Assembly (NCBI RefSeq): GCF_004118375.1
Contig: NZ_SDHX01000001.1
Coordinates: 992,001 to 1,056,000, forward strand
Source of the DNA: Oleiharenicola lentus
Lineage (GTDB): Bacteria > Verrucomicrobiota > Verrucomicrobiia > Opitutales > Opitutaceae
Reading direction: 5' to 3'
DNA length: 64,000 nucleotides
The stretch's first letter is position 1. Each line of letters opens with the position of its first letter. A program made the position numbers and the translations under genes. Shown in pieces: positions 1 to 64,000 of this stretch. The notes beneath the pieces are model-generated. The model saw only the letters and a list, made by a program, of their open reading frames with translations. It had not been told where the DNA came from and did not search any database.

Positions 1-460
1 CGTAGCTCCACCAGCGCAGGGCGTTCGTGAGCTGCACGGCGTGGTCGGGCGGGGTGAACACAACCGAGCCGGGAACGAGCTTGTCGCGCGGCACGCCCGG
101 GAAATCCTCGGGGCGCAGCGGACGCTCCGCGACCGTCACATACCCGGTCGCCTCGACGAAGCGGGCGAACTCCGCGTTGGTTACCTCGGTGCGGTCCATC
201 CAGAAGGCGTCCACGCGCACGCGGTGGATGGGGCGCGCATCGGTCATCGGCTCGTTGCCGCCGCAGAGATCGCCGCGCGGGTCCTTGCAGCCCATCGAAA
301 ATTCCCCGCCCGGAATCCACACCATGCCGGCCGGCGCATGGGCCGGGACCGGGCCGGTGTTTTCCTGCGTCGGGCCGAAGTCGCCAAACGCGTTGGCCGC
401 CGCGAGGATGCACAGCACGTCCAGGCCTAAGGCTCGAATACGCATGGCCACAGTGCTCAT
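1..460 (-). CDS. Formylglycine-generating-enzyme (SUMF1)-like secreted protein, N-terminal part
   Basis: Reading leftwards from ATG at 460 the frame stays open to the window edge (about 153 codons), so the gene is cut by the window. After an apolar leader (an alternative ATG at 445 begins MRIRALGLDV) comes the classic FGE-sulfatase opening: MVWIPGGEFSMGC, then PIHRVRVDAFWMDRTEVTN and ATGYVTVAERPL. These are conserved N-terminal blocks of the family that oxidises a sulfatase cysteine to formylglycine, or of its many non-catalytic relatives. The leader suggests export. The catalytic cysteines lie beyond the window, so enzymatic activity cannot be judged. The family call is firm; the substrate is not. 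Confidence 0.8.
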   Translation of the reverse strand, partial: MSTVAMRIRALGLDVLCILAAANAFGDFGPTQENTGPVPAHAPAGMVWIPGGEFSMGCKDPRGDLCGGNEPMTDARPIHRVRVDAFWMDRTEVTNAEFARFVEATGYVTVAERPLRPEDFPGVPRDKLVPGSVVFTPPDHAVQLTNALRWWSY

Positions 461-504
461 GGAATCATCCTGCGCTGAAGGATCGCCGGGTTGGCAAGCA
501 CTCC

Positions 505-549
505 GTTGCCGCCCGGCTAAGCGCTCATATTGTTGCCGCCCGGCTAAGC
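505..549. repeat. Two 18-bp direct repeats
   Basis: GTTGCCGCCCGGCTAAGC occurs at 505-522 and again at 532-549 with a 9-bp spacer, just upstream of the FGE-like gene. It could be a regulator site or a chance duplication. The rest of 461-713 shows nothing I can identify. Confidence 0.5.
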
Positions 550-713
550 CGGAAGGGTGGGGTGGTTTTGCGGCGTGAAATCACGTGAGGCCAAAACTCC
601 GCCATGACGACGGAAAATCACCGATTCACCCAAACGGGGAGAGTGCGTTGAAAATAGTCCGTGTCATTGGACCGTCCAGCATCATCGGGTATATCGAATC
701 CCTCACGAACAGC

Positions 714-744
714 AAAAAGGCCGCCCGAGCAGTGGGCGGCCTTT
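714..744 (-). terminator. Rho-independent terminator of the tRNA-Met gene
   Basis: On the minus strand an 8-bp G+C stem (GGCCGCCC with its complement, 719-726 and 734-741) is followed by five T residues. It sits 6 bp after the tRNA 3' end and is well placed to end that transcript. Confidence 0.85.
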
Positions 745-749
745 CAAAT

Positions 750-826
<77 letters not shown>

Positions 827-954
827 ACAAAGGGAGGTGCATAAGTGCGGACCGAGCCTGCCCCTGTCAACGGGTTTTTCTCAACTCGTGTAAGTTGCGA
901 ATCCGGCTGGCGCCGGCAACGGTTCCGGCTCACCTTCTTCGGACTTCTCGCCCC

Positions 955-1857
955 ATGAGTTCCAAGCTCTCCATCAAGCGCACCAAGTTCGGCGGTCTGG
1001 CCGCCATGGAAATCCGCACCACCGAGCTCCGGCTGGTTGTCATTACCGCCAAGGGCCCGCGCATCGCGGTGCTGACCCGGGGCGACGGTCCCAACCTGCT
1101 CATGTGGGCGCCCGGAAAATACCTGCGGGGCAAATGGGACCTGATGGGTGGCCATCGCCTGTGGGTGGCGCGCCCCGGAGCCGACGAGGCCGAGGAAACT
1201 TACGCTACTGACAACCAGGCCTGCACCGTGGAGACCTTCGCGAAGGGCTTCACCGTCTCCGCCCCGGTTGATCCGATTCATCGCACGCAGCGGGGGGTGA
1301 AGTTTACCGTGCGCGCGGCCGACCGGATCGAGATCGAGCATTTTGTCACCAACCACAGTGACATGCTCTGGAGCGGCGGCCTGTGGGGACTGACGTGCAC
1401 CCTTCCTATCGCCGGCACCACCTACCAGATGCCGCTCGGCGACGGCAGCTCCTGGGATTATGCGACGATGGTCGCCTTCCGCACCTGGGGCGGCGGGCAC
1501 GGTGGCGCGGGTTTTGGCGACGACCAGTTCCGCCTCACGGATGATGCGCTCGTGCTGAATCCTGCGGGCCGTGAGAACAAACGGATGGTGAAGGCGGACC
1601 CTGGCATCGTCGCGATGCATGACCCTGCGCGGAAGGTGCTCTTTGCCATCCACGCGGCCTACCAGCCCGACGGCAACTACCCACTCGGCACCAACCTCGC
1701 GTTTTACGTCGGGCCCAAAAATTTCATGGTCGAGATGGAGACGATGAGTCCGCTCACCACACTCAAGCCCCAGCAGACCCTCAAGCACACCGAGACCTGG
1801 CTGCTGCGCGAGGCGAAGAACGCACCGACGGCAAAGACACTGAAGACGCTTTTCTGA
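955..1857 (+). CDS. Galactose-mutarotase-fold protein of unknown specificity
   Basis: A 300-residue cytoplasmic protein; ATG at 955 follows a non-coding leader and no signal peptide is seen. The repeated beta-rich blocks (MEIRTTELRLVVITAKGPRI near residue 16, a GGHRLW segment near residue 64, VEIEHFVTNHSD-like central strands, and a late AIHAAYQPDGNYPLG block) resemble proteins built on the aldose-1-epimerase fold, such as DUF4380 members. The typical epimerase catalytic His/Glu cannot be assigned with confidence. Convergence with the sugar ABC importer next door suits a carbohydrate role, but that is only context. It could equally be a non-catalytic sugar-binding protein. Confidence 0.5.
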   Translation: MSSKLSIKRTKFGGLAAMEIRTTELRLVVITAKGPRIAVLTRGDGPNLLMWAPGKYLRGKWDLMGGHRLWVARPGADEAEETYATDNQACTVETFAKGFTVSAPVDPIHRTQRGVKFTVRAADRIEIEHFVTNHSDMLWSGGLWGLTCTLPIAGTTYQMPLGDGSSWDYATMVAFRTWGGGHGGAGFGDDQFRLTDDALVLNPAGRENKRMVKADPGIVAMHDPARKVLFAIHAAYQPDGNYPLGTNLAFYVGPKNFMVEMETMSPLTTLKPQQTLKHTETWLLREAKNAPTAKTLKTLF

Positions 1858-1872
1858 AAAGCCAGAAACGGC

Positions 1873-3363
1873 TCAGGCGGCGGCGACGCCGGCCATGAGG
1901 CGCATGAGGGCGGCTTCGCTGAAGTCGGCGCGCTGTACTTCGCCGGCGAGGCGGCCTTCGCGCATCACGAGGATGCGGCGGCAGAGGCCGATGAGTTCGG
2001 GCAATTCGGAGGAGACGACCAGCAGGGCTTTGCCCTCGCAGGCGAGTTCGTCGAGCAGCTGGTAGATCTCGGCCTTGGCGCCGACGTCCACGCCGCGCGT
2101 GGGTTCGTCGATGAGCAGCACGTCGCAGGAGCGGGCGAGCCACTTGGCGAGGGCGATCTTCTGCTGGTTGCCGCCGCTGAGGCCGGCGGTGATGGATTCG
2201 AGCGAGGGCGCCTTCACGCGCAGGCGCTGCGTGTATTTCGCGGCGAGCGATCGCTCGTTGGCGCGGTGGATCCAACCGAGGCGGCTCAGCGCGGGCAGGG
2301 CGGCGAGGGCGGTGTTCTCGCGGCAGTTGAGTCCGAGCACGAGGCCCTGGCGCTTGCGGTCCTCGGGCACGAGGCCGACCCCGGCGGCGAGCGCGGCGTC
2401 CACGGAACCGAGCGGTAGCGGCTTGCCGTTGACGGTGACCTTGCCGCTGGCCTGCAGGTCGAGGCCGAACACGGCCTGCACGGTCTCGCTGCGGCCGGCG
2501 CCGACGATGCCGGCGAGGCCGACGATCTCGCCGGCGCGAACGCAAAGGTTGATGTCGGAAAATTGTCCGGGCGAGGAGAGGCCCTCGATGCGCAACCGCT
2601 CTGCGCCAGGTTCGCGGGCGAGGTGATTGGGCGTGGCGATGAGCAGCTCGCGACCGATCATCTGGGTGACGACGCGGTGCGGCGTGGTCTCGGCGATCTT
2701 CTCGGTGGCGACGTGTTTGCCGTCGCGCAGGACGGTGATGTTGTCGCAGAGCGCGAAGAGTTCCTCAAGGCGGTGCGAGACATAGATGAGGGTGATGCCG
2801 CGGGATTTCAGCTCGCGCACGAGCTTGAAGAGGTCGGCGGTCTCGGCGGCGGAGAGGGAGCTGGTGGGCTCGTCCATGACGATGACCTTGGCGCCGGTGC
2901 CCACGGCGGCGGCGATCTGGACGAGTTGTTCGCGGCCGGTGGAGAGCGTGCCGATGATGGCGTCGGGATCAATGTCGGCCCCGATGGTGGCGAGCATGGC
3001 ACGCGCGTGGGCCCGCAGCTCGCCGCGCTGGACGAAACCCGCGCGGCGGGGCAGGTCGCCGAGGCAGAGGTTCTCGGCGACGCTCAGGTTGGGGCAGAAC
3101 GCGAGTTCCTGGTGAACCATCGCAATGCCGAGTTCCCGCGCGGTAAGCGGATCGGTCGGGTGGATGACCTTGCCTTCGAGGCGGATCTCGCCGCCGTCAG
3201 CGGTGTGCACGCCGGCGAGGATCTTGCCGAGCGTGCTCTTGCCCGCGCCGTTCTCGCCGATGAGGGCGTGGCAGGTGCCGCGCTCGACAGCGAAGCCAAC
3301 CCCGTCGAGTGCGAGCACGCCGGGGAAGCGCTTGGTGATCCCGCTGAAAGTCAGGAAGGACAT
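1873..3363 (-). CDS. Sugar ABC importer, duplicated ATPase subunit (RbsA/XylG type)
   Basis: A 496-residue ATPase made of two ABC cassettes in one chain, the arrangement of ribose, xylose, galactose and rhamnose importers. The first half has Walker A GENGAGKST, a signature STGREQLVQIA and Walker B VIVMDEPTSSL. The second has the usual degenerate Walker A (GIVGAGRSET) but a good signature LSGGNQQKIALAKWL and LLIDEPTRGVD. It is the last gene of the leftward operon permease-binding protein-ATPase and would energise uptake at the inner membrane. The exact sugar is not visible, so no gene symbol is given. Confidence 0.93.
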   Translation of the reverse strand: MSFLTFSGITKRFPGVLALDGVGFAVERGTCHALIGENGAGKSTLGKILAGVHTADGGEIRLEGKVIHPTDPLTARELGIAMVHQELAFCPNLSVAENLCLGDLPRRAGFVQRGELRAHARAMLATIGADIDPDAIIGTLSTGREQLVQIAAAVGTGAKVIVMDEPTSSLSAAETADLFKLVRELKSRGITLIYVSHRLEELFALCDNITVLRDGKHVATEKIAETTPHRVVTQMIGRELLIATPNHLAREPGAERLRIEGLSSPGQFSDINLCVRAGEIVGLAGIVGAGRSETVQAVFGLDLQASGKVTVNGKPLPLGSVDAALAAGVGLVPEDRKRQGLVLGLNCRENTALAALPALSRLGWIHRANERSLAAKYTQRLRVKAPSLESITAGLSGGNQQKIALAKWLARSCDVLLIDEPTRGVDVGAKAEIYQLLDELACEGKALLVVSSELPELIGLCRRILVMREGRLAGEVQRADFSEAALMRLMAGVAAA

Positions 3364-3373
3364 CAGCGGGATG

Positions 3374-3457
3374 GTTGAAGTTTAAGTTGAGAGTTTAAGT
3401 TCACGGAGCGGCGCGGTTGGTCTTCCGGGTTACTTCAACTTAAACTTTCAACTTCAA
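3374..3457. repeat. Long imperfect inverted repeat between binding-protein and ATPase genes
   Basis: A purine/T-rich arm beginning GTTGAAGTTTAAGTTGA (3374-3402) is mirrored by a CTTCAACTTAAACTTTCAAC arm (3433-3457), giving a long A/T-rich stem around a G+C loop. It lies in the 118-bp gap of the importer operon and could modulate read-through or stability of the mRNA. Confidence 0.6.
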
Positions 3458-3459
3458 CG

Positions 3460-3486
3460 AGTGATTCGCGCGGAGCGCGAATCACT
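3460..3486. repeat. Perfect 12-bp-arm hairpin over the binding-protein stop codon
   Basis: AGTGATTCGCGC (3460-3471), a 3-nt loop, then its exact complement (3475-3486). The stop codon of the binding-protein gene (3482-3484) lies inside the right arm. Such a hairpin can protect upstream mRNA and lower expression of the following ATPase gene, a common arrangement in importer operons. It has no T tract. Confidence 0.7.
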
Positions 3487-4432
3487 TCGGCAGCCACTTG
3501 TCCCAGTTCTTGGCGAATTCCTCGACGGTGTCCTTGGTGACGGGGATCAGGGCGCTGATCTCCTTCACGGCCGGGGGATTCTTTTTCTCGACGATCTTCG
3601 CGATGAGGAGCTCGGTGGAGCGGTAGCCCCACTGGTAGCACTGTTGGGCGAGGAGCACGGGCACGTGCCCGCTGCGGATGTAGGCGAGCTGAGCAGGGAG
3701 GGCGTCCACGGAGACGCAGGCGACGGTGCCGGGCTGCCACTTGAGGGCGTTCTCGGTGAAGAGCGGCCAGCCGCCGATCATGGCCCAGCCGGTGATGTCG
3801 GGATTGGCCTGCATGACTTGCTCGACCTTGGCGGCGGCGTCCTGCGGGGTCTCCTTGTGGTAATAAGTGTCGCGGATGGTGATGCCGGGATACTTGGCGG
3901 CGACTTCCTTGGCGCCCTGCACGCGGCGCTGGAGGTTGGGGGCGTTCTGGTTGCCGGCGAGGATGGCGACGATGCCCTTGCCGCCCATGACCTTCGCGAG
4001 CTCCTCCATGGTTTGCTTGCCGCACTCAATGTCGTCCACGCCGTAGGTGACGAAACGCTTGGAGGCCGGGGCGTCGGAGTCAAAGGTCGCGACCGGCACG
4101 CCGTTGTCCACGGCGCGGTTGATGGCGTCGGTGAGCTTGTTGGCGTCGGAGCAGCTGACGGCGATACCCTCGGCGCCGGCGAGCACGAGCTGCTCGATGG
4201 CCTCGGCCTGCTTCTGGGCGTCCTCCTCGTTGGGCGTGCGCCAGTCGATCTTGATCTTCATCTTGTGCTTCGCGCTGAGGGCCTTGGCGGCGTCCTCGGC
4301 ACCGACGCGGGCGGCCTGGAAGACCGGGTTGCCCTGGGACTTGGCGACAAGGCCGATGATGAGTTCGCGCTCGGCGGCGGAGCCCGTGAGGGCGGCGGCC
4401 AGCGAAGCGGCGAGGAGGAGCAGACGTTTCAT
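3482..4432 (-). CDS. Periplasmic sugar-binding protein of the ABC importer
   Basis: 316 residues with a clear signal peptide (MKRLLLLAASLAAALTGSAA) followed by a Peripla_BP_4 domain starting ELIIGLVAKSQGNPVF. The AGAEGIAVSCSDANKL block and the DSDAPASKRFVTYGVDD stretch are typical of the ribose/rhamnose/xylose cluster of binding proteins. ATG at 4432 is chosen because it starts the signal peptide. The gene sits between permease and ATPase. The order with the binding protein in the middle differs from rbsDACB. The ligand cannot be read from the sequence. Confidence 0.92.
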   Translation of the reverse strand: MKRLLLLAASLAAALTGSAAERELIIGLVAKSQGNPVFQAARVGAEDAAKALSAKHKMKIKIDWRTPNEEDAQKQAEAIEQLVLAGAEGIAVSCSDANKLTDAINRAVDNGVPVATFDSDAPASKRFVTYGVDDIECGKQTMEELAKVMGGKGIVAILAGNQNAPNLQRRVQGAKEVAAKYPGITIRDTYYHKETPQDAAAKVEQVMQANPDITGWAMIGGWPLFTENALKWQPGTVACVSVDALPAQLAYIRSGHVPVLLAQQCYQWGYRSTELLIAKIVEKKNPPAVKEISALIPVTKDTVEEFAKNWDKWLPK

Positions 4433-4478
4433 GAGTTGGGGTGGTTGAGGTTGAAAGCGTAACGACCGGGCCGGCGGA

Positions 4479-5606
4479 TCAATGTTTCGCCGCGGAGGAC
4501 TGGGTGAGCCGGCGCTTGGCGAGCCAGGTGTTGAAGTTGTCGAGCACGACGGCGGCAATGACCACGGTGCCGATGATGATCTGGCTGTAGTTCTGGTCGA
4601 TGCCGAGGATGACGATGCCGCTGGAAATCATCTGGATGATGAGCGCGCCGAGCACCGCGCCGAGGGCGGTGCCGCGTCCGCCCGTGAGGCTGGCCCCGCC
4701 CACGACGGCGGCGGCGATGACGTTGAGCTCGTAGCCCTGGCCGTCGCCGGAGCTGGCGCTGCCGTAGTAGCCGAGGGCGATGAGCGCGGCGACACCAGCG
4801 GACAGGCCGGACAGGAAATAGACGCCGAGCTTCACTCGCTCCACGCGGATGCCGCTGAAGCGGGACGCGAGCTCGTTGCCGCCGATGGCATAGACGCGGC
4901 GACCGGCCGCGAGGCGCGAAAGGAAAATCCACCCCACAACCAGCACGACGAGCATCACGCCGAGCGGCACGAGGCTGAGGCCGCCGCTGGTTTCCCAACG
5001 GACCAGATCGCGGAAGAGGGGAGGGAAGCCACCGACGGACTGGCCCTTGGTGGCGACGAAGGCGATACCGCGCAAAATCGCCATCGCCCCGAGCGTGATG
5101 ATGAACGGATGCACGCGGAGCGCCACGATCAGCCCGCCGTTGGCCAGACCGCAGGCTGCCGCGGTGCCCACACAGGCGAGTGCGCCGAGCGTCACGGCCA
5201 ACCACGGCGCCGTGCCCGCCGCCGCGCCGGTCGGACCGAAATGCTGAAACGCCAGCGCTCCGAGCACCGAGGCCAGCGCGTAGATCGAGCCGACCGAGAG
5301 GTCGATGCCGCCGGCGATGATCACGATGGACATGCCCACGGCCATGATGGCGATGAAGCTCGTGTCCTTGGCCAGTTGGGCGAGGTTTTGGGCGTTGAGG
5401 AATTTGTTTTTCTCGACGAAGGCCGGGATACGTTCGCCGGCGTCGTTGGTCGTGAACACACGCTGCCGTGAACCATCAGGGCCGATCTCGAAGACCGGGG
5501 TGCGCACCGTGCCGGCAAAGGCCGTGAGCAGAATTCCCAGCACGATGATGACCAGCAGCAGACCGCTTTCCTGAAAGCGGAAAAGGTTACGGAGGGGCGA
5601 AAGCAT
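4479..5606 (-). CDS. Sugar ABC importer, membrane permease (RbsC type)
   Basis: A polytopic permease of 375 residues from ATG at 5606. A GTG at 5642 would add 12 residues but has its purine tract too close. The BPD_transp_2 signature is present: AVGMSIVIIAGGIDLSVGS, a VHPFIITLGAMAILRGIA segment and the late VVGGASLTGGRGT loop. Between the first two helices is an unusually long periplasmic stretch of about 45 residues (PVFEIGPDGSRQRVF onwards), longer than in RbsC of E. coli. First gene of the leftward operon, 46 bp before the binding-protein gene. Confidence 0.92.
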   Translation of the reverse strand: MLSPLRNLFRFQESGLLLVIIVLGILLTAFAGTVRTPVFEIGPDGSRQRVFTTNDAGERIPAFVEKNKFLNAQNLAQLAKDTSFIAIMAVGMSIVIIAGGIDLSVGSIYALASVLGALAFQHFGPTGAAAGTAPWLAVTLGALACVGTAAACGLANGGLIVALRVHPFIITLGAMAILRGIAFVATKGQSVGGFPPLFRDLVRWETSGGLSLVPLGVMLVVLVVGWIFLSRLAAGRRVYAIGGNELASRFSGIRVERVKLGVYFLSGLSAGVAALIALGYYGSASSGDGQGYELNVIAAAVVGGASLTGGRGTALGAVLGALIIQMISSGIVILGIDQNYSQIIIGTVVIAAVVLDNFNTWLAKRRLTQSSAAKH

Positions 5607-5945
5607 GGGGCGGGGTGATCCGGGGACCGCCCCAAAATGCACCTTCCGGGTCGGGTTACGTCAAACCTATAGACCGGGGATGACCGGCTAAATACCGGCC
5701 ATTTTGTCAGTTAGGCGAGGACTGCCCGGGTGGCGCTGGCCCGGGGCGAGGCCGGGTAAATTAGGGCCCCCACGCAGAGAATCCCCTTGCCATGCCCCGT
5801 CCCAATCTCTGTTTTCGGCCCTTCCTGTTCCTTTAAACAACCAAACCAAAACTCGCTGGCGGTGCCCTACAGGATGGCAGCGTCGGCAAAAACTGCGATC
5901 GCAAGGCGGCCCACTTGGCCGACCTGTGTAGCAACTACATAGATC
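5607..5945. other. Divergent intergenic region between importer and rpsB
   Basis: 339 bp that must hold the promoters of the leftward importer operon and of the rightward rpsB-tsf pair. TTGCCA at 5787 followed 17 bp later by TGTTTT is the only weak promoter-like pair I can point to. No clear riboswitch, tRNA or terminator is visible. A protein-binding leader for S2 autoregulation would be expected here but I see no definite fold. Confidence 0.4.
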
Positions 5946-6806
5946 ATGAACGTCACTCCCAAAGACCTCCTCGATGCCGGCGTCCACCTCGGTCACCAGA
6001 CCAAGCGCTGGAACCCCCGCTCGAAGCCCTACGTGTTCGACCACCGCCAGGGCATCACCATCATCGACCTCGAGAAGACCCACGCGCAGCTGGCGAAGGC
6101 CTGCGCCTTCATCGAGAACCTCGTTGCCCACGGCGACGACGTGCTGCTCGTCGGCACCAAGCGCCAGGCCCAGGAGCTCATCCGCGAGGCCGCCGCCGCC
6201 ACCGGCATGCCCTACGTGACCACCCGCTGGATGGGCGGCACGCTCACCAATTTCGAGACCATCAAGAAGTCCCTCGCGAAGTTTAAGAAATACCAGACGA
6301 TGGACGCCAACGGCGACCTCGCCAAGCTCCCCTCCAAGGAAGAGTCCGCCATCCGCCGCGAGATGGCCCGCATGACCCGCAACTTCGACGGCATCGCCGG
6401 CATCAGCGGCCTGCCCCGCGCGATGTTCGTGATCGACGTCAGCTACGAGGAGATCGCCGTCCGCGAGGCCGCCCGCGTGGGCATCCCGTCCATCGGTCTC
6501 GTCGACACCAATTCCGACCCGACTCTCCTGACCTACCCGATCCCGGGCAACGACGACGCCACCAAGTCGGTGCGCATCATCGTTGAGACCATCGTGGCCG
6601 CCATCCAGGCCGGCCTCGCCCACCGCGAGAGCCGCCGCGCCACCCCGGCCGAGAACCAGGCCGCCGCCGCCACCGGCGAGGTCGACCTCGACAAGGTCGC
6701 CATCCCGGCCGGCATCAAGGAAGTGGTCGAGGAGAAGCCCGTCGCCAAGAAGCGCCCGGCCCGCTCCGCCACCAAGAAGTCCGCCGTCACCACCGACGAG
6801 GTCTGA
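5946..6806 (+). CDS. rpsB: 30S ribosomal protein S2
   Basis: 286 residues starting MNVTPKDLLDAGVHLGHQTKRWNPRSKPYVF, the unmistakable S2 N-terminus. The later TTRWMGGTLTNFETI and VDTNSDPTLLTYPIPGNDDA blocks confirm the whole fold. S2 binds the 30S subunit at the platform and is needed for translation initiation. The protein is longer than E. coli S2 (241 residues) because of an Ala/Lys-rich tail from about residue 225 that ends in KKRPARSATKKS; such basic tails are seen in several phyla. It is followed after 23 bp by tsf, the usual bacterial pairing, so the two are probably co-transcribed. Confidence 0.98.
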   Translation: MNVTPKDLLDAGVHLGHQTKRWNPRSKPYVFDHRQGITIIDLEKTHAQLAKACAFIENLVAHGDDVLLVGTKRQAQELIREAAAATGMPYVTTRWMGGTLTNFETIKKSLAKFKKYQTMDANGDLAKLPSKEESAIRREMARMTRNFDGIAGISGLPRAMFVIDVSYEEIAVREAARVGIPSIGLVDTNSDPTLLTYPIPGNDDATKSVRIIVETIVAAIQAGLAHRESRRATPAENQAAAATGEVDLDKVAIPAGIKEVVEEKPVAKKRPARSATKKSAVTTDEV

Positions 6807-6829
6807 GCCATCCGACAACTTAACCAAAC

Positions 6830-7426
6830 ATGTCCACTGTCACCACCGCCATGATCAGCGAGCTCCGGGAGAAAACCGGAGCCGGTCTGCTCGACGTCAA
6901 GAAGGCCCTCGATGAGGCCAAGGGCAACATGGAGGAAGCCGTCACCATCCTCCGCAAGAAGCTCGGCAACAAGATCGACAAGCTCGCCTCCCGCGCCACC
7001 AAGGAAGGCCTGGTCCACGCCTACATCCACGTCGGTGGCAAAGTCGGCGTGCTCCTGGAGGTCAACTGCGAGACCGACTTCGTCGCCAAAAACGAAGACT
7101 TCAAGGCCTTCTGCCAAGACGTGTGTTTGCAGATCGCCGCTGCCAGCCCGCTCTACGTGCGCCGCGAGGAAGTGCCCGAGGCCGACCTGGCCAAGGAGCG
7201 CGATATCGCCGCCGCGCAGATGGCCGGCAAGCCCGCCGCCGCAATCCAGAAGATCGTTGAGGGCAAGCTGGAGAAGTTCTACTCGCAGGTTTGCCTCCTC
7301 GACCAGCCCTTCGTGAAGGACCCCGAGGGCAAGAAGACCATTAAGGATCTCCTCACCGAGAAGGTGGGCGTGATGGGCGAGAACATGGGCATTCGCCGCT
7401 TCACCCGCTACCAGCTCGGCGCCTGA
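6830..7426 (+). CDS. tsf: Elongation factor Ts (short form)
   Basis: 198 residues. The N-terminal UBA-like part contains LREKTGAGLLDVKKALDEA, and the TDFV loop that inserts into EF-Tu and expels Mg-GDP is at residues 82-85. The chain is about 85 residues shorter than the E. coli factor (283) and close to the Thermus length, so one of the two core subdomains is reduced. This is a known family variant rather than a truncation: the C-terminus is intact (GVMGENMGIRRFTRYQLG) and a terminator follows directly. It forms an operon with rpsB. Confidence 0.97.
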   Translation: MSTVTTAMISELREKTGAGLLDVKKALDEAKGNMEEAVTILRKKLGNKIDKLASRATKEGLVHAYIHVGGKVGVLLEVNCETDFVAKNEDFKAFCQDVCLQIAAASPLYVRREEVPEADLAKERDIAAAQMAGKPAAAIQKIVEGKLEKFYSQVCLLDQPFVKDPEGKKTIKDLLTEKVGVMGENMGIRRFTRYQLGA

Positions 7427-7450
7427 GACCGTGACCGGTTCTGATTTCGA

Positions 7451-7479
7451 AAGGCGCTCCCGCGAGGGGGCGCCTTTTT
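7451..7479 (+). terminator. Terminator of the rpsB-tsf operon
   Basis: A G+C stem with arms GGCGCTCCC and GGGGGCGCC around a GCGA loop, followed by TTTTT at 7475-7479, 25 bp after the tsf stop codon. Confidence 0.9.
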
Positions 7480-7490
7480 GTTTCTGAGTC

Positions 7491-7524
7491 TATGGGCCCC
7501 ATGGGGCTAATAGGGCCTATGGGC
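7491..7524. repeat. Low-complexity CC(C/T)ATGGG-type repeat
   Basis: TATGGGCCCCATGGGGC followed by TAATAGGGCCTATGGGC: short units of one palindromic motif repeated in tandem between tsf and the DUF983 gene. It looks like an intergenic repeat family; I see no other copy in this window. Confidence 0.5.
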
Positions 7525-7583
7525 TGAATGCCTACTTTGCAGAGCAGTCTTCCGTTTTGCGGCCATGGCGCTAGCCTGCACCC

Positions 7584-7991
7584 ATGAAAGTCACGCAAGG
7601 CCAGGTCATCGCCCGCGGGCTCACCCACTGTTGCCCCAACTGTGGCGGTGGCCGCCTCTTCAAGGAGGGCGCACTTTTCCAGCTCAACGACGAGTGTCCC
7701 GACTGCCACCTGCGCTTCGAGAAGGACGACGGTTTTTTTCTCGGCGCCATGTCGCTCAACTATGGCGTGACGTTGGTGGGTTTCCTCCTCCCGGTGCTGT
7801 TGATCTGGTATGCCGGCTGGATTGGCGGGCGCCTGGCCGTCGGCCTGGCCATCGGCGGATCCTTGGTTGTGCCGATGCTGCTCTACCGTTCCTCGCGGAG
7901 CTGGCAGCTGATGCTCTATTATTTCTTTTTGCCCCAGCATCTGCCGGCCAACCGCGGCAAGCTGGAGGCGGGCGAGGACGAGAACATCTGA
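7584..7991 (+). CDS. DUF983 membrane protein with zinc ribbon
   Basis: A 135-residue protein. Two cysteine pairs (C17-x2-C20 and C38-x2-C41) form a rubredoxin-like knuckle in the first 45 residues, as in DUF983 proteins, which often start with RGLxxxCPxCxxG. Two hydrophobic helices follow (about residues 53-73 and 77-95). The family is membrane-bound and of unknown function; in alphaproteobacteria members sit near cytochrome oxidase genes, but nothing here repeats that context. The gene lies alone between the tsf terminator and tRNA-Ser. Confidence 0.75.
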   Translation: MKVTQGQVIARGLTHCCPNCGGGRLFKEGALFQLNDECPDCHLRFEKDDGFFLGAMSLNYGVTLVGFLLPVLLIWYAGWIGGRLAVGLAIGGSLVVPMLLYRSSRSWQLMLYYFFLPQHLPANRGKLEAGEDENI

Positions 7992-8066
7992 ATTTTACAG
8001 GCCGGGATTTGAAAAGTTTCGGCTTCCGTTTTGAGCGACGCGTCCTACGTTGAGCGCCTCGCAAAC

Positions 8067-8156
8067 GGAGGGGTGGCAGAGTGGTTGAACGCGCCGCACT
8101 CGAAATGCGGTTTAGGCTAAACCCTAACGTGGGTTCGAATCCCACCCCCTCCGCCA
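8067..8156 (+). tRNA. tRNA-Ser(CGA)
   Basis: Complete class II tRNA of 90 nt including encoded CCA: acceptor GGAGGGG pairing with CCCCTCC, anticodon CGA in the CTCGAAA loop, a long variable arm (TTTAGGCTAAACCCTAAC) and the T-arm GGGTTCGAATCCC. Its last 28 bp are duplicated at 13753-13780 and form the attachment core of the island that follows. The gene remains whole because the insertion restored the 3' end. Confidence 0.96.
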
Positions 8157-9346
8157 CTTTCCGCACTTGGACAAGTTGGGACAAACGGCGACTCCTCAAG
8201 GCTTTCTGAGTCAGTAGAAGCGGGGTCGGTTTGGATAGTTTTGGACACGAAAACCCCCGAAATCCCGGTTTTTTGTGTAACAGTTTGTGGAAGTTTCGGG
8301 CGGGCGAGTTTGTGGACCTCCGAGTGCAGCGGCAGCAAATCGGCATCGGTGTAAACCGTAGCGGTCAGGCGCGGCTCGCTGTGGCGCATGAGTTCCTGCG
8401 CGACGCGCTGGGGCACTCCTGCGGCATGTAGGAGGGAGCAAAAGGTCTTTCTGAGCGCGTGAATATCCACCCGGCGGCCCTGCTCATCGACGGCCGGAAT
8501 TCCGCATTTGGCGAGATCACTGCGCAGCGTTGCGGCAGTGGGGACGCCAAGCGGAAAGACTTTGCCGTCACCGGGTCCGGCCGCGGCTTGCCGTGCCTTG
8601 AGCATCTCGACCAGTTCGGGCAGGAGGGGCAGGGCGGCTTGCTTCTTGTTCTTGGTCGTAGAGGCGCGGGCGAGCACGTAGGGGCGTGCGGCGTCGAGAT
8701 GGAGGTCCGACCACAAGAGCGCCTTGGCTTCGCTGCGGCGGAGGCCTGTGTATGCGGCCAGCGTGTAGAAGAGGCCGCGCTTGCCCGACACGGCAACAAG
8801 CGACGTGAACTGTTCCAGCGTGAGAGCACGGCGCGTGCGGCGTTCTCGGCCACGGGTCTCCGATTTGCCGACGGTAGCCAGCGGGTTTTTCGCGATGCGC
8901 CCGGCGTTCTCCATCCAGTTGAGAAAGGCGGAGGTCAGGCCGAGGTATTCATTGCAGGTTTTCGGCGCGAAAGATTGGCGTGCACGCCAGCGGGTGAAGC
9001 CGTCCGGGGTGATGTCGCGGAGCAGACGCCAGCCGCATTCGTGGCAGAGGCGTTGCACCCGGTTGCGCGAAAGGGCGACGTGCTTTTTCGAGGAGCCTTG
9101 CGCAGCCAGGTCGGCGACGTATTCGGCGAGATGCTCGGCAATTGGTGACAGGGCCGCATCGCGCAGCGGCTTCGGAGGGAGCCAGCCGAGCAATTCCTGC
9201 TCTTTCTCGCGGACGAGTTTCTGCAGGTTGGCGACGGCTAGTTCCTTCTGTTCGACACGCAGGCCGACCTCATACCAACGCGGGCCATTGCTGAGGCGAA
9301 ACCGTCCCCGATAATACCGGCTGCCTTTGGGTTTGAAGACATACAT
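8117..9346 (-). CDS. int: Tyrosine site-specific integrase of the tRNA-Ser island
   Basis: 409 residues in the integrated state. The SAM-like N-terminal domain is followed by the catalytic domain with the expected residues: Arg in TGLRRSE (about 203), HALR (H296, R299), RHSE (H322) and the nucleophile in VYTD (Y332). The last 13 codons are not element-specific: nine lie in the attachment core and three plus the stop are read antisense from tRNA-Ser, giving the tail GIRTHVRV. In the circular form the same frame would instead run 70 codons further (see 13540-13752). It lies 4 bp after the xis-like gene and is surely co-transcribed with it. The patch that marks integron integrases is absent. Confidence 0.95.
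   Translation of the reverse strand: MYVFKPKGSRYYRGRFRLSNGPRWYEVGLRVEQKELAVANLQKLVREKEQELLGWLPPKPLRDAALSPIAEHLAEYVADLAAQGSSKKHVALSRNRVQRLCHECGWRLLRDITPDGFTRWRARQSFAPKTCNEYLGLTSAFLNWMENAGRIAKNPLATVGKSETRGRERRTRRALTLEQFTSLVAVSGKRGLFYTLAAYTGLRRSEAKALLWSDLHLDAARPYVLARASTTKNKKQAALPLLPELVEMLKARQAAAGPGDGKVFPLGVPTAATLRSDLAKCGIPAVDEQGRRVDIHALRKTFCSLLHAAGVPQRVAQELMRHSEPRLTATVYTDADLLPLHSEVHKLARPKLPQTVTQKTGISGVFVSKTIQTDPASTDSESLEESPFVPTCPSAESGGGGGIRTHVRV
8129..8156 (+). repeat. Left attachment core (attL) inside tRNA-Ser
   Basis: 28 bp covering the T-arm, acceptor strand and CCA of tRNA-Ser, identical to 13753-13780. Flanks differ on both sides, which defines the core edges. Confidence 0.93.
8239..8295. 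repeat. Putative integrase arm-type repeat, left copy
   Basis: 57 bp, within the 3' part of the integrase gene, resemble 13641-13697 in the same orientation. The best-conserved block is ACAGTTTGTGGAAGT preceded by CCGGTTTTT and an upstream GGACA-CCCCC. In the excised circle the two copies would flank the core on either side (their nearest ends 82 and 55 bp from it), as arm-binding sites of tyrosine integrases do. Confidence 0.55.
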
Positions 9347-9350
9347 GGGG

Positions 9351-9545
9351 TTAGGGTGTTGGGGGTTGGGTCAACTTGGTGAGATCGCTTGCACGTATCA
9401 GGCGAAGGCCGCGAATTTTGATGCTGGGCAATTTCCCTTCGGTGATGAGCCGACGGACGGTTTTGTCGCACGAACGCAGGCAAGCGGCGGCTTCCTTAAT
9501 TCGAAGCAGCGTGTCGCCGTTGGGGAGTGGGGCTGGGGCGTTCAT
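9351..9545 (-). CDS. Excisionase-like HTH protein (AlpA/MerR-type)
   Basis: 64 residues from ATG at 9545. The region LLRIKEAAACLRSCDKTVRRLITEGKLPSI is a winged helix-turn-helix of the HTH_17/AlpA type, used by many recombination directionality factors. The start overlaps the stop of the upstream 161-residue gene as ATGA, and the integrase begins 4 bp downstream, so regulator, this gene and integrase form one tight unit. In that position the likely role is to direct the integrase towards excision and perhaps to act on the promoter. A purely regulatory AlpA-like role is the alternative. Confidence 0.8.
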   Translation of the reverse strand: MNAPAPLPNGDTLLRIKEAAACLRSCDKTVRRLITEGKLPSIKIRGLRLIRASDLTKLTQPPTP

Positions 9546-10027
9546 TGCTTGGCCTTTGCTTTCTGGGCTTTGGCCCAGCGTGAATTCCAATTTAGGAAGT
9601 CGCCATGCCAGTCCGGCTTGTCGCCGCGTAACTCCTTTTCGGTCACGACGCCTTGTTCTATGGCCCGCTGTTCCAGCTCTGCCTTCCACGCCTTGCATTC
9701 ACTGATAGGAATGCAGCCAATAGCCAGTTCACGGGTGCTGAGATCGACCCCGAAGAAATTCCGCTTCCGGTGGGTAATGTGAAAGAAAAACCCCGTGAGC
9801 TTTCCCTCTTTCAATCGCTTGTGCACAGCTGCACGGGATACCGGGGCATACATTGAAACGCCGCCGGGTGACACGCACTGGCCGACCACAGGAAACAAGG
9901 CGTCATACCAGTAGCCCGCTTCCTCTTGCGGACCTTCTTTGTGATAGAGGTGCGTGCCGGGGATGGGCTCGCCAAAAACTTTGTGCAGCTCTGGGGGGAC
10001 TACGACGAAGGGAAAGTCGGTTGACAT
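9542..10027 (-). CDS. Conserved island protein with HTH-like segment, probable DNA-binding regulator
   Basis: 161 residues from ATG at 10027; a TTG at 10039 is a weaker option. Most of the protein has no family I can name. Residues near 80-100 (PVSRAAVHKRLKEGKLTGFFFH) read as a helix-turn-helix of the type in which the second helix ends in a short wing, so DNA binding is plausible. Its start codon lies inside one of two 17-bp palindromes (10020-10062), which suggests self-repression. First gene of the regulator-xis-int unit, overlapping xis by 4 bp. Codon use is closer to the chromosome than that of the cassettes to its right. Confidence 0.6.
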   Translation of the reverse strand: MSTDFPFVVVPPELHKVFGEPIPGTHLYHKEGPQEEAGYWYDALFPVVGQCVSPGGVSMYAPVSRAAVHKRLKEGKLTGFFFHITHRKRNFFGVDLSTRELAIGCIPISECKAWKAELEQRAIEQGVVTEKELRGDKPDWHGDFLNWNSRWAKAQKAKAKQ

Positions 10028-10062
10028 TACATCAACCAACTGACGGTTAACGCTGCGTCAAC
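10020..10062 (-). promoter_or_regulatory. Two tandem 17-bp palindromic operators before the regulator-xis-int unit
   Basis: On the minus strand GTTGACGCAGCGTTAAC (10046-10062) and GTTGATGTAATGTCAAC (10020-10036) share the pattern GTTGAYGYARYGTYAAC and are 9 bp apart, so centres are 26 bp apart on nearly the same DNA face. The start codon of the 161-residue gene falls in the second copy. Their symmetry fits a dimeric repressor. Confidence 0.6.
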
Positions 10063-10069
10063 TATTTTT

Positions 10070-10168
10070 TGTGAACGACAAAAGTGAGCGAGACGGTTGC
10101 TTAGCGCGGAGCGTGCGTAAGCACGACCCGTGACAAGCAATCAGCTTCGCACCACTGCCTTGTTAGGC
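10070..10168 (-). repeat. attC recombination site of cassette A (array end)
   Basis: Minus-strand core GCCTAAC (10162-10168), the exact complement of the GTTAGGC that precedes this cassette, opens a long imperfect hairpin: TTGCTT/AAGCAA and CGTGC/GCACG stems around a 4-nt loop. The distal core is degenerate (GTTCACA, 10070-10076), as expected when the bases past the crossover point come from non-cassette DNA. Confidence 0.7.
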
Positions 10169-10175
10169 TCATTTT

Positions 10176-10532
10176 TCATTTCTGATCCCACCCCACAACT
10201 ACATCATCGTCTAACGTGATCTTCAAAGCGTAACGATTGGTGCCGGTCTTTTTATATTTCCAGACTTCTTTCTTTTTTGTCTTTAGAACCTTTTGGTCAA
10301 CATCGAGGGGGTGACCCAACGAATCCCTGAGCTGTGCTGCCGTCTCGCCCGTCCAAATAGTTCGGGCTATCAGTTTTTCGGCTAGAGAGGTCTTACCATA
10401 TCTCGTGTATAGTCGTTGCCGACGTTCCTCCTCGGCCTTTGCCGCCGCAGCAGCCTGCATGATCATGGCGATGATAATCACGCCAACGATCAACCCGATA
10501 ACGATCCAAATTATTGCTGCGTCGGAGTTCAT
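10176..10532 (-). CDS. Cassette A protein: membrane-anchored, BamE-like C-terminal motif
   Basis: 118 residues. One N-terminal transmembrane helix (about residues 7-27, IIWIVIGLIVGVIIIAMIM) is followed by a charged linker and a small domain with IWTGETAAQLRDSLGHP and KKEVWKYKKTG. The pattern of a Gly-x-Thr-x-x-x-Leu segment and a later W-x-Y strand resembles SmpA/BamE-type modules that are frequent in cassette proteins. The start is 8 bp after the preceding GTTAGGC core; an A-rich AAAAAAG leader precedes the ATG. It has Lys-rich, A+T-rich codon use unlike the chromosome, consistent with transfer. The function is unknown. Confidence 0.75.
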   Translation of the reverse strand: MNSDAAIIWIVIGLIVGVIIIAMIMQAAAAAKAEEERRQRLYTRYGKTSLAEKLIARTIWTGETAAQLRDSLGHPLDVDQKVLKTKKKEVWKYKKTGTNRYALKITLDDDVVVGWDQK

Positions 10533-10539
10533 CTTTTTT

Positions 10540-10605
10540 GCCTAACGTTCACGATGTGCCATGGCGGGCCGCAGGCCCGACATTGGCACTGGCATCTGGT
10601 TCGCC
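10540..10605 (-). repeat. attC site of cassette B
   Basis: 66 bp bounded on the minus strand by GGCGAAC (10599-10605) and GTTAGGC (10540-10546), with stems GTGCCA/TGGCAC and CGGGCC/GGCCCG around the tip. The stop of cassette gene B lies inside it. Confidence 0.88.
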
Positions 10606-10911
10606 TCTCTTCTTCCGGAGGAGGAGTGTGATGATCACGACGAACGGAGCTAACGCCGATAGATAGGCGATGGCCACATACGAGTATCCCAGCTCACGGA
10701 CGATCGCCGGACCTACATCTGGGCTCCTTACTTCTTCGAGGCACAACGCTGCGGAAAAGAGCGCCAACGGCACCGCGACAACCGCCAGCCACTTCTTCCA
10801 GCGGACCAATGGCCACGACGCGAGAATGCAGACGAGGGCACATACAACGAATGCCCATGCCGGTGGCTCTTTATCGGCAACCTCAGCAAGTATTGGGAAA
10901 GCAGGCATCAT
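10549..10911 (-). CDS. Cassette B protein: small integral membrane protein
   Basis: 120 residues from ATG at 10911, 5 bp after the upstream core GTTCGCC, with GGAAG just before it as ribosome-binding site; an upstream in-frame ATG would run back through the attC of cassette C and is rejected. Three hydrophobic helices are visible (near residues 16-34, 40-58 and 77-98), the last followed by RKKRGE, so the C-terminus is probably cytoplasmic. The last 15 codons are read inside attC. I recognise no family. Small membrane proteins of unknown role are common cassette cargo. Confidence 0.75.
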   Translation of the reverse strand: MMPAFPILAEVADKEPPAWAFVVCALVCILASWPLVRWKKWLAVVAVPLALFSAALCLEEVRSPDVGPAIVRELGYSYVAIAYLSALAPFVVIITLLLRKKRGEPDASANVGPAARHGTS

Positions 10912-10916
10912 CTTCC

Positions 10917-10980
10917 GGCGAACGTCTGAGCTCAGACACGAGGGCCGAAGGCCCGAGTTGTCTGTGGCGATTGGTTCGGC
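10917..10980 (-). repeat. attC site of cassette C
   Basis: 64 bp bounded on the minus strand by GCCGAAC (10974-10980) and GTTCGCC (10917-10923), with stems CAGACA/TGTCTG and GGGCC/GGCCC around a 3-nt loop. Confidence 0.9.
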
Positions 10981-10987
10981 TTTTCTT

Positions 10988-11404
10988 TCATGCGATTCCC
11001 TTGCCAATTAAGCGAACCGCGCGAAATTCAGTGAGCGCACTGACGCGCGGGCGCTTACCAGCCGACACGCTGAGCGAGCCACAGGTGCAGGTTACTGCCT
11101 TCTTCGGAGCCGAATATAAAAGGTCATGGCAACTCATGCACTCCGCGTAGGGCTCGGGCTGTCCGGTCTCCTCGGATGAAATGAGCACAAAACGCGAAGA
11201 TGCTTCGATTGCAGAAATGTGATCCCGCTGCTTCTCGGCAAACCATGCTTCATTCACACGCGCTCGAAGGTGATTTTGCATCCACGCATCGCTGCCAATC
11301 GGCGCAGGATTCGCACGCGTGAGCGCCGCCTGCCATGCTGCAGACCGCTGCGCAGCCAGCGCTTTACCCTCTTTCTTGAGCGAGCGCTTTGTTTCGGGGT
11401 TCAT
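10988..11404 (-). CDS. Cassette C protein: hypothetical with cysteine cluster
   Basis: 138 residues, starting 12 bp after the upstream core GTTCGGC with an AAAAGATAACGT leader. The first third is Lys/Ala-rich and predicted helical (KRSLKKEGKALAAQRSAAW). The second half contains C-x2-C (ECMSCHDLLY) and later C-x-C (VTCTCGSLS), a likely zinc knuckle. No signal peptide or membrane helix is seen. I do not recognise a family. The gene ends 7 bp before its attC. Confidence 0.72.
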   Translation of the reverse strand: MNPETKRSLKKEGKALAAQRSAAWQAALTRANPAPIGSDAWMQNHLRARVNEAWFAEKQRDHISAIEASSRFVLISSEETGQPEPYAECMSCHDLLYSAPKKAVTCTCGSLSVSAGKRPRVSALTEFRAVRLIGKGIA

Positions 11405-11416
11405 ACGTTATCTTTT

Positions 11417-11482
11417 GCCGAACGTCAGCGAAGAGCCATGAAGGGCCGCAGGCCCGGCATTGGCTCTGGCATTTGGTTAGCC
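11417..11482 (-). repeat. attC site of cassette D
   Basis: 66 bp bounded on the minus strand by GGCTAAC (11476-11482) and GTTCGGC (11417-11423), with stems AGAGCCA/TGGCTCT and GGGCC/GGCCC. The TAA in the first core is the stop codon of cassette gene D, a classic cassette feature. Its tip and right arm closely match attC of cassette B, suggesting a common source integron. Confidence 0.92.
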
Positions 11483-11989
11483 TCTTTTTTCACGGCGGAA
11501 ATAGACATGGCCTTTATCGCCTGCGGCCAAGGGCAATGCCAGTCCATAACCCTCTTTCTCCTTCGTGAGCGTGAACGCTGCAGTATAGGCGAATCCGGAA
11601 TTCTTCTTATCTCGAACGTAGGTGGAGCCCTCCACCCAACGGTCCACACTCAGGGAGATAGTGTAGACCGAATAGCTCTTGTAGATGGACCATGTGCCGC
11701 TGCATCCATCATAGCCGCCCTTCGAATCTGCGAAGTCGGTCAGCCAGCAATCAGGCATCTGGGAGATGCTGAAAGTGCCATCTTCTTTCAGCGTGATGCG
11801 AGCCGACAGATCAGTGTAACCCATCGAGCGAAGCATGGCTCCGGATTGGGAACTCTGATCAAGGATGAACGTGCCTGGCACGTCTGCCTTCACGGGCTCA
11901 TCTCGGAGAAAGCTGAAAGTGCCCTCGAAGCGACCACAAGCGGCGAGGAGACCGGCTAAAATTGTGAGCAGCGCCAGGCGAACTTTCAT
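11477..11989 (-). CDS. Cassette D protein: predicted lipoprotein
   Basis: 170 residues with a lipoprotein signal (MKVRLALLTILAGLLAACG; lipobox LAAC, Cys18). The mature part has a strand-rich pattern with ITLKEDGTFSISQMPDCW and a later GTWSIYKSYSVYTISLS, reminiscent of lipocalin-like META/copper-resistance lipoproteins in which a DGTF strand precedes a GTW strand; four cysteines remain. The function is unknown. The ATG is one base after the upstream core GTTAGCC, so there is no room for a normal ribosome-binding site and initiation may be leaderless-like or weak. First cassette of the array. Confidence 0.75.
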   Translation of the reverse strand: MKVRLALLTILAGLLAACGRFEGTFSFLRDEPVKADVPGTFILDQSSQSGAMLRSMGYTDLSARITLKEDGTFSISQMPDCWLTDFADSKGGYDGCSGTWSIYKSYSVYTISLSVDRWVEGSTYVRDKKNSGFAYTAAFTLTKEKEGYGLALPLAAGDKGHVYFRREKRG

Positions 11990-11990
11990 C

Positions 11991-11997
11991 GGCTAAC
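11991..11997 (-). other. First core site of the cassette array (attI-like boundary)
   Basis: GTTAGCC on the minus strand, exactly complementary to the GGCTAAC core of cassette D. It marks the proximal end of the array. Upstream (11998-12092) there is a small GTGTTTC/GAAACAC hairpin but no attC architecture and no integrase gene. Confidence 0.75.
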
Positions 11998-12092
11998 GTT
12001 TAATATGCCATTCGGTGTTTCACGATAGAAACACAGTATCTCTTTGGCGAAATGATCTTGTGAAAGTCCGGGTGCAGCTTTTTCGCTTCCCC

Positions 12093-12311
12093 ATGGCCCG
12101 TAGAAAAGCGCAATTTCGAATATCAATCAAAGATAATGTATCGGGTAGGGCGCTCAAGATTGAACTCATACCTGACATGCTTGGCAGAGGATTTGCCGTA
12201 AGACAAAACGGCAAATTGATGTCCATTTCGCCGCGCTATAGCATGACAGAGGTTTGCGAGCGACTTCGCCGCTGGCTAGTGCGGCGCAAGCAGCATTCCA
12301 CGCAGAGCTAG
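12093..12311 (+). CDS. Small basic hypothetical protein of the island
   Basis: 72 residues from ATG at 12093; the frame is open from 12015 but the first part reads as leader. Rich in Arg/Lys (MARRKAQFRIS, WLVRRKQHS), no membrane segment, no known family. It is the only plus-strand gene of the island and converges on rep, overlapping its 3' end by 36 bp. It may be a small DNA-binding or regulatory protein, or a non-functional frame; the lack of a clear ribosome-binding site keeps confidence low. Confidence 0.4.
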   Translation: MARRKAQFRISIKDNVSGRALKIELIPDMLGRGFAVRQNGKLMSISPRYSMTEVCERLRRWLVRRKQHSTQS

Positions 12312-13562
12312 GACTTTCAGCATAGCCGTCCATTCTTCGGCTGAAGCGCTGACAATGGAATAGCGTAAGTGATACGCCCAACTCCGCCCGAGCTTTCTGG
12401 CAATGGCTGGCATATCCGTGGCGCCAACTGCACGAGCTAGTTCGGCAATTCGCTGCCGCCATGCGGTCATGCCGGGAGAATGCCACGCGAAAACGCGTGT
12501 GCAGGCGAGCCAGTGAATCTTGTTGCGCCGGTCGAATTCGACTCTCCGGCAGCCCTTCCACGAGTGCTTCCGGATGACCAGACCGGCCTCGAGGTATTTG
12601 CCGATATATTCGGAGACGGCCTCCTTGCCCTTCCGCAAAGGCAGTAGCTCAGCGCGGCCGAGATCGTATTTCGGGAGCACCTTCCGCAAGAGAGACCACA
12701 TCGCGACGAGCCGAGGAGAGGCTGAGGCCTTGTAGCGGTCGCGGAGTTCACGGAAACGAGCTGTCCGGCCGTTCTCGCGGCGCTCCCGTTGGCACTCGTC
12801 GAAGGCCTTCCAATCAAATGCGTCGGGTTTGGTGTCCCACTCTACGGCAACGAGTAGGTGGTAATGCGGATTACCCCGTTTCTGCGGCTCCAGGACGCGG
12901 ATGAAGCTCAGAATCCAAGAGCCACGACGGCGCAGGTAGTTGTTCCAACTCCGGGCAAACTGGGTGGGGTGCAGGTTGGCTTCATCTGTAAGGGTAAAGA
13001 ACAGGCAACGGTTGCGGCCCCAGTGCTGGATAAACGACGCGACATTTAGGCGAAGATGAAAGGCAGACTTCGCTTCCGCTCCTGTAGGCATGCCGAAACG
13101 GTGCAGGGTGTCTTTGTCGCGTTGGTCCCAAAGCCGCTTTCCATCGCGATCAGTGAATACGCCCTCCTGTCCCTTGACCGCCTTCAGGCGATAACGGCGA
13201 GGTGACTTGTCGGAATTGTTACTATTCTGACAAGGAAGGCCGGCTGGCGCCGGCGCGGGCGCTTCGCGCCCGCGTCCGGCGGCCGGCCGGGCCGTTTCCG
13301 TGTGCGAGCGTTCAACGGATTCCGTAAGTGCGGACATGAACCGCGAGCGGGCGGCCTGCCGACCTTCGGGCGTCATTTGGGCTGTTGACGGGGTGGGGTT
13401 GGGCAGAGCGCGCACCGGCCGGGAGCCCTCGGACGGCGCATCCCACCCGACCGGCTTCCGGTCGGAGAAACTGACGAGGGCTACGCCGGGCACTTCCGTG
13501 TCCCGGCTTACTGGGGTGGATTCCACCCCAGCCCCCAAATTACTCGGGGCCCCGGCTTGCAT
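12276..13562 (-). CDS. rep: HUH-endonuclease rolling-circle replication protein
   Basis: 428 residues from ATG at 13562; an internal ATG at 13376 would remove the low-complexity first 62 residues. All three Rep motifs are present in order: CLFFTLT (near 187-192), the metal-binding NPHYHLL with His233 and His235, and the catalytic-tyrosine helix EYIGKYL (Y319, K322). Such enzymes nick one strand at an origin and stay bound to the 5' end. No ATPase/helicase domain is seen, as in phage and plasmid initiators. It lies at the island's right end; in the circle it would be immediately downstream of int. The host of the element may provide helicase. Confidence 0.85.
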   Translation of the reverse strand: MQAGAPSNLGAGVESTPVSRDTEVPGVALVSFSDRKPVGWDAPSEGSRPVRALPNPTPSTAQMTPEGRQAARSRFMSALTESVERSHTETARPAAGRGREAPAPAPAGLPCQNSNNSDKSPRRYRLKAVKGQEGVFTDRDGKRLWDQRDKDTLHRFGMPTGAEAKSAFHLRLNVASFIQHWGRNRCLFFTLTDEANLHPTQFARSWNNYLRRRGSWILSFIRVLEPQKRGNPHYHLLVAVEWDTKPDAFDWKAFDECQRERRENGRTARFRELRDRYKASASPRLVAMWSLLRKVLPKYDLGRAELLPLRKGKEAVSEYIGKYLEAGLVIRKHSWKGCRRVEFDRRNKIHWLACTRVFAWHSPGMTAWRQRIAELARAVGATDMPAIARKLGRSWAYHLRYSIVSASAEEWTAMLKVLALRGMLLAPH

Positions 13563-13752
13563 CGCTGCCTTTCGCCGCGCGCGCGAGTGTCAGAATCGCA
13601 GCGCGAACGTTTTCAGGTAGCGTTGTCCAAATGGAGACGATTTCGGACAATTCGCCCCCATTCGCACCCGGTTTTTGTGGCACAGTTTGTGGAAGTCCCA
13701 CGGGAGGACCTTCGCAAACAGGTTGAGTTTCGGAACTTGGCAGAGAGGGCAG
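13540..13752 (-). other. Displaced 3' tail of the integrase frame (used only in the excised circle)
   Basis: If the element is circularised at the 28-bp core, the integrase frame runs through the core (last shared codon CAC) and stays open for 70 codons over 13752-13543, then TAA at 13540-13542. The encoded tail ends WTTLPENVRAAILTLARAAK, the amphipathic type of ending I would expect for an integrase of this group, whereas the integrated form ends in tRNA-derived codons. The rep ATG (13562) lies inside the tail, 23 bp overlapping. The frame match at both junctions was checked codon by codon. Confidence 0.65.
13641..13697. repeat. Putative integrase arm-type repeat, right copy
   Basis: Same-orientation relative of 8239-8295 (CCGGTTTTTGTG and ACAGTTTGTGGAAGT are shared), ending 55 bp before the right core. 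Both copies also encode LPQTV-x-QK in the integrase frame, so an old coding duplication is an alternative to arm sites. Confidence 0.55.
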
Positions 13753-13780
13753 GTGGGTTCGAATCCCACCCCCTCCGCCA
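13753..13780 (+). repeat. Right attachment core (attR)
   Basis: 28 bp identical to the end of tRNA-Ser (8129-8156), without the rest of a tRNA. It closes the element. Confidence 0.93.
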
Positions 13781-13893
13781 TGCGCTACAGGCGCATGGCG
13801 AACCGGCGAAGCCGGGACAGACGCTCAGCGGCTGCGAGGGATGGATATGGACAAAGCGCAGGCTTTGGGGCGGAGCCCTGAGCGAAGCGAATC

Positions 13894-13912
13894 AATCCCA
13901 CCCCCTCCGCCA
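13894..13912 (+). repeat. Third, 19-bp partial copy of the tRNA-Ser end
   Basis: AATCCCACCCCCTCCGCCA is identical to the last 19 bp of the attachment core and lies 114 bp outside attR. The 13781-14061 gap holds otherwise nothing recognisable. It is probably the scar of an earlier insertion into the same tRNA gene. Confidence 0.65.
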
Positions 13913-14061
13913 GCTTTCGCCGAGCCTACGGCTGGCAGGCCAGCCTGATCCTTGAGGCGATGCCGGTCCTCCTGCGCTCCAGCCTTTCATCCAAGGGAGT
14001 TTGTCGTTTCGGGGTTGTGCCGTGGATGCTGTGTCATAAGTCTTCATCCCTTATTACTCCC

Positions 14062-16176
14062 ATGAACAAGTTCCGCGCGTTTCGCGCCTTCACCCTCGTT
14101 GTCTCGGTTTTCGTGAGCGTGCTCACGGCCGGTGCGGCAACTCCCAAAACCATCGCCGAGTTTCAGGCCGCCGCGGCCAAGTCCGGCCAGTCGCTCACAC
14201 TGCCGGAATACCCGCTCTCGCCGGAGCAAATCAAGTCGCAGGCCGACCAAGCCATCAAGCGGGCTGAAACCGAACTCGGCAAGCTGACCGCCGAGGATCC
14301 GACCAGGCTCACGTTCGCCAACACCTTCGTCGCCTACGACGCCATCACCGCCCGGGTCGGCGAAACCTACCAGATCATTGCCACCGTCGCCGAGTCGGCG
14401 CTCGACCAGGCCATGCGCGACACGGCCAACGAGACCACGGTCCGACTGCAGGAGTGGAGCGTGGGCCTCGACTACCGTCAGGACATCTACCAGGCGCTCA
14501 AGGCCGTGGCCGACGCGAAACCCAAGCTCGACGCCCAGTCCCAGCGGCTGGTGGACGAGCAGATGCGCGCCTACCGTCGTGCCGGACTCGGTCTCTCCCC
14601 CACCGAGCGGAGCGAGGTTGAGCGCCTCCGCAAGGTGCTCGCGGCGATGAACACCCAGTTCGCCATCAACATCAACGAGGCGCGCGCCCCGCTCGATTTC
14701 ACCGCGGAGGAGCTGGCCGGTGTGCCGCAGAGCTTCCTCGACAGTCCCGGGGTGAAGCAGCCGGACGGCCGCTATCGCGTCATGGCCAACATCACCTGGC
14801 ATCATCAGGCGATTGCGGAAAGCGCGGACAACGCCGACGTTCGCCGCAAGGTCCTGACGGCGCGCTACAACCTCGCCCGCGACAAGAACACGCCGTTGCT
14901 CAGCAAGCTGGTGGCGCTGCGCGCCGACATTGCCCGCCGCCTCGGTTATGCTTCGTGGGCCGATTACCAGACCGAGACGCGCATGGCCAAGAACGGCCTC
15001 ACCGCCGCCAAGTTCGAGGCCGACCTGGTCGCCGGACTCCAGCCCAAGTTCGACGCCGAGATGGAGCAGTTGCGCCAGCTCAAGGCCGCCCACACCGGCA
15101 AGGCCGATGCCAAGCTCGAGCTGTCGGACATCGCCTACTACACCAACCGCCTCAAGAAGGAGAAATACTCCGTCGATACCGAGGCGCTGCGGGTGTATTT
15201 CCCCTATCAGGCGACGCTCGAGGGCATGTTCGCCATCTACCAGAAGATCTTTGGGCTGAAGTTCACCGAAGTGCAGGCACCCTACACGTGGGCGCCCGGC
15301 ATCCAGCTTTACATGGTGGCCGACGCCGACACGGGCACGCCGATCGGGGCCTTCTACCTCGACATGTTCCCGCGCGACGGGAAGTTCAACCACTTTGCCT
15401 GCTTCCCGCAGAAGGTCGGCGGCGTGATGGCCGACGGCAAATACGACCTGCCGGTCGCGGCGCTGCTCTGCAATTTCCCCGCGCCCTCGGCCGACAAGCC
15501 GTCGCTGCTCAAGCACTCGGACGTGGAGACGCTCTTCCACGAGTTCGGCCATGTCATGCACGGTATGCTCAGCCGCTCGCGCTTCGTCGCGCAGACGGGC
15601 TTCGCCGTGCCGCAGGACTTCGTCGAGGCCCCGTCGCAGATGCTGGAATACTGGGTCTGGGACAAGGCGGTGCTCGACACCTTCGCCGCCGACTACCGCG
15701 ATCCTTCCAAGAAAATTCCGGCGGCGACCATCGACGCGATGGTGGCGGCCCGGCAGGCGACCCAGGGTTATTTCACCCGGCGCCAGCTCGCGATCGGCTC
15801 GCTGGACCTCGCCCTGCACACCCTGACCGCCGACGAGGCCTGGATGGCTGACATCGTGAAGATTGTGAACGAGACCACCGAGCGGGTGACCATCGCCACC
15901 CCGGCCGATACGTTCTGGGGCGCCTACATCGGGCACCTCGCGGGCTACGATGCCGGCTATTACAGCTACATGTGGGCCGAGGTCATCGCGGCGGACATGG
16001 CCAGCGTCTTCAAGGCCTCGCCCAAGGGTTTCCTCGACGAGCAGGTCGGTCGCCGCCTGCGCAATGAAATCTACGGTGCCGGCAACACGCGTGACGTGGC
16101 CGACTCGGTCGAGGTGTTCCTCGGTCGTCCGCGTTCCATGCAGCCATTCCTGGAGGACGTCGGCATCAAGCAGTGA
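14062..16176 (+). CDS. Secreted M3-family metallopeptidase (first of a tandem pair)
   Basis: 704 residues from ATG at 14062, chosen because it begins a signal peptide (MNKFRAFRAF to LTAGAA); the open frame upstream lacks a ribosome-binding site. The C-terminal catalytic domain has HEFGH at 493-497 in TLFHEFGHVMHG, with the third ligand expected in the EAPSQMLEYW segment that follows, as in oligopeptidase A/Dcp and thimet oligopeptidase. Export makes it likely to trim peptides in the periplasm, as Dcp-like enzymes do. It is followed by a terminator and a close paralogue. Confidence 0.93.
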   Translation: MNKFRAFRAFTLVVSVFVSVLTAGAATPKTIAEFQAAAAKSGQSLTLPEYPLSPEQIKSQADQAIKRAETELGKLTAEDPTRLTFANTFVAYDAITARVGETYQIIATVAESALDQAMRDTANETTVRLQEWSVGLDYRQDIYQALKAVADAKPKLDAQSQRLVDEQMRAYRRAGLGLSPTERSEVERLRKVLAAMNTQFAININEARAPLDFTAEELAGVPQSFLDSPGVKQPDGRYRVMANITWHHQAIAESADNADVRRKVLTARYNLARDKNTPLLSKLVALRADIARRLGYASWADYQTETRMAKNGLTAAKFEADLVAGLQPKFDAEMEQLRQLKAAHTGKADAKLELSDIAYYTNRLKKEKYSVDTEALRVYFPYQATLEGMFAIYQKIFGLKFTEVQAPYTWAPGIQLYMVADADTGTPIGAFYLDMFPRDGKFNHFACFPQKVGGVMADGKYDLPVAALLCNFPAPSADKPSLLKHSDVETLFHEFGHVMHGMLSRSRFVAQTGFAVPQDFVEAPSQMLEYWVWDKAVLDTFAADYRDPSKKIPAATIDAMVAARQATQGYFTRRQLAIGSLDLALHTLTADEAWMADIVKIVNETTERVTIATPADTFWGAYIGHLAGYDAGYYSYMWAEVIAADMASVFKASPKGFLDEQVGRRLRNEIYGAGNTRDVADSVEVFLGRPRSMQPFLEDVGIKQ

Positions 16177-16203
16177 GGCCGATGTCCGTTTCACCTTAAA
16201 CCT

Positions 16204-16242
16204 GCCGCCACCTGCCCTTCCAACCGGCGGGTGGCGGTTTTT
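16204..16242 (+). terminator. Terminator after the first M3 peptidase
   Basis: Arms CCGCCACC (16205-16212) and GGTGGCGG (16230-16237) followed by TTTTT. It separates the tandem peptidase genes into two transcripts, though leaky read-through is possible. Confidence 0.8.
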
Positions 16243-16267
16243 ATTTCACCCATCCGAAGCCTTTTCC

Positions 16268-18376
16268 ATGAAACACCCGCTTATCCTCTGCTCGGCCCTC
16301 GTCGTCAGCACGCTTGTCGCCACCGTGCTTTCAGCCGCCGCCGCGCCGACCTTGGCCGACTTCCAGGCCCAGGCGGCCCGCAGCAAGCTGCGTCTCGAGC
16401 TGCCCGATTATCCGCGCACCGCCGATGAAATCAGCAACCGCACGACCGCCGCCCTGGCAGAGGCTGATGCGGCCCTGCTTGGCCTCGCGTCGCAGGATGC
16501 GGGCAAGGCATCGTTTGCGAGCACCTTTGGCGCCTTTGAGGAAATCACCGGTCGCGTGAGCACCTGGGCCAACCACATCGGCACCTTGGCCGAGTCGCAT
16601 CCGGACAAGCGCTTGCGCGATACCGCCCGTGACGCCGGGCAGCGCATCGAGGCCTGGGGCATCGCGCTGGAGTATCGCGAGGATCTTTACCGGGCGTTGC
16701 AGCGTTGGGCCGACACCAAGCCCGCGCTCGACGCCCAGCAGCAGCGGCTGGTCGATTTCACGCTGCGTGACTTTCGGCGGGCGGGTCTCGCCCTGCCGCC
16801 GGCCGAGCGGCAGCAGGTCGAGCTGTTGCGCAAGAGCCTGTCCGAGCTGGAGCGCCAGTTCGACGTGAACATCAACGAGGCGCGCGCGCCGCTCGACTTC
16901 ACCGCGGAGGAGTTGGCCGGCGTGCCCGCCACGCTGCTGAACAGCCCCGGCGTGAAGCAACCCGACGGCCGCTACCGCGTGATGGCGAACATCACCTGGC
17001 ATGTAGCCGCCGTGCAGGACAACGCCGACAACGCCGAGGTGCGCCGCCGGGTGACGGTGGCCCGCGGCCAGCTGGCCCGGGAGAAAAACATCCCGGTCCT
17101 GGCCAAGCTCGTCGCCCTGCGCGCCGAGATCGCCCGGCGGCTGGGTTACGCCACGTGGGCGGATTTCCGAACCGAGACCCGCATGACGGGCAGTGCGGCG
17201 GTGGCGCTCAAGTTCGAGGAGGATCTCGTCAAGGGCCTGCAGCCGAAGTTCGTGGAGGAGGTGGAAACCCTGCGTCAGCTCAAGGCCGCACACACCGGCC
17301 AGGCCGACGCCCGGATCGAGGCGTGGGACACGGCTTACTACACCAATAAGCTGCGGAAGGAAAAATACGCGGTCGATACCGAGGCGTTGCGCGTGTTCTT
17401 CGCCTACGAGCCCACGCTGCGCGGCATGTTTGCGATCTACGAGAAGGTGTTCGCACTGAAGTTCACCCAGATCGAACCGCCCTACGTTTGGGCGCCCGGC
17501 GTGCAGCTGTGGATCGCCGCCGATGCGGGCAGCGGTGAACCCATCGGCGCCTTCTACCTCGACATGTTTCCGCGGGAGGGGAAATACAACCACTTCGCCC
17601 ACTTCCGGCAGAATCTGGGCCGGACGCTGCCCGATGGCGGTTATCAGCTCCCGGTCTCCGTGCTGCTGTGCAATTTTTCGCCGCCGACCGCGGACAAGCC
17701 CTCGCTGCTGTCCCACGACAACGTCAAAACCCTCTTCCACGAGTTCGGCCACGTGATGCACAACCTGCTCGGCCGGGCGCGGTACTCGAGTTTCAACTAC
17801 GCCGGCGTGCCAAAGGATTTCATCGAGGCGCCTTCACAGATGCTGGAGAACTGGGTCTGGAACAAGGCCGTGCTCGACACGTTCGCCGCCGACTACCGCG
17901 ATCCGTCGAAGAAAATCCCGGCCGAGACCATCGAAGCGATGATCCGCGCCCGCGAGGCCACCGAGGGCGTCGCCTATCGTCGCCAGCTCTCGCTTGGTCT
18001 CATGGATCTCGGACTGCACACCCTCTCACCGGGCGATGCCTGGACGACCGATGTGGTCGAGCTCACCAACGCGGTCGGCGCGCGTGTTTCGATCCCTCCC
18101 GCGGCCGACACCGCGTTCGTGGCCTACTTTGGCCATCTCACCGGCTACGACGGCGGTTATTATGGCTACCTGTGGTCCAAGGTCATGGCGGCCGACATGG
18201 CGAGTGTCTTCGAGGCGGCTCCGAACGGTTACCTCGATGAGAAAATCGGGCGCCGTCTGCGTGACGAGGTCTATGCGGCGGGCCACACCCGTGATGTTGC
18301 CGAATCCGTCGAAAAATTCCTCGGCCGTCCGCGCTCGCAGAAGGCCTTCCTCCAATACGTGGGCATCAAGGAGTAA
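16268..18376 (+). CDS. Secreted M3-family metallopeptidase (second of the pair)
   Basis: 702 residues with its own signal peptide (MKHPLILCSALVVSTLVATV). HEFGH lies at 491-495 and EAPSQMLENWVWNKA follows. Long stretches are identical to the first copy (for example INEARAPLDFTAEELAGVP and the DTFAADYRDPSKKIP block), so the pair arose by tandem duplication, yet the N-terminal third and the specificity region differ clearly. ATG at 16268 is right: the much longer open frame to its left runs through the 3' end of the first gene and the terminator. Both enzymes probably digest oligopeptides in the periplasm with different preferences. Confidence 0.93.
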   Translation: MKHPLILCSALVVSTLVATVLSAAAAPTLADFQAQAARSKLRLELPDYPRTADEISNRTTAALAEADAALLGLASQDAGKASFASTFGAFEEITGRVSTWANHIGTLAESHPDKRLRDTARDAGQRIEAWGIALEYREDLYRALQRWADTKPALDAQQQRLVDFTLRDFRRAGLALPPAERQQVELLRKSLSELERQFDVNINEARAPLDFTAEELAGVPATLLNSPGVKQPDGRYRVMANITWHVAAVQDNADNAEVRRRVTVARGQLAREKNIPVLAKLVALRAEIARRLGYATWADFRTETRMTGSAAVALKFEEDLVKGLQPKFVEEVETLRQLKAAHTGQADARIEAWDTAYYTNKLRKEKYAVDTEALRVFFAYEPTLRGMFAIYEKVFALKFTQIEPPYVWAPGVQLWIAADAGSGEPIGAFYLDMFPREGKYNHFAHFRQNLGRTLPDGGYQLPVSVLLCNFSPPTADKPSLLSHDNVKTLFHEFGHVMHNLLGRARYSSFNYAGVPKDFIEAPSQMLENWVWNKAVLDTFAADYRDPSKKIPAETIEAMIRAREATEGVAYRRQLSLGLMDLGLHTLSPGDAWTTDVVELTNAVGARVSIPPAADTAFVAYFGHLTGYDGGYYGYLWSKVMAADMASVFEAAPNGYLDEKIGRRLRDEVYAAGHTRDVAESVEKFLGRPRSQKAFLQYVGIKE

Positions 18377-18397
18377 AGCCGGTCGGCTCCATTCTTC

Positions 18398-18439
18398 CCC
18401 GGGGACGAGGCGCTTGGCGCCCGCCCCGGGTTATTTTTT
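18398..18439. terminator. Terminator between M3 and M28 peptidase genes
   Basis: CCCGGGG (18398-18404) and CCCCGGG (18424-18430) form a stem, followed in plus direction by TTATTTTTT. It serves the second M3 gene; its T tract overlaps the stop codon of the convergent M28 gene. Confidence 0.75.
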
Positions 18440-20050
18440 GGGACCGAAGAGTTCGCCAAAGAAATCCCCGGGCAGCCACGCGGGTGCCGAGGGTTCGTTC
18501 GCAATGGTGCGGGCAAGATCGGCCATCAGCGCGGTGTAGCGGGCGGCCGCCGTCCAGTCGATGGGCCGGTCCAGTTCATCGGACGGCTTGTGATAGTGAT
18601 TCTTCCGGTAATCCACCTCGGCGGCCACGAGGTCCACAGCGGGATCCACGGCTTGCTTACCCGGATCGACCTTCATGGCGGGGACTCCGGTGAGCACGAA
18701 GGAATACTGGTCGCTGCGCACAAAACGGACTTCCTCCGGGGCGGGATCGGGACTGACAACCATCCCGTGCCGGCCGGCGACCTTTTCCAGGACCGCGCCA
18801 AGGGTGGAGTTTCTGTAACCGTAAGCAATCAGGTCGCGGGCGGGAGCACTCAGGAGAGGCATGTCGATGTTCAGGCTGGCGGCGCAGCGTTGCACCCAGG
18901 CGGGCGGATGGGTCGCGAGGCGGTGCGAGCCGAGCAGGCCCTTCTCCTCGCCGGTGACCGCGGCAAAGAGCACGGGGCGGCGCGGACGCGGGCCGGTGGC
19001 GAGTTCCTCCGCAACTTGGAGCAGCACGCCGATGCCCAGGGCGTTGTCCACGGCGCCATTGTAAATCGTGTCGCCATTCACGGCAGTGCCAATCCCGAGA
19101 TGATCCAGGTGCCCGGTGATCACGAGCGGCTGGCCGGCCAGCTCAGGGTCGGTGCCCGGCAGGCGGCCGAGCACGTTGAGCGATTCGACGCGCCGGAGGG
19201 TGGCTTCGCCGGCGAGGGTGATCGTGACGCCGAGAGGGAAGTTCTGCGGTTCGCCGCGCTCGGCGGCGGCGAAGATTTCTGAGAGTGTTTTGGGTGCGCC
19301 GATCAGGACTCGTCCGGCGGCGGCGTTGCCCACGGAGCCGAGCACGCGCAGTTGCGGGAAACCGTTCACCAGACCGCCCGCGTCATCCACCAACCGCATG
19401 CTGGGAAACCGACTCAGCGCCACGGTCATGGCCCAGGGGCGGCGGACCTCGTCCCAGGGCGTCATGATCGTGACCACGCCGATCGCCCCGTGTTGGACGA
19501 GCAGGGTGCGCTTTTGCTCGCTGTTGCCGTGGTGCGCGCGCTGTTCGCTGGGGAAACGTTGCGGCGCGCCCGAGAGAATGACGGCGATCTTCCCTTGGAG
19601 GTCCACGCCGGCGAAATCATCGTGCTGGAGATCGGGGGCCCGGATGCCAAAGCCGACAAAGACCGCGGTCGCGGTGATGGCGTCGGCCGTCTGTCCGGGG
19701 GCGATTGTGACCATCATGTCATTCACCGGCGTGAGCGCGTCTTCCTTGTCGCCAGCGCGCACCACCAGGCGGGCGGCCGCGTAATTGCTGGCGGACTCGA
19801 CCAGCTTGACCGGTTGTTCATAGATGCCGCCGTCGGCGCCGGGCTCGATTCCGAGGCGGGCGAGCTGGCTGGCCACGTAGCGCGCCGCCAGTTCGTGACC
19901 GCGTGTGCCGGCGCCCCGGCCTTCCAGCAGATCATCAGCGAGGAAAGTGGTGTGCGCGCGGATGCGCGTGGCGGTGACCTCATTCGCCGCGGAAAGGGCG
20001 GCAGTGTTCAGGAGGACAAAAATGGCGGCAAAGCGAGCTGCAGGACACAT
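18431..20050 (-). CDS. Secreted M28-family aminopeptidase with PA domain
   Basis: 539 residues from ATG at 20050, which starts a signal peptide (MCPAARFAAIFVLLNTAALS). A PA-type insert occupies about 130-290 and the zinc-peptidase core follows: HLDHLG (H314, D316), GAVDNALG (D335), GEEKGLLGS (E368/E369) and a late NHYHKPSDE carrying the last histidine ligand. This is the co-catalytic two-zinc arrangement of leucyl/glutamate-carboxypeptidase-like M28 enzymes. With the two M3 peptidases it makes a local periplasmic peptide-degradation set, transcribed convergently with them. The family is certain, the substrate is not. Confidence 0.9.
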   Translation of the reverse strand: MCPAARFAAIFVLLNTAALSAANEVTATRIRAHTTFLADDLLEGRGAGTRGHELAARYVASQLARLGIEPGADGGIYEQPVKLVESASNYAAARLVVRAGDKEDALTPVNDMMVTIAPGQTADAITATAVFVGFGIRAPDLQHDDFAGVDLQGKIAVILSGAPQRFPSEQRAHHGNSEQKRTLLVQHGAIGVVTIMTPWDEVRRPWAMTVALSRFPSMRLVDDAGGLVNGFPQLRVLGSVGNAAAGRVLIGAPKTLSEIFAAAERGEPQNFPLGVTITLAGEATLRRVESLNVLGRLPGTDPELAGQPLVITGHLDHLGIGTAVNGDTIYNGAVDNALGIGVLLQVAEELATGPRPRRPVLFAAVTGEEKGLLGSHRLATHPPAWVQRCAASLNIDMPLLSAPARDLIAYGYRNSTLGAVLEKVAGRHGMVVSPDPAPEEVRFVRSDQYSFVLTGVPAMKVDPGKQAVDPAVDLVAAEVDYRKNHYHKPSDELDRPIDWTAAARYTALMADLARTIANEPSAPAWLPGDFFGELFGPKK

Positions 20051-20109
20051 GCGCCGGACGGTGTCATAAGAACGTTTTCCGGCAAGGCCAAGCTGGCTGG
20101 GTGCGGAGG

Positions 20110-20502
20110 CTATTCCAGACATTCCAGCACGGTGAGCTCGGGTATCTGGCGGAAGTGGGCGTCGTAGGTCAGCACGGCGGCGCCGACCTGAAGCGCGGAG
20201 GCGGCGATGAAGATATCGGTGGCCGGAATCACGATGCCCTGACGATCCAGGCTCCATGCCAGCTGGGTGGCTCTTTCCCAGGTCGAACTGGTTGCCGGCA
20301 CGAAGATCATCACCGCGAAGCGTTCCCGGAAGCGCTTGTAGACATGAGCATCGCTACGACCGCGGCATACTTCCATGAGCACCAGGCCGCAGGTGGCAAA
20401 CTCCCACCCATCTGCGTGCGCGCGAAGTTCCTGAAAAGGATCCACGCCTTCGCGCGCACGGGTGATGAAGTAACTGCTATCGGGCAGAACCAGATTCGCC
20501 AT
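20110..20502 (-). CDS. vapC: PIN-domain ribonuclease toxin (VapC type)
   Basis: 130 residues with the four acidic residues expected of a PIN nuclease: D8 (LPDSS), E44 (LMEVCRG), D96 (PATDIFIAASAL) and D114 (TYDAHF). VapC toxins cleave tRNA or rRNA in a Mg-dependent way when their antitoxin is degraded. The start lies 26 bp inside the antitoxin gene, the usual antitoxin-first, overlapping order. The Thr-Asp-x-x-Ile-Ala-Ala motif at 95-101 is canonical. Target RNA cannot be predicted from the sequence. Confidence 0.88.
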   Translation of the reverse strand: MANLVLPDSSYFITRAREGVDPFQELRAHADGWEFATCGLVLMEVCRGRSDAHVYKRFRERFAVMIFVPATSSTWERATQLAWSLDRQGIVIPATDIFIAASALQVGAAVLTYDAHFRQIPELTVLECLE

Positions 20503-20746
20503 AAGGAGTCTTGGGTTCCGCGACGTTGAGCAGGGGGCGGTCGAATTCGTCAGCCGCAGTCGGTGCGAACTCGGCCTTGAGTTGCTCCGGGGTCATTCCG
20601 AGACCCTGACTGAACAGCTCCTTCAGCTTGTGCCGACGGGCCATCTCGGTGAGGGCGATCTGAACCGCCTCGGTCTTGGTCTTGGCCCCGGTCACCTTCA
20701 TGACCCGGTCCAAGACGTCCTCGTCGATGTGCATCGTCATTTTCAT
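20477..20746 (-). CDS. vapB: Antitoxin of the VapBC pair
   Basis: 89 residues from ATG at 20746. The N-terminus MKMTMHIDEDVLDRVMKVTGAKTKTEAVQIAL is a ribbon-helix-helix of the VapB antitoxin type (DUF2191-like), which binds the operator as a dimer; the Asp/Pro-rich C-terminal part (from about residue 55) would wrap the toxin. An upstream in-frame start at 20785 is rejected because it would place the operators in the coding region. Two inverted repeats upstream fit autoregulation. Confidence 0.85.
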   Translation of the reverse strand: MKMTMHIDEDVLDRVMKVTGAKTKTEAVQIALTEMARRHKLKELFSQGLGMTPEQLKAEFAPTAADEFDRPLLNVAEPKTPYGESGSAR

Positions 20747-20760
20747 AACAAAGACACCGG

Positions 20761-20818
20761 TATGGCTGTGCTGCCATACTAGCAAGAAGAAAGTATGGTC
20801 GTATGGCCATACTTTCTT
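20761..20818 (-). promoter_or_regulatory. Operators of the vapBC operon
   Basis: Two inverted repeats built on the same half-site: TATGGC-N6-GCCATA (20761-20778) and a 12-bp-arm pair AAGAAAGTATGG-N8-CCATACTTTCTT (20787-20818). The GTATGG/CCATAC half-site occurs four times in 58 bp, right where the antitoxin promoter must lie. Confidence 0.75.
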
Positions 20819-20830
20819 CCGTGAGGCACT

Positions 20831-22669
<1,839 letters not shown>

Positions 22670-22698
22670 GGTGGTTGGACGGATGAACGTGGTTAAAG

Positions 22699-22727
22699 AA
22701 AAGAGCCCGCCATTTTAGCGGGCTCTG
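22699..22727 (-). terminator. Terminator of the transporter operon
   Basis: AGAGCCCGC (22702-22710) and GCGGGCTCT (22718-22726) form a 9-bp stem; on the minus strand it is followed by a TTTTCTTT-like tract. It lies between the small transporter subunit gene and htpG. Confidence 0.75.
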
Positions 22728-22766
22728 GAAAAAATCAAGCGGGGGAATGGCTTTCCGCAAAAGATC

Positions 22767-22922
22767 TCAGCGCTCGTCCACCTGGTCCTTGTGGACGGGT
22801 TCGATGTGGCCGAGGTCGTGGTCGGGCTTGTGGCTGGTGAGCACGCGCCAGACACAATAGGCGAAGAGCACGGTCACGAAGCCGACCGAGATGATCATGG
22901 TGATCCAGCCGCCGGGGGTCAT
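22767..22922 (-). CDS. Small subunit of sodium-dependent amino-acid transporter (MetS-like)
   Basis: 51 residues: MTPGGWITMIISVGFVTVLF opens a single membrane helix (to about residue 27), followed by WRVLTSHKPDHDLGHIEP and a polar end. The start codon overlaps the stop of the large transporter gene as ATGA, so the two are translationally coupled. Tiny one-helix partners downstream of bacterial NSS transporters are known as MetS (with MetP) in Corynebacterium, where they are needed for activity; position, size and topology match that family. The MxxxxWxxM-type start is also typical. Confidence 0.8.
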   Translation of the reverse strand: MTPGGWITMIISVGFVTVLFAYCVWRVLTSHKPDHDLGHIEPVHKDQVDER

Positions 22923-24532
22923 GATTTTTTTCCTCCGTTGGATTTTTCCGCCGCTTCCCAGCGTTTGCCCGCCTGGGCCACGAGGAAGGTGACGAAGATG
23001 ATGGTGATGACGATGAAGCCGAAGGCGATGCGGGCCGGGCCGCTCGGGTTGTCGCCGACGAGATCCGTGACGTAGCTGGTCGGGTTGAACGCGGCTTCGG
23101 GGCCGAACTTGAAGTTCCAGCCGAAGATATTCGCGAGCAGGAACATCACGAAGATCGCCAGCAGGTAGAGCGGGGTGATGTATTTCATGATGGGTTTGTA
23201 GAAGCCGGGGATGCGCATCTCGGCGCCCTGGTGGGCCTCGTTGATGCCTTCATCGATTCCTATCACCCAACCGAAGACGATGATCAGGATGGTCCCGCAG
23301 ACGAAGATGCCGACGGTGCCGATCCAGAAATCGATCGTGTCGAGGGCCTTCAGGTCCTTGGAGAACCACCACACGAGGGCGGTGCCGAGGGCGGTCAGCA
23401 GGCCGAGCACACCCATGGCGGCCTTGCGTCCGAGGCCAAGGCCCTCCTCGAAGAAGGCGATGCCCGGTTGGAGCATGGAGAGCGAGCTGGTGATGGCGGC
23501 GAGGAAGAGCAGCAGGTAGAAGATGGTGGCGAAGAACTGGCCGAAGGCCATCTGCGCGAAGACGTGGGGCAGCACATTGAAGCCGAGGCCGAAAGTGCCC
23601 ATGCCCACGATGCCTGCCGTGCCGAAGAACACGAAGGCCGCCGGCACCGTGATCAGGCCGCCGAGCGCCACTTCGCAGAATTCGTTGGCCGAGGCGGCGG
23701 TCAGGCCGCTGAGCACGACGTCGTCCTTCTGCTTGAGGTAGCTGGCGTAGGTGATGATGGCGCCGAAGCCGACGGAGAGGGAGAAGAAGATCTGGCCGGC
23801 GGCGGCGAGCCAGAGCTGGGGATTCTTCAGGCCGGTGGCGATCTCCTTGGGATTCCACATGAAGCCGAGACCGTTGATCACATTCTGGTCGGGCTTGGCC
23901 GGGTCGGGCGTGCCGAGGGTGAGCACGCGGGCCAGGATGATGAGCGCGATCAGGATGAGCAGCGGCATGCCCCACTTGCAGACGAACTCCACGCCCTTGG
24001 AAATTCCCCGGTAGATGAAGAAGAAGTTCAGCGCATAGACGATGACCACGAAGATGCCGACGTCACTGAGGCCAAAATGGATCGAGGCGCCGTCCTGACG
24101 CGTGCCGGTGAACGTGGCGAAGAAGTCGCTGTAGTTCATGCCCGGCAGGCTGAGATTGCCGGTGGCGGCATTGAGCGCATAACCGAGACACCAGGCCTCG
24201 ATATACACGTAATACATGTAGACCATTACCGGGACGATGAACCCCAGCAGGCCGAGGTATTTGCCGGCCGGGTGGCGAATGATGGCGTGGAAAATGCCCG
24301 GCGAGGAGTGGTAGCCCGCGAGGCCGCCCTTGCGGCCCATCGTCCATTCCGCCCAGCCGATCGGGATGCCGAGCAGCAGGAGCGAGATGAAGTAGGCGAT
24401 CATGAACGCCGCGCCGCCGTATTGGGTGGCGAGGCCCGGAAAACGCAGGAAGTTGCCCAGACCGACGGCACTTCCCGCAACGGCCAGGATCACGCCGAGG
24501 CGCGAACTCCAGGCTTCTTGGGTTTTTGACAT
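22919..24532 (-). CDS. Sodium:amino-acid symporter of the NSS/SLC6 family
   Basis: 537 residues, twelve membrane helices. The helix-1 signature WSSRLGVILAVAGSAVGLGNFLRFP is the LeuT-fold Na+ site; FFSLSVGFGAIITYASYL in helix 6 and the AANEFCEVALGG stretch also fit. ATG at 24532 (MSKTQEAW) is chosen over a start 42 bp upstream because it begins the conserved cytoplasmic segment. The substrate is probably a neutral amino acid such as methionine or alanine, inferred from the MetS-like small subunit encoded directly downstream. The gene diverges from the LptF/G-family permease. Confidence 0.93.
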   Translation of the reverse strand: MSKTQEAWSSRLGVILAVAGSAVGLGNFLRFPGLATQYGGAAFMIAYFISLLLLGIPIGWAEWTMGRKGGLAGYHSSPGIFHAIIRHPAGKYLGLLGFIVPVMVYMYYVYIEAWCLGYALNAATGNLSLPGMNYSDFFATFTGTRQDGASIHFGLSDVGIFVVIVYALNFFFIYRGISKGVEFVCKWGMPLLILIALIILARVLTLGTPDPAKPDQNVINGLGFMWNPKEIATGLKNPQLWLAAAGQIFFSLSVGFGAIITYASYLKQKDDVVLSGLTAASANEFCEVALGGLITVPAAFVFFGTAGIVGMGTFGLGFNVLPHVFAQMAFGQFFATIFYLLLFLAAITSSLSMLQPGIAFFEEGLGLGRKAAMGVLGLLTALGTALVWWFSKDLKALDTIDFWIGTVGIFVCGTILIIVFGWVIGIDEGINEAHQGAEMRIPGFYKPIMKYITPLYLLAIFVMFLLANIFGWNFKFGPEAAFNPTSYVTDLVGDNPSGPARIAFGFIVITIIFVTFLVAQAGKRWEAAEKSNGGKKS

Positions 24533-24659
24533 GGCCGCGATGAAAGGGGATTGGCCCGGCCGGGCAAACACCAACTGTGCCCATCAGGGGGGCGTGCGGG
24601 CTGGATTGCTTTCGGCTTTGCCACCAACGGCCCGGGTGGTTGTCTCACCCGGTCACCTG

Positions 24660-25796
24660 ATGAACCTCCTCGACCGCTACCTGCTCGCCGAATGGCTGAA
24701 GATGCTCGGCCTGCTGCTGGCCGCGACGATGGGCCTGCTGCTCATGACTTCGCTCTACGACGAGCTGCGGGACTTTACCCAGATCAACGCCGCGATGGGC
24801 GACATCCTCCTGTATTTTGCCACCAGCATGCCCAGCAATCTCACGGTGGTGCTGCCGCTGTCCATGCTGCTATCGCTGCTCTTCGTGCTGGGCAAGCTGC
24901 ACCGCAATAACGAGCTCACCGCCATCCGCGCCGCCGGGTTGAACATTTTCTCCACCACGCGCTCGCTCTGGCTGGCGGGGATCGTCCTTTGCGGCGTTTC
25001 CCTGCTGCTGAACGCCCGGGTCGTGCCCTGGTCGGTCGAGACCTCGCGCAGCCTGCGCGACACCATCCTGTTCCGGGCCGAGGCCGAGAAAGCCGCCAGC
25101 GGCGCGCAGCCGGCCGACGCCGACTCGCTCGGCCTGGTCACGACGATGGCTTTCGACAACCGGCCGCAGAACCGGATGTGGTTTATCAACCGCTACAGCC
25201 AGGTTTCCGGCAAGGCCTTTGGCGTGACCGTCTCCGAGATGGACGCGCAGCGGCGCGAAAAAACTCGGCTCATGGCGCGCGAGGCGACCTACGATACCGC
25301 CGCCCGCAGCTGGACGCTCCTCGACGGCCGCGAACTGTGGTTTGACCCGGAGCTGGGCGAGCTCATGCGCTCCGTGACCTTCGAGAAAAAGACCGTGCCG
25401 TATTTCAACGAGGATCCCTCGCTGATGCTGCTCGTGGGCACCAAGCGGGCGCAGGATCTCTCGTTCAACGAACTCAAGCGCATCACCGGCTATTTCGCCG
25501 CGGAAAAGAATCCGAAGCTCATCGGCTACGAGGTGCGCTACTACGGCATGCTGTTCTCGACGCTCGGCCCGCTCATCGTGATCGCGATCGCCGTGCCGTT
25601 CGCGGTTTCCGGCGTGCGCGTGAATCCCGTGGTCGGCGTCTCCAAGTCCATCGGACTTTTCGTCATCTACTACATCCTGAGCAACCTGGCCACGCTGCTG
25701 GGCACCAAGGGCTACGTCGAGCCGGTGTGGGCCGCCGCGATGCCCAATCTCGCGATGATCGGCCTCGCCGCGTGGTTCTTCGGGCGGCTGCGCTGA
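24660..25796 (+). CDS. LptF/LptG-family permease
   Basis: 378 residues. The N-terminal helix MNLLDRYLLAEWLKMLGLLLAATMGLLLM is the YjgP/YjgQ start, then two further helices, a roughly 150-residue periplasmic beta-jellyroll (about 130-275) and three C-terminal helices (LFSTLGPLIVIAIAVPFAVSG onwards). LptF and LptG form the membrane part of the LPS-extracting transporter with LptB. No partner (second permease, lptB, lptC or lptA) is adjacent, so F or G identity cannot be fixed. The start has no strong ribosome-binding site; no better in-frame ATG exists nearby. Confidence 0.85.
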   Translation: MNLLDRYLLAEWLKMLGLLLAATMGLLLMTSLYDELRDFTQINAAMGDILLYFATSMPSNLTVVLPLSMLLSLLFVLGKLHRNNELTAIRAAGLNIFSTTRSLWLAGIVLCGVSLLLNARVVPWSVETSRSLRDTILFRAEAEKAASGAQPADADSLGLVTTMAFDNRPQNRMWFINRYSQVSGKAFGVTVSEMDAQRREKTRLMAREATYDTAARSWTLLDGRELWFDPELGELMRSVTFEKKTVPYFNEDPSLMLLVGTKRAQDLSFNELKRITGYFAAEKNPKLIGYEVRYYGMLFSTLGPLIVIAIAVPFAVSGVRVNPVVGVSKSIGLFVIYYILSNLATLLGTKGYVEPVWAAAMPNLAMIGLAAWFFGRLR

Positions 25797-25820
25797 ACGG
25801 GTCTTAGCCGGGACGGCAGA

Positions 25821-26702
25821 TCACCGGCTACCGGGCATGAGGCCCTGTTCGCGCAGGAACGCATCCGTTCGCTCCAGGATGGCTTCATCGAAATAGCGGG
25901 CGTATTTTTCATGGCCCTCGCCGAGGTAGTGCTGGCGGCCGTCCACGGTCACCAGCTCGAAAGCGTTGCCGAGCTCGCGGGTCTTCGTGGCGAAGAGCTG
26001 GACGCTGTAATACGGAACGGTGGCGTCTTCCCGGCCGTGAAAGGCCAGCGCGGGCGGCAGGCCGGATTTCAGGTTGTGGTAAGGGGAGACGGACCAGATC
26101 TGCGTCCGGCGCTGGCCCATGATCAGATCGGCCCAGACTTCCATGGTATTGTAATTGCTCGAGTAGAGCAGCAGGGCGTCGGGGCGCGGGCTGACATTCA
26201 GGTCGTCGGTGTCCTCGTTGATCGGATCGAAAAGCACGGTGGACCAGGCGAGCTGGCCGCCGGCGGACTGGCCGGCGACCACGATCCGGTGCGGATCAAT
26301 GCCGAGGGTCGTGGCATTGGCCCGGAGCCAGCGGAGGGCCGACCGCGCATCCTTCACGGACTCGACGAGCGTGACATCCGGGTGCGGGTAGGTGCCGTCG
26401 GCGTTGATCGACAGCCGGTATTGGAACGCGAAGGTGACAAAGCCCATCGCGGCGTAGCGTCGGCACGCGCCGTGAAACTCGGCCGGCCGGCCGAAAACCC
26501 AGCCGCCACCGTGGAAAAAGGCGATGGCGGGGCGGCCCGACCGGGCGGTTTCTCCGTCCGGTCGGAAGACATCGACCTGCAGTTCCCGGCCGGCCACGCG
26601 CTTGTAGATCCGGGTTTCCATGGCGGGTGGGGGCGTTGCTTGGATTTCAGCCCGCGCCAAGGTAGCGGCGAAAAGGACGCCGGTGACGATGAGCAGCTTC
26701 AT
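25821..26702 (-). CDS. Secreted alpha/beta-hydrolase esterase
   Basis: 293 residues with a signal peptide (MKLLIVTGVLFAATLARA). The oxyanion motif HGGGW is at 64-68, the nucleophile Ser146 in GQSAGG, and the Asp/His of the triad are expected in HGREDATVPY and the late GRQHYLGEGH. HGGG plus GQSAGG marks the hormone-sensitive-lipase-like / BD-FAE group, which includes acetyl-xylan and feruloyl-type esterases, so a plant-polymer deacetylase or a general carboxylesterase are both possible. It stands in a leftward row with dagK-like genes, 25 bp downstream of them. Confidence 0.85.
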   Translation of the reverse strand: MKLLIVTGVLFAATLARAEIQATPPPAMETRIYKRVAGRELQVDVFRPDGETARSGRPAIAFFHGGGWVFGRPAEFHGACRRYAAMGFVTFAFQYRLSINADGTYPHPDVTLVESVKDARSALRWLRANATTLGIDPHRIVVAGQSAGGQLAWSTVLFDPINEDTDDLNVSPRPDALLLYSSNYNTMEVWADLIMGQRRTQIWSVSPYHNLKSGLPPALAFHGREDATVPYYSVQLFATKTRELGNAFELVTVDGRQHYLGEGHEKYARYFDEAILERTDAFLREQGLMPGSR

Positions 26703-26727
26703 GCGGAAAGGTGGGCGCCAACCGGAG

Positions 26728-27165
26728 CTACGGCAGAAAGGGCGGCGGCCACTTCAGGAACTCGAGCGTGGCGATGCGGTTCCAGTTGGAGTAAAGGATC
26801 ACGCCCCAGACCACGATGCAGTTGATGTAGGCGATGAAGACGGCCGCGCTGCCCATGTCCTTGGCGCGTTTGGCGAAGGGGCGTTTCTCGAGCGAGATGT
26901 CGTCAATGGTCCACTCGATGGCCGAGTTCAGCAGCTCGGCGATCACGATCAGGAAAAGCGAGGCGATCATCACCGCGGTGGAGACGGCATTGACGGGCAG
27001 GATCACCGCGAGCGGGGTCAGGATGGCCACGAAGATCAGGTCCTCGCGGAAGGAAGGCTCGTGCTTCAGCGCCGCCCAGAAACCGTCGATGGCGTAGCCC
27101 ACCGACTGGAAGAAGTTCCGGAAGTCGCGGCGCTTGGATTCGGGCGGCGGCACGGGATCGCTCAC
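26728..27165 (-). CDS. dgkA: Diacylglycerol kinase (DagK type, prokaryotic integral membrane)
   Basis: 145 residues from GTG at 27165, the best start since no ATG exists before the conserved region; GGAAG lies 14 bp upstream. Three membrane helices surround ELLNSAIEWTIDD, the active-site motif of the trimeric membrane kinase (E. coli ELLNSAIE is identical), and KDMGSAAVFIAYI follows. It phosphorylates diacylglycerol for lipid recycling or, in some bacteria, undecaprenol. The chain is somewhat longer than the E. coli enzyme owing to a polar N-terminal segment. 47 bp downstream of the SeqA-like gene. Confidence 0.9.
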   Translation of the reverse strand: MSDPVPPPESKRRDFRNFFQSVGYAIDGFWAALKHEPSFREDLIFVAILTPLAVILPVNAVSTAVMIASLFLIVIAELLNSAIEWTIDDISLEKRPFAKRAKDMGSAAVFIAYINCIVVWGVILYSNWNRIATLEFLKWPPPFLP

Positions 27166-27212
27166 GCACGGAGTGAACGCTTCCGCGGGGTCGCCGACAA
27201 ATCCAAACTGTG

Positions 27213-27719
27213 TCAGGCGCTCAGCAATCCGAAGCGCCGTGTGACCGGGGCGGTGAAGCCCAGCGCATGGCAGGCCTCGGCCACGGTCTCGTCGTGACAG
27301 CCGATGAACTCGAGGAGCCGGCACACGAAGCGGCGCTTGGTGGCCTCGTCTATCGTCATCACGGCCCAAAATTGCGTGCCGTCGATCTGTCGCGCCTGGT
27401 TGTGGGCGCGGGCCTCGTTGATCTCATCGCGGTTCCAGGCGAGGTAGCGGCGTCCGCTTTCCTGATGAGAGATGAAGTCCGCGAAATCGGTGGCGTAGTG
27501 GCGCGCGCACCAGGCGAGCAGGTTGAGGTAGCGCTCGGTCCGGTCGGTGAGCTTCGTGAATTCCGCGCTCGCGAGGTGGAAGAGCAGGGTGTCGCCGGCC
27601 AGAGCGGGGCGGCTCGGATCAACCAGCGCGGCAATCAGCTCGGCCGGCGTCAGATTCTTGGCGGCCGCGAGCCGCTGCAGGGCGGCGTAGGCCTCATCGC
27701 TGACATCGATTCTTTTCAC
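27213..27719 (-). CDS. SeqA-like protein (putative replication modulator or DNA-binding protein)
   Basis: 168 residues. The N-terminus MKRIDVSDEAYAALQRLAAAKNLTPAELIAAL resembles the SeqA oligomerisation segment, and the later part matches the SeqA C-terminal layout: RYLNLLAWCARHYATDFADFI, GRRYLAWNRDEI, ARQIDGTQFWAVMTID, then TKRRFVCRLLEFIG. In E. coli this domain binds hemimethylated GATC and delays re-initiation. I do not see a dam gene in the window, and the resemblance is judged by eye. An alternative is a generic DNA-binding protein sharing this fold. Confidence 0.55.
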   Translation of the reverse strand: MKRIDVSDEAYAALQRLAAAKNLTPAELIAALVDPSRPALAGDTLLFHLASAEFTKLTDRTERYLNLLAWCARHYATDFADFISHQESGRRYLAWNRDEINEARAHNQARQIDGTQFWAVMTIDEATKRRFVCRLLEFIGCHDETVAEACHALGFTAPVTRRFGLLSA

Positions 27720-27816
27720 GACGGCAACATGCGCCCGTGGGATGGCGCGGGCAACGCTCGCGCGCTGAAAATCTTTATAATGTCTGACCGGATTTCCCGC
27801 TTCCGGGACTTCTCCG

Positions 27817-28434
27817 TCAGTGCCAGTTGTAATTAAAACTCACGCTGATGCGCTCCGCCGTGGTGCGGTTGGCGGCGACCTCGTGGCGGAGCCAGCTCTC
27901 GAACAGAATCACATGGCCGGCTTTGGCAGGGTAGGTGATGTGCGGCCGGTTGGCGGACCGGGCCTCAGCGGTCTTGGGCGGGGCGGCCATGAACTTGCTC
28001 AGGCGTGGGTCTTCAAATTTCAGGCCAGGGCAGCCACGGGGCGTGACCACATAGTAGGTGCCGCTGATAAACGACAGCGGGTGCAGGTGCAGGCTGTGCG
28101 CGGCGTGTTCCGGCATGATGTTCACCCAGAAATCCGTCATGTGCACCGACCGGCCGCGCAGGTCCATGTCGAGCAGTGCCGCGTAGCGTCTGACATGGGC
28201 CGTGATCTTCCGCTCCAAGCCGGCGAAGGTGGAGGAGAACTTGTGCAGCTGGTTCAGCGAGGCGTAGGAAGTGTAGCCGCCGGGATAGTTCTTGGCGGAC
28301 CAGCGCCGGCCGGCGCTGTCAAAGTCGCGCAGGTTGCGGCACTCGTCGGCGAGCGCGGCGTTGAACTTTTGCAAGCCGGTGCTCAACAGGGGCTCGTGAT
28401 AGATGAGAGTCGGGAACCAGGCGCGGGCGGGCAT
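27817..28434 (-). CDS. Putative 2-oxoglutarate/Fe(II) oxygenase (TIGR02466-like)
   Basis: 205 residues. FPTLIY near the start and the run VHMTDFWVNIMPEHAAHSLHLHP give the family signature, with HLHP (H116, H118) as metal/substrate region; the distal His and the 2-oxoglutarate Arg are expected in LFESWLRHEV and ERISVSFNY. Enzymes of this kind hydroxylate small molecules or proteins; TIGR02466 members are uncharacterised. It stands alone, divergent from the DUF481 gene. Length fits the family. Confidence 0.75.
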   Translation of the reverse strand: MPARAWFPTLIYHEPLLSTGLQKFNAALADECRNLRDFDSAGRRWSAKNYPGGYTSYASLNQLHKFSSTFAGLERKITAHVRRYAALLDMDLRGRSVHMTDFWVNIMPEHAAHSLHLHPLSFISGTYYVVTPRGCPGLKFEDPRLSKFMAAPPKTAEARSANRPHITYPAKAGHVILFESWLRHEVAANRTTAERISVSFNYNWH

Positions 28435-28549
28435 GCGGAAATCAGGCGGTTTATGGGTGGGAACCGCAATCCGGAAGCCCGGGTCGGTCGTATTTGTTTA
28501 ATTGCCTCATGCCGGGGCTGACCAATAGTCGAATTGATACGCTTAATCC

Positions 28550-29611
28550 ATGAATATGAAATCATTCCGAATCCTCATCAGTTCGCTGCTCGCCTTGTGG
28601 CTGGCGGCCTCCGCCTGGGCCGACCGCGTCGAGCTCGCTGACGGCTCCATCGTCAATGGCAAGATCCTCTCCGCCGAGGGTGGCAAGCTGAAGGTTGAAA
28701 CCGCCTTCGCTGGCACCATTGAGATCGCTCAGGACAAAGTACTGAGCTTCGCCACCGACGAAGCGGTAAACGTCAGCCTCGCCAGCGGCTCCGCCGTGTT
28801 GGGCAAGGTTGCTGCTTCCGGGCAGGGCATCACGGTTGCCGCCGCCAACGGTCAACAGGTCGCCGGCACCGCCGAAGTGGTCGCCGTCTGGCGCCAGGGC
28901 GCGGACAGCCCGGCCATGCGCGAGGCCAAGGCCGCCGCGGAAAAGCTCAAGCGCCGCTGGGCCTATGAGGCCGCCGCCGCCATCACGGGCCGCACCGGCG
29001 GCTCCGAGAAATTTGCCGGTTCCGTCGGCTTCAAGGCGACGCTCGCCGGTCCGGAAGACAAACTGATCTTCGCCGGCATCATCAACCGCGCCCAGGAGAA
29101 CGGCAACGAGACGGCCAACGACTGGCGGGCCGGGGTCGATTACTCGTCCAGCATCGCCCACAGCAATACCGTTTGGTATGTCCGCACCGATATCGGCAAA
29201 GACGAGATCAAGGCCATCGACCTGCGCTCCAACTCCGCCTTCGGTTTCGGCCGCAAGCTGGTGAAGAACGACAACCAGGACACGGAGGTCCGCCTCGGTC
29301 TCGGTTACGTTTATGAGACCTACACCAACGGCGCGGCGAACTTCAGCTCCGCCGGTCTGGATGTTGCGCTCATCAACTCGTCCACCCTGGGCTGGGCCAA
29401 GATGAACAACGTTGTCACCTGGTCGCCTTCCTTCAAGGAGTTCGCCAACTACCGCCTCGTCCACGAGACCTCGTTCGATCTGCCGGTGAAGGGCGCGGAT
29501 TTCTGGAAGCTCCGGTTCGGCGTGAACAACGACTACCAGAGCAAGCCGGCCGGTGGCATCGAGAAACTCGACACCACCTATTTCTCGGCGCTGATCCTGA
29601 ACTGGAAGTAA
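28550..29611 (+). CDS. Outer-membrane-associated DUF481 protein with SHD1-like N-terminus
   Basis: 353 residues, signal peptide (residues 1-24, ending SAWA). The N-terminal repeat DRVELADGSIVNGKILSAEGGKLKVETAFAGTIEI is a small beta motif common in Verrucomicrobia (cf. GTP-cyclohydrolase-independent 'DG-x-V-x-G' units), and from about residue 130 alternating beta strands (YVRTDIGKDEIKAIDLRSNSAFGFG, VRLGLGYVYETY) make a DUF481 barrel ending in LNWK. The E. coli relative YdiY is acid-inducible. It is probably a porin-like or structural outer-membrane protein. It ends with a strong terminator. Confidence 0.8.
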   Translation: MNMKSFRILISSLLALWLAASAWADRVELADGSIVNGKILSAEGGKLKVETAFAGTIEIAQDKVLSFATDEAVNVSLASGSAVLGKVAASGQGITVAAANGQQVAGTAEVVAVWRQGADSPAMREAKAAAEKLKRRWAYEAAAAITGRTGGSEKFAGSVGFKATLAGPEDKLIFAGIINRAQENGNETANDWRAGVDYSSSIAHSNTVWYVRTDIGKDEIKAIDLRSNSAFGFGRKLVKNDNQDTEVRLGLGYVYETYTNGAANFSSAGLDVALINSSTLGWAKMNNVVTWSPSFKEFANYRLVHETSFDLPVKGADFWKLRFGVNNDYQSKPAGGIEKLDTTYFSALILNWK

Positions 29612-29635
29612 GGCGCGCAGCGTTTTTCGTGCAGC

Positions 29636-29665
29636 AAAGGCCGGCGCTTCCCGCCGGCCTTTTTT
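29636..29665 (+). terminator. Terminator of the DUF481 gene
   Basis: AAAGGCCGGCG, a short loop, then CGCCGGCC followed by TTTTTT; 25 bp after the stop codon. Confidence 0.92.
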
Positions 29666-29700
29666 GTTGCTGTGCCCGAGCGCGGCCCGGGGTGGCCGGG

Positions 29701-30888
29701 TCACAACAACCACAGGCCGGCCAGCGCGGCGGCCGCGACCCCGGCCCAAGCCGGCCAGCGGGCCCACTCGAGCATCGCGAAAACTCCCACGGCCAGCGCC
29801 ACCGCGGGTTTGCTGGTCAACCCGGTGGCCATGACGGGGGTGATGAGGGCGGCCAGCAGCACGCCCACGACGGCGGCATTGGCGCCGCGCATCGCCGCCT
29901 GCATGTCCGCCCGTGTCCGCAAGGTTTGCCAGAGCGGGAGGGCACCGGCCACGAGCAGCAACGCCGGCAAAAATATCGCGAACAACGACCAGAGCCCCCC
30001 GGCCCAACCGCCGGCCCCGTGCGTGCCCACTGCGCCGAGATACGCGCTGAAGGAGAAGAGCGGTCCGGGCACCGCCTGCGCCACCCCGTAGCCGGCAAGA
30101 AACTGGTCGTGTGTGACCCAGCCGGGCGCGACCACCTCGCGCTCCAGCAGTGGCAGCACCACATGCCCACCGCCAAACACCAGGGAGCCCGCGCGATAAA
30201 AGCGGTCCAGGACGTCGAGCGCCGGGTGGGCTGTCAGCCCGGCCAGCACAGGCAGACCGAGCAGCAGCACCAAAAACACGCCGAGACAGAGCCACGCCTT
30301 CCGCAGGTTTTCCCCATTTGATGACAAGGACCGGACAGCGACCGACGCCGGCGCCTTGAGAAACAACCGGCCGATCAGCGCCCCGAGGGCGATCACGCCG
30401 ATCTGGCTCCACGCGAAAGGCAGCACCAGCAGCAGGCCGGCACTGCCGGCGGCCAGTGCGGAGCGCGAAAGGTCAGGACAGAGGTTGCGCCACATGGCCA
30501 GCACCGCCTGCGCCACGACCGCCACGGCCGCCGCTTTCAACCCCAAGAGCCATCCGGCGGAGGCGAGTTCGCCGAGGAACGAAACCCCGTAGGCAAAGCC
30601 GATCATCAACACGGCGGAAGGCAGCGTGAAGCCGAGCCAGGCGGCGAGACCGCCGGCAAAGCCCCGGTGGATATAACCGATGCCGAAGCCCGTCTGGCTG
30701 CTCGCTGGACCGGGCAGGAACTGGCAGAGGGCGACGAGGTCCGCGTAGTGCGCCTCGTCCAGCCAGCGCCGCTTCTCCACGTATTCTTTCCGAAAAAACG
30801 CCAGGTGCGCCACCGGTCCGCCGAACGACGTGCAGCCCAGCCGCAGGGCGACGAGGAATATCTCCAGCACGGTCGGTCGGGGTGGCAT
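29701..30888 (-). CDS. chrA: Chromate transporter, two-domain ChrA family
   Basis: 395 residues from ATG at 30888, ten or so helices in two homologous halves. Each half opens with a CHR signature: FLVALRLGCTSFGGPVAHLAFF and, in the second half, SLVFGGGHVVLPLLEREVV; the SQTGFGIGYIHRGFAGG and GYGVAQAVPGPLFSFSAYLG loops carry the conserved Pro/Gly pattern. ChrA exports chromate in some bacteria, and the family also moves sulfate-like anions; which applies here is unknown. It stands alone. Confidence 0.9.
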   Translation of the reverse strand: MPPRPTVLEIFLVALRLGCTSFGGPVAHLAFFRKEYVEKRRWLDEAHYADLVALCQFLPGPASSQTGFGIGYIHRGFAGGLAAWLGFTLPSAVLMIGFAYGVSFLGELASAGWLLGLKAAAVAVVAQAVLAMWRNLCPDLSRSALAAGSAGLLLVLPFAWSQIGVIALGALIGRLFLKAPASVAVRSLSSNGENLRKAWLCLGVFLVLLLGLPVLAGLTAHPALDVLDRFYRAGSLVFGGGHVVLPLLEREVVAPGWVTHDQFLAGYGVAQAVPGPLFSFSAYLGAVGTHGAGGWAGGLWSLFAIFLPALLLVAGALPLWQTLRTRADMQAAMRGANAAVVGVLLAALITPVMATGLTSKPAVALAVGVFAMLEWARWPAWAGVAAAALAGLWLL

Positions 30889-30976
30889 CGCGGCTAGGCA
30901 AGCAAGCGCAGCGGAATGGCGCACGCCTTTCTTTGTGACGAATGGATTGGGTGTAGGATCGTCCCAAGCGCCGACC

Positions 30977-31549
30977 CTACGGAACTGGATCCCGATCCAA
31001 CGGAAAACTCCGCACCACCCGATACTCCGGCGGGCGCCCGGGTGTGAGTTCGCTGCTCATCAGCCGGAAATCCGCGACGCGGAACGGCGGAGCCTCAAGG
31101 GTCCGGTGGCGTTCGAGGAAGTGGGCGAGTTCCTTGGGTTCGTAGCTTTCGCCGATCCGCCCGAGCGTGAAATGCGGGTGGAAGCCCGGCATCGCGAGCC
31201 CCGCATCCACGGCGAGCAGCGCTTCGTCCACCTGCTTCCGCAGTTGGTAGAGCCGCGTGTGGCCGTTGCCCACGCCGGCCCAGAGGACCTTGGCCGGCCC
31301 GCGAGTCGGAAACAGTCCGACCCCGCCGACGGGCAGGATGAACGGCTCCACTCGCACGCGCGCGAGCGATTCGGCGTAGCGTTCCGCCTTGGCTTCGTCG
31401 GTTTCTCCGATGAAACGCAGCGTGAGGTGGATGTTCTCTGCCGGCGTCCAGCGCACGCCTGCGAGCGGCGCGGCGACATCAGCCAGTTCGGTCTGGATGG
31501 TCGTGGGCGGGACGAGGGCGGTGAAGAGCCGGGGCACGGGGCGAACCAA
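30977..31549 (-). CDS. thpR: RNA 2',3'-cyclic phosphodiesterase / 2'-5' RNA ligase
   Basis: 190 residues with the two H-x-T-x catalytic motifs of the 2H phosphoesterase superfamily: HLTLRFIG (H41, T43) and HFTLGR (H126, T128), evenly spaced as in ThpR. RLFTALVPP near the N-terminus is also typical. The enzyme opens 2',3'-cyclic phosphates of RNA ends and can join tRNA halves in vitro. Its gene is 28 bp upstream of the copper operon's last gene, but it belongs to a different function. Confidence 0.92.
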   Translation of the reverse strand: MVRPVPRLFTALVPPTTIQTELADVAAPLAGVRWTPAENIHLTLRFIGETDEAKAERYAESLARVRVEPFILPVGGVGLFPTRGPAKVLWAGVGNGHTRLYQLRKQVDEALLAVDAGLAMPGFHPHFTLGRIGESYEPKELAHFLERHRTLEAPPFRVADFRLMSSELTPGRPPEYRVVRSFPLDRDPVP

Positions 31550-31577
31550 ACCGCGCCCTGCCCTGAGGCAAGTCCGC

Positions 31578-32606
31578 TTACTTGCCGGCAGCCACGACCT
31601 CGACGTCGAGCAGCCACCAGCCGTCGGCGCGGCGTTGCATCTTGGCCTGGATCGCGTCGGTGCGCTTCACCCGCTCGAGGACGGCGGGCTCGACCTTGAA
31701 CATCATCGTCATGGCGCGCATGACGCCGGGGACTTCCTCATGCTTCACCAGGAGCGCGGTCTTGTCGGTCATGATGCCCATGATCACACCCTTCACCGGG
31801 TGGGTCGCGGCGGGCGCCGGGATCGCGAAGGTGAGATTGCCCCAAAGGCTTTCCCAGTCGGCTTTGTCGTCGCCGGTCACGCGGGCCATGTGCACGGTGC
31901 TGAGCATCCACGCGCCGGCGGCGGGCAGCGTAAAGGCCGCCTCGCCGGTCGCCGAGGTGCGGACGTCGATCACGGTGAGCTTGTCGCCGGTGCGGTGCCA
32001 GGCGCGGACGAGGTTGTCGGCGAGCGGCTGGCCGGCGAAGAACAACTGCACGCGGAGGGTGCCGCCCGGCTGGACGGTCGCCGGGTTGTCGAGGGGCACG
32101 AGTTCGAGGCGCTGGCCGGTGCGGACTTTCCAGGTGTCGTCGCTGCGGCCGCCGGCCATGAGGAGCGTCTTGATGTTGCGGATGTAGCGTTCCTTGCCGG
32201 GCGTGTTGGTTTCACCGGCCTGCTCGCGCTGGGCGAGGATTGCCGTGAGGCCTTCCTCCTTCAGGTAGGCGTTGAACTTCTCCGCTTCGAGCGTGATGAA
32301 GCTCGGGTTGCTGTCGAGGGCCAGCACATGGGTGCCGGGAGACGGCAGTGCAAAGGCCAGCTCGGTCTGCCCCTTGGTCTGGCCGGTCCAGTCGGCGGCG
32401 CCGGCGGCGGAGTGGTGGACCAGCTTGGCGGCGCGCTGGGAGTTGAAGGGGCGCGCCTCGCCCTGGAAATTCATGCCGACGTTGAGGCGGAGCACCAGCT
32501 CTTGGCCGGGCGCGGGGTCGAAGCGCGAGGGTTGGAGCCAGCATTCGTGGGCAGCGAGGAAGGTCGGGCAGGCGAGCAGCAGAAAACGGGCAACGCGGAG
32601 GATCAT
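31578..32606 (-). CDS. Exported DUF4198 protein fused to a CusF-like copper-binding domain
   Basis: 342 residues, signal peptide MILRVARFLLLACPTFLA then HECWLQPSRFDP, the DUF4198 (NikM-like) start with a His right after cleavage, usual for metal-associated DUF4198 proteins. That beta domain fills about 20-250. From about residue 255 a CusF-like module follows: HPVKGVIMGIMTDKTALLVKHEE, then VMRAMTMMF and GWWLLDVEV. In E. coli CusF a His, a Trp and the two Met of MTM bind Cu(I)/Ag(I); here His and MTM are kept and the Trp place has Met. Last gene of the leftward copper operon. Confidence 0.83.
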   Translation of the reverse strand: MILRVARFLLLACPTFLAAHECWLQPSRFDPAPGQELVLRLNVGMNFQGEARPFNSQRAAKLVHHSAAGAADWTGQTKGQTELAFALPSPGTHVLALDSNPSFITLEAEKFNAYLKEEGLTAILAQREQAGETNTPGKERYIRNIKTLLMAGGRSDDTWKVRTGQRLELVPLDNPATVQPGGTLRVQLFFAGQPLADNLVRAWHRTGDKLTVIDVRTSATGEAAFTLPAAGAWMLSTVHMARVTGDDKADWESLWGNLTFAIPAPAATHPVKGVIMGIMTDKTALLVKHEEVPGVMRAMTMMFKVEPAVLERVKRTDAIQAKMQRRADGWWLLDVEVVAAGK

Positions 32607-32616
32607 GATGCTGGAA

Positions 32617-34854
32617 TCAGTGGACGGTTTCCGGCACGGCGCAAACCTCGAGCAACTGAAGTTCTTCACCGCGCACGACCGCAACCGGGCGATTGGCGGC
32701 GGGAAGCGCGGCGGTCGAATGGGTCTTGGTCAGTGCCCCGGCGCTGAACCGCGCGGTGAGCACGCGCGTCGCGGCGGGCGACTTCGGGTCGGCGGGATCG
32801 GAGGGCGTGGCATCGGTCCAGCTGATGACGACCGGGAGCTGCGCTCCCGGCTGGGTCGCCATCCGCGGAAAACCGCTGGCGCGGACCGCGCTGGTGGCGG
32901 CGACCTGCAGGGGGGCGGAGAGCCGCCCATTAGGGAAGAGGCGGCGCACATAGAGGCCGGCGGCGTTGTTTTCGCTGCGGGCTTCGAGCCAGGAGATGAC
33001 CGCCGAGCCGTCGGAGAGGGTCACGAGGTCGACCCGCCCAATGGGGCGGCCGAGGTCGATGGGCACCGCGGGGCCGAAGGTGTGGCCGCCGTCCGTGGAT
33101 AACTTCGCCTGCACCTTCGCGACGCCGGCGGCGGCGGTGAACCAGGCGATCGCCGTGCGTTCCCCCAACGCATCGGCGGCGGGGCCGTTGACGGGGCAGG
33201 CGGGGATCTTCCAGCCGTCGTCGTGGAGGGTATGCGGTTTTCCCCAAGTGGCGCCGTCGAAGAGTGCGACCCAGTTGTCGCGGGTCTCGTCCGGCAGGTG
33301 CCCGCGGTAGGCCACCAGGACGCGGTCGCCGGGCAGCGTGGCCAGCGTGGTTTGACAGCAGGTGCAGACATCGGGATCGACGATCCACTCCTGCAGCGTC
33401 GTGCCGTCGGGGCCGAGCAGGCGGGACTTCAGGCGCATCGAGGGGGCGTAGGGCGCGTTCGGATCCTTGGCTGGACGCGGCGCGTTGGGATCGCGCTTCA
33501 CGCGCGGGGCGTTCGGATCCCGCACGCGGGCGCTTTCGAGCCAGACGGACAGCACGCGGCCACCGCTGAGCGGGGCGAGGCTGACGAACTCGTGGCCGAG
33601 CGGCGCGGGCTCGGACCACGAAGCGCCACCATCGGCGGAGCGCGCGAACCAGCCGTCGTAACCGTGGCTGTCCTCGCCGGGCTGGCGTTGGAACCACTGG
33701 GCCCAGAGCTGGCCGTCGGTGCCCACGATGAGCGTGGCGAAGTCGGCCCAATTTTCCATGAGCAGCGGCGTGCTCACGATGAGGCGCATTTCCGACCACG
33801 TCTCAGCGCCGGGCGCAAGGGTGGCGAGCCAGAGGCCGCGTTCGCCCTCCTGCCGGCCGGCGCCGGAGCACGTTTGATAAACCGTGCCATCAGGGCCGCG
33901 GAAGAGGCTCGATTCGCCGGAATCGGCCGGACAGTGCGAGGACAGCGGCGTGACGGCGGGCGCGGGTTTGGGGGCGGGCAAGCGCTCGAGAAACACTTTG
34001 GGCGACCAAGTGGTGCCGTCCACGCGGTGGACGATCTTGCCCTGCGGGTTGATCAGGATCGTGGCAAGGGTGTGCTTCAGGAAGTTCTCGCCGGGCTCGA
34101 CGATGACGCCGAACTGGACGAGCAGGTCGCGCACCGCGCCCTCGGGGCCGGTGAGGAAGTGGAAATTCTTCCCATCGATGCCGCGGGCCTCGGCGTAGCT
34201 TTTCAGAACGGGCGGCGTGTCGTAGGCCGGGTCGAGGGTGATGGAGAGCAGTTCGAGGTCGTCGCGGCCCTGTTCGCGGGCCGTGCGCTGCAGGTCATAC
34301 ATGCGCGCGGTGGCGGCCGGACACATGGTCGCTATCGGGCAACGCGTGTAGATGAAATTCATCACGACCCACTTTCCCCTGACCCGGTTGATGGCGAAGG
34401 TCTCGCCCTGTTGGTCATAGAGCGTAAATTGCGGGACGGTTTCGCCGATCTCACGGTAGGCGCCCTTGCCCCGCATGGAGGTTTCCTGGCGCAGTTGGCC
34501 CGCCGCCGCAGCGATGGTGGCCTCCTTCACGGGGTCGAGGGGCACGATGTCGAAGAGCCGCAGCGTGCCCGAGCCGTCATCCACGAGGCGTGCGCGAAAC
34601 CGCCGACCCTCGGCGAGCTTCGCGCGCTCCGCGGCCTCGACAATGAACTCCATTGTCATGGGCGGCATGTAACCCGGAATCTCGTCGTGCTTCGCGATGA
34701 TGGCGTTGCGCTCGGGCGTGAGCGCCACGACCTCGCCGGTCAGGGCGTATTCCTTCGGTTGCGGCGCGCTGGACGCTGGCAAGGCTGCGGCCGGCGGTTC
34801 CTGGCGGGAACAGCCGGCAACGGTGAGAACGAGCAGGGCGAGCAGCGCGCGCAT
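32617..34854 (-). CDS. Lipoprotein fusion: CusF-like + SCO1/SenC-like + propeller (sialidase-like) domains
   Basis: 745 residues. Lipobox VAGC (residues 12-15). Domain 1 (about 33-108) is a second CusF-like module with AKHDEIPGYMPPMTMEF. Domain 2 (about 130-300) is an SCO thioredoxin fold: VPQFTLYDQQGE, VVMNFIYTRCP, and the distal His in LKHTLATILINP. The cysteines are C-x5-C (CPIATMC), not the C-x3-C of classical Sco1. Domain 3 (about 310-745) is a BNR/propeller-like region with repeated SADGGASW and STDGGHTF blades, a DVCTCCQTT motif and a low-complexity stretch with three DPNAP units. It may deliver copper to cytochrome oxidase or read extracellular copper. Confidence 0.85.
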   Translation of the reverse strand: MRALLALLVLTVAGCSRQEPPAAALPASSAPQPKEYALTGEVVALTPERNAIIAKHDEIPGYMPPMTMEFIVEAAERAKLAEGRRFRARLVDDGSGTLRLFDIVPLDPVKEATIAAAAGQLRQETSMRGKGAYREIGETVPQFTLYDQQGETFAINRVRGKWVVMNFIYTRCPIATMCPAATARMYDLQRTAREQGRDDLELLSITLDPAYDTPPVLKSYAEARGIDGKNFHFLTGPEGAVRDLLVQFGVIVEPGENFLKHTLATILINPQGKIVHRVDGTTWSPKVFLERLPAPKPAPAVTPLSSHCPADSGESSLFRGPDGTVYQTCSGAGRQEGERGLWLATLAPGAETWSEMRLIVSTPLLMENWADFATLIVGTDGQLWAQWFQRQPGEDSHGYDGWFARSADGGASWSEPAPLGHEFVSLAPLSGGRVLSVWLESARVRDPNAPRVKRDPNAPRPAKDPNAPYAPSMRLKSRLLGPDGTTLQEWIVDPDVCTCCQTTLATLPGDRVLVAYRGHLPDETRDNWVALFDGATWGKPHTLHDDGWKIPACPVNGPAADALGERTAIAWFTAAAGVAKVQAKLSTDGGHTFGPAVPIDLGRPIGRVDLVTLSDGSAVISWLEARSENNAAGLYVRRLFPNGRLSAPLQVAATSAVRASGFPRMATQPGAQLPVVISWTDATPSDPADPKSPAATRVLTARFSAGALTKTHSTAALPAANRPVAVVRGEELQLLEVCAVPETVH

Positions 34855-34863
34855 GAGTCGGTC

Positions 34864-35256
34864 TTATTTGGCCGGCTTCATGTCCTCGAGCCAGAAGCCG
34901 TCGGTCTTTTCCACGAGCGTGCCGGTGATGGCCTGACCCTTGACGGCGGCCTTGAGGGTCGCGGCGTCGACCTGGAAGAGCATGGTCATGGCCATCATGT
35001 AGCCCGGGATCTCCTCATGTTTGACTAGCAGGGCGGACTTTTCTGCGAGGATGTCGACGATGACGCCCTTGAGCGGGTAACGCTTGGCTTGTTCGGGCTT
35101 GGCGTCGTCGGCGGATGCCTCGGTGTTGCAGCAGCAGGTTTTCTTGCCCTTGCAGCAACCGCAGCCGCAGTTCTTGGCCTTGTCGTCGGACTTTTCACCG
35201 GCAAACAGCGCTGCCGGAATGGCGAGCAGCGCGAGAATGAGGCGGACAGTTTTCAT
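34864..35256 (-). CDS. Periplasmic CusF-like copper-binding protein with Cys-rich linker
   Basis: 130 residues from ATG at 35256 (signal peptide MKTVRLILALLAIPAALFA). A metallothionein-like stretch with nine Cys residues (CGCGCC then CCC, about 30-47) precedes the third CusF-like module of this operon: RYPLKGVIVDILAEKSALLV, KHEEIPGYMMAMTMLF, GFWLEDMKP. The two parts together should hold several Cu(I) ions. It sits between the TonB receptor gene (20 bp) and the SCO fusion gene (9 bp), a clear operon. It looks like a copper scavenger or shuttle. Confidence 0.87.
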   Translation of the reverse strand: MKTVRLILALLAIPAALFAGEKSDDKAKNCGCGCCKGKKTCCCNTEASADDAKPEQAKRYPLKGVIVDILAEKSALLVKHEEIPGYMMAMTMLFQVDAATLKAAVKGQAITGTLVEKTDGFWLEDMKPAK

Positions 35257-35276
35257 GAGGCTGATGTTTGGGGCGT

Positions 35277-37508
35277 TCAGAACGTGAATCGGGCGCTCAG
35301 CTCGAAGCTGCGCGGGTCGGCGAGGCGCCACATGGTGGTGCCGGCGACGGGCTGGTATTCTTCGTCGAGGAGGTTGCGGCCGCGGAGCGTGAAGGTGACG
35401 TCGTTCCAAGTGTAGCTGGCGCCGGCATCAACCACGACGTAGCCTTCGGCGACGACAGAGTTATTGTTGTTGGCGAAGCGGTCGCTGACGTAGCGCACGC
35501 CGCCGTTGAGGGCGAAGGCCTGGGAGATACGCTTCACGACGAAGGCGCTCGCGACCCACTCGGGGACGTTGGAGGGCGTGTTGCCGGTGCGGGAGATGAC
35601 GCCCGTGCCGAGGTTCTCGGCGAAGCTGCCATACCAGGCGTCGGTCCAGGCGACGTTGCCCTCGAGACGCCAGCCGTCAGCCGGCGAGAAACCGGCGGCG
35701 AGTTCGACGCCGCGGGAATTCTGCGCGCCGATCTGCTGGCTGATGCGCAAGCCGGTGAGCGGGTCGAGGGTGGAGGCGAGGATGTTGTTCTTCTCGATGT
35801 CGAACAGCGCCAGGGTGAAGTCCACCTTGCCGCCGACGAGGGAGCCCTTGGCGCCGATCTCGAACTGGCGGCCGGTCTGGAGGGCGAAGTCGTTCGACGT
35901 GGCGGTGAAGCTGACGAGCTGGGTCGTCGGCTCGGCGGCGCGGCTGTAGCTGGCGTAGAGGTTCAGGTCCTTGCGGACGGACCACACGACGCCGGCGCGG
36001 CCCGTGAGCGGGGAATAGCCTTTCTCGTAGCGCGCGAAGGTCGGGTTGGCCGGCGTGACAAGGGTGTCGCGGGTCAAATCGATGGTGTCGTGGCGCAGGC
36101 CGGCGATGAGCTTCACGTCGGAGGTGACGTCGAGGGCGTTCTCCACATAGAAGGCGGCGGTCTCGATGATGACATGGGAGGTCTTCATGAAGTAATTCGC
36201 ATCTCCCGGGCCGGAGGTCTGGGCCGGGTTGAGCAGGCTGACGCTGCTGGCCGTGGTGGCGTAGCCGAAGGGCGTGCCGCCGCGGGTGAGGTTGTTGCGC
36301 TCGAAGAAGCCGCCGACGATGAGGCGGTTGGGGCGGCCGGCGATTGTGCCGCGGTGGATGAGGTCGAGACGGTTGCCGGCGAGCAGGTCGTCGCGGTAAA
36401 TGTGGAGGAACGAGGAGCGGGCGACGAGCTGAGTGACCGGGTTCCAGGTGTTGGTCTCGAGGTTGCGCCATTTGAGGAGTTGGGTGGCGACGTAGGCCTC
36501 GTTGCGCAGCTCGAGGTCGGGTGTCAGGCGCAGCTCGGCGCGGAGGCGGGAGAAGGTGTTCTCGGTCTTCGCGTAGTTATCGAGAATGTTGTAGTTGGTG
36601 CGGCGGGCGGCGTCGACGACGCGCGGGTTGACCATGCGGTCGGTGGCGCTGTTGAAGGTGCGGACCTCGACGTTGGTGTTGCCGGGGATGGTGGTGTTGA
36701 TCACGCCGTCGTAGACGACCGGGTTGCCGTAGTAGCTCTCGTTCCAGTCTTTCAGCAGGGTGGTGTTGAAGGAGAGCTTCAGCTTGTCGGTGGCCTGCCA
36801 CGCGAGAGCGGCGGCGACGGCGTCGTAGCGCTGGGCGTTGCGGTCCACGTAGCCCTGGGTCTCGTTGTGGCTGTAGTCCACGCGGGCGGTGACGGGGTGT
36901 TCCTTGGAGCCGAGCGGGAGCGGGCCGCCCCAGCCGAGGCCGATGCGGTAGCTGTCCCAGGCGCCGGCGCTGACGAAGGCCTCGCCGCGGGCGACGGGGC
37001 TGGGGGACTTGGAGAGGTAGTTGACCGCGCCGCCGACGGCGCCCTCGCCGAACATGAGCGAGGCCGGGCCCTTGAGAACCTCGACGCGGTCGAGGAGGAA
37101 GGAGTCCACGGTGCGCGAGGACTGCGACGCGGTGTTCTGGCGGATGCCGTCGCGCATGACGCTGACGCTGTTGGAGCCGAAGCCGCGGGTGGAGTAGGTG
37201 GGGATGGAGCCGAACTGGGTTCCACCGGTCATGCCGACGGCGGCCTCGACGGCCTCGACGGCGGTGCGCAGGCCGCGCAGCTGCATCACCTCCTGGGTGA
37301 CGACGGAGACGGAGACGGGCAGGTCGCGGTTGGCGAGGCCGAGGCGGGAGCCGGAAGCCGGGGCGGAGTCGAGGGGCAGGGAGAAGACGGCCTCCTTGCC
37401 GGCGTTGATCTCGAGCTTGTCGAGCTCGACGGTTTCGTTGGCCGTCTGCGCGCGCAGGAGCACGGCGGAGGCCAGGGTGGATACGGTGAAAAGAGTGCGG
37501 AAATGCAT
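35277..37508 (-). CDS. TonB-dependent outer-membrane receptor of the copper operon
   Basis: 743 residues from ATG at 37508, signal peptide to about residue 20. The plug starts PVSVSVVTQEVMQLRG and holds GFGSNSVSVMRDGIRQ and VEVLKGPASLMFGEGAVGGAVNYLSK, the siderophore-receptor type plug; the barrel ends in SARFTF with a terminal Phe. The frame continues far upstream but without a signal peptide, so that part is non-coding. The usual ligand would be a ferric siderophore; given the three copper-binding neighbours, uptake of copper or a copper chelate (like OprC/NosA receptors) is more likely, though not proven by the sequence. Confidence 0.9.
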   Translation of the reverse strand: MHFRTLFTVSTLASAVLLRAQTANETVELDKLEINAGKEAVFSLPLDSAPASGSRLGLANRDLPVSVSVVTQEVMQLRGLRTAVEAVEAAVGMTGGTQFGSIPTYSTRGFGSNSVSVMRDGIRQNTASQSSRTVDSFLLDRVEVLKGPASLMFGEGAVGGAVNYLSKSPSPVARGEAFVSAGAWDSYRIGLGWGGPLPLGSKEHPVTARVDYSHNETQGYVDRNAQRYDAVAAALAWQATDKLKLSFNTTLLKDWNESYYGNPVVYDGVINTTIPGNTNVEVRTFNSATDRMVNPRVVDAARRTNYNILDNYAKTENTFSRLRAELRLTPDLELRNEAYVATQLLKWRNLETNTWNPVTQLVARSSFLHIYRDDLLAGNRLDLIHRGTIAGRPNRLIVGGFFERNNLTRGGTPFGYATTASSVSLLNPAQTSGPGDANYFMKTSHVIIETAAFYVENALDVTSDVKLIAGLRHDTIDLTRDTLVTPANPTFARYEKGYSPLTGRAGVVWSVRKDLNLYASYSRAAEPTTQLVSFTATSNDFALQTGRQFEIGAKGSLVGGKVDFTLALFDIEKNNILASTLDPLTGLRISQQIGAQNSRGVELAAGFSPADGWRLEGNVAWTDAWYGSFAENLGTGVISRTGNTPSNVPEWVASAFVVKRISQAFALNGGVRYVSDRFANNNNSVVAEGYVVVDAGASYTWNDVTFTLRGRNLLDEEYQPVAGTTMWRLADPRSFELSARFTF

Positions 37509-37647
37509 GGTTGTGATGGTCGGGATGTGCGCGGGTTGACGCGGGCGCACAGGCGCGGCCCGAGGCGGGCGTGGAAGGAGACGCCGGGCGGAAAGGCCGC
37601 GGCGGGGAAACAGTGCCAGCGTGCAACACACCCCGCCCTGATGGGCA

Positions 37648-37665
37648 CCCCTCTTGATAGAGGGG
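37648..37665. repeat. 7-bp hairpin upstream of the TonB receptor
   Basis: CCCCTCT-TGAT-AGAGGGG. It lies 140 bp before the receptor start and 18 bp after the upstream small gene. It lacks a T tract, and no cobalamin or other riboswitch fold is evident around it. Confidence 0.45.
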
Positions 37666-37683
37666 ATCAGGATGTGTGCCGCT

Positions 37684-38085
37684 TCAGGCGCGCGGCGGGG
37701 GCACGGGCACCGAAACGGTGCGCGTGAGACCGGCCTCGTTGACGAGGCCCGGCCAGGCAATTTCGGGCGCGATCAGCACGGGGGCTGGCGTCCAGTCGGC
37801 GATCAAAAGGATTTTTTCCGTTCCACCACCGAGTGCGGCCTCGGTCGGCAGCTGCCGGCGCGCGGCGTCCTGGTTGCTTTGCGCAAGGGTGCACATCTCG
37901 CAGGGTGCGCTGCCGTCGAAGGTCAGTTCCAGAGCGTCGGCCACGGGCATCACCTGGGAGTATTCCTTGAACATCTTCGCCCAGGCGACGACCTGCACGA
38001 CATTCCACACCGCGCCGTTGGCACAAAGCCAGGCGAGCAGCAGGCAGGTCGTGGAGAGGGTGCGGCGCACGCGCTCCATGTGCAT
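37684..38085 (-). CDS. Small exported protein with CxxC, head of copper locus
   Basis: 133 residues from ATG at 38085 (second ATG at 38079 equally good). One hydrophobic segment (LSTTCLLLAWLCANGAVWNVV, about 11-31) acts as signal anchor; the mature part has CEMCTLAQ (C-x2-C) near residue 66. The same combination of short helix plus Cys pair occurs in DUF2946-like small proteins next to copper TonB receptors. Its role is unknown. It is 175 bp upstream of the receptor gene on the same strand and may be co-transcribed with it. Confidence 0.6.
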   Translation of the reverse strand: MHMERVRRTLSTTCLLLAWLCANGAVWNVVQVVAWAKMFKEYSQVMPVADALELTFDGSAPCEMCTLAQSNQDAARRQLPTEAALGGGTEKILLIADWTPAPVLIAPEIAWPGLVNEAGLTRTVSVPVPPPRA

Positions 38086-38172
38086 GGCCTCCGGGCGAGT
38101 CGCAAGCCGGGAATGTGTCAGGCGGGCTGGGTATGAGCGCAGCTTGCTGCGAAATAAGCCGCGGATCACGGC

Positions 38173-40131
<1,959 letters not shown>

Positions 40132-40290
40132 GCCGCGCCTCCGATGGAGCGGGTGGACAGGGCGGTGTTGGCGGACAATGGGGACATGATTTACTGTGAC
40201 GCTGGTGGGGTTGACCGGCGACTGGCCCGCGATCACGAGAACTTCTTATGACACGCCGTGCAAGCTGCAAACGACGATCCGCCGGCCGGC

Positions 40291-41319
40291 TCAGGCCGTT
40301 TTGAAAACGAAGACCTGGCCCTTCTCCGTGCCGACGGCGAGCAGCGCATCGTCGCCACGCCAGGCAAACCTCGTGGCGGCGGACGGCATGGTGACCTCGG
40401 CAACCATCGGGTTCTTGCGCGTCGGCATCCAGAGCGTGAATTCACCCTTGGCGGAGCCGGAGGCGAGCAGGCTGTGGCTGTGCTGGAAGGCGAGGGCGCA
40501 CACGCGCGCATCATGCGGCAGCAGCAAGGGCTCGCGGCCCTCGGGACCCGCACCGGAGCAGTCCCACACGCAGGCGTCACGGCCGCCGCCGGTGGCCAGC
40601 CACTTCGAGTCGGAGCTGAAAGAGAGTTCCTTGAGCCGCGTTTCATAGCCGCTCATGTGCAGTTCCAGGTCGGCCTCGGCCGGGGCCCACAGATGCACGG
40701 CGTTGTCGTGGCAACCGGCGACGAGCCAGCGCCCGTCGGGCGACCACGTGAGCGCGTAGATGGCGTTGCCGTAGGGGAACTCCTTGAAAGCGGAGAAATC
40801 GGAGGTTTTCCAGAGGGCCACGTGGCCGAAGCACGCCGCCGCGAGGGTGGCGCCGCCGGGTTTCATGGCGAGCGCGCTGATGGTCTTGGGCGCGTCGGGG
40901 AAGGCGTGCGCGATCGTGCCGTCGGGTTTGATGGCGACGAGTTTCCGGCCGGCGGCGGCGAAGAGCAGCGGAGTGCTGAGCGCGGAAGGCTGAGCGCCGG
41001 ATGATTGCCAGGTGAGATGCTCGACCCAGGCGTTGCCCAGTTTTGCCTCGGCGGTCTGCGCCCCGGTGGCCGGGCTCCACAGTCGCACGCAGCCGTCCTG
41101 CCCACCCGTCGCAAGGAGGGTGCCGTCAGGCGACCAGCCGAGGCAGTTCGTGCCGTCGGTGTGGCCGGCGAGGGTGTGCTTCTCGGCTCCGGTGGTCGCG
41201 TCGAAGAGCGTGACGCTGCCGCTTTGCGCCGCCGCGGCCAGCAGCAGGCCGTCGGGCGACCAGGCGAGGTCGATGGCGTAGTCGTCGAGGGCGGCGGCCC
41301 AGTGCTTGGCGAATTGCAT
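40291..41319 (-). CDS. WD40-repeat protein
   Basis: 342 residues from ATG at 41319. About seven WD40 repeats with the typical W-S-P-D-G and L-W/L-F ends: AWSPDGLLLAAAAQSG, GWSPDGTLLATGGQDGCVRLW, WSPDGRWLVAGCHDNAVHLW, SSDSKWLATGGGRDACVWD. That number closes one cytoplasmic propeller with no extra catalytic domain and no signal peptide. It probably acts as a protein-interaction scaffold. Such stand-alone bacterial WD40 proteins are often found near COG0523 GTPases in Verrucomicrobia; here that GTPase is 4 kb away. Diverges from the heme-protein gene. Confidence 0.9.
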   Translation of the reverse strand: MQFAKHWAAALDDYAIDLAWSPDGLLLAAAAQSGSVTLFDATTGAEKHTLAGHTDGTNCLGWSPDGTLLATGGQDGCVRLWSPATGAQTAEAKLGNAWVEHLTWQSSGAQPSALSTPLLFAAAGRKLVAIKPDGTIAHAFPDAPKTISALAMKPGGATLAAACFGHVALWKTSDFSAFKEFPYGNAIYALTWSPDGRWLVAGCHDNAVHLWAPAEADLELHMSGYETRLKELSFSSDSKWLATGGGRDACVWDCSGAGPEGREPLLLPHDARVCALAFQHSHSLLASGSAKGEFTLWMPTRKNPMVAEVTMPSAATRFAWRGDDALLAVGTEKGQVFVFKTA

Positions 41320-41488
41320 TCGCCCGCAACTTGCGCGCGAGCGCGGTACCGTGCAAGGCGCGAGTGTCTGCTCAGGCGGGCGTCCGTCTCTGGATCGTGT
41401 GACTGTCCTCCCAGCCGCGCAACGCGAGCCTTGCCCTGCGCGGTTGGCCCGGTTTGCTGGCTCGGTTCCGTCAACCCCGACCCACGCC

Positions 41489-44200
41489 ATGACGTTTGTT
41501 CCACGCCCCGCCGCCGCCCTGTTGCTGTCCCTGTTGCCCGCTGCGCTGCTTGCGCAGGCCCCGGCCCCCGCCACTCCGGAAGCTCCGCCCCCGCCGGCGC
41601 TCGTGCCGGCGACCGGCTTCGCCGTGCCGGAGGGATTCGAGATCACCGTGTGGGCGCAGGCCCCGATGCTGCGCAACCCGACTAACATGGATGTGGACTA
41701 CAAGGGCCGCATCTGGGTGGCCGAGGGGGTCAACTACCGCAGTCACGACGACCGCGACAAGGCCGGCGACCGCATCGTCGTGCTGGAGGACACCGACGGC
41801 GACGGCACGGCCGACTCGAGCCACGTGTTCATTCAGGAGCCCGCCCTCGGCGCCCCGCTCGGCCTCGCGGTGCTGGACAACAAGATCATCGTTTCCAACG
41901 CGCCCGACCTGATCGTCTATACCGACGTGGACCGCAACGCCCGCTGGGACGCCGCCGTGGACAAACGCGAGGTGCTGCTCACCGGTTTCAACGGCAAGAA
42001 CCACGACCATTCGCTGCACTCCGTGACGGTCGGGCCCGACGGCCGCTGGTATTTCAGCCAGGGCAACAACAGCGCGCACTTCACCGACCGCGCCGGCCGG
42101 ACCTTCCGCGTCGGCAGCTCCTACGAGCCGACCTGGGGCAAGGCCGCGCCGCCCATCTACAGCTGGAAACCCACCCAGCTCGCCGGCGCCAAGAGCGACG
42201 ACGGCCACGTCTATGTCGGCGGCTTCACCGTGCGCATGAAGCCCGACGCCACCGGCACGGAGATCATCGGCCACAACTACCGCAACAGCTACGAGCAGAC
42301 GGTCACGTCGTTCGGCGACGTTTTCCAAAACGACAACGACGACCCGCCCGCCAGCCGCACCAGTCACGTGCTTGAATACGGCAACGCCGGCTTTTTCTCC
42401 CGCGACGGCAAGCGCATCTGGTGGGCCGACCGGCGGCCGGGCCAGGATATTCCCACGTCCGAGTGGCGGCAGGAAGACCCGGGCGCGATGCCCGCCGGCG
42501 ACATCTACGGCGCGGGCGCGCCGACCGGCATCGCCTACTACGAGGCCGACGCCTTCGGTCCCGAGTGGCGCGGCTTGCTGCTCAGCGCCGAGGCGGCGCG
42601 CAACACGATCTTCGGCTACCGGCCCAAGGCCGACGGGGCGGGTTTCAAGTTGGAGCGCTTCAACTTTGTGACGAGCAATCCGGCGCAGGTGCTCGCCGGC
42701 ACCGATGCGCTGCGCGGGCGCGTCAGCCAGGAGCTGCACACGTTCTTCCGTCCCTCCGACGTCATGGTCGGGCCCGACGGCGCCGTCTATATCGCCGACT
42801 GGTTCGACCCGCGCGTGGGCGGACACCAGGACTTCGACAACCTGACCGCCGGCGCCATCTACCGCGTCGCGCCGAAGGGTTTCAAATCGGTCGTGCCCAA
42901 GTTCGACCTCGCCACGACCGAGGGCCAGCTCACCGCGCTGAAGAGCCCGGCGGTGAACGTGCGTTCACTTGGTTTCGTTGTGCTCAAGGCGCAGGGCGCC
43001 GCCGCGGTCGCGCCGGTCGCCGGCCTGCTGGCCGACGCCAATCCCTTCATCCGGGCCCGCGCCGTGTGGCTGCTTGCCGAACTCGGCTCCGAGGGACTCG
43101 CGCGCGTCGAAGCCCTGTTGGGCGACGCCGACGCGCAGATTCGGGCGACGGCCTTCCAGGCCCTGCGCCGGCAGAATCACCGCGTGCTCGTCCACGCTGC
43201 CAAACTCGCCGTCGATCCTTCGGCGGCCGTGCGCCGGCAAGTCGCCGTCGCGATGCGCGACGTGCCCCTCGCTGAGGCGAAGGACATTCTGCTCACGCTC
43301 GCGCGCGGTTATGACGGCGTCGACCGCACCTACCTCGAGGCCTGGGGCATCGGCTGCGCGGGCAAGGAAGCGGAAATTGCCGCCGCGCTGATCGCGACGC
43401 ACGCCGGGGCCGATCCGCTCAAGTGGACCCCAGCCTATGCGGGCCTGCTCTGGCGGCTGACACCCCATGCCGCTGCGCCGCAGTTCGCCGCGCGCGCGGC
43501 CGCGACCACGTTGTCGGAGAAAGACCGGCTCGCCGCCGTCACCGCGCTCGGCTTCATGCCCGGCAAGGCACCGGCGCTGGCCTTGGCCGACTTGGCGCAA
43601 AAGTCCGACGGCCTCGTGCAGCGGCAGGCGCTCTGGTGGCTGCTGAATTACAAGGACACGCGCTGGGCCGGTCTCGGTCTCGATGCCGAATTGAAGGCGC
43701 GGGGCCTTTACGATGCGACGACGGTGGTCGTGAACGAGAGCGTCGTGCCGGTGCCGGAACCGAGCAAGCTGCCTCCGGCCGCGGAGATCGCGGCGCTCAA
43801 GGGCGATGCGAAGCGTGGCGCCGCGCTCGTGAGTTCCTGCTACCTCTGTCACCGCATCGGCGACCAGGGTGTGGAATACGGCCCGAATCTCACCGCCTTC
43901 GCGAAGATGCAGACCACCGAGGTGGTCGTTGGGGCCATTGTGAATCCGTCGGCCGATATCGCCCACGGTTACGAAGGCACCACGGTCGAACTCAAGGACG
44001 GCCGGCTCGTGCAGGGCATGCAGGTGTCGGAGAGCGACCCGCTGGTCGTGATGAGCATGGGCGGTGTCACGCAGCTGATCCCCGCCGACCGTGTCGCCAA
44101 GAAGACCCGCATGAACCGCTCCCTGATGCTCAGCGCCGAGCAGCTCGGCCTGGACGCGCAGGCCGTCGCGGACCTGGTGGCGTATTTGAAGGGGCTCTGA
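41489..44200 (+). CDS. Secreted PVC-type propeller/HEAT/cytochrome protein
   Basis: 903 residues from ATG at 41489, signal peptide (MTFVPRPAAALLLSLLPAALLAQ). The N-terminal domain GFAVPEGFEITVWAQAPM with NPTNMDVDYKGRIWVAEG is the 'membrane-bound dehydrogenase' propeller (TIGR02604-like); HEAT-type repeats follow (about 480-640); near the end CYLCH at 784-788 is a c-type heme site of the TIGR02603 module (SCYLCHRIGDQGVEYGPNLT). These multi-domain proteins are abundant in Planctomycetes and Verrucomicrobia and thought to act in secreted sugar oxidation. The electron acceptor is unknown. Confidence 0.9.
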   Translation: MTFVPRPAAALLLSLLPAALLAQAPAPATPEAPPPPALVPATGFAVPEGFEITVWAQAPMLRNPTNMDVDYKGRIWVAEGVNYRSHDDRDKAGDRIVVLEDTDGDGTADSSHVFIQEPALGAPLGLAVLDNKIIVSNAPDLIVYTDVDRNARWDAAVDKREVLLTGFNGKNHDHSLHSVTVGPDGRWYFSQGNNSAHFTDRAGRTFRVGSSYEPTWGKAAPPIYSWKPTQLAGAKSDDGHVYVGGFTVRMKPDATGTEIIGHNYRNSYEQTVTSFGDVFQNDNDDPPASRTSHVLEYGNAGFFSRDGKRIWWADRRPGQDIPTSEWRQEDPGAMPAGDIYGAGAPTGIAYYEADAFGPEWRGLLLSAEAARNTIFGYRPKADGAGFKLERFNFVTSNPAQVLAGTDALRGRVSQELHTFFRPSDVMVGPDGAVYIADWFDPRVGGHQDFDNLTAGAIYRVAPKGFKSVVPKFDLATTEGQLTALKSPAVNVRSLGFVVLKAQGAAAVAPVAGLLADANPFIRARAVWLLAELGSEGLARVEALLGDADAQIRATAFQALRRQNHRVLVHAAKLAVDPSAAVRRQVAVAMRDVPLAEAKDILLTLARGYDGVDRTYLEAWGIGCAGKEAEIAAALIATHAGADPLKWTPAYAGLLWRLTPHAAAPQFAARAAATTLSEKDRLAAVTALGFMPGKAPALALADLAQKSDGLVQRQALWWLLNYKDTRWAGLGLDAELKARGLYDATTVVVNESVVPVPEPSKLPPAAEIAALKGDAKRGAALVSSCYLCHRIGDQGVEYGPNLTAFAKMQTTEVVVGAIVNPSADIAHGYEGTTVELKDGRLVQGMQVSESDPLVVMSMGGVTQLIPADRVAKKTRMNRSLMLSAEQLGLDAQAVADLVAYLKGL

Positions 44201-44218
44201 GCGGCTCAACCTGGTCGG

Positions 44219-44288
44219 GTGGGCGGCCAGCTTGCTGGCGCCACGAGCGCAACACGACGTTCGTGGCGTGAGCAAGCTCACCGCCCAC
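44219..44288. repeat. 70-bp palindromic element
   Basis: Near-perfect inverted repeat of about 31-nt arms: GTGGGCGG, AGCTTGCT and CGCCACGA on the left are mirrored by TCGTGGCG, AGCAAGCT and CCGCCCAC on the right, separated at 2-nt mismatches. It lies between the heme-protein gene and the convergent isomerase-like gene. It is large and symmetrical for a terminator and has no T tract, so a mobile palindromic (REP/MITE-like) unit is likely; it may still end both transcripts. Confidence 0.7.
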
Positions 44289-44311
44289 GCGTGGAGCCAC
44301 TCTGACGCAAT

Positions 44312-45262
44312 CTAGAATCCGTCCGCCTCGCGATACGCGCGGATGACCGCTTCCTCGCCTTTCTTGCCCGGCTTGGCGTTGCCGTGCTCCATGCCGACGA
44401 CCCCGGTGAAGCCCTTGCGGTGGATGTGCCGGAAGACGTTGCGGTAATTGATCTCGCCCGTGCCGGGTTCCTTGCGGCCGGGGTTGTCGCCGGCCTGGAA
44501 GTAGGCGATCTCGTCCCAGCAGCGGTCGATGTTGGGGATGAGGTTACCCTCGGTGATCTGCTGGTGGTAGATGTCGAAAAGGATTTTGCACGATGGGCTG
44601 TTGACGGCCTTGCAGAGCGCGTAGGCCTGGTCTGACCGCTGCAGGAAGACGCCGCCGTGGTCGCGATACCAGTTGAGTGGTTCGAGCACCATCACGAGGC
44701 CGTGCGGCTCGAGGATCGCCGAGCACTCGCGGAGCAACGCGATGACGTTGGCGGTCTGGTAACCTTCGGCGAGGCGTGGGCCGCCGTAGCGGTTCCACTT
44801 CTCGGTCTTGTCGGACTGCTGGTCCACGGAGCCGGGCACGACGGTGAACCACTTCGCGCCGCAACGCTTGGCCACATCCACGGCGTTGCGGATGCTGGCG
44901 AGGACCTTTTCGCGATATTCCGGCTTGGCCACGGCGAAGGTCGGCTCGTCAAAACTGGCGTGGGCAACGAAGACGCCCATCTGCATCCCCCGGTCCTTCA
45001 GTGTCTGGCCGATGGCTTCCTGCTCGGCCGCGGGACGGCCCGCGATGCCGTTGTCCTCCCAGCCGGTGAAACCCTGGTCGGCGGCGAACTTGATCTCATC
45101 GAGAATGCCGCCGGGGGCGTGAGCCTTGAACATGCCCGGGTGCGGGCCGTAACCGAGCTTGAAGCGGGGCGCGCCGGTCTGCGCGAAAAGCCTGACGGGG
45201 TTGCTGAGCAGCGCAACGCCGGTGGCGGCGAGCGCAGAGGAGACGAAGGTGCGGCGGTTCAT
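44312..45262 (-). CDS. Tat-exported sugar isomerase/epimerase-like TIM barrel
   Basis: 316 residues from ATG at 45262, starting MNRRTFVSSALAATGVAL, a twin-arginine signal. The rest is an AP-endonuclease-2-type TIM barrel: GFTGWEDNGIA, AKWFTVVPG, LEPLNWYRDHGGVF (Glu ligand), KILFDIYHQQ and VGMEHGNAKPG, the usual metal-binding Glu/Asp/His set of hydroxypyruvate-isomerase-like proteins. Export of such isomerases is frequent in Verrucomicrobia and Planctomycetes and implies action on sugars in the periplasm. It converges with the heme-protein gene. Confidence 0.87.
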   Translation of the reverse strand: MNRRTFVSSALAATGVALLSNPVRLFAQTGAPRFKLGYGPHPGMFKAHAPGGILDEIKFAADQGFTGWEDNGIAGRPAAEQEAIGQTLKDRGMQMGVFVAHASFDEPTFAVAKPEYREKVLASIRNAVDVAKRCGAKWFTVVPGSVDQQSDKTEKWNRYGGPRLAEGYQTANVIALLRECSAILEPHGLVMVLEPLNWYRDHGGVFLQRSDQAYALCKAVNSPSCKILFDIYHQQITEGNLIPNIDRCWDEIAYFQAGDNPGRKEPGTGEINYRNVFRHIHRKGFTGVVGMEHGNAKPGKKGEEAVIRAYREADGF

Positions 45263-45570
45263 GGGGTGGGGTGCTTCAAAGCTGAACCGTCTTTTGGCTC
45301 CACGCCAAGGATGCAATCTGAGGCTGTGAGTGTTGTCTTATCGAATCCAGCACATCTTCGAAACCGTCATCCTGAACGCAGTGAAGGATCCAAGAGGATG
45401 TCCGCTGGCGGTTATCCTGCTGGATCCTTCGCAGGGCTCAGGATGACGGTAAGGACGCTTTTGATGATCGCACGCAGCAGGGCTCCAGTCGGTTCACAGA
45501 CTTATGAGCGACCAACCGAATTTGAATACACGCCTTGGCTGAAAGCTCGCCCTGCCGGGCTCCACCACGA
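45263..45570. other. 308-bp gap with a repeat
   Basis: No ORF with coding character is seen. The middle holds the inverted repeat listed next; the right part (45449-45570) carries nothing I can identify. Promoter of the isomerase-like gene must be near 45280-45330. Confidence 0.5.
45363..45448. repeat. Inverted repeat with GTCATCCTGA/TCAGGATGAC ends
   Basis: CCGTCATCCTGA...GAAGGATCC (45363-45390) and its complement GGATCCTTC...TCAGGATGACGG (45421-45448) make an 86-bp hairpin. Similar GTCATCCTGAGC-GAAGGATC units are scattered between genes in many bacteria; this looks like a member of that repeat class. Confidence 0.7.
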
Positions 45571-46977
45571 TCAATTCACCAAGCACGCCTTGAACCCCTC
45601 GGTGAGGGCGGGGCGGTCGAGGTTCTTGCCGATAAAGACGAGCGTGTTGGTGCGGTTCTCGTCGGCGTTCCACGGGCGGTCGAATTTGGCGTCGAAGAGC
45701 ATGTGCACGCCCTGGAAGACGAGTCGCTTGTTCGTGCCCTTCACGCAGAGCACGCCCTTCATGCGGAAAATGTCCCCGCCCTTGGTCTTCAGCAGCTCGC
45801 TGATCCACTCGTTGAGTTTTTTTCCGTCGAGGTCGCCGGGCACGCTGATGCCGACGGACGTGACCTCCTCGTCATGCGAGTGCTCGTGGCGGAAGGTTTT
45901 GTCCCAAACGTATTTCGTGAACGTGCCATCGGGCAGGTAGTAGTGCGTGGGCACGTCGTGGGCGGTGAAGATCAGGTATTTCCCCGCGGCCGGGATGCTC
46001 ACCTTGAATTTGCCGTATTCGTCCTTGAGCTTGAGCCGGTGGAGCTGGCCGCCGGTCGTGACGGTCTCGCCGGGCAGCGTGATCTTCTCCCAGTCGGAAT
46101 AGGTGAGCACGGCGGCGTTGATCGAGGCGGCGAGGTCCTTCTCGTCGAGGCTCTTCACCGGCATGACGACGAGATCGAGTTCGTTGTGGTTGTGGCCGCA
46201 GGCCTCGCCGCATTCGTGATCGTGCGCATGGTCGTGGGCATGGTCGGCGTCGGCCGGGTCGTGGCCGATCTCGATCTCGTGGAGGCCGGGCTGGAGGTCG
46301 TAGGCGCCGGCCCACTCGAAGGGGTACTCCATCTCGAGGAACTGCGGGTCCACCTCCACGGCGCGGTCGAGGTTGAAGCCGCCGACGTTGAGGACCTTCT
46401 CGATCGGCAGGGCGGCGTTGGCGGTGCGGTGGATCTTCGCGACGGCGTTGATCGAACGCAGGCGTTTCTCCAGCGCGTCCAGCTCGGCGGGGGAAACGAG
46501 GTCGGTCTTGTTGAGGATGATGACGTCGGCGAAGCCCACCTGCTTCTTCGCTTCGGGCGAGTTGTCGAGGTGGAGGAGGATGTGCTTCGCATCCACGAGC
46601 GTGACGATGGCATCGAGGCGGAACTGCTCCTTCATCTCGGGATCGGTGAAGAAGGTCTGGGCGACGGGCGCCGGGTTGGCCAGACCGGTGGTCTCGATGA
46701 GGATGGCGTCGAGCCGGTCCTTGCGCTTCATCAGCCGGCCGAGGATGCGGAGGAGGTCGCCGCGCACGGTGCAGCAGATGCAGCCGTTGTTCATCTCAAA
46801 GATTTCCTCATCGCTCTGGATGACCAGCTGGTTGTCCACGCCGACCTCGCCGAACTCGTTCTCGATCACGGCGATCTTCTTGCCGTGCTGCTCGGTGAGG
46901 ATGCGGTTGAGCAGGGTGGTTTTGCCGGCGCCGAGGAAGCCGGTGAGGACGGTGACAGGAATGGGAGAGGAGGACAT
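45571..46977 (-). CDS. COG0523 (CobW/ZNG-type) metal-chaperone GTPase
   Basis: 468 residues. P-loop GFLGAGKTT at 13-21, the family metal motif C-x-C-C (GCICC, C66, C68, C69), ETTGLANP switch region and NKTD guanine specificity. A His-rich loop (DHAHDHAHDHECGEACGHNH-like, about 230-250) lies before the C-terminal CobW_C part, as in zinc-handling members. The chain is longer than YjiA (318), with an additional beta-rich segment of about 90 residues. The family inserts or delivers Zn or Co; the target is not shown by context. Confidence 0.9.
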   Translation of the reverse strand: MSSSPIPVTVLTGFLGAGKTTLLNRILTEQHGKKIAVIENEFGEVGVDNQLVIQSDEEIFEMNNGCICCTVRGDLLRILGRLMKRKDRLDAILIETTGLANPAPVAQTFFTDPEMKEQFRLDAIVTLVDAKHILLHLDNSPEAKKQVGFADVIILNKTDLVSPAELDALEKRLRSINAVAKIHRTANAALPIEKVLNVGGFNLDRAVEVDPQFLEMEYPFEWAGAYDLQPGLHEIEIGHDPADADHAHDHAHDHECGEACGHNHNELDLVVMPVKSLDEKDLAASINAAVLTYSDWEKITLPGETVTTGGQLHRLKLKDEYGKFKVSIPAAGKYLIFTAHDVPTHYYLPDGTFTKYVWDKTFRHEHSHDEEVTSVGISVPGDLDGKKLNEWISELLKTKGGDIFRMKGVLCVKGTNKRLVFQGVHMLFDAKFDRPWNADENRTNTLVFIGKNLDRPALTEGFKACLVN

Positions 46978-47010
46978 CAGAGGACGGAAGACGGATTACA
47001 GAGGACAGTA

Positions 47011-47080
47011 GCAAAGCCTGCAAGCGAGGCTTTGCAACCGGTTGCGCCGGGTGGAGCCGGCGCTCCGCGCGGGCTCCACC
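47011..47080. repeat. Two adjacent hairpins downstream of the CNNM gene
   Basis: GCAAAGCCT/AGGCTTTGC (47011-47035) and GGTGGAGCC/GGCTCCACC (47050-47080) fill most of the gap between the COG0523 start and the CNNM stop. They may form a T-less terminator or be palindromic repeats. Confidence 0.6.
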
Positions 47081-47087
47081 TCGGGGC

Positions 47088-48413
47088 TCAGCCCTTGCCG
47101 CCGGTCGCGGGGAGGTTCTTGACCGGCAGCAGCAGCACTTTGTCCACCCGCAGGCCGTCCATGTCGATGACCTCGACGTCATAGCCGTGGTGGCGGAAGA
47201 TTTCGCCCTCGGTCGGGACATGGCCGAGTTGCTTGACGACGAACCCGCCGAAGGTTTCGTAGTCGCGCTGCGCCGGCGGATGCAGCGGGAAGTCGGCCAC
47301 GGCCTCGGTGAATGAGGCAGTGTCGAGCAGGCCGTCCACCAGCCACGAGCCGTCGTCGCGGCGCACGGCCTTGGGTTTGAGTCGGTCGGCGGGTGAGGGG
47401 ATGTCGCCCACGATGGCTTCCAGCAGGTCGTGGAGGGAGACGAGCCCGGTGACGGTGCCAAACTCATCCGTGGCGAGGGCGACGTGTTTGCCCGTGGCCT
47501 TGAACTTTTCGAGCAGCAGGTTGACCGGCAGGGAATCCGGCACGAAGAGCGCGGGCGTGGCCAGGTCGCGCACATTGACGGAAATGCCGGCGGCCAGGTT
47601 GGCGTAGATGGCCTTGACCGTGACCATGCCGATGACGTTGTCCCGCCGGCCTTCGTAAACCGGAAACGTGGTGTGCGCACTGACCACGATACGGTGCCAG
47701 ATGACCTCGTGGGAGTCGTGGGCGTTGATCCAGATGATCTTCGCGCGGGGCGTCATCAGATCGCGCACCGGGCGGCGGTCGAATGACATCACGCCCTCAA
47801 TCATGGCCGGTTCCTGGGCGTGGAGCGCGCCTGCACGCATGCCCTCGCGCACGAGCAGGCGCACGTCCTCCTCGGTGACCGCGGCGTCCGTGGCTGGCTT
47901 GATGCCGATGACGGCGAGCAGGGTGTCGGTCGAGCGGCCCAGCACGCTGACGAGGGGAGCACAAAGCACGGACAGCGCGTGCATCGGTCCCGCCACGAAG
48001 CGGGCCATGCCCTCCGGGTTGCCGAGGCCGATGCGCTTGGGCACGAGTTCGCCGATGACGAGGGTGAAGTAGGTGATGACAACGACCACGGCACCGAAGG
48101 CGACCTCCTCGGCGTAGGGCGCGAGCCAGGGCAGGGTGGCGAGCGGACCGGTCAGCCGGTCGGCGAGCGAGGCGCCGCCGAAGGCCGCCGCCAGCACGCC
48201 GACGAGCGTGATGCCGATCTGCACGGTTGCCAGGAAGGTGTTGGGATTCTCCGCGAGGGCGAGGGCGCGGCGGGCGCGGGTATCGCCCTGCTCGGCGCGT
48301 TGGCGGAGGCGCGACTTGCGCGCCGACACGATGGCGATCTCCGCCATGGAGAACACGCCGTTGGCCAGGAGCAGGCAAAAGATGACGAGGAGTTCGAGCA
48401 GCAGGGAGTTCAT
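47088..48413 (-). CDS. CNNM/CBS-domain membrane protein (HlyC/CorC family)
   Basis: 441 residues from ATG at 48413 (a start 9 bp upstream adds MPP). The CNNM membrane domain spans about 1-190 (FSMAEIAIVSARKSRLR, NTFLATVQIGITLVGVLAAAFGG, IGELVPKRIGL), then a CBS pair (about 215-340; RPVRDLMTPR and DEFGTVTGLVSLHDLLEAIVG) and a CorC_HlyC domain (about 350-435). Relatives export Mg2+ or Na+ or maintain divalent-ion balance, so 'hemolysin' is a misnomer. Three helices plus the small AIV motif fit the known CorC fold. Confidence 0.93.
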   Translation of the reverse strand: MNSLLLELLVIFCLLLANGVFSMAEIAIVSARKSRLRQRAEQGDTRARRALALAENPNTFLATVQIGITLVGVLAAAFGGASLADRLTGPLATLPWLAPYAEEVAFGAVVVVITYFTLVIGELVPKRIGLGNPEGMARFVAGPMHALSVLCAPLVSVLGRSTDTLLAVIGIKPATDAAVTEEDVRLLVREGMRAGALHAQEPAMIEGVMSFDRRPVRDLMTPRAKIIWINAHDSHEVIWHRIVVSAHTTFPVYEGRRDNVIGMVTVKAIYANLAAGISVNVRDLATPALFVPDSLPVNLLLEKFKATGKHVALATDEFGTVTGLVSLHDLLEAIVGDIPSPADRLKPKAVRRDDGSWLVDGLLDTASFTEAVADFPLHPPAQRDYETFGGFVVKQLGHVPTEGEIFRHHGYDVEVIDMDGLRVDKVLLLPVKNLPATGGKG

Positions 48414-48532
48414 GGGTGGCACAGGAGCCGGACGGGCGTGGCGCCCAGCGTGCAGCTCCCACTATCCAAAACCCGGAATGCCGGCGGCGCAAGCGGGTCG
48501 CGCAAACACCGACCGGCTGTGTTCATTCTCAT

Positions 48533-48588
48533 TTCCTAAATCCCAATCGTTCTCCTGCTCTTCAGTCGTCGTTCGAGAACGAGAATGA
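48533..48588. repeat. Inverted repeat in the CNNM/UPF0114 gap
   Basis: TCATTCTC and CGTTCTC (48533-48554) are mirrored by GAGAACG and GAGAATGA (48575-48588). Placed 8 bp before the UPF0114 stop codon, on its downstream side; may terminate that gene. The rest of 48414-48595 shows nothing else. Confidence 0.5.
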
Positions 48589-48595
48589 TGGGGGC

Positions 48596-49144
48596 TCAAT
48601 GCGCGGCGCGGGTCTCGGCGGCTGTCCGGGTGGAGATGCGGTCGGTCCAAGCAAGCAGGAGGGCGGAGATGACGAAGGTCATGTGGACGACGACCTGCCA
48701 GAGGACGACGTTGTCGGCCACGGGCTTGGAGCCGACCTCGATGAAGGTCTTCAGCAGGTGGATCGACGAGATGCCGATGAGCGCGGTGGCCAGCTTCACC
48801 TTGAGGACGCCGGCGTTGACGTGCGAGAGCCACTCGGGCTGGTCGGGATGGCCGTCGAGGTTAAGCCGGGAGACGAAGGTCTCGTAGCCGCCGACGATGA
48901 CCATGATGAGCAGATTGGCGATCATCACCACGTCGATCAGGCCCAGCACGGTGAGCATGATGGTCTGCTCGCTGATGCCCTGCATGCTGGTGAGCAGGTG
49001 CCAGAGCTCGACGAAGAAATGGTAGACATACACGCCCTGCGCGACGATGAGGCCGAAATAGAGCGGGGCCTGGAGCCAGCGGCTCAGGAAGATGAAGCGA
49101 CTGAGCGCGCGGAGGGAGGAGTGGGCGGAGGTAGGCGGATTCAT
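48596..49144 (-). CDS. UPF0114 (YqhA-like) membrane protein
   Basis: 182 residues with four hydrophobic helices; the family signature region SRFIFLSRWLQAPLYFGLIVAQGVY opens it and IDVVMIANLLIMVIVGGYETFVSRL follows, which is strongly conserved in UPF0114. Function is unknown. ATG at 49144 is selected from the polar start MNPPTSAHSS; the long in-frame extension upstream covers the divergent promoter and is rejected. It diverges from the DUF1653 gene. Confidence 0.85.
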   Translation of the reverse strand: MNPPTSAHSSLRALSRFIFLSRWLQAPLYFGLIVAQGVYVYHFFVELWHLLTSMQGISEQTIMLTVLGLIDVVMIANLLIMVIVGGYETFVSRLNLDGHPDQPEWLSHVNAGVLKVKLATALIGISSIHLLKTFIEVGSKPVADNVVLWQVVVHMTFVISALLLAWTDRISTRTAAETRAAH

Positions 49145-49260
49145 CAATGGGAAAACCCGCGAGCAAAGGGCGCGCCGGGCCGGCGGCAAGCGCGCAGTCG
49201 GGTGGTTGGATTCTCTCTTCCGGTTTGTAAGCCGGCGGGCGCCTCCGTCAGGCTTTGCCC

Positions 49261-49497
49261 ATGAAGCCCTCGCCGCCCAAGCCCGCCGAACCCCGCCCGG
49301 GACTATACCGTCACTACAAGGACAACCCCTACCGCGTTCATCATCTGGCCCTGCACACGGAGACCAACGAATGGATGGTCGTCTACGAGGCGCTCTACGG
49401 CGCCGGCGGGATGTTCGTGCGCCCGGCGGCGATGTTCGTCGAGACGGTCGAAGTTGGCGGGAAACGCATTCCGCGTTTCGCGCGGGTGGGGGATTAG
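49261..49497 (+). CDS. DUF1653 protein
   Basis: 78 residues from ATG at 49261. PGLYRHYKDNPYRVHHLALHTETNEWMVVYEALYG with the end FVRPAAMFVETVEVGGKRIPRF is the complete DUF1653 domain (usual length 60-80), a small beta-rich cytoplasmic fold of unknown role. The 3' end overlaps the convergent methyltransferase stop by 4 bp. Some DUF1653 members sit beside DNA repair or recombination genes, but here no such gene is close. Confidence 0.85.
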   Translation: MKPSPPKPAEPRPGLYRHYKDNPYRVHHLALHTETNEWMVVYEALYGAGGMFVRPAAMFVETVEVGGKRIPRFARVGD

Positions 49498-50084
49498 CGC
49501 CGCCGCCAGACCTGCCAGCGCTCCTTGCCGGCGAAGAGCGGGAGCGAGTCAGCCACGGGCAGGTCTTCGCTGCAAATAAAGGACTCGCCGAGCAACGTAT
49601 TGATTTGCTGCTGCGAGAGGGGATGCGGCGGAGGTTCTTCTTCCGGGCCGAGGAAGAAGAACCCGCAAAGCACGCCGCCGGGCCGGATGATCTCCGCCAT
49701 GCGCCGGGCGTAAGAAACGTGGAGTTCCGGCGGCAGGGCGCAGAGAAAGGTGCGCTCATAGACCAAGCTGAAACCGGACATGTCGTCGGCCGGGGCAAAG
49801 AAGTCGCCGACCCGCACCAGTTGGGCCAGCGGGCCCATTTGGCGCTGTGCCTGGGCCACGGCCGCCGGACTGAAGTCGAGGCCGAGGACCGGCCACCCGC
49901 ACTCGTGCAACGTGAGGATTTCGTAGCCGGAGCCGCAGCCCGGCACCAGGGCGCGGCCTGAGACCGGGGTGCGTTTCAAATAGTCGCGCAGGCACTCCGG
50001 CACGCCGTGCTGGTCCCACGGGGTCTTGCCGGAGGCGTAGCGTTGGTCCCAGAAGCCAGGGGTGATGCTTGGATCGGGGTTCAT
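49494..50084 (-). CDS. SAM-dependent methyltransferase of the TPMT (thiopurine) family
   Basis: 196 residues. The opening FWDQRYASGKTPWDQHGVP, then VPGCGSGYEI (SAM motif I) and DFSPAAV (motif II) are the TPMT signature; the cofactor loop ERTFLCALPPELH and GGVLCGFFFLGPEEEPPPHPLS are also characteristic. Bacterial members methylate tellurite, selenite or small thiols, and thiol methylation has been described. Substrate unknown. The gene overlaps the 3' end of the DUF1653 gene tail to tail. Confidence 0.9.
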   Translation of the reverse strand: MNPDPSITPGFWDQRYASGKTPWDQHGVPECLRDYLKRTPVSGRALVPGCGSGYEILTLHECGWPVLGLDFSPAAVAQAQRQMGPLAQLVRVGDFFAPADDMSGFSLVYERTFLCALPPELHVSYARRMAEIIRPGGVLCGFFFLGPEEEPPPHPLSQQQINTLLGESFICSEDLPVADSLPLFAGKERWQVWRRR

Positions 50085-50091
50085 GCGCGGA

Positions 50092-50661
50092 TCAGGTGCG
50101 CAGCAGTTTCAATCCGAAATGCCAGGGCGGAAGCAGAAAAGCGCCGCTGTCGAGGACGAGGCCGGCTTCGCCGGCCCATGCGACAATCTGGTTTGGGCGT
50201 GGCCGAATCTCCAGAGCGGGACCGCGCGGCGTGGTTACGTCGCTGCGCCAATGGATGACGGCGACGAGACCGCCGGGGCGGACCACATCGCGGGCGGCCT
50301 GGAGAAAGGCCACGGGGTCTTCGGCGTGGAGGATGTTGAACAGCAGGGCGGCGTCACACGATCCGGGTGGCCGGCCGAAGCCGTTGGTCAACACGTCACG
50401 TTGGTCAGCCTTGAGGTTGGTCAGCTGGGCTTGAGCGGCACGTTGTCTAGTGAGGGTGACCATGTCAGACTCAATGTCCACGGTGTGGACGGTGCCTCTG
50501 ATCCGCCGGGCCAGCGGCAGGGTGAAGGTGCCATAGCCGCAGCCCAACTCGACCACGTCGCCCGTCGCCGGGCCGAAGCCGAAGGCATCGAGGATGCCCG
50601 GCACGTTGAACAGGGTTTCCCAATAGTCCTGCGGCGGCATGCCGCTGTCGCGCACTTTCAT
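50092..50661 (-). CDS. Class I SAM-dependent methyltransferase
   Basis: 189 residues from ATG at 50661 (MKVRDSGMPPQDYW); the 13 residues upstream to 50700 read poorly. The MKVRDSGMP-x-x-x-W start, then VVELGCGYGTFTLPLA (motif I), VDIESDMV and DAALLFNILHAEDPV (motif II-like) mark a small family of unknown-substrate methyltransferases (often called MTase-UbiE-like). Its end is 8 bp upstream of the TPMT start, so both probably share an mRNA, which may mean linked detoxification. The substrate is unknown. Confidence 0.82.
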   Translation of the reverse strand: MKVRDSGMPPQDYWETLFNVPGILDAFGFGPATGDVVELGCGYGTFTLPLARRIRGTVHTVDIESDMVTLTRQRAAQAQLTNLKADQRDVLTNGFGRPPGSCDAALLFNILHAEDPVAFLQAARDVVRPGGLVAVIHWRSDVTTPRGPALEIRPRPNQIVAWAGEAGLVLDSGAFLLPPWHFGLKLLRT

Positions 50662-50735
50662 GGATAAACGAAAAGCTGCGTCATCGTGCCAGCGGATCAA
50701 GCGGGTGCCGTGTCATGGGTTCTGCCCCGGTGCGC

Positions 50736-51170
50736 TCAGTGTCCTTCGCAGGTGCAGGCGTATTCCTTGCGCTGACACTCGCCGCAGGTGGCGAGGTTCA
50801 GGTCGAGGCGGAAGTTCTGCGGCTTGGCGTCGGGCGTGGCGCGGATCTGGACGACGACGCGGTAGGGTTCGCCGGCCGGCAGGGCGGTCTTGGACGCGAA
50901 GTGCGTGGCGGTCTTTTCCATCTCCAGCGCAACCCGGCCGCTGGCGGGCTCGGCCGTCACCGCAACGAGCTGCGCACCGGGGAGGATCGGGTTGCTGTGG
51001 TCGTCGTAGAAGGTGACCTCGACGCGGCGCTCGGTCGTGACAAGGAACTCGGCCTTGAGGGGTGTCGAGTCGAGCAGACGCCCGCCCTTGGGGCCGGCCG
51101 CGATCTTTTCGGCGTGCAGCAGCGAGCCGCAGGCGAGGGTGAACAGGGTGAGGAGGAGTTTGGTTTTCAT
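50736..51170 (-). CDS. Exported Cys-rich protein at the end of the RND operon
   Basis: 144 residues, signal peptide MKTKLLLTLFTLACGSLLHA. The mature part is a beta-rich domain with three cysteines and a His near the C-terminus: CGECQRKEYACTCEGH (C-x2-C, then C-x-C). Such a tail can bind soft metals. It begins 5 bp after the RND pump stop, so it is co-transcribed with it. I recognise no named family; it may be a metal-binding periplasmic partner of the pump, in analogy with CusF of the Cus system. Confidence 0.65.
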   Translation of the reverse strand: MKTKLLLTLFTLACGSLLHAEKIAAGPKGGRLLDSTPLKAEFLVTTERRVEVTFYDDHSNPILPGAQLVAVTAEPASGRVALEMEKTATHFASKTALPAGEPYRVVVQIRATPDAKPQNFRLDLNLATCGECQRKEYACTCEGH

Positions 51171-51175
51171 GGGAG

Positions 51176-54100
51176 TCAGCAGTTAGAGGGTTTCACGCGC
51201 GTTTCCAGCCAGTCGTAGAGGACAGGCAGGACGACGAGCGTGAGGAAGGTGGAGGTGATCACGCCGCCGATGACGACCGTGGCCAGCGGACGCTGGACCT
51301 CGGCACCCGGGCCAGTGGAGAGGGCCATGGGCACAAAGCCGAGGGAGGCGACGAGGGCGGTCATGAGCTTCGGGCGCAGACGCGTGAGCGTGCCCTCGGT
51401 GACGGCGGCGCGCACCGTGTGCCCCTGCGTCCGGAGCTGGTTGATGAAGCTGACCAGCATGATGCCGTTGAGCACGGCGATGCCGGAAAGGGCGATGAAG
51501 CCGACGCCGGCCGAGATGGTGAAGGGCAACCCGCGCAGCGCGAGCGCGGCCACTCCACCCGTGGCGGCCAGCGGCACGCACACGAAGACCAGCGCCGCCT
51601 GCCGGGCGTTGCCGAAGCTGGCGTAGATGAGCGCGTAGATCAGCGCGAGCGCCGCCGGCACGACGACCGCAAGCCGCGCGCGCGCGGCCTGCAGGTTCTC
51701 GAACTGGCCGCCAAACGCGAAGGCGTAGCCGTCGGGGAACGGCAGTTGCGCGCGCAGCTTGGCCTCCGCCTCGCGCACGAAGCCCTCGGTGTCGCGTCCG
51801 CGCACGTTGATGAGGATGGCCACGCGCCGCCGGGCGTCCTCGCGCGTGAGCGTGCCCACGCGGTCGGTGACGGTGATGTCGGCGACCTGCGAGAGAGGCA
51901 CCTGCACGCCGCCGGCGCCGGTGACGGGCAGGTCGCGCAAGCCGGCCAGGTTCAGCCGGTGATGCTCGGGCAGGCGCACGACCACCTCGGTGCGGCGGTC
52001 GCCCGCGACGAGCGCGCCGGCCTCCTCGCCGCCGAGCGCGGTGGCGACGACGGCGTTGATCTCGTCGGCGTGCAGGCCGAGCCCGGCCAGCGCGGCGCGT
52101 TTGGGGGTGATTTCCAGCGTCGGCACCCGGCCCGGGGTTTCGAACTCCACATCGCCCCCGCCAGGGATGCCGCGCAGGATCTCCAGCGCGGCGGCGGCGA
52201 GTCGTTCGAGCACGGCGAAGTCGTCGCCCTGGATCTTCAGCGAGAGGTCGGCGCGGGCGCCGGCCATGATTTCGTTGAAGCGAAGCTGGATCGGCTGGGA
52301 GAACAGGTAGGTCTGGCCGGGGATGGTGGCGGTGAGCTCGCGGCGCATCAGCTCGACGAGCTCGGCCTTGGTCGCGGGCCGGCTGTCGAGGCGGCGCCAC
52401 TGGTCGCGCGGTTTCAGGAAGACGTAGGTGTCGGCCACGTTGGGTCCCATGGGGTCGGTGGCGATTTCCGCCGTGCCGATGCGGGCGAAGAGGTGGCTGA
52501 TCTCGGGGAAGCGCTCGCGCAGCAGGCGCTCCGAGCGCCGCTGCAGCTCGACGGAGTCGCCGAGGGCCACGCTGTTGCCGCGGATCATCTGGATGGAGAT
52601 GGCGCCCTCGTCGAGCTGCGGGATGAACTCCGCGCCGAGTCGGGTGAACAGCCAGGCCGAGCCGGCGAAGAGCAGGACCGCCGCGGCAACCACGAGCCAC
52701 CGCAGGCGGAAGGCCGCGGCCAGCAGCGGCGTGTAAACCGCCTTGGCCGCGCGCACGAGGCGGCCGTCGCGCTCTTCCAGCCGCCCGCGCAGGAACCACG
52801 GGCAGAGCGCCGGCATGAGCGTGAGCGCCAGCGCCAGCGCGCCGCCCAGCGCCAGCATCACGGCCACGGCCATCGGCCGGAACATTTTTCCCTCGATGCC
52901 GGTGAGCGCGAGGATGGGGACATAGACGAGCGTGATGACCAGCACGCCGAAGAACATCGGGCGCGCCACCTCGCGGGCGGAGGTGTGCACCTCCGCGAGA
53001 CGCTCACCGGCCGTCAGCTCGCGACCGAGAGCGCGCTGGCGCTCCGCGAGATGGCGGAGGACGTTTTCCACCATCACGATCGCCCCGTCCACGATAAGGC
53101 CGAAATCGATCGCCCCGAGGCTCATCAGGTTGGCGCTGAGTTGAGCCTGGGCCATGCCCGTGAGCAGGAACAGGAACGACAGTGGGATTGCTAGGGTCAC
53201 GAGCAGCGCCCCACGCCAATGGCCGAGCAGGGCAAACAGCACGGCGGCAACGAGGACGGCACCCTCGAACAGGTTGGTCGCCACCGTGCGGATCGTGGCG
53301 TGCACGAGATCGGAGCGGTCATAGACGACGCGCAGCTGCACGCCGGCCGGCAGCCGGGTCCGGATGCCTTCCAGGCGCTCGACGGCCGCACGCGCGACGA
53401 GGCGGCTGTTTTCGCCCGCCAGCATGATGGCGGCGCCGGCCACCGTCTCCTCGCCGTCGGCGGTGGCGGCGCCCGTGCGGACGGCGGAACCGATGGTCAC
53501 CTCCGCGAGGTCCGCGACAGTGAGGGGGCGGGTGCCGCCGGCAAATTTCACCGGCAGGCCGGCAATGTCGGCGGCGGAACGCGCGCGGGTGTCGGCGCGT
53601 ACGACCACGGCCTCGCCCCCAAGCTCGAGCACGCCGCCGCCGGCGTTGCTGGTGCTCGCGCGGATGACGCCGGCGAGCTGGTCGAAGCTCACCCCCGCGG
53701 CCAGGAGCTTCTCGGGGTCGGGGGCGACCACGAGCTGCTTTTCGTAGCCGCCGATGGCGTTGACCTCGGCGAGGCCGGGCGTGGCGCGCAGGGCGGGACG
53801 CACCTGGAAATCGTGGATCAGGCGCAGTTCGCGCAACTGGTCGGCGCGGGTGGCGGGCTTGCCGGGGGCGTCGGCGCGGTAATCCAGCGTGTAATAGACA
53901 ATCTCGCCCAGGCCCGTGCTGATCGGCGCGAGGGCGGGGGTGGCTCCCGCTGGCAGCTGTTCGCGGGCGGCGGCGAGCCGTTCGGTCGCGAGCTGGCGCG
54001 TGCGGTAGAGATCGGTGCCATCGGCGAAGGTCAGCGTGACCTGCGAGAGCCCGAACTTCGAGAGGGCGCGCAGCTCGACGAGACCGGGCAGACCGGCGAG

Positions 54101-54316
54101 CTCGCGCTCGATGGGGACGGTGACGAGCGTCTCGATCTCGTCGGGCGCAAGCGCGGCGACGGGTGTGTTGATCTGCACCTGCGGGCTCGTGATGTCGGGC
54201 ACGGCGTCGATGGCGACGTGGAAGGCCGACCAGATGCCCGCGGCGGCGAGCAGCAGGGCGGCGAACACGACGAGGCCGCGCCGATGCAGCGAAAAATCGA
54301 TGATGCGTTCCAGCAT
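51176..54316 (-). CDS. Heavy-metal RND efflux pump (CzcA/CusA family)
   Basis: 1046 residues, the normal size. The start MLERIIDFSLHRRGLVVFAALL, DAVPDITSPQVQIN and TVPIERELAGLPG are the HME-RND signatures. The proton-path residues of the fourth helix are kept (DFGLIVDGAIVMVENV: two Asp and one Glu), and late GFIALSGIAVLNGIMLV and FGVLVITLVYVPI fit too. It would extrude metals from periplasm or cytosol across the outer membrane. Whether Cu/Ag or Co/Zn/Cd is moved cannot be decided by eye. Its ATG shares one base with the stop of the adaptor gene (TGATG). Confidence 0.95.
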   Translation of the reverse strand: MLERIIDFSLHRRGLVVFAALLLAAAGIWSAFHVAIDAVPDITSPQVQINTPVAALAPDEIETLVTVPIERELAGLPGLVELRALSKFGLSQVTLTFADGTDLYRTRQLATERLAAAREQLPAGATPALAPISTGLGEIVYYTLDYRADAPGKPATRADQLRELRLIHDFQVRPALRATPGLAEVNAIGGYEKQLVVAPDPEKLLAAGVSFDQLAGVIRASTSNAGGGVLELGGEAVVVRADTRARSAADIAGLPVKFAGGTRPLTVADLAEVTIGSAVRTGAATADGEETVAGAAIMLAGENSRLVARAAVERLEGIRTRLPAGVQLRVVYDRSDLVHATIRTVATNLFEGAVLVAAVLFALLGHWRGALLVTLAIPLSFLFLLTGMAQAQLSANLMSLGAIDFGLIVDGAIVMVENVLRHLAERQRALGRELTAGERLAEVHTSAREVARPMFFGVLVITLVYVPILALTGIEGKMFRPMAVAVMLALGGALALALTLMPALCPWFLRGRLEERDGRLVRAAKAVYTPLLAAAFRLRWLVVAAAVLLFAGSAWLFTRLGAEFIPQLDEGAISIQMIRGNSVALGDSVELQRRSERLLRERFPEISHLFARIGTAEIATDPMGPNVADTYVFLKPRDQWRRLDSRPATKAELVELMRRELTATIPGQTYLFSQPIQLRFNEIMAGARADLSLKIQGDDFAVLERLAAAALEILRGIPGGGDVEFETPGRVPTLEITPKRAALAGLGLHADEINAVVATALGGEEAGALVAGDRRTEVVVRLPEHHRLNLAGLRDLPVTGAGGVQVPLSQVADITVTDRVGTLTREDARRRVAILINVRGRDTEGFVREAEAKLRAQLPFPDGYAFAFGGQFENLQAARARLAVVVPAALALIYALIYASFGNARQAALVFVCVPLAATGGVAALALRGLPFTISAGVGFIALSGIAVLNGIMLVSFINQLRTQGHTVRAAVTEGTLTRLRPKLMTALVASLGFVPMALSTGPGAEVQRPLATVVIGGVITSTFLTLVVLPVLYDWLETRVKPSNC

Positions 54317-54729
54317 CAGTGTCCGTCGGCGCAGCCGACGCCTCCGTTGATGGCCTGTAGTTCAGCGAGCCAGAGGGCGCGCACGCCCTGCACGGCGATG
54401 ACATCGCCCTCGTAGAGGCCCTCGCTGACGGTTAACCCGTCGGCGGCCAGCGTCACCGGCGTGCGCAGCAGCCACGGGCCGTTGGCCACATAGACGAAGT
54501 CGCCCTTCACCGTGCGCAGCAGCGCGCCGGCGGGCAGGCGGCCGGTGAATTCGCCGGTGGCCAGGCCGGCGAATTCTGCTGCCGCCGGCGAGAGCTGCAC
54601 GCCGTGCCCGGCCTTGTAGGCCGAGGCGGGAGGCGGTTCGGCGGCATGGTCGTGGGCGTGCGACTCGGTGCAGCCGGTGGCGCCGAGGAGCAGGGTGGCG
54701 GCCAGGACCAGGATCGGGGCGGATTTCAT
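54316..54729 (-). CDS. Very short adaptor-like lipoprotein of the RND operon
   Basis: 137 residues, lipobox GATGC (Cys20), then a His-rich stretch TESHAHDHAAEPP. The rest (about 45-130; GEFTGRLPAGALLRTVKGDFVYVANGPWLLRTPVTL, VSEGLYEGDVIAVQG) corresponds only to the C-terminal beta-barrel/membrane-proximal part of CzcB/CusB adaptors. The alpha-hairpin and lipoyl domain that would contact TolC (300 residues or more normally) are missing, and the gene shows no frameshift. It overlaps the TolC gene (ATGA) and shares a base with the pump start, so the length is genuine and the operon intact. Confidence 0.85.
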   Translation of the reverse strand: MKSAPILVLAATLLLGATGCTESHAHDHAAEPPPASAYKAGHGVQLSPAAAEFAGLATGEFTGRLPAGALLRTVKGDFVYVANGPWLLRTPVTLAADGLTVSEGLYEGDVIAVQGVRALWLAELQAINGGVGCADGH

Positions 54730-55973
54730 GGCGTGGCCTCCACGAGTTTGAGATTCAGTCCGGTGAGCTGTTCGAGCCGCAGGCCGGCATCCAGGGCTTC
54801 GCGCTCGGTATCGAGGAGGGCCTCGACGGCCTCGAGGTAGGCGTTCTGGAGTTCGACGTAGGTGGCGAGCGGCACGGCGCCGAGGCGGTAGTGCCGGTCG
54901 GCGAGTCCGGCCGCCTCGCGGAACTTGGCGGCGGAGTCCGGAGCCCAGCGGGCGATCTCACCCTGGCGGGCCGCGTAGGCGGCGAGTGCGGCGAGCAACT
55001 CGCGTTCGAGTTCCTGCTCGGCCACGCGCACGGCGGTCTCCGCCTGGCGCCGGCGGGCCTCGGCAACCTCGGTGTTGGCGCGCGGCCGGTCGCCCAGCGG
55101 CAACGGCAGGGAAAGCCCCACTCCGGCCACGGTCTCGCGTTCGCCGGCCTTTTCCTGCGAGAGGAACGGACTGACGGTGAAGGCCGGCCGGCCTTCGCTG
55201 CGGGCGAGTTGCACGGCGAATCCCTGCTGTTCCAGCTCCAGTTTCTTCGCGCGGAACTCGAAGTGATTTTCGCGGGCGGCGGCGAGCAGGGATTCGGCGG
55301 AGGGGGCGCCGTTGAATTTCAGCGGGGCGGACGCGACTTTGAGCGGGGCGTCTGCCGGTGCGCCGCGCAGCTGGTTCAGTTCGGCCAGGTTGGTTTGCAG
55401 GGCCAGGGCTGCGTCGGTGGCGCGGCGCTGGAGGACGAGTTCCTGCGCCTCGATCACGCGGATTTCCAGCAGCGGCGTGAGGCCGGCAGGATCGCGGGCG
55501 AGGAAGACTTCCTTGAGCGCGGCGTAGCGGTCGGCCACCTCGCGGGCGGCGGCGGCCCGGGTGGTCGCGGCCTGCAGTCCGAAGGCCAGGGTGCGGGCGC
55601 GGGCGGTCAGCGCGGCCTCGAAGCGAGCCAGCCCCAGTTCGGCGAGGGCGAGGTCGTGGTTGGCGATGCTCTTGCGCAGGGCCAGGCGACCCGGCCACTC
55701 GAAGGATTGCGAAACGGACACCGCCCAGGCCGTGCCCTCGGCGGCGAGACCGCCATCGCGCACGCGCTTGCGGCCGGCCTCGAGCGAGAATTCCGCGGGC
55801 GGCCGGGTGGCCGCCAGGCGCACACCCGCGCGCGCGGCAGCGATTTCGTCGCGGTAAAACTGAAGTTCGGGATTGGCGGCGACAATTCCGGCGACCAAGG
55901 CATCGGGGGCCAGCGAGGATGCGAGGGCGCTGGCAGTGAGGATAAGGGAGACGCAGAGCGTGGAAATTTTCAT
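54726..55973 (-). CDS. TolC-family outer-membrane efflux protein
   Basis: 415 residues from ATG at 55973, signal peptide MKISTLCVSLILTASALA. Two OEP repeats of long helices (for example YRDEIAAARAGVRLAAT, NTEVAEARRRQAETAVRVAEQELERELLAALAAYAARQ) with beta segments between fit the CzcC/CusC group, at the shorter end of the family. It forms the outer-membrane exit duct of the RND pump encoded downstream. First gene of the operon proper. Confidence 0.9.
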   Translation of the reverse strand: MKISTLCVSLILTASALASSLAPDALVAGIVAANPELQFYRDEIAAARAGVRLAATRPPAEFSLEAGRKRVRDGGLAAEGTAWAVSVSQSFEWPGRLALRKSIANHDLALAELGLARFEAALTARARTLAFGLQAATTRAAAAREVADRYAALKEVFLARDPAGLTPLLEIRVIEAQELVLQRRATDAALALQTNLAELNQLRGAPADAPLKVASAPLKFNGAPSAESLLAAARENHFEFRAKKLELEQQGFAVQLARSEGRPAFTVSPFLSQEKAGERETVAGVGLSLPLPLGDRPRANTEVAEARRRQAETAVRVAEQELERELLAALAAYAARQGEIARWAPDSAAKFREAAGLADRHYRLGAVPLATYVELQNAYLEAVEALLDTEREALDAGLRLEQLTGLNLKLVEATP

Positions 55974-56082
55974 GACTGAACACGGGTTAAACGGACAAGC
56001 AGGCCCGGCCATAGGCCGGCGAAGGCACCGGTGGGTGCGCGTGGAAGAAGACTGTCCGCAGTCGGTGACCGCCGGAGCAGGC

Positions 56083-56469
56083 TTACGCGTTCAGTGAGGG
56101 CGCGCGCGCGGGCGGCGCGGCGCGGGAGAGGAATTGCCACGCGACCTCGATCTCGAGGGGCGGAGCGTGGCTGGCGGTGGCAAGTTCAGACTGGTTCGAC
56201 GCAGGTTCAGGCACGAGCGCGAGGCAGGCGAGGCAGGACGCGACGGCGGGTGCGGCGATCTTGAGCGATTGGCCGGACTCTTTGTAGAGGGTGTCCTCGA
56301 CGGTGGGGCAGGCGTCGTCCTTGCAGTCACCGGGCGTTTCGGCGGCCTGCTCGCTGGCGCAGCATTCATCCGCGCCGTGGAAGCCCGCGGCCTCGAGCCG
56401 GCAATGCAGCGTGACCGGCAGCCAGGCGGCGACCAGGAAAAGGATCAGCATGCGGGCGAGGCGGGACAC
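56083..56469 (-). CDS. Small exported Cys-rich protein upstream of the RND operon
   Basis: 128 residues if GTG at 56469 (SRLARMLILFLVAAW... signal) is used; ATG at 56451 would shorten the signal by six residues. The signal segment is followed by six or more cysteines (LHC, ECC, DCKDDAC, SCLAC) and Asp/Glu-rich parts, suiting metal binding. It lies 109 bp upstream of the TolC gene on the same strand. No family is recognised. A metal-sensing or scavenging role with the pump is likely by position only. Confidence 0.55.
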   Translation of the reverse strand: MSRLARMLILFLVAAWLPVTLHCRLEAAGFHGADECCASEQAAETPGDCKDDACPTVEDTLYKESGQSLKIAAPAVASCLACLALVPEPASNQSELATASHAPPLEIEVAWQFLSRAAPPARAPSLNA

Positions 56470-56534
56470 GGCCCAGAAAGATGAGTGGGAGCGGACTTTG
56501 GTCAAGTCTCGCCCTGAGCCACCCCGCGGTCCGC

Positions 56535-58670
56535 TCAGAACCGCCAGGTCCAGGCGCCCTTGGCGGAAATGTCGCCGGTGGTCGGACGGAAATGATCGGC
56601 CGTGGTGTCGTAGCCCTGGTTGATCACGAAGTAGAGATCGTTGCCGGGCTGGACGGTCCACTTCAGGCGGAAATTCATCCCGAGCGACTTCGAGAGGTTG
56701 TCGTATTGGCCGAGCAGGCTGAGTTGCAGGTCGGGATTGAACGTGAAGGAAGCGCGGAGCGAACCGGTGCGGACCTGGAATTCGCCGGCGGGGAGCCGGA
56801 TGTCGCGCAGACCCGTGCTGAGGTTGAACTGCAGGCGGCTGGTCGGACGCCAGCCGATGCCCAGGTTGTAGAAATCGGCGTGTCCCGTGAGATACTGGCC
56901 GGTGCGCCAGCGCACATAAGCGTCCACCGGTCGGGCGCGGGCGGTGCCGATCTCGATTTGGAAGTCGTCGAACCGGTGCCGGCCGGCCGGGACGATGATG
57001 CCGGGGCGGATCGCGAAGGGCGTATCGTAGGTCTCGTAGTGGGCGCCGAGCCAGATGTTGGTGAAGTCACCCTTCGCGGTCTCGGCGTAGAAACCGGTCC
57101 AGACGTTGCCGTCGAGAAAGTGGACGTCGAGGTCGGTGGTGTGGTCGGTCTCGACGAAGGGCTGCGCCATGCTGAGGAAGCGGTCCTTGAAATAGACGTT
57201 GTAGAGCGCCTGCAGGTGCATGTTGCCCACGCCGGTGCGGGAGACGAAGCCGAGGGCGGGGTCGAACTTCTCGTCCACGGCGCTGAACCAGCCGGAGAGC
57301 ATCAGCGGTTCGTTGGGGTAGTTGATCGAAAGGGTGGTCGCGGTGCCGGTGCCGCCGGCGAGATCGGAGTCGGTGTGCTGCACGCCGAGGCGGGCCGTGA
57401 GCGTCTTGCCGCCGGCGAGGCGGCTGTTGGTGTAGTTGAAATCGGCGCCGAGGAGCGTGTTGTCGCCGTCGCCGCGCGGGTCGCCGTGCGTGGCGATGAG
57501 GCCGACGCTGGACTCGGCCAGCACCTGGTGGGAGACGCGGCCGACAAACAGGTTCTTGCCGTCCACGCCCGCGTGGTCGTCGGTCTGCACATCGAGCAGG
57601 CCGATGGTCCACGGGCCGGCGCGGCCGGTGACCTTGGCGCCGCCGAGGATGTCCACCTTGGTGCCGTCTTCGGCCAGGCCGATGCGGCGCGAGAAGAACG
57701 GCAGCGGGTCCTGGTTGATGCCGGCGAAGGTGAAGAGCGAGGCGTCGCGCGTGAAGAACGAGCGTTTCTCCGGGAAGAACAGCGGAAAGCGGCCGAGGTT
57801 GACCTGGCGTTCGTCCACGTCGGCGTCGGCGAAGTCCGTGTTGAGCGTGAGCGTGGCGGCGAGCGAGGGCGTGGCCTGCCAGACGAAGTCGAGGCCGGGC
57901 TTGAACTCGGTTTCCTTCTCGCCGGCGCGCGGTTTGTGCCGGGTGGTCGCGCTGGCAAACGGCTTGAACTCAAGGCCGCGGCCCTGGCGCAGGCCGGCGA
58001 AACCGCGGAGATCGCCCGTATCGGGGAGCGAGAACACGCTCTTCGCGCGAATGACGTTGGACCAGCGGACGTTCTCCTGCTTGCGGCGGATTTGCCGGGC
58101 GACGTCGAATCCCCAGGTGCCGCCCGCGGGATCGAAGGCGATGGATTTGGCCGGGATCGCGAACTCGCAGCTCCAGCCGCCGGGATCGCGGGTGACCCGG
58201 CCGTGCCAGAGGCCGTCCCACTGGTCGTTGGCCTGGTCCTTGTTCTGCACGAGGCCGTCGTGTTTGCCGCCGGCCGCGGTCAGGCCGAAGTAATAGCCGT
58301 CGCTCTCGCGATTGAAGGTGTCGAACACGATGCGCACGAGATCGTCGGAGCCGTTGCTCTGGTCGCGCTGCATGGAGTAGGCGCGGATACCGGCGAGCCC
58401 GCCGGAGTCGTGGCAGCGCACGGCCACGAAGACGTGGTCGGCGTCGTAGGTGACCCAGAACTCGGTGCGCTCGGTGGGCTCGGTGTTCTCGCGGGGATAG
58501 ACTTCGCGGAAGGCGTCGGTGCGGGCGGCGGTCTGCCAGACCGGATCGTCGAGCACGCCGTCGATCACGGGCGGCGTGGCAGTGGGGCGCACGTCCAGGG
58601 CGGGGGCGGCGAAAAGGCCGGCTCCGCTCAGGATGAGGCCGAGGAAAAGGAGGCGTGGGCGTGGTGTCAT
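56535..58670 (-). CDS. DUF5916 outer-membrane protein with CBM9-like N-terminal domain
   Basis: 711 residues, signal peptide (MTPRPRLLFLGLILSGAGLF). The N-terminal part TPPVIDGVLDDPVWQTAARTD, then WVTYDADHVFVAVRCHDS is a carbohydrate-binding-family-9-like domain; the remainder (about 220-711) is a beta-barrel with many alternating strands ending in GAWTWRF, the DUF5916 domain. These proteins occur in Bacteroidetes and Verrucomicrobia, often near peptidases or efflux genes, with unknown ligand. The final Phe fits outer-membrane insertion. It stands alone. Confidence 0.88.
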   Translation of the reverse strand: MTPRPRLLFLGLILSGAGLFAAPALDVRPTATPPVIDGVLDDPVWQTAARTDAFREVYPRENTEPTERTEFWVTYDADHVFVAVRCHDSGGLAGIRAYSMQRDQSNGSDDLVRIVFDTFNRESDGYYFGLTAAGGKHDGLVQNKDQANDQWDGLWHGRVTRDPGGWSCEFAIPAKSIAFDPAGGTWGFDVARQIRRKQENVRWSNVIRAKSVFSLPDTGDLRGFAGLRQGRGLEFKPFASATTRHKPRAGEKETEFKPGLDFVWQATPSLAATLTLNTDFADADVDERQVNLGRFPLFFPEKRSFFTRDASLFTFAGINQDPLPFFSRRIGLAEDGTKVDILGGAKVTGRAGPWTIGLLDVQTDDHAGVDGKNLFVGRVSHQVLAESSVGLIATHGDPRGDGDNTLLGADFNYTNSRLAGGKTLTARLGVQHTDSDLAGGTGTATTLSINYPNEPLMLSGWFSAVDEKFDPALGFVSRTGVGNMHLQALYNVYFKDRFLSMAQPFVETDHTTDLDVHFLDGNVWTGFYAETAKGDFTNIWLGAHYETYDTPFAIRPGIIVPAGRHRFDDFQIEIGTARARPVDAYVRWRTGQYLTGHADFYNLGIGWRPTSRLQFNLSTGLRDIRLPAGEFQVRTGSLRASFTFNPDLQLSLLGQYDNLSKSLGMNFRLKWTVQPGNDLYFVINQGYDTTADHFRPTTGDISAKGAWTWRF

Positions 58671-58813
58671 GCGATCGCCGGGGTGGGTGGCGTCATGCGG
58701 GAAACCGCGCTGCGCGGCAAAGGTTACAGGTCGAAAGGACGAAATTGCGCGATGAACTCCCTGCGGGGAGGCGGCAAATGGGATCCGTAGGGGCGTGGCT
58801 TGACCGCGCCCGA

Positions 58814-58834
58814 GGGCGCGCGCAAGGCGCGCCC
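58814..58834. repeat. G+C hairpin downstream of pyk
   Basis: GGGCGCGC and GCGCGCCC (58814-58821 and 58827-58834) with GTAGGGGCG and CGCCCC around it look like an intergenic palindromic repeat. 20 bp after the pyk stop; no T tract. Confidence 0.5.
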
Positions 58835-58853
58835 CTGCGATGACACTCGCGCC

Positions 58854-60287
58854 TCAGCCCACCGTGCGCATCTGGATGCTGTCCACCCGGTCGCCGGAAT
58901 CGGTGAGCACATCGGAGATGATCACGAGCTTGTCGCCGCTTTGGACGCGGCCGGCGTCCCGCAGCATGGCAATCGCACGGGAAAGCGTTTTTTCGGGATC
59001 ACCAAAGACGCCGATGTAATAGGGCTCGACCGAGCGGACGATGCGCAGCTGGCGCAGGGCGGTCACGTTGTCGGTGAGGGCGAGGATGGGCGCACGGGCC
59101 GGGCGGTGGGCGGCGAGTCCGGCGGCGGCGAGTCCGCGGCGGGTGAAGATCACGATGCGCGCCCCGGGGAACTCGTTGGCCATGACCACGGCGGCACGCA
59201 TGAACTTCATGCGGGGCTCGATGAACACGGCCGGCTCCGGAAAGTCGGCGGCCAACTCCTCCTCGACGCGCCGGGCGATGGAATCCATCACGCGGATGCA
59301 CTCGAAGGGATATTTGCCCACGGTGGTCTCGCCGGAGAGCATCACGCAGTCGGCCTGCTCGTAGACGGCGTTGGCCACGTCGGTGATCTCGGCGCGGGTC
59401 GGCACGGGCTGGGTGATCATGGACTCCAGCATGTGGGTGGCGACGATGACGGGGCGGCCGACGGAGAGGCAGGTGCGGACGGCGCGGTGCTGGATGATGG
59501 GCAGGTCCTGCAGCGGCACCTCAATGCCGAGGTCGCCGCGGGCCACCATGAGCACGTCGGTGGCGCGGATGATGTCGTCCAGGTTGGAGATGGCTTCCTG
59601 GTCCTCAATCTTGGCGACGATGCGGGCGGAGGATTTTTGCTCGCGGAGGAAACCGCGGAGCTGCGAGATGTCGCCGGCCTCGCGCACGAAGGAGAGGGCC
59701 ACGAAGTCGATGCCCTCCTCGATGCCCACGAGGGTGTCGGCCCGGTCCTTTTCGGTGAAGGAAGGCAGGTTCACGCGCACGCCGGGGAGGTTGATGTGCC
59801 GGCGGGAGGAGAGCGTGCCGGCCGTGAGCACGCAGCAGCGGATGTGGGCGTCGTTCTTGGCCCGGACCTCGAGACGGATGAGGCCGTTGTCCACGAGCAC
59901 GATGTCGCCGACCTTGATGTCGTTGACGAGGTCGCGGTAGTTCACGTCCACCGAGCGGATCTCCTCGGCGTTGGTGCGGTCGCCGCCCGGCTTGACCGTG
60001 AAGTCGAAGATTTCCCCCGGCCGCAGCTCCATGGGGGCCGCGACGTCGCCGGTGCGGATCTCGGGGCCCTTGATGTCCATCATGACCGCGACCTCGCGGC
60101 CGACCTTCTTGGAGACGGCGCGGATGCGGCGGATGACCTCGCGGGTCCAGTCGTGCTTGGCGTGCGCCATGTTGAGGCGGATGACATCCACGCCCGACTC
60201 GATGAGGCGGGTCAGCTGCTTCTCGCTCTCGGTGGCTGGGCCGAGGGTGGCAATGATCTTGGTGCGGCGGTAGGACGGGATCGACAT
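58854..60287 (-). CDS. pyk: Pyruvate kinase
   Basis: 477 residues from ATG at 60287. TKIIATLGPA, MMDIKGPEIRTG, the K+/Mg2+ site and phosphate motif KIEDQEAISNLDDII, VARGDLGIEVP and VATHMLESMI with GETTVGKYPFE are all in place. The C-terminal regulatory-type domain is present (about 350-477). It makes pyruvate and ATP from phosphoenolpyruvate at the end of glycolysis. Allosteric effector cannot be predicted. It is not linked to other glycolytic genes here. Confidence 0.97.
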   Translation of the reverse strand: MSIPSYRRTKIIATLGPATESEKQLTRLIESGVDVIRLNMAHAKHDWTREVIRRIRAVSKKVGREVAVMMDIKGPEIRTGDVAAPMELRPGEIFDFTVKPGGDRTNAEEIRSVDVNYRDLVNDIKVGDIVLVDNGLIRLEVRAKNDAHIRCCVLTAGTLSSRRHINLPGVRVNLPSFTEKDRADTLVGIEEGIDFVALSFVREAGDISQLRGFLREQKSSARIVAKIEDQEAISNLDDIIRATDVLMVARGDLGIEVPLQDLPIIQHRAVRTCLSVGRPVIVATHMLESMITQPVPTRAEITDVANAVYEQADCVMLSGETTVGKYPFECIRVMDSIARRVEEELAADFPEPAVFIEPRMKFMRAAVVMANEFPGARIVIFTRRGLAAAGLAAHRPARAPILALTDNVTALRQLRIVRSVEPYYIGVFGDPEKTLSRAIAMLRDAGRVQSGDKLVIISDVLTDSGDRVDSIQMRTVG

Positions 60288-60392
60288 GGACGGGAGCAGG
60301 GAAGCGGGCGGGGGCGGAGCGGGCAAAGCAAAAGCCGGATTACGTCAAGCGGCGGGCCGAGGCGGACAGAAAATGCGCAGTCGGAGCGGGGT

Positions 60393-61187
60393 TCAAAACT
60401 CGAAGGCGGGCGTGCCGGCGCCCGGGGCGACGACCGAAAACCCGCATTGCCGGGCGGCCAGCACGGTGCCGCAGGCGGCCGCGACGGCTTCGGGCGAGTT
60501 GCAGTCGCGGCTGAGGTGGGTGAGGAACACGTGGCGCCAGCGGGCGCCGGCGGTGGTTTCAAGGAGTTCGCGGGCCGCGGAGTTGGAAAGGTGGCCGTGC
60601 CGGCCGCCGATGCGCTGCTTGGTGGACCACGGGCGCTTGGTGTCGGCCTGCAGCATCTGCGAACAGTGGTTGGCCTCGACGACGAGCACGTCGGCCTCGC
60701 GGATGTGTTCGCGGATGTGCGCGGGCGCGTGACCGAGATCGGTCAGCCAGGCGAGACTTCGGCGCGGCGAGAGCAGGTCGCCGTGGCCGTGGGCGATGAG
60801 GAAGCCGACGGGATCCTGCGCGTCGTGCGGCACGGTGAAGCTGCGCACCTCGAACTCGCGGAAACGGAACGTCGCGCCTGTCTCAAAGAGCTGCCAGTTG
60901 ATCCGGTGCTTGAGGCCGGCCTGCAGGGACTCGGCGGTGCGACGGTTGGCGAAGACCTTGATGCGGTCGTGTTTCGCCAGGCCGGAGAGCGCCGCCGCAT
61001 GGTCGCCGTGCTCGTGGGTCAGGAAGATTGCGTCGATGCGTTCCCAGGACTCGCCCGCCTCGGCGAGGAGTTCGCCGAGTTTTCGCGCCGAGAAGCCCGC
61101 GTCCACGAGCACGCGGGTGTCGTCGGAAGCGAGGAGGGCGGCGTTGCCGGAGCTGCCCGAGCCAAGAATGCGGAACCGCAGGGCCAT
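60393..61187 (-). CDS. Metallo-beta-lactamase-fold hydrolase (YycJ/WalJ-like)
   Basis: 264 residues from ATG at 61187. LGSGSSGNAALL (strand 1), the zinc motif HEHGDH at 58-63, VPHDAQDPVGFLI, EANHCSQML and late THLSRDCNSPE supply metal ligands in the same order as YycJ, a predicted DNA exonuclease of the WalRK locus; the full arrangement also resembles PqqB-like and ribonuclease-Z-like enzymes. No WalRK genes here. The start lies 80 bp left of the first of two identical-core palindromes. The upstream ORF extension to 61328 crosses these and is rejected. Confidence 0.88.
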   Translation of the reverse strand: MALRFRILGSGSSGNAALLASDDTRVLVDAGFSARKLGELLAEAGESWERIDAIFLTHEHGDHAAALSGLAKHDRIKVFANRRTAESLQAGLKHRINWQLFETGATFRFREFEVRSFTVPHDAQDPVGFLIAHGHGDLLSPRRSLAWLTDLGHAPAHIREHIREADVLVVEANHCSQMLQADTKRPWSTKQRIGGRHGHLSNSAARELLETTAGARWRHVFLTHLSRDCNSPEAVAAACGTVLAARQCGFSVVAPGAGTPAFEF

Positions 61188-61267
61188 CGCCGGGATTGAG
61201 GGCCCGCCGCCTGACCCCGGCAATGCCAAATCCGGCCCAGTCCGCCGACCGCCACCCGGCCCGACCC

Positions 61268-61296
61268 GACGAATGTTCGTATTACGAACATTCGTC
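61268..61296. repeat. Palindrome 1: 14-bp arms, core TGTTCGTATTACGAACA
   Basis: 29 bp: left arm GACGAATGTTCGTA, one central base, and its exact complement. Its inner 21 bp are identical with palindrome 2, 60 bp away; the outer bases differ but are paired (GACG/CGTC). Confidence 0.9.
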
Positions 61297-61327
61297 CACA
61301 CGCACCGGGCTGGACGGGTGTCATTCA

Positions 61328-61360
61328 AGGCCCAATGTTCGTATTACGAACATTGGGCCT
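61328..61360. repeat. Palindrome 2: 16-bp arms, same core
   Basis: 33 bp: left arm AGGCCCAATGTTCGTA, one central base, and its exact complement. Outer pairs are AGGCCC/GGGCCT, different from palindrome 1, so pairing has been kept while the sequence changed. 104 bp upstream of the PTPS gene. Confidence 0.9.
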
Positions 61361-61463
61361 GATTGTGAGGGCGGCTGAATTTCGGTGGGGGCGGCAGGAC
61401 ATCCGACTCCGCCAGCACCGTGGGGGTTGACGCAGGCGGCAATCTCGCTTCGCTTGACCCTCC

Positions 61464-61943
61464 ATGCCGAAAAAGACCAACACGCGCAAAAACCGGGAGC
61501 CGTCCGTGCGGGCGCTCGCGGGCACGGTGTTCATCACGCGGCAGGTGCACTTCAACTCGGCGCACCGGCTCTACAACCCGACCAAAAGCCTAGCCTGGAA
61601 CCAGAAGCAATACGGCCTCTGCACCAACCCGCACTGGCACGGTCACAACTACGTGCTCGAGGTCACGGTCAAGGGGCAGCCCGATCCGGTCACCGGCTAC
61701 ATCATCGACCTGGCACGCCTGAAGAAGATCCTGCACCGCGCCGTCGTGGACAAGTGCGACCACCGCAACCTCAACGACGAGGTGGACTTCCTGCGCGGCA
61801 TCATTCCCTCGACCGAGAACCTCGTCATCGCCTTCTGGCACGAGATCGTCTCGCACATTCCGCTGCCCGCCAGGCTGCACTGCGTGAGGCTCTACGAGAC
61901 GCCGCGCAACTACGCCGAGTTCTTCGGCCCGGCCCACCACTGA
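61464..61943 (+). CDS. 6-pyruvoyl-tetrahydropterin synthase / QueD family
   Basis: 159 residues. Zinc ligands H34 (NSAHRL) and the HGH pair (H59, H61) are present, the catalytic Cys is C53, and the late acid is in [13 protein letters not shown]. The spacing C-x5-HGH ([11 protein letters not shown]) is that of eukaryotic-type PTPS, while E. coli QueD has C-x3-[17 protein letters not shown] and DHRNLN also resemble PTPS. Product may therefore be 6-pyruvoyl-tetrahydropterin for a pterin cofactor, or preQ0 precursor. 49 bp before folE2, same strand. Confidence 0.87.
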
Positions 61944-61992
61944 TGTTTCGGGCGGTTACGTCACCCGCCTGCACCAACCAAAAACGAATCCC

Positions 61993-62964
<972 letters not shown>

Positions 62965-63217
62965 GCCGGTCGCTCCGCCGGGCGCGCAAATCACTATCGC
63001 CAAAAAGTTCTAACGCCAATGCGGTCGGAGGGTTTCGAAATTGGAAACTGAGATTTCTTTGGCGTTTGAAACCTGAGGCTTGGGGTTTTCGCAGATCCCG
63101 GTGGCTCGGATCACCTGCCAGATCGCGCGCACGTGCACCACATCTGCATCGCTGAACCACTCCTGACATAGGGCTGTCAGCGTGGGGTGGTAGAGTGGGA
63201 GCATCCTCGGATTCCCC
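62965..63217. other. Gap with an inverted repeat
   Basis: About 250 bp without a gene. GGTTTCGAAATTGG and the later TTTGGCGTTTGAAACC (about 63027-63072) form an imperfect A/T-rich inverted repeat like the one at 3374-3457. I cannot identify more; promoter of the VOC gene must lie here. Confidence 0.5.
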
Positions 63218-63595
63218 ATGCTCCAAGTCACCGGCATCGCCTTCGCCCTCTACCACGTTACCGACGTCGCCCGCGCGCGAAATTTTTACGAGGGCATCCT
63301 CGGCCTCAGGGTGGGCACGCAGGCCGAGTTTGCGCCCGGCCAATGGTGGATCGAATACGAGGCCGGGCCGAGCGGGTTGGCCATAACGAACTTTGGCGGC
63401 ACCGCTGTGCCGGCCTCAGGCGGACCGGGCGTGGCGCTGGAGGTTACGAACTACGACGACGCCATTGCCACGGTGAAGGCAGCGGGGCTCTCGCCGAGTT
63501 GGGGCCCGCATGATTGCGATGCGTGCCGCAGCATCGGCTTCCGTGATCCCGACGGCAACGAAGTGTTCCTCCACCAACGCAAAGGCTCCGTCTGA
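63218..63595 (+). CDS. VOC-family (glyoxalase/dioxygenase-like) protein
   Basis: 125 residues. IAFALYHVTDVARARNFYEGILGLRVG is the first beta-alpha-beta-beta module with a metal His (YHVTD), and GVALEVTNYDDAIATVK, FRDPDGNEVFLHQ the second with DPDGNEV carrying the Glu ligand. A single VOC unit of this type usually dimerises and may act as glyoxalase, dioxygenase, or bind small molecules without activity. Neighbouring SRPBCC-like gene 10 bp downstream suggests co-transcription. Substrate unknown. Confidence 0.87.
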   Translation: MLQVTGIAFALYHVTDVARARNFYEGILGLRVGTQAEFAPGQWWIEYEAGPSGLAITNFGGTAVPASGGPGVALEVTNYDDAIATVKAAGLSPSWGPHDCDACRSIGFRDPDGNEVFLHQRKGSV

Positions 63596-63605
63596 TTTCC
63601 CGACC

Positions 63606-64000
63606 ATGCAAAACCGTCTCCTCACGCTCACCCTCGCCGCGCCACGCGCGTCGGCTTTCAACTTTCTCGCCGACATCGAAAACCTGCCCGCCTGGACCGG
63701 CGGCCTCTGCGAATGGGTGGAACTCCACCGCGAGGGCTGGTGGGCCTACACCGCCCTTGGCGAGCTCGCGGTCGAGACCAAGGTGGACGACATTTCCGGG
63801 GAGATCGACCTGCGGCTCCGCCACGTCTCGGGCTGGCTGGCGGTCGTGGCGCTGCGTGTGCAGACCGACGGCGAGGGCGGTGCGATCATCCGCGCCTCCT
63901 GCCGCCAGCCGGTGGGCATGGACGACGAGGCCTACGACCAGTTGTTCGAGTCGCTGCTCGACGGCCTGCGCGGACTCGTCACTCGGTTTCAGCACGAGCC
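63606..64000 (+). CDS. SRPBCC-like protein, N-terminal part (cut by window)
   Basis: 131 codons to the window end. MQNRLLTLTLAAPRASAFNFLADIENLPAWTGGLCEWVELHREG reads as the START/SRPBCC first strand and helix (ASAFNFLADIENLPAW), followed by anti-parallel strands. Such domains bind hydrophobic ligands or act as polyketide cyclase-like enzymes. The gene follows the VOC gene by 10 bp and is likely co-transcribed. No stop codon is reached. Confidence 0.7.
   Translation, partial: MQNRLLTLTLAAPRASAFNFLADIENLPAWTGGLCEWVELHREGWWAYTALGELAVETKVDDISGEIDLRLRHVSGWLAVVALRVQTDGEGGAIIRASCRQPVGMDDEAYDQLFESLLDGLRGLVTRFQHE

Follow-up and report, generated by a model that had tools for sequence, protein, structure and literature searches.

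Dispersed palindromic doublets in Oleiharenicola lentus are probably binding sites of a small protein encoded in a palindrome-bounded cassette

Two palindromes in a divergent gap

The window analyzed here is a stretch of 64,000 nucleotides from Oleiharenicola lentus. Near its right end, two perfect palindromes are found between divergently oriented genes. To their left is an MBL-fold hydrolase gene on the reverse strand (60393..61187; Pfam PF12706/PF00753), and to their right a forward-strand pair made up of a 6-pyruvoyl-tetrahydropterin synthase (PTPS)/QueD-like gene (61464..61943; PF01242) followed by the GTP cyclohydrolase gene folE2 (61993..62964; PF02649). Palindrome 1 (61268..61296, no strand assigned) consists of the 21-bp core AATGTTCGTATTACGAACATT between GACG and CGTC, with arms of 14 around a central T at 61282. 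Palindrome 2 (61328..61360, likewise unstranded) carries the same core between AGGCCC and GGGCCT, with arms of 16 around a T at 61344, and the two centers are 62 bp apart. The initial annotation had described one core with different but fully compensated flanks, and every flank base does pair. Searched with up to three mismatches, a 17-mer (TGTTCGTATTACGAACA) gave four matches in the window, which are these two sites read on both strands, versus 0.03 expected from shuffled sequence. An Rfam search of the window returned no RNA family at the palindromes, its matches being two tRNAs only; the tRNA genes lie at 753-826 (reverse strand) and 8067-8153 (forward strand).

Junction comparison places the doublet within an unstranded stretch of ~220 bp (61201..61421) that has no alignment to eight genus members, with exact borders that differ by up to ~25 bp from relative to relative. 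The unaligned gap at this junction measures 10 bp in G003, 9 in G007, 20 in G011, 49 in G004, 51 in G015, 105 in G009, 117 in G013 and 130 in G018, so that in G003 and G007 the two aligned sides are nearly adjacent. A further relative, G020, carries AAAGTTCGTATTACGAACTTT at the place of palindrome 1, and its copy of palindrome 2 has AAAGTTCGTATTACGAACTTT as core with 7 flank pairs.

Dispersed copies and a palindrome-bounded gene

The genome that holds the window (G000; 4.71 Mb, two contigs) has 48 exact sites of the 17-mer, which rules out a unique simple operator. When three mismatches were allowed we obtained 52 and 55 matches per strand, compared with 1 and 0 for the reversed pattern used as a control. 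The suggestion of a dispersed multi-copy unit, which the initial annotation would have given up had the core been unique to this spot, is thus borne out. Cores were also found in 9 of 20 other genus genomes at 1 to 13 copies each (≤1 mismatch), copy number within this one genus ranging from 0 to 52, and the inner 15-mer occurs in 30 of 200 family genomes, G000 included.

Most copies are arranged as doublets. In statistics based on 51 of the 52 copies counted in the genome, another copy lies within 200 bp for 41, and the 21 spacings fall at 52-54 (10), 62-63 (3), 72-76 (4) and 119-122 bp (3), with one at 140 bp. The 17 short spacings are phased near 10.5 bp (R 0.80), a value drawn from one genome to which the 52-54 cluster contributes much of the signal, and out-of-phase spacings such as 44, 49, 57 and 58 bp occur elsewhere. 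Neighboring copies have the opposite center base in 16 of 21 cases. Outside called genes we counted 36 of the 51 copies, with 15 inside; this caller marks 82% of the window as coding. The sites occupy convergent, divergent and tandem gaps as well as gene interiors, and no common function is apparent among their neighbors, most of which were read by sequence only.

Five palindrome copies cluster at 847.6-848.8 kb of contig C1, ~205 kb from the window doublet, around an ORF of 122 aa (847757-848122). The upstream palindrome ends 3 bp before the ATG and the downstream one begins 3 bp past the stop, yielding a palindrome-ATG...stop-palindrome cassette. The G011 orthologue is bounded in the same manner, and the G020 orthologue (L227) is bounded by an altered core, AAAGTTCG..CGAACTTT. 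A YjbR/MmcQ-family gene (L049:2615-2974, G000) adjoins the GTTCG cassette, and its match sits apart from the cassette in G020 and G003. No clean empty site for the cassette was seen within the genus.

The encoded protein is under purifying selection, as dN/dS between three species is ~0.16-0.21. Neither the G000 nor the G011 protein has a convincing match in NCBIfam, PHROGs or PADLOC, the G000 protein has no Pfam match at E ≤ 1, and the G011 protein has none among PDB sequences (best E 0.25). No Y1/HUH match to the palindrome-bounded gene was found in Pfam, NCBIfam or PHROGs. Homologues are HTH-like and 115-140 aa long; in 24 members (24 of 30 loci were used in the alignment) searched at E ≤ 1, weak matches to HTH_3 occur in 6 (best 1.9e-5) and to YdaS_toxin in 14 (best 2.8e-4). 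An AlphaFold2 model (pLDDT 81) predicts that a long N-terminal helix (residues 7-37) is joined to a four-helix domain (54-112) by a basic linker modeled with low confidence; in that domain helix 3 (84-91) would be the recognition helix. This domain resembles lambda and P22 repressors and restriction C proteins at weak scores (VIA Z ≤ 6.7), and Foldseek gave no match at E ≤ 0.001 (best 0.25), with the Foldseek and VIA matches covering only residues ~50-120. Assignment of the model to a lambda-repressor-like fold is therefore weak.

Homologues of the 122-aa protein are present in 102 of 200 family genomes, and a single genome can have as many as 8. A search of 21 genus members found homologues in every one, interrupted by a stop in one case. 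A named scan kept 79 homologue loci, of which one is titled Akkermansiaceae and the others Opitutaceae, Opitutia/Opitutae, Opitutus, Lacunisphaera, Rariglobus, Didemnitutus, or just Verrucomicrobia/Verrucomicrobiota. A homologue is found in all 17 genomes with at least four GTTCG cores (102/200 overall; Fisher 8e-6). With close homologues defined by E < 3e-30, at least four GTTCG cores occur in 11 of 13 genomes that have one versus 6 of 187 others (Fisher p 2e-12), where both this cut-off and the copy-number cut-off were set after the lists were known. The correspondence has exceptions on both sides. Six genomes (G060, G075, G136, G164, G193 and G223) hold 5 to 33 GTTCG cores without a close homologue, and G132, G156 and G199 have 1-2 cores without any homologue. 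The GTTCG core is absent from G091 and G209 despite their close homologues, the G091 cassette having GTCCG instead. Within the genus, cores without an evident GTTCG-type protein among the homologues read occur in G007, G010 and G012, whose assemblies are 82-94% complete (one G007 ORF was not recovered), and cores without such a protein occur in G003 and G013 at one core each.

If cassettes mark dispersed sites, then a different palindrome bounding the cassettes of other genomes should be dispersed there as well. This was the case for GTCACTTAWTAAGTGAC, taken from the cassettes of G153, G169 and G221, which is present in 57, 43 and 22 exact copies in those genomes. It also has 55, 48, 35 and 19 copies in G075, G134, G194 and G128, respectively, and is found in 23 of 200 genomes in total. 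All 11 genomes with at least three copies contain a homologue (Fisher 7.5e-4), this copy-number cut-off, too, having been chosen once the lists were known.

Half-site classes and change of the sites

To compare cassettes, 109 loci (L196-L304) were entered and 82 distinct ones kept, the others being duplicates or having an ORF unrecognised by the search pattern. Of these, 42 have a TAWTA-centered palindrome upstream and 39 have one downstream; 31 have both, and their two half-sites are identical in 30 cases. No such palindrome (arm ≥7) flanks 32 of the 82 on either side. The background over the remainder of the loci is 8 TAWTA palindromes in 313,925 bp. Each cassette was classed by the half-site of the TAWTA palindrome met first in the interval scanned, 50 of 82 cassettes having one, which gave 12 classes, among them GTTCG, GTCCG, TAGCG, TCACT, TCACG, TAACG, TCAAC and TCATC. 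The family thus comprises parallel protein-palindrome pairs with class-specific arms, and several specificities coexist within single genomes. A flank comparison of 11 cassettes gave groups with common neighbors, and cassettes of the same class often share neighbors.

The half-site covaries with the start of the predicted recognition helix. Whether 50, 41 or 29 sequences are kept after redundancy thinning, residues 83, 85 and 88 are the three that share the most mutual information with the half-site; the thinning lessens shared ancestry and does not remove it. Among pairs of proteins with <45% identity elsewhere, residues 83-89 are 72% identical in the 82 pairs with the same half-site versus 43% in the 895 pairs with different ones. 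The GTTCG class mostly has H-R-A-R-I/V-G, the GTCCG class H-x-S-R-I/V-T, the TAGCG class D-P-A-R-M-T (one case) and the TCAAC class R-Q-T/Q-I-N, while the TCACT, TCACG and TAACG classes mostly have P-R-Q-R.

Several other arrangements occur. In cassettes L252, L203 and L290 some palindromes extend perfectly into the flanks, with arms up to 21 that are unlike on the two sides; one flank may have been copied with a hairpin as template. Loci L352 (G014) and L353 (G008) have a 41-bp perfect palindrome, GACGCTCTGTTTGTAATATATTATATTACAAACAGAGCGTC, 60 bp upstream of an HTH gene sub-family. A second HTH sub-family (TRRPG[YH]D..., LGIP[RK]QRL.DFL; L370 in G010, L381 in G018, L383 in G011) is bounded by GTAACCTAWTAGGTTAC, which touches start and stop, and L381 has one downstream copy with a different center (TGTCA).

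The sites have changed in concert between species. Of 22 orthologous sites in a looser set, 19 remained after a position check that removed the L062/L101 pair, whose places do not correspond, and one unanchored L049 site; the comparison omits L045 (unclear copy homology) and L063 (a decayed copy), and uses only the comparable copies of L051 and L049. At 15 of these 19 sites G020 has changed T..A to A..T on both arms, with one arm changed at 2 and no change at 2. Doublet spacings are mostly preserved between G020 and G000, and the cassette palindromes of G020 have changed in the same way. This concerted change is covariation inside the dyad, as expected of a symmetric protein site.

In the four genes compared, single intragenic sites arose by replacement in place. 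In rsmB and mutY, single cores add no length relative to genus members without the core. The residues NVRITNI/NVRNTNI of MoeA and a GH2 enzyme likewise align gap-free to PDB homologues, so that existing codons have been replaced in all four genes. Insertion as the origin of these single sites was accordingly rejected; replacement in place points away from transposition and toward substitution or conversion into the site sequence. The rsmB gene of G018, with a spacer and a second core, does gain 54 bp. Set against the length gain and target-site duplication expected of a MITE or another insertion-sequence derivative, the observations are mixed: none of the four single sites adds length, the G018 doublet does, and the window doublet lies in the ~220 bp that do not align to G003. 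The rsmB site of G003 (L148) has a partly matching AATGTCCGGATTACGAACAGCC, perhaps a core that has decayed or one that is still forming.

Outside the core, pairing is less regular. Over the 51 copies, the run of pairs that continues past the core averages 1.98 versus 1.24 with flanks re-dealt, and 0 of 5000 shuffles reach the observed value. The raised mean is carried by a few long runs, given that just 8 of 51 copies have at least 4 extra pairs (shuffle mean 3.3, maximum 10), the longest runs being 6, 6, 8, 9 and 9. At 114 flank positions of the 19 orthologous sites we observed 5 compensated changes versus 2.1 expected, a count attained in 125 of 2000 shuffles, along with 34 positions that pair in one species only; the looser 22-site set gave 5 versus 2.7 expected (260/2000). 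General flank covariation is weak at most. Palindrome 2 of the window is a real but atypical copy in this respect: each of the two species has 6-7 of its flank pairs, and two positions are compensated. Compensated flanks had been read in the initial annotation as a sign of selection on a hairpin, among other possibilities; the copies at large do not support that reading.

Explanations and relation to known systems

We consider it probable that the doublet in the window consists of binding sites for the small, lambda-repressor/YdaS-like protein of 122 aa encoded ~205 kb away in the palindrome-bounded cassette. Judging from the sequence comparisons and the structural model, the ~50 near-identical dispersed sites are very probably recognized by the product of that gene. 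A dimer would read GTTCG/CGAAC through helix 3, the basic linker perhaps lying at the TAWTA minor groove, and two dimers on helically phased sites might cooperate via their long N-terminal helices. The palindrome that abuts the start codon would allow the partner gene to be autorepressed. Sites and gene appear to form one co-evolving dispersed-repeat module with a REP/RAYT-like layout, in which a binding protein replaces the Y1 transposase, doublets can add length, as in the rsmB gene of G018, and singles would arise in place by substitution or conversion.

As to whether the host or the module benefits, selection on binding is favored by the in-place origin of sites, their enrichment between genes and their conservation at orthologous positions, while widely varying copy number, mixed context, sites flanking the gene on both sides and parallel specificities speak for a repeat module of the REP/RAYT kind. 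Our tentative proposal, which seems to us a plausible one, is an undescribed self-maintaining module of Opitutaceae. Here a small lambda-repressor-like protein, seemingly not an enzyme and encoded between copies of its own perfect palindrome, would seed tens of cognate doublets and singlets throughout the genome, its specificity diversifying by a simple helix code. The sites would spread without a transposase of their own, by in-place rewriting (point substitution or protein-driven conversion) and by local duplication into phased doublets.

A host regulator or chromosome-architecture system is also possible, if somewhat doubtful. The protein would then be a host transcription factor or nucleoid protein, and the doublets beneficial regulatory or looping sites without selfish spread, comparable to LacI or C-protein operators or to site sets of the Noc/MatP type. 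This explanation accommodates the lambda-repressor-like model with its weak HTH_3 or YdaS matches, the low dN/dS, the helical phasing of the short spacings, the retention of sites across species, the intergenic position of 36 of the 51 copies and the appearance of single intragenic sites without length change, as would be expected of selected binding sites. It fits poorly with sites scattered over every kind of gap and inside genes with no shared neighbor function apparent, with the wide range in copy number inside one genus and with several specificities in one genome; nor do autoregulators usually have a site next to the stop codon in addition to one at the start. A LexA operator, a further candidate, seems less likely, its motif differing in spacing from the sites here.

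Small lambda-repressor-like regulators have palindromic operators, and Noc, MatP, SlmA and ParB are small DNA-binding proteins whose palindromic sites are numerous, nearly identical and placed both within and between genes. The predicted four-helix DNA-binding domain is similar, at the level of weak matches, to P22 c2, C.Esp1396I, HipB and YdaS. The present protein differs from these in its predicted long N-terminal helix and basic linker, and in having tens of near-identical sites across the genome as well as one on each side of its gene. From Noc, MatP, SlmA and ParB the system differs in its doublets, in a copy number that is highly variable within a genus and in its many parallel specificities.

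Dispersed palindromic repeats are common in bacteria. Their best-described protein partner is the RAYT transposase (TnpA-REP), with REP/REPIN palindromes often in inverted doublets, a gene flanked by its cognate palindrome, and parallel protein-repeat pairs (PMC3116915). The system described here shares the dispersed palindromes, inverted doublets of typical spacing, the flanked gene and the several protein-repeat pairs. It differs in that the flanked gene is HTH-like and lacks a Y1/HUH match, that the palindrome is perfect with a TAWTA center and has no GTAG/CGTC tag, and that sites arise in place inside conserved genes. Opitutus terrae is reported to be rich in GTAG repeats, and doublets inside genes to encode 20-30 aa (PMC3733652). 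The likeness to such GTAG/CGTC-tagged repeats and to Rickettsia palindromic elements is that a related Verrucomicrobium is rich in palindromic repeats; the differences are the missing tag and single intragenic sites that replace rather than insert.

Mobilization of the palindromes as REP/REPIN elements by a Y1 (RAYT) transposase encoded elsewhere, a link that the initial annotation put forward for checking, is very unlikely. Dispersed doublets that mostly have opposite center bases, the reported abundance of REP-type repeats in O. terrae, also inside genes (PMC3733652), and four Y1_Tnp matches in the genome (L040-L043) would suit it, but no copy of the 15-mer with ≤2 mismatches lies within the fetched ~1.5 kb on each side of those four matches. 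Within 18 bp of the 51 copies, GTAG and CTAC were found at just 2 each, CGTC at 10 and GACG at 6, and the listing of copies shows no tag at any fixed unpaired position. The absence of a Y1/HUH match in the bounded gene and the covariation of the arms with an HTH protein also argue against such mobilization. Selection for a hairpin structure in RNA or DNA (as a terminator, processing site or cruciform) is equally improbable, for despite the perfect dyads, the few copies with long extra pairing, the mean that exceeds all shuffles, the long cassette arms and the slight excess of compensated changes, the core bases themselves are conserved beyond pairing alone, one-species-only flank pairs far outnumber compensated ones, class-specific arms follow the protein helix and no Rfam family lies at the palindromes. 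Of the earlier interpretation, the dispersed palindromic unit is supported; hairpin selection and the Y1/REP transposase are not, and neither is its preference for these over a protein operator, since the arms covary with a cognate DNA-binding protein and protein recognition is the best reading.

Searches of the open-licence PMC literature brought up no account of such a protein-palindrome module, and a term search of PMC12306157 gave no hit. With a binding protein in the place of the RAYT transposase, and three of its residues varying in step with a dozen half-site classes, what sustains such repeats becomes a directly testable question. The cassettes form a naturally occurring set of variants from which a protein-DNA recognition code might be read, and predicted binding sites emerge inside conserved genes without insertion.
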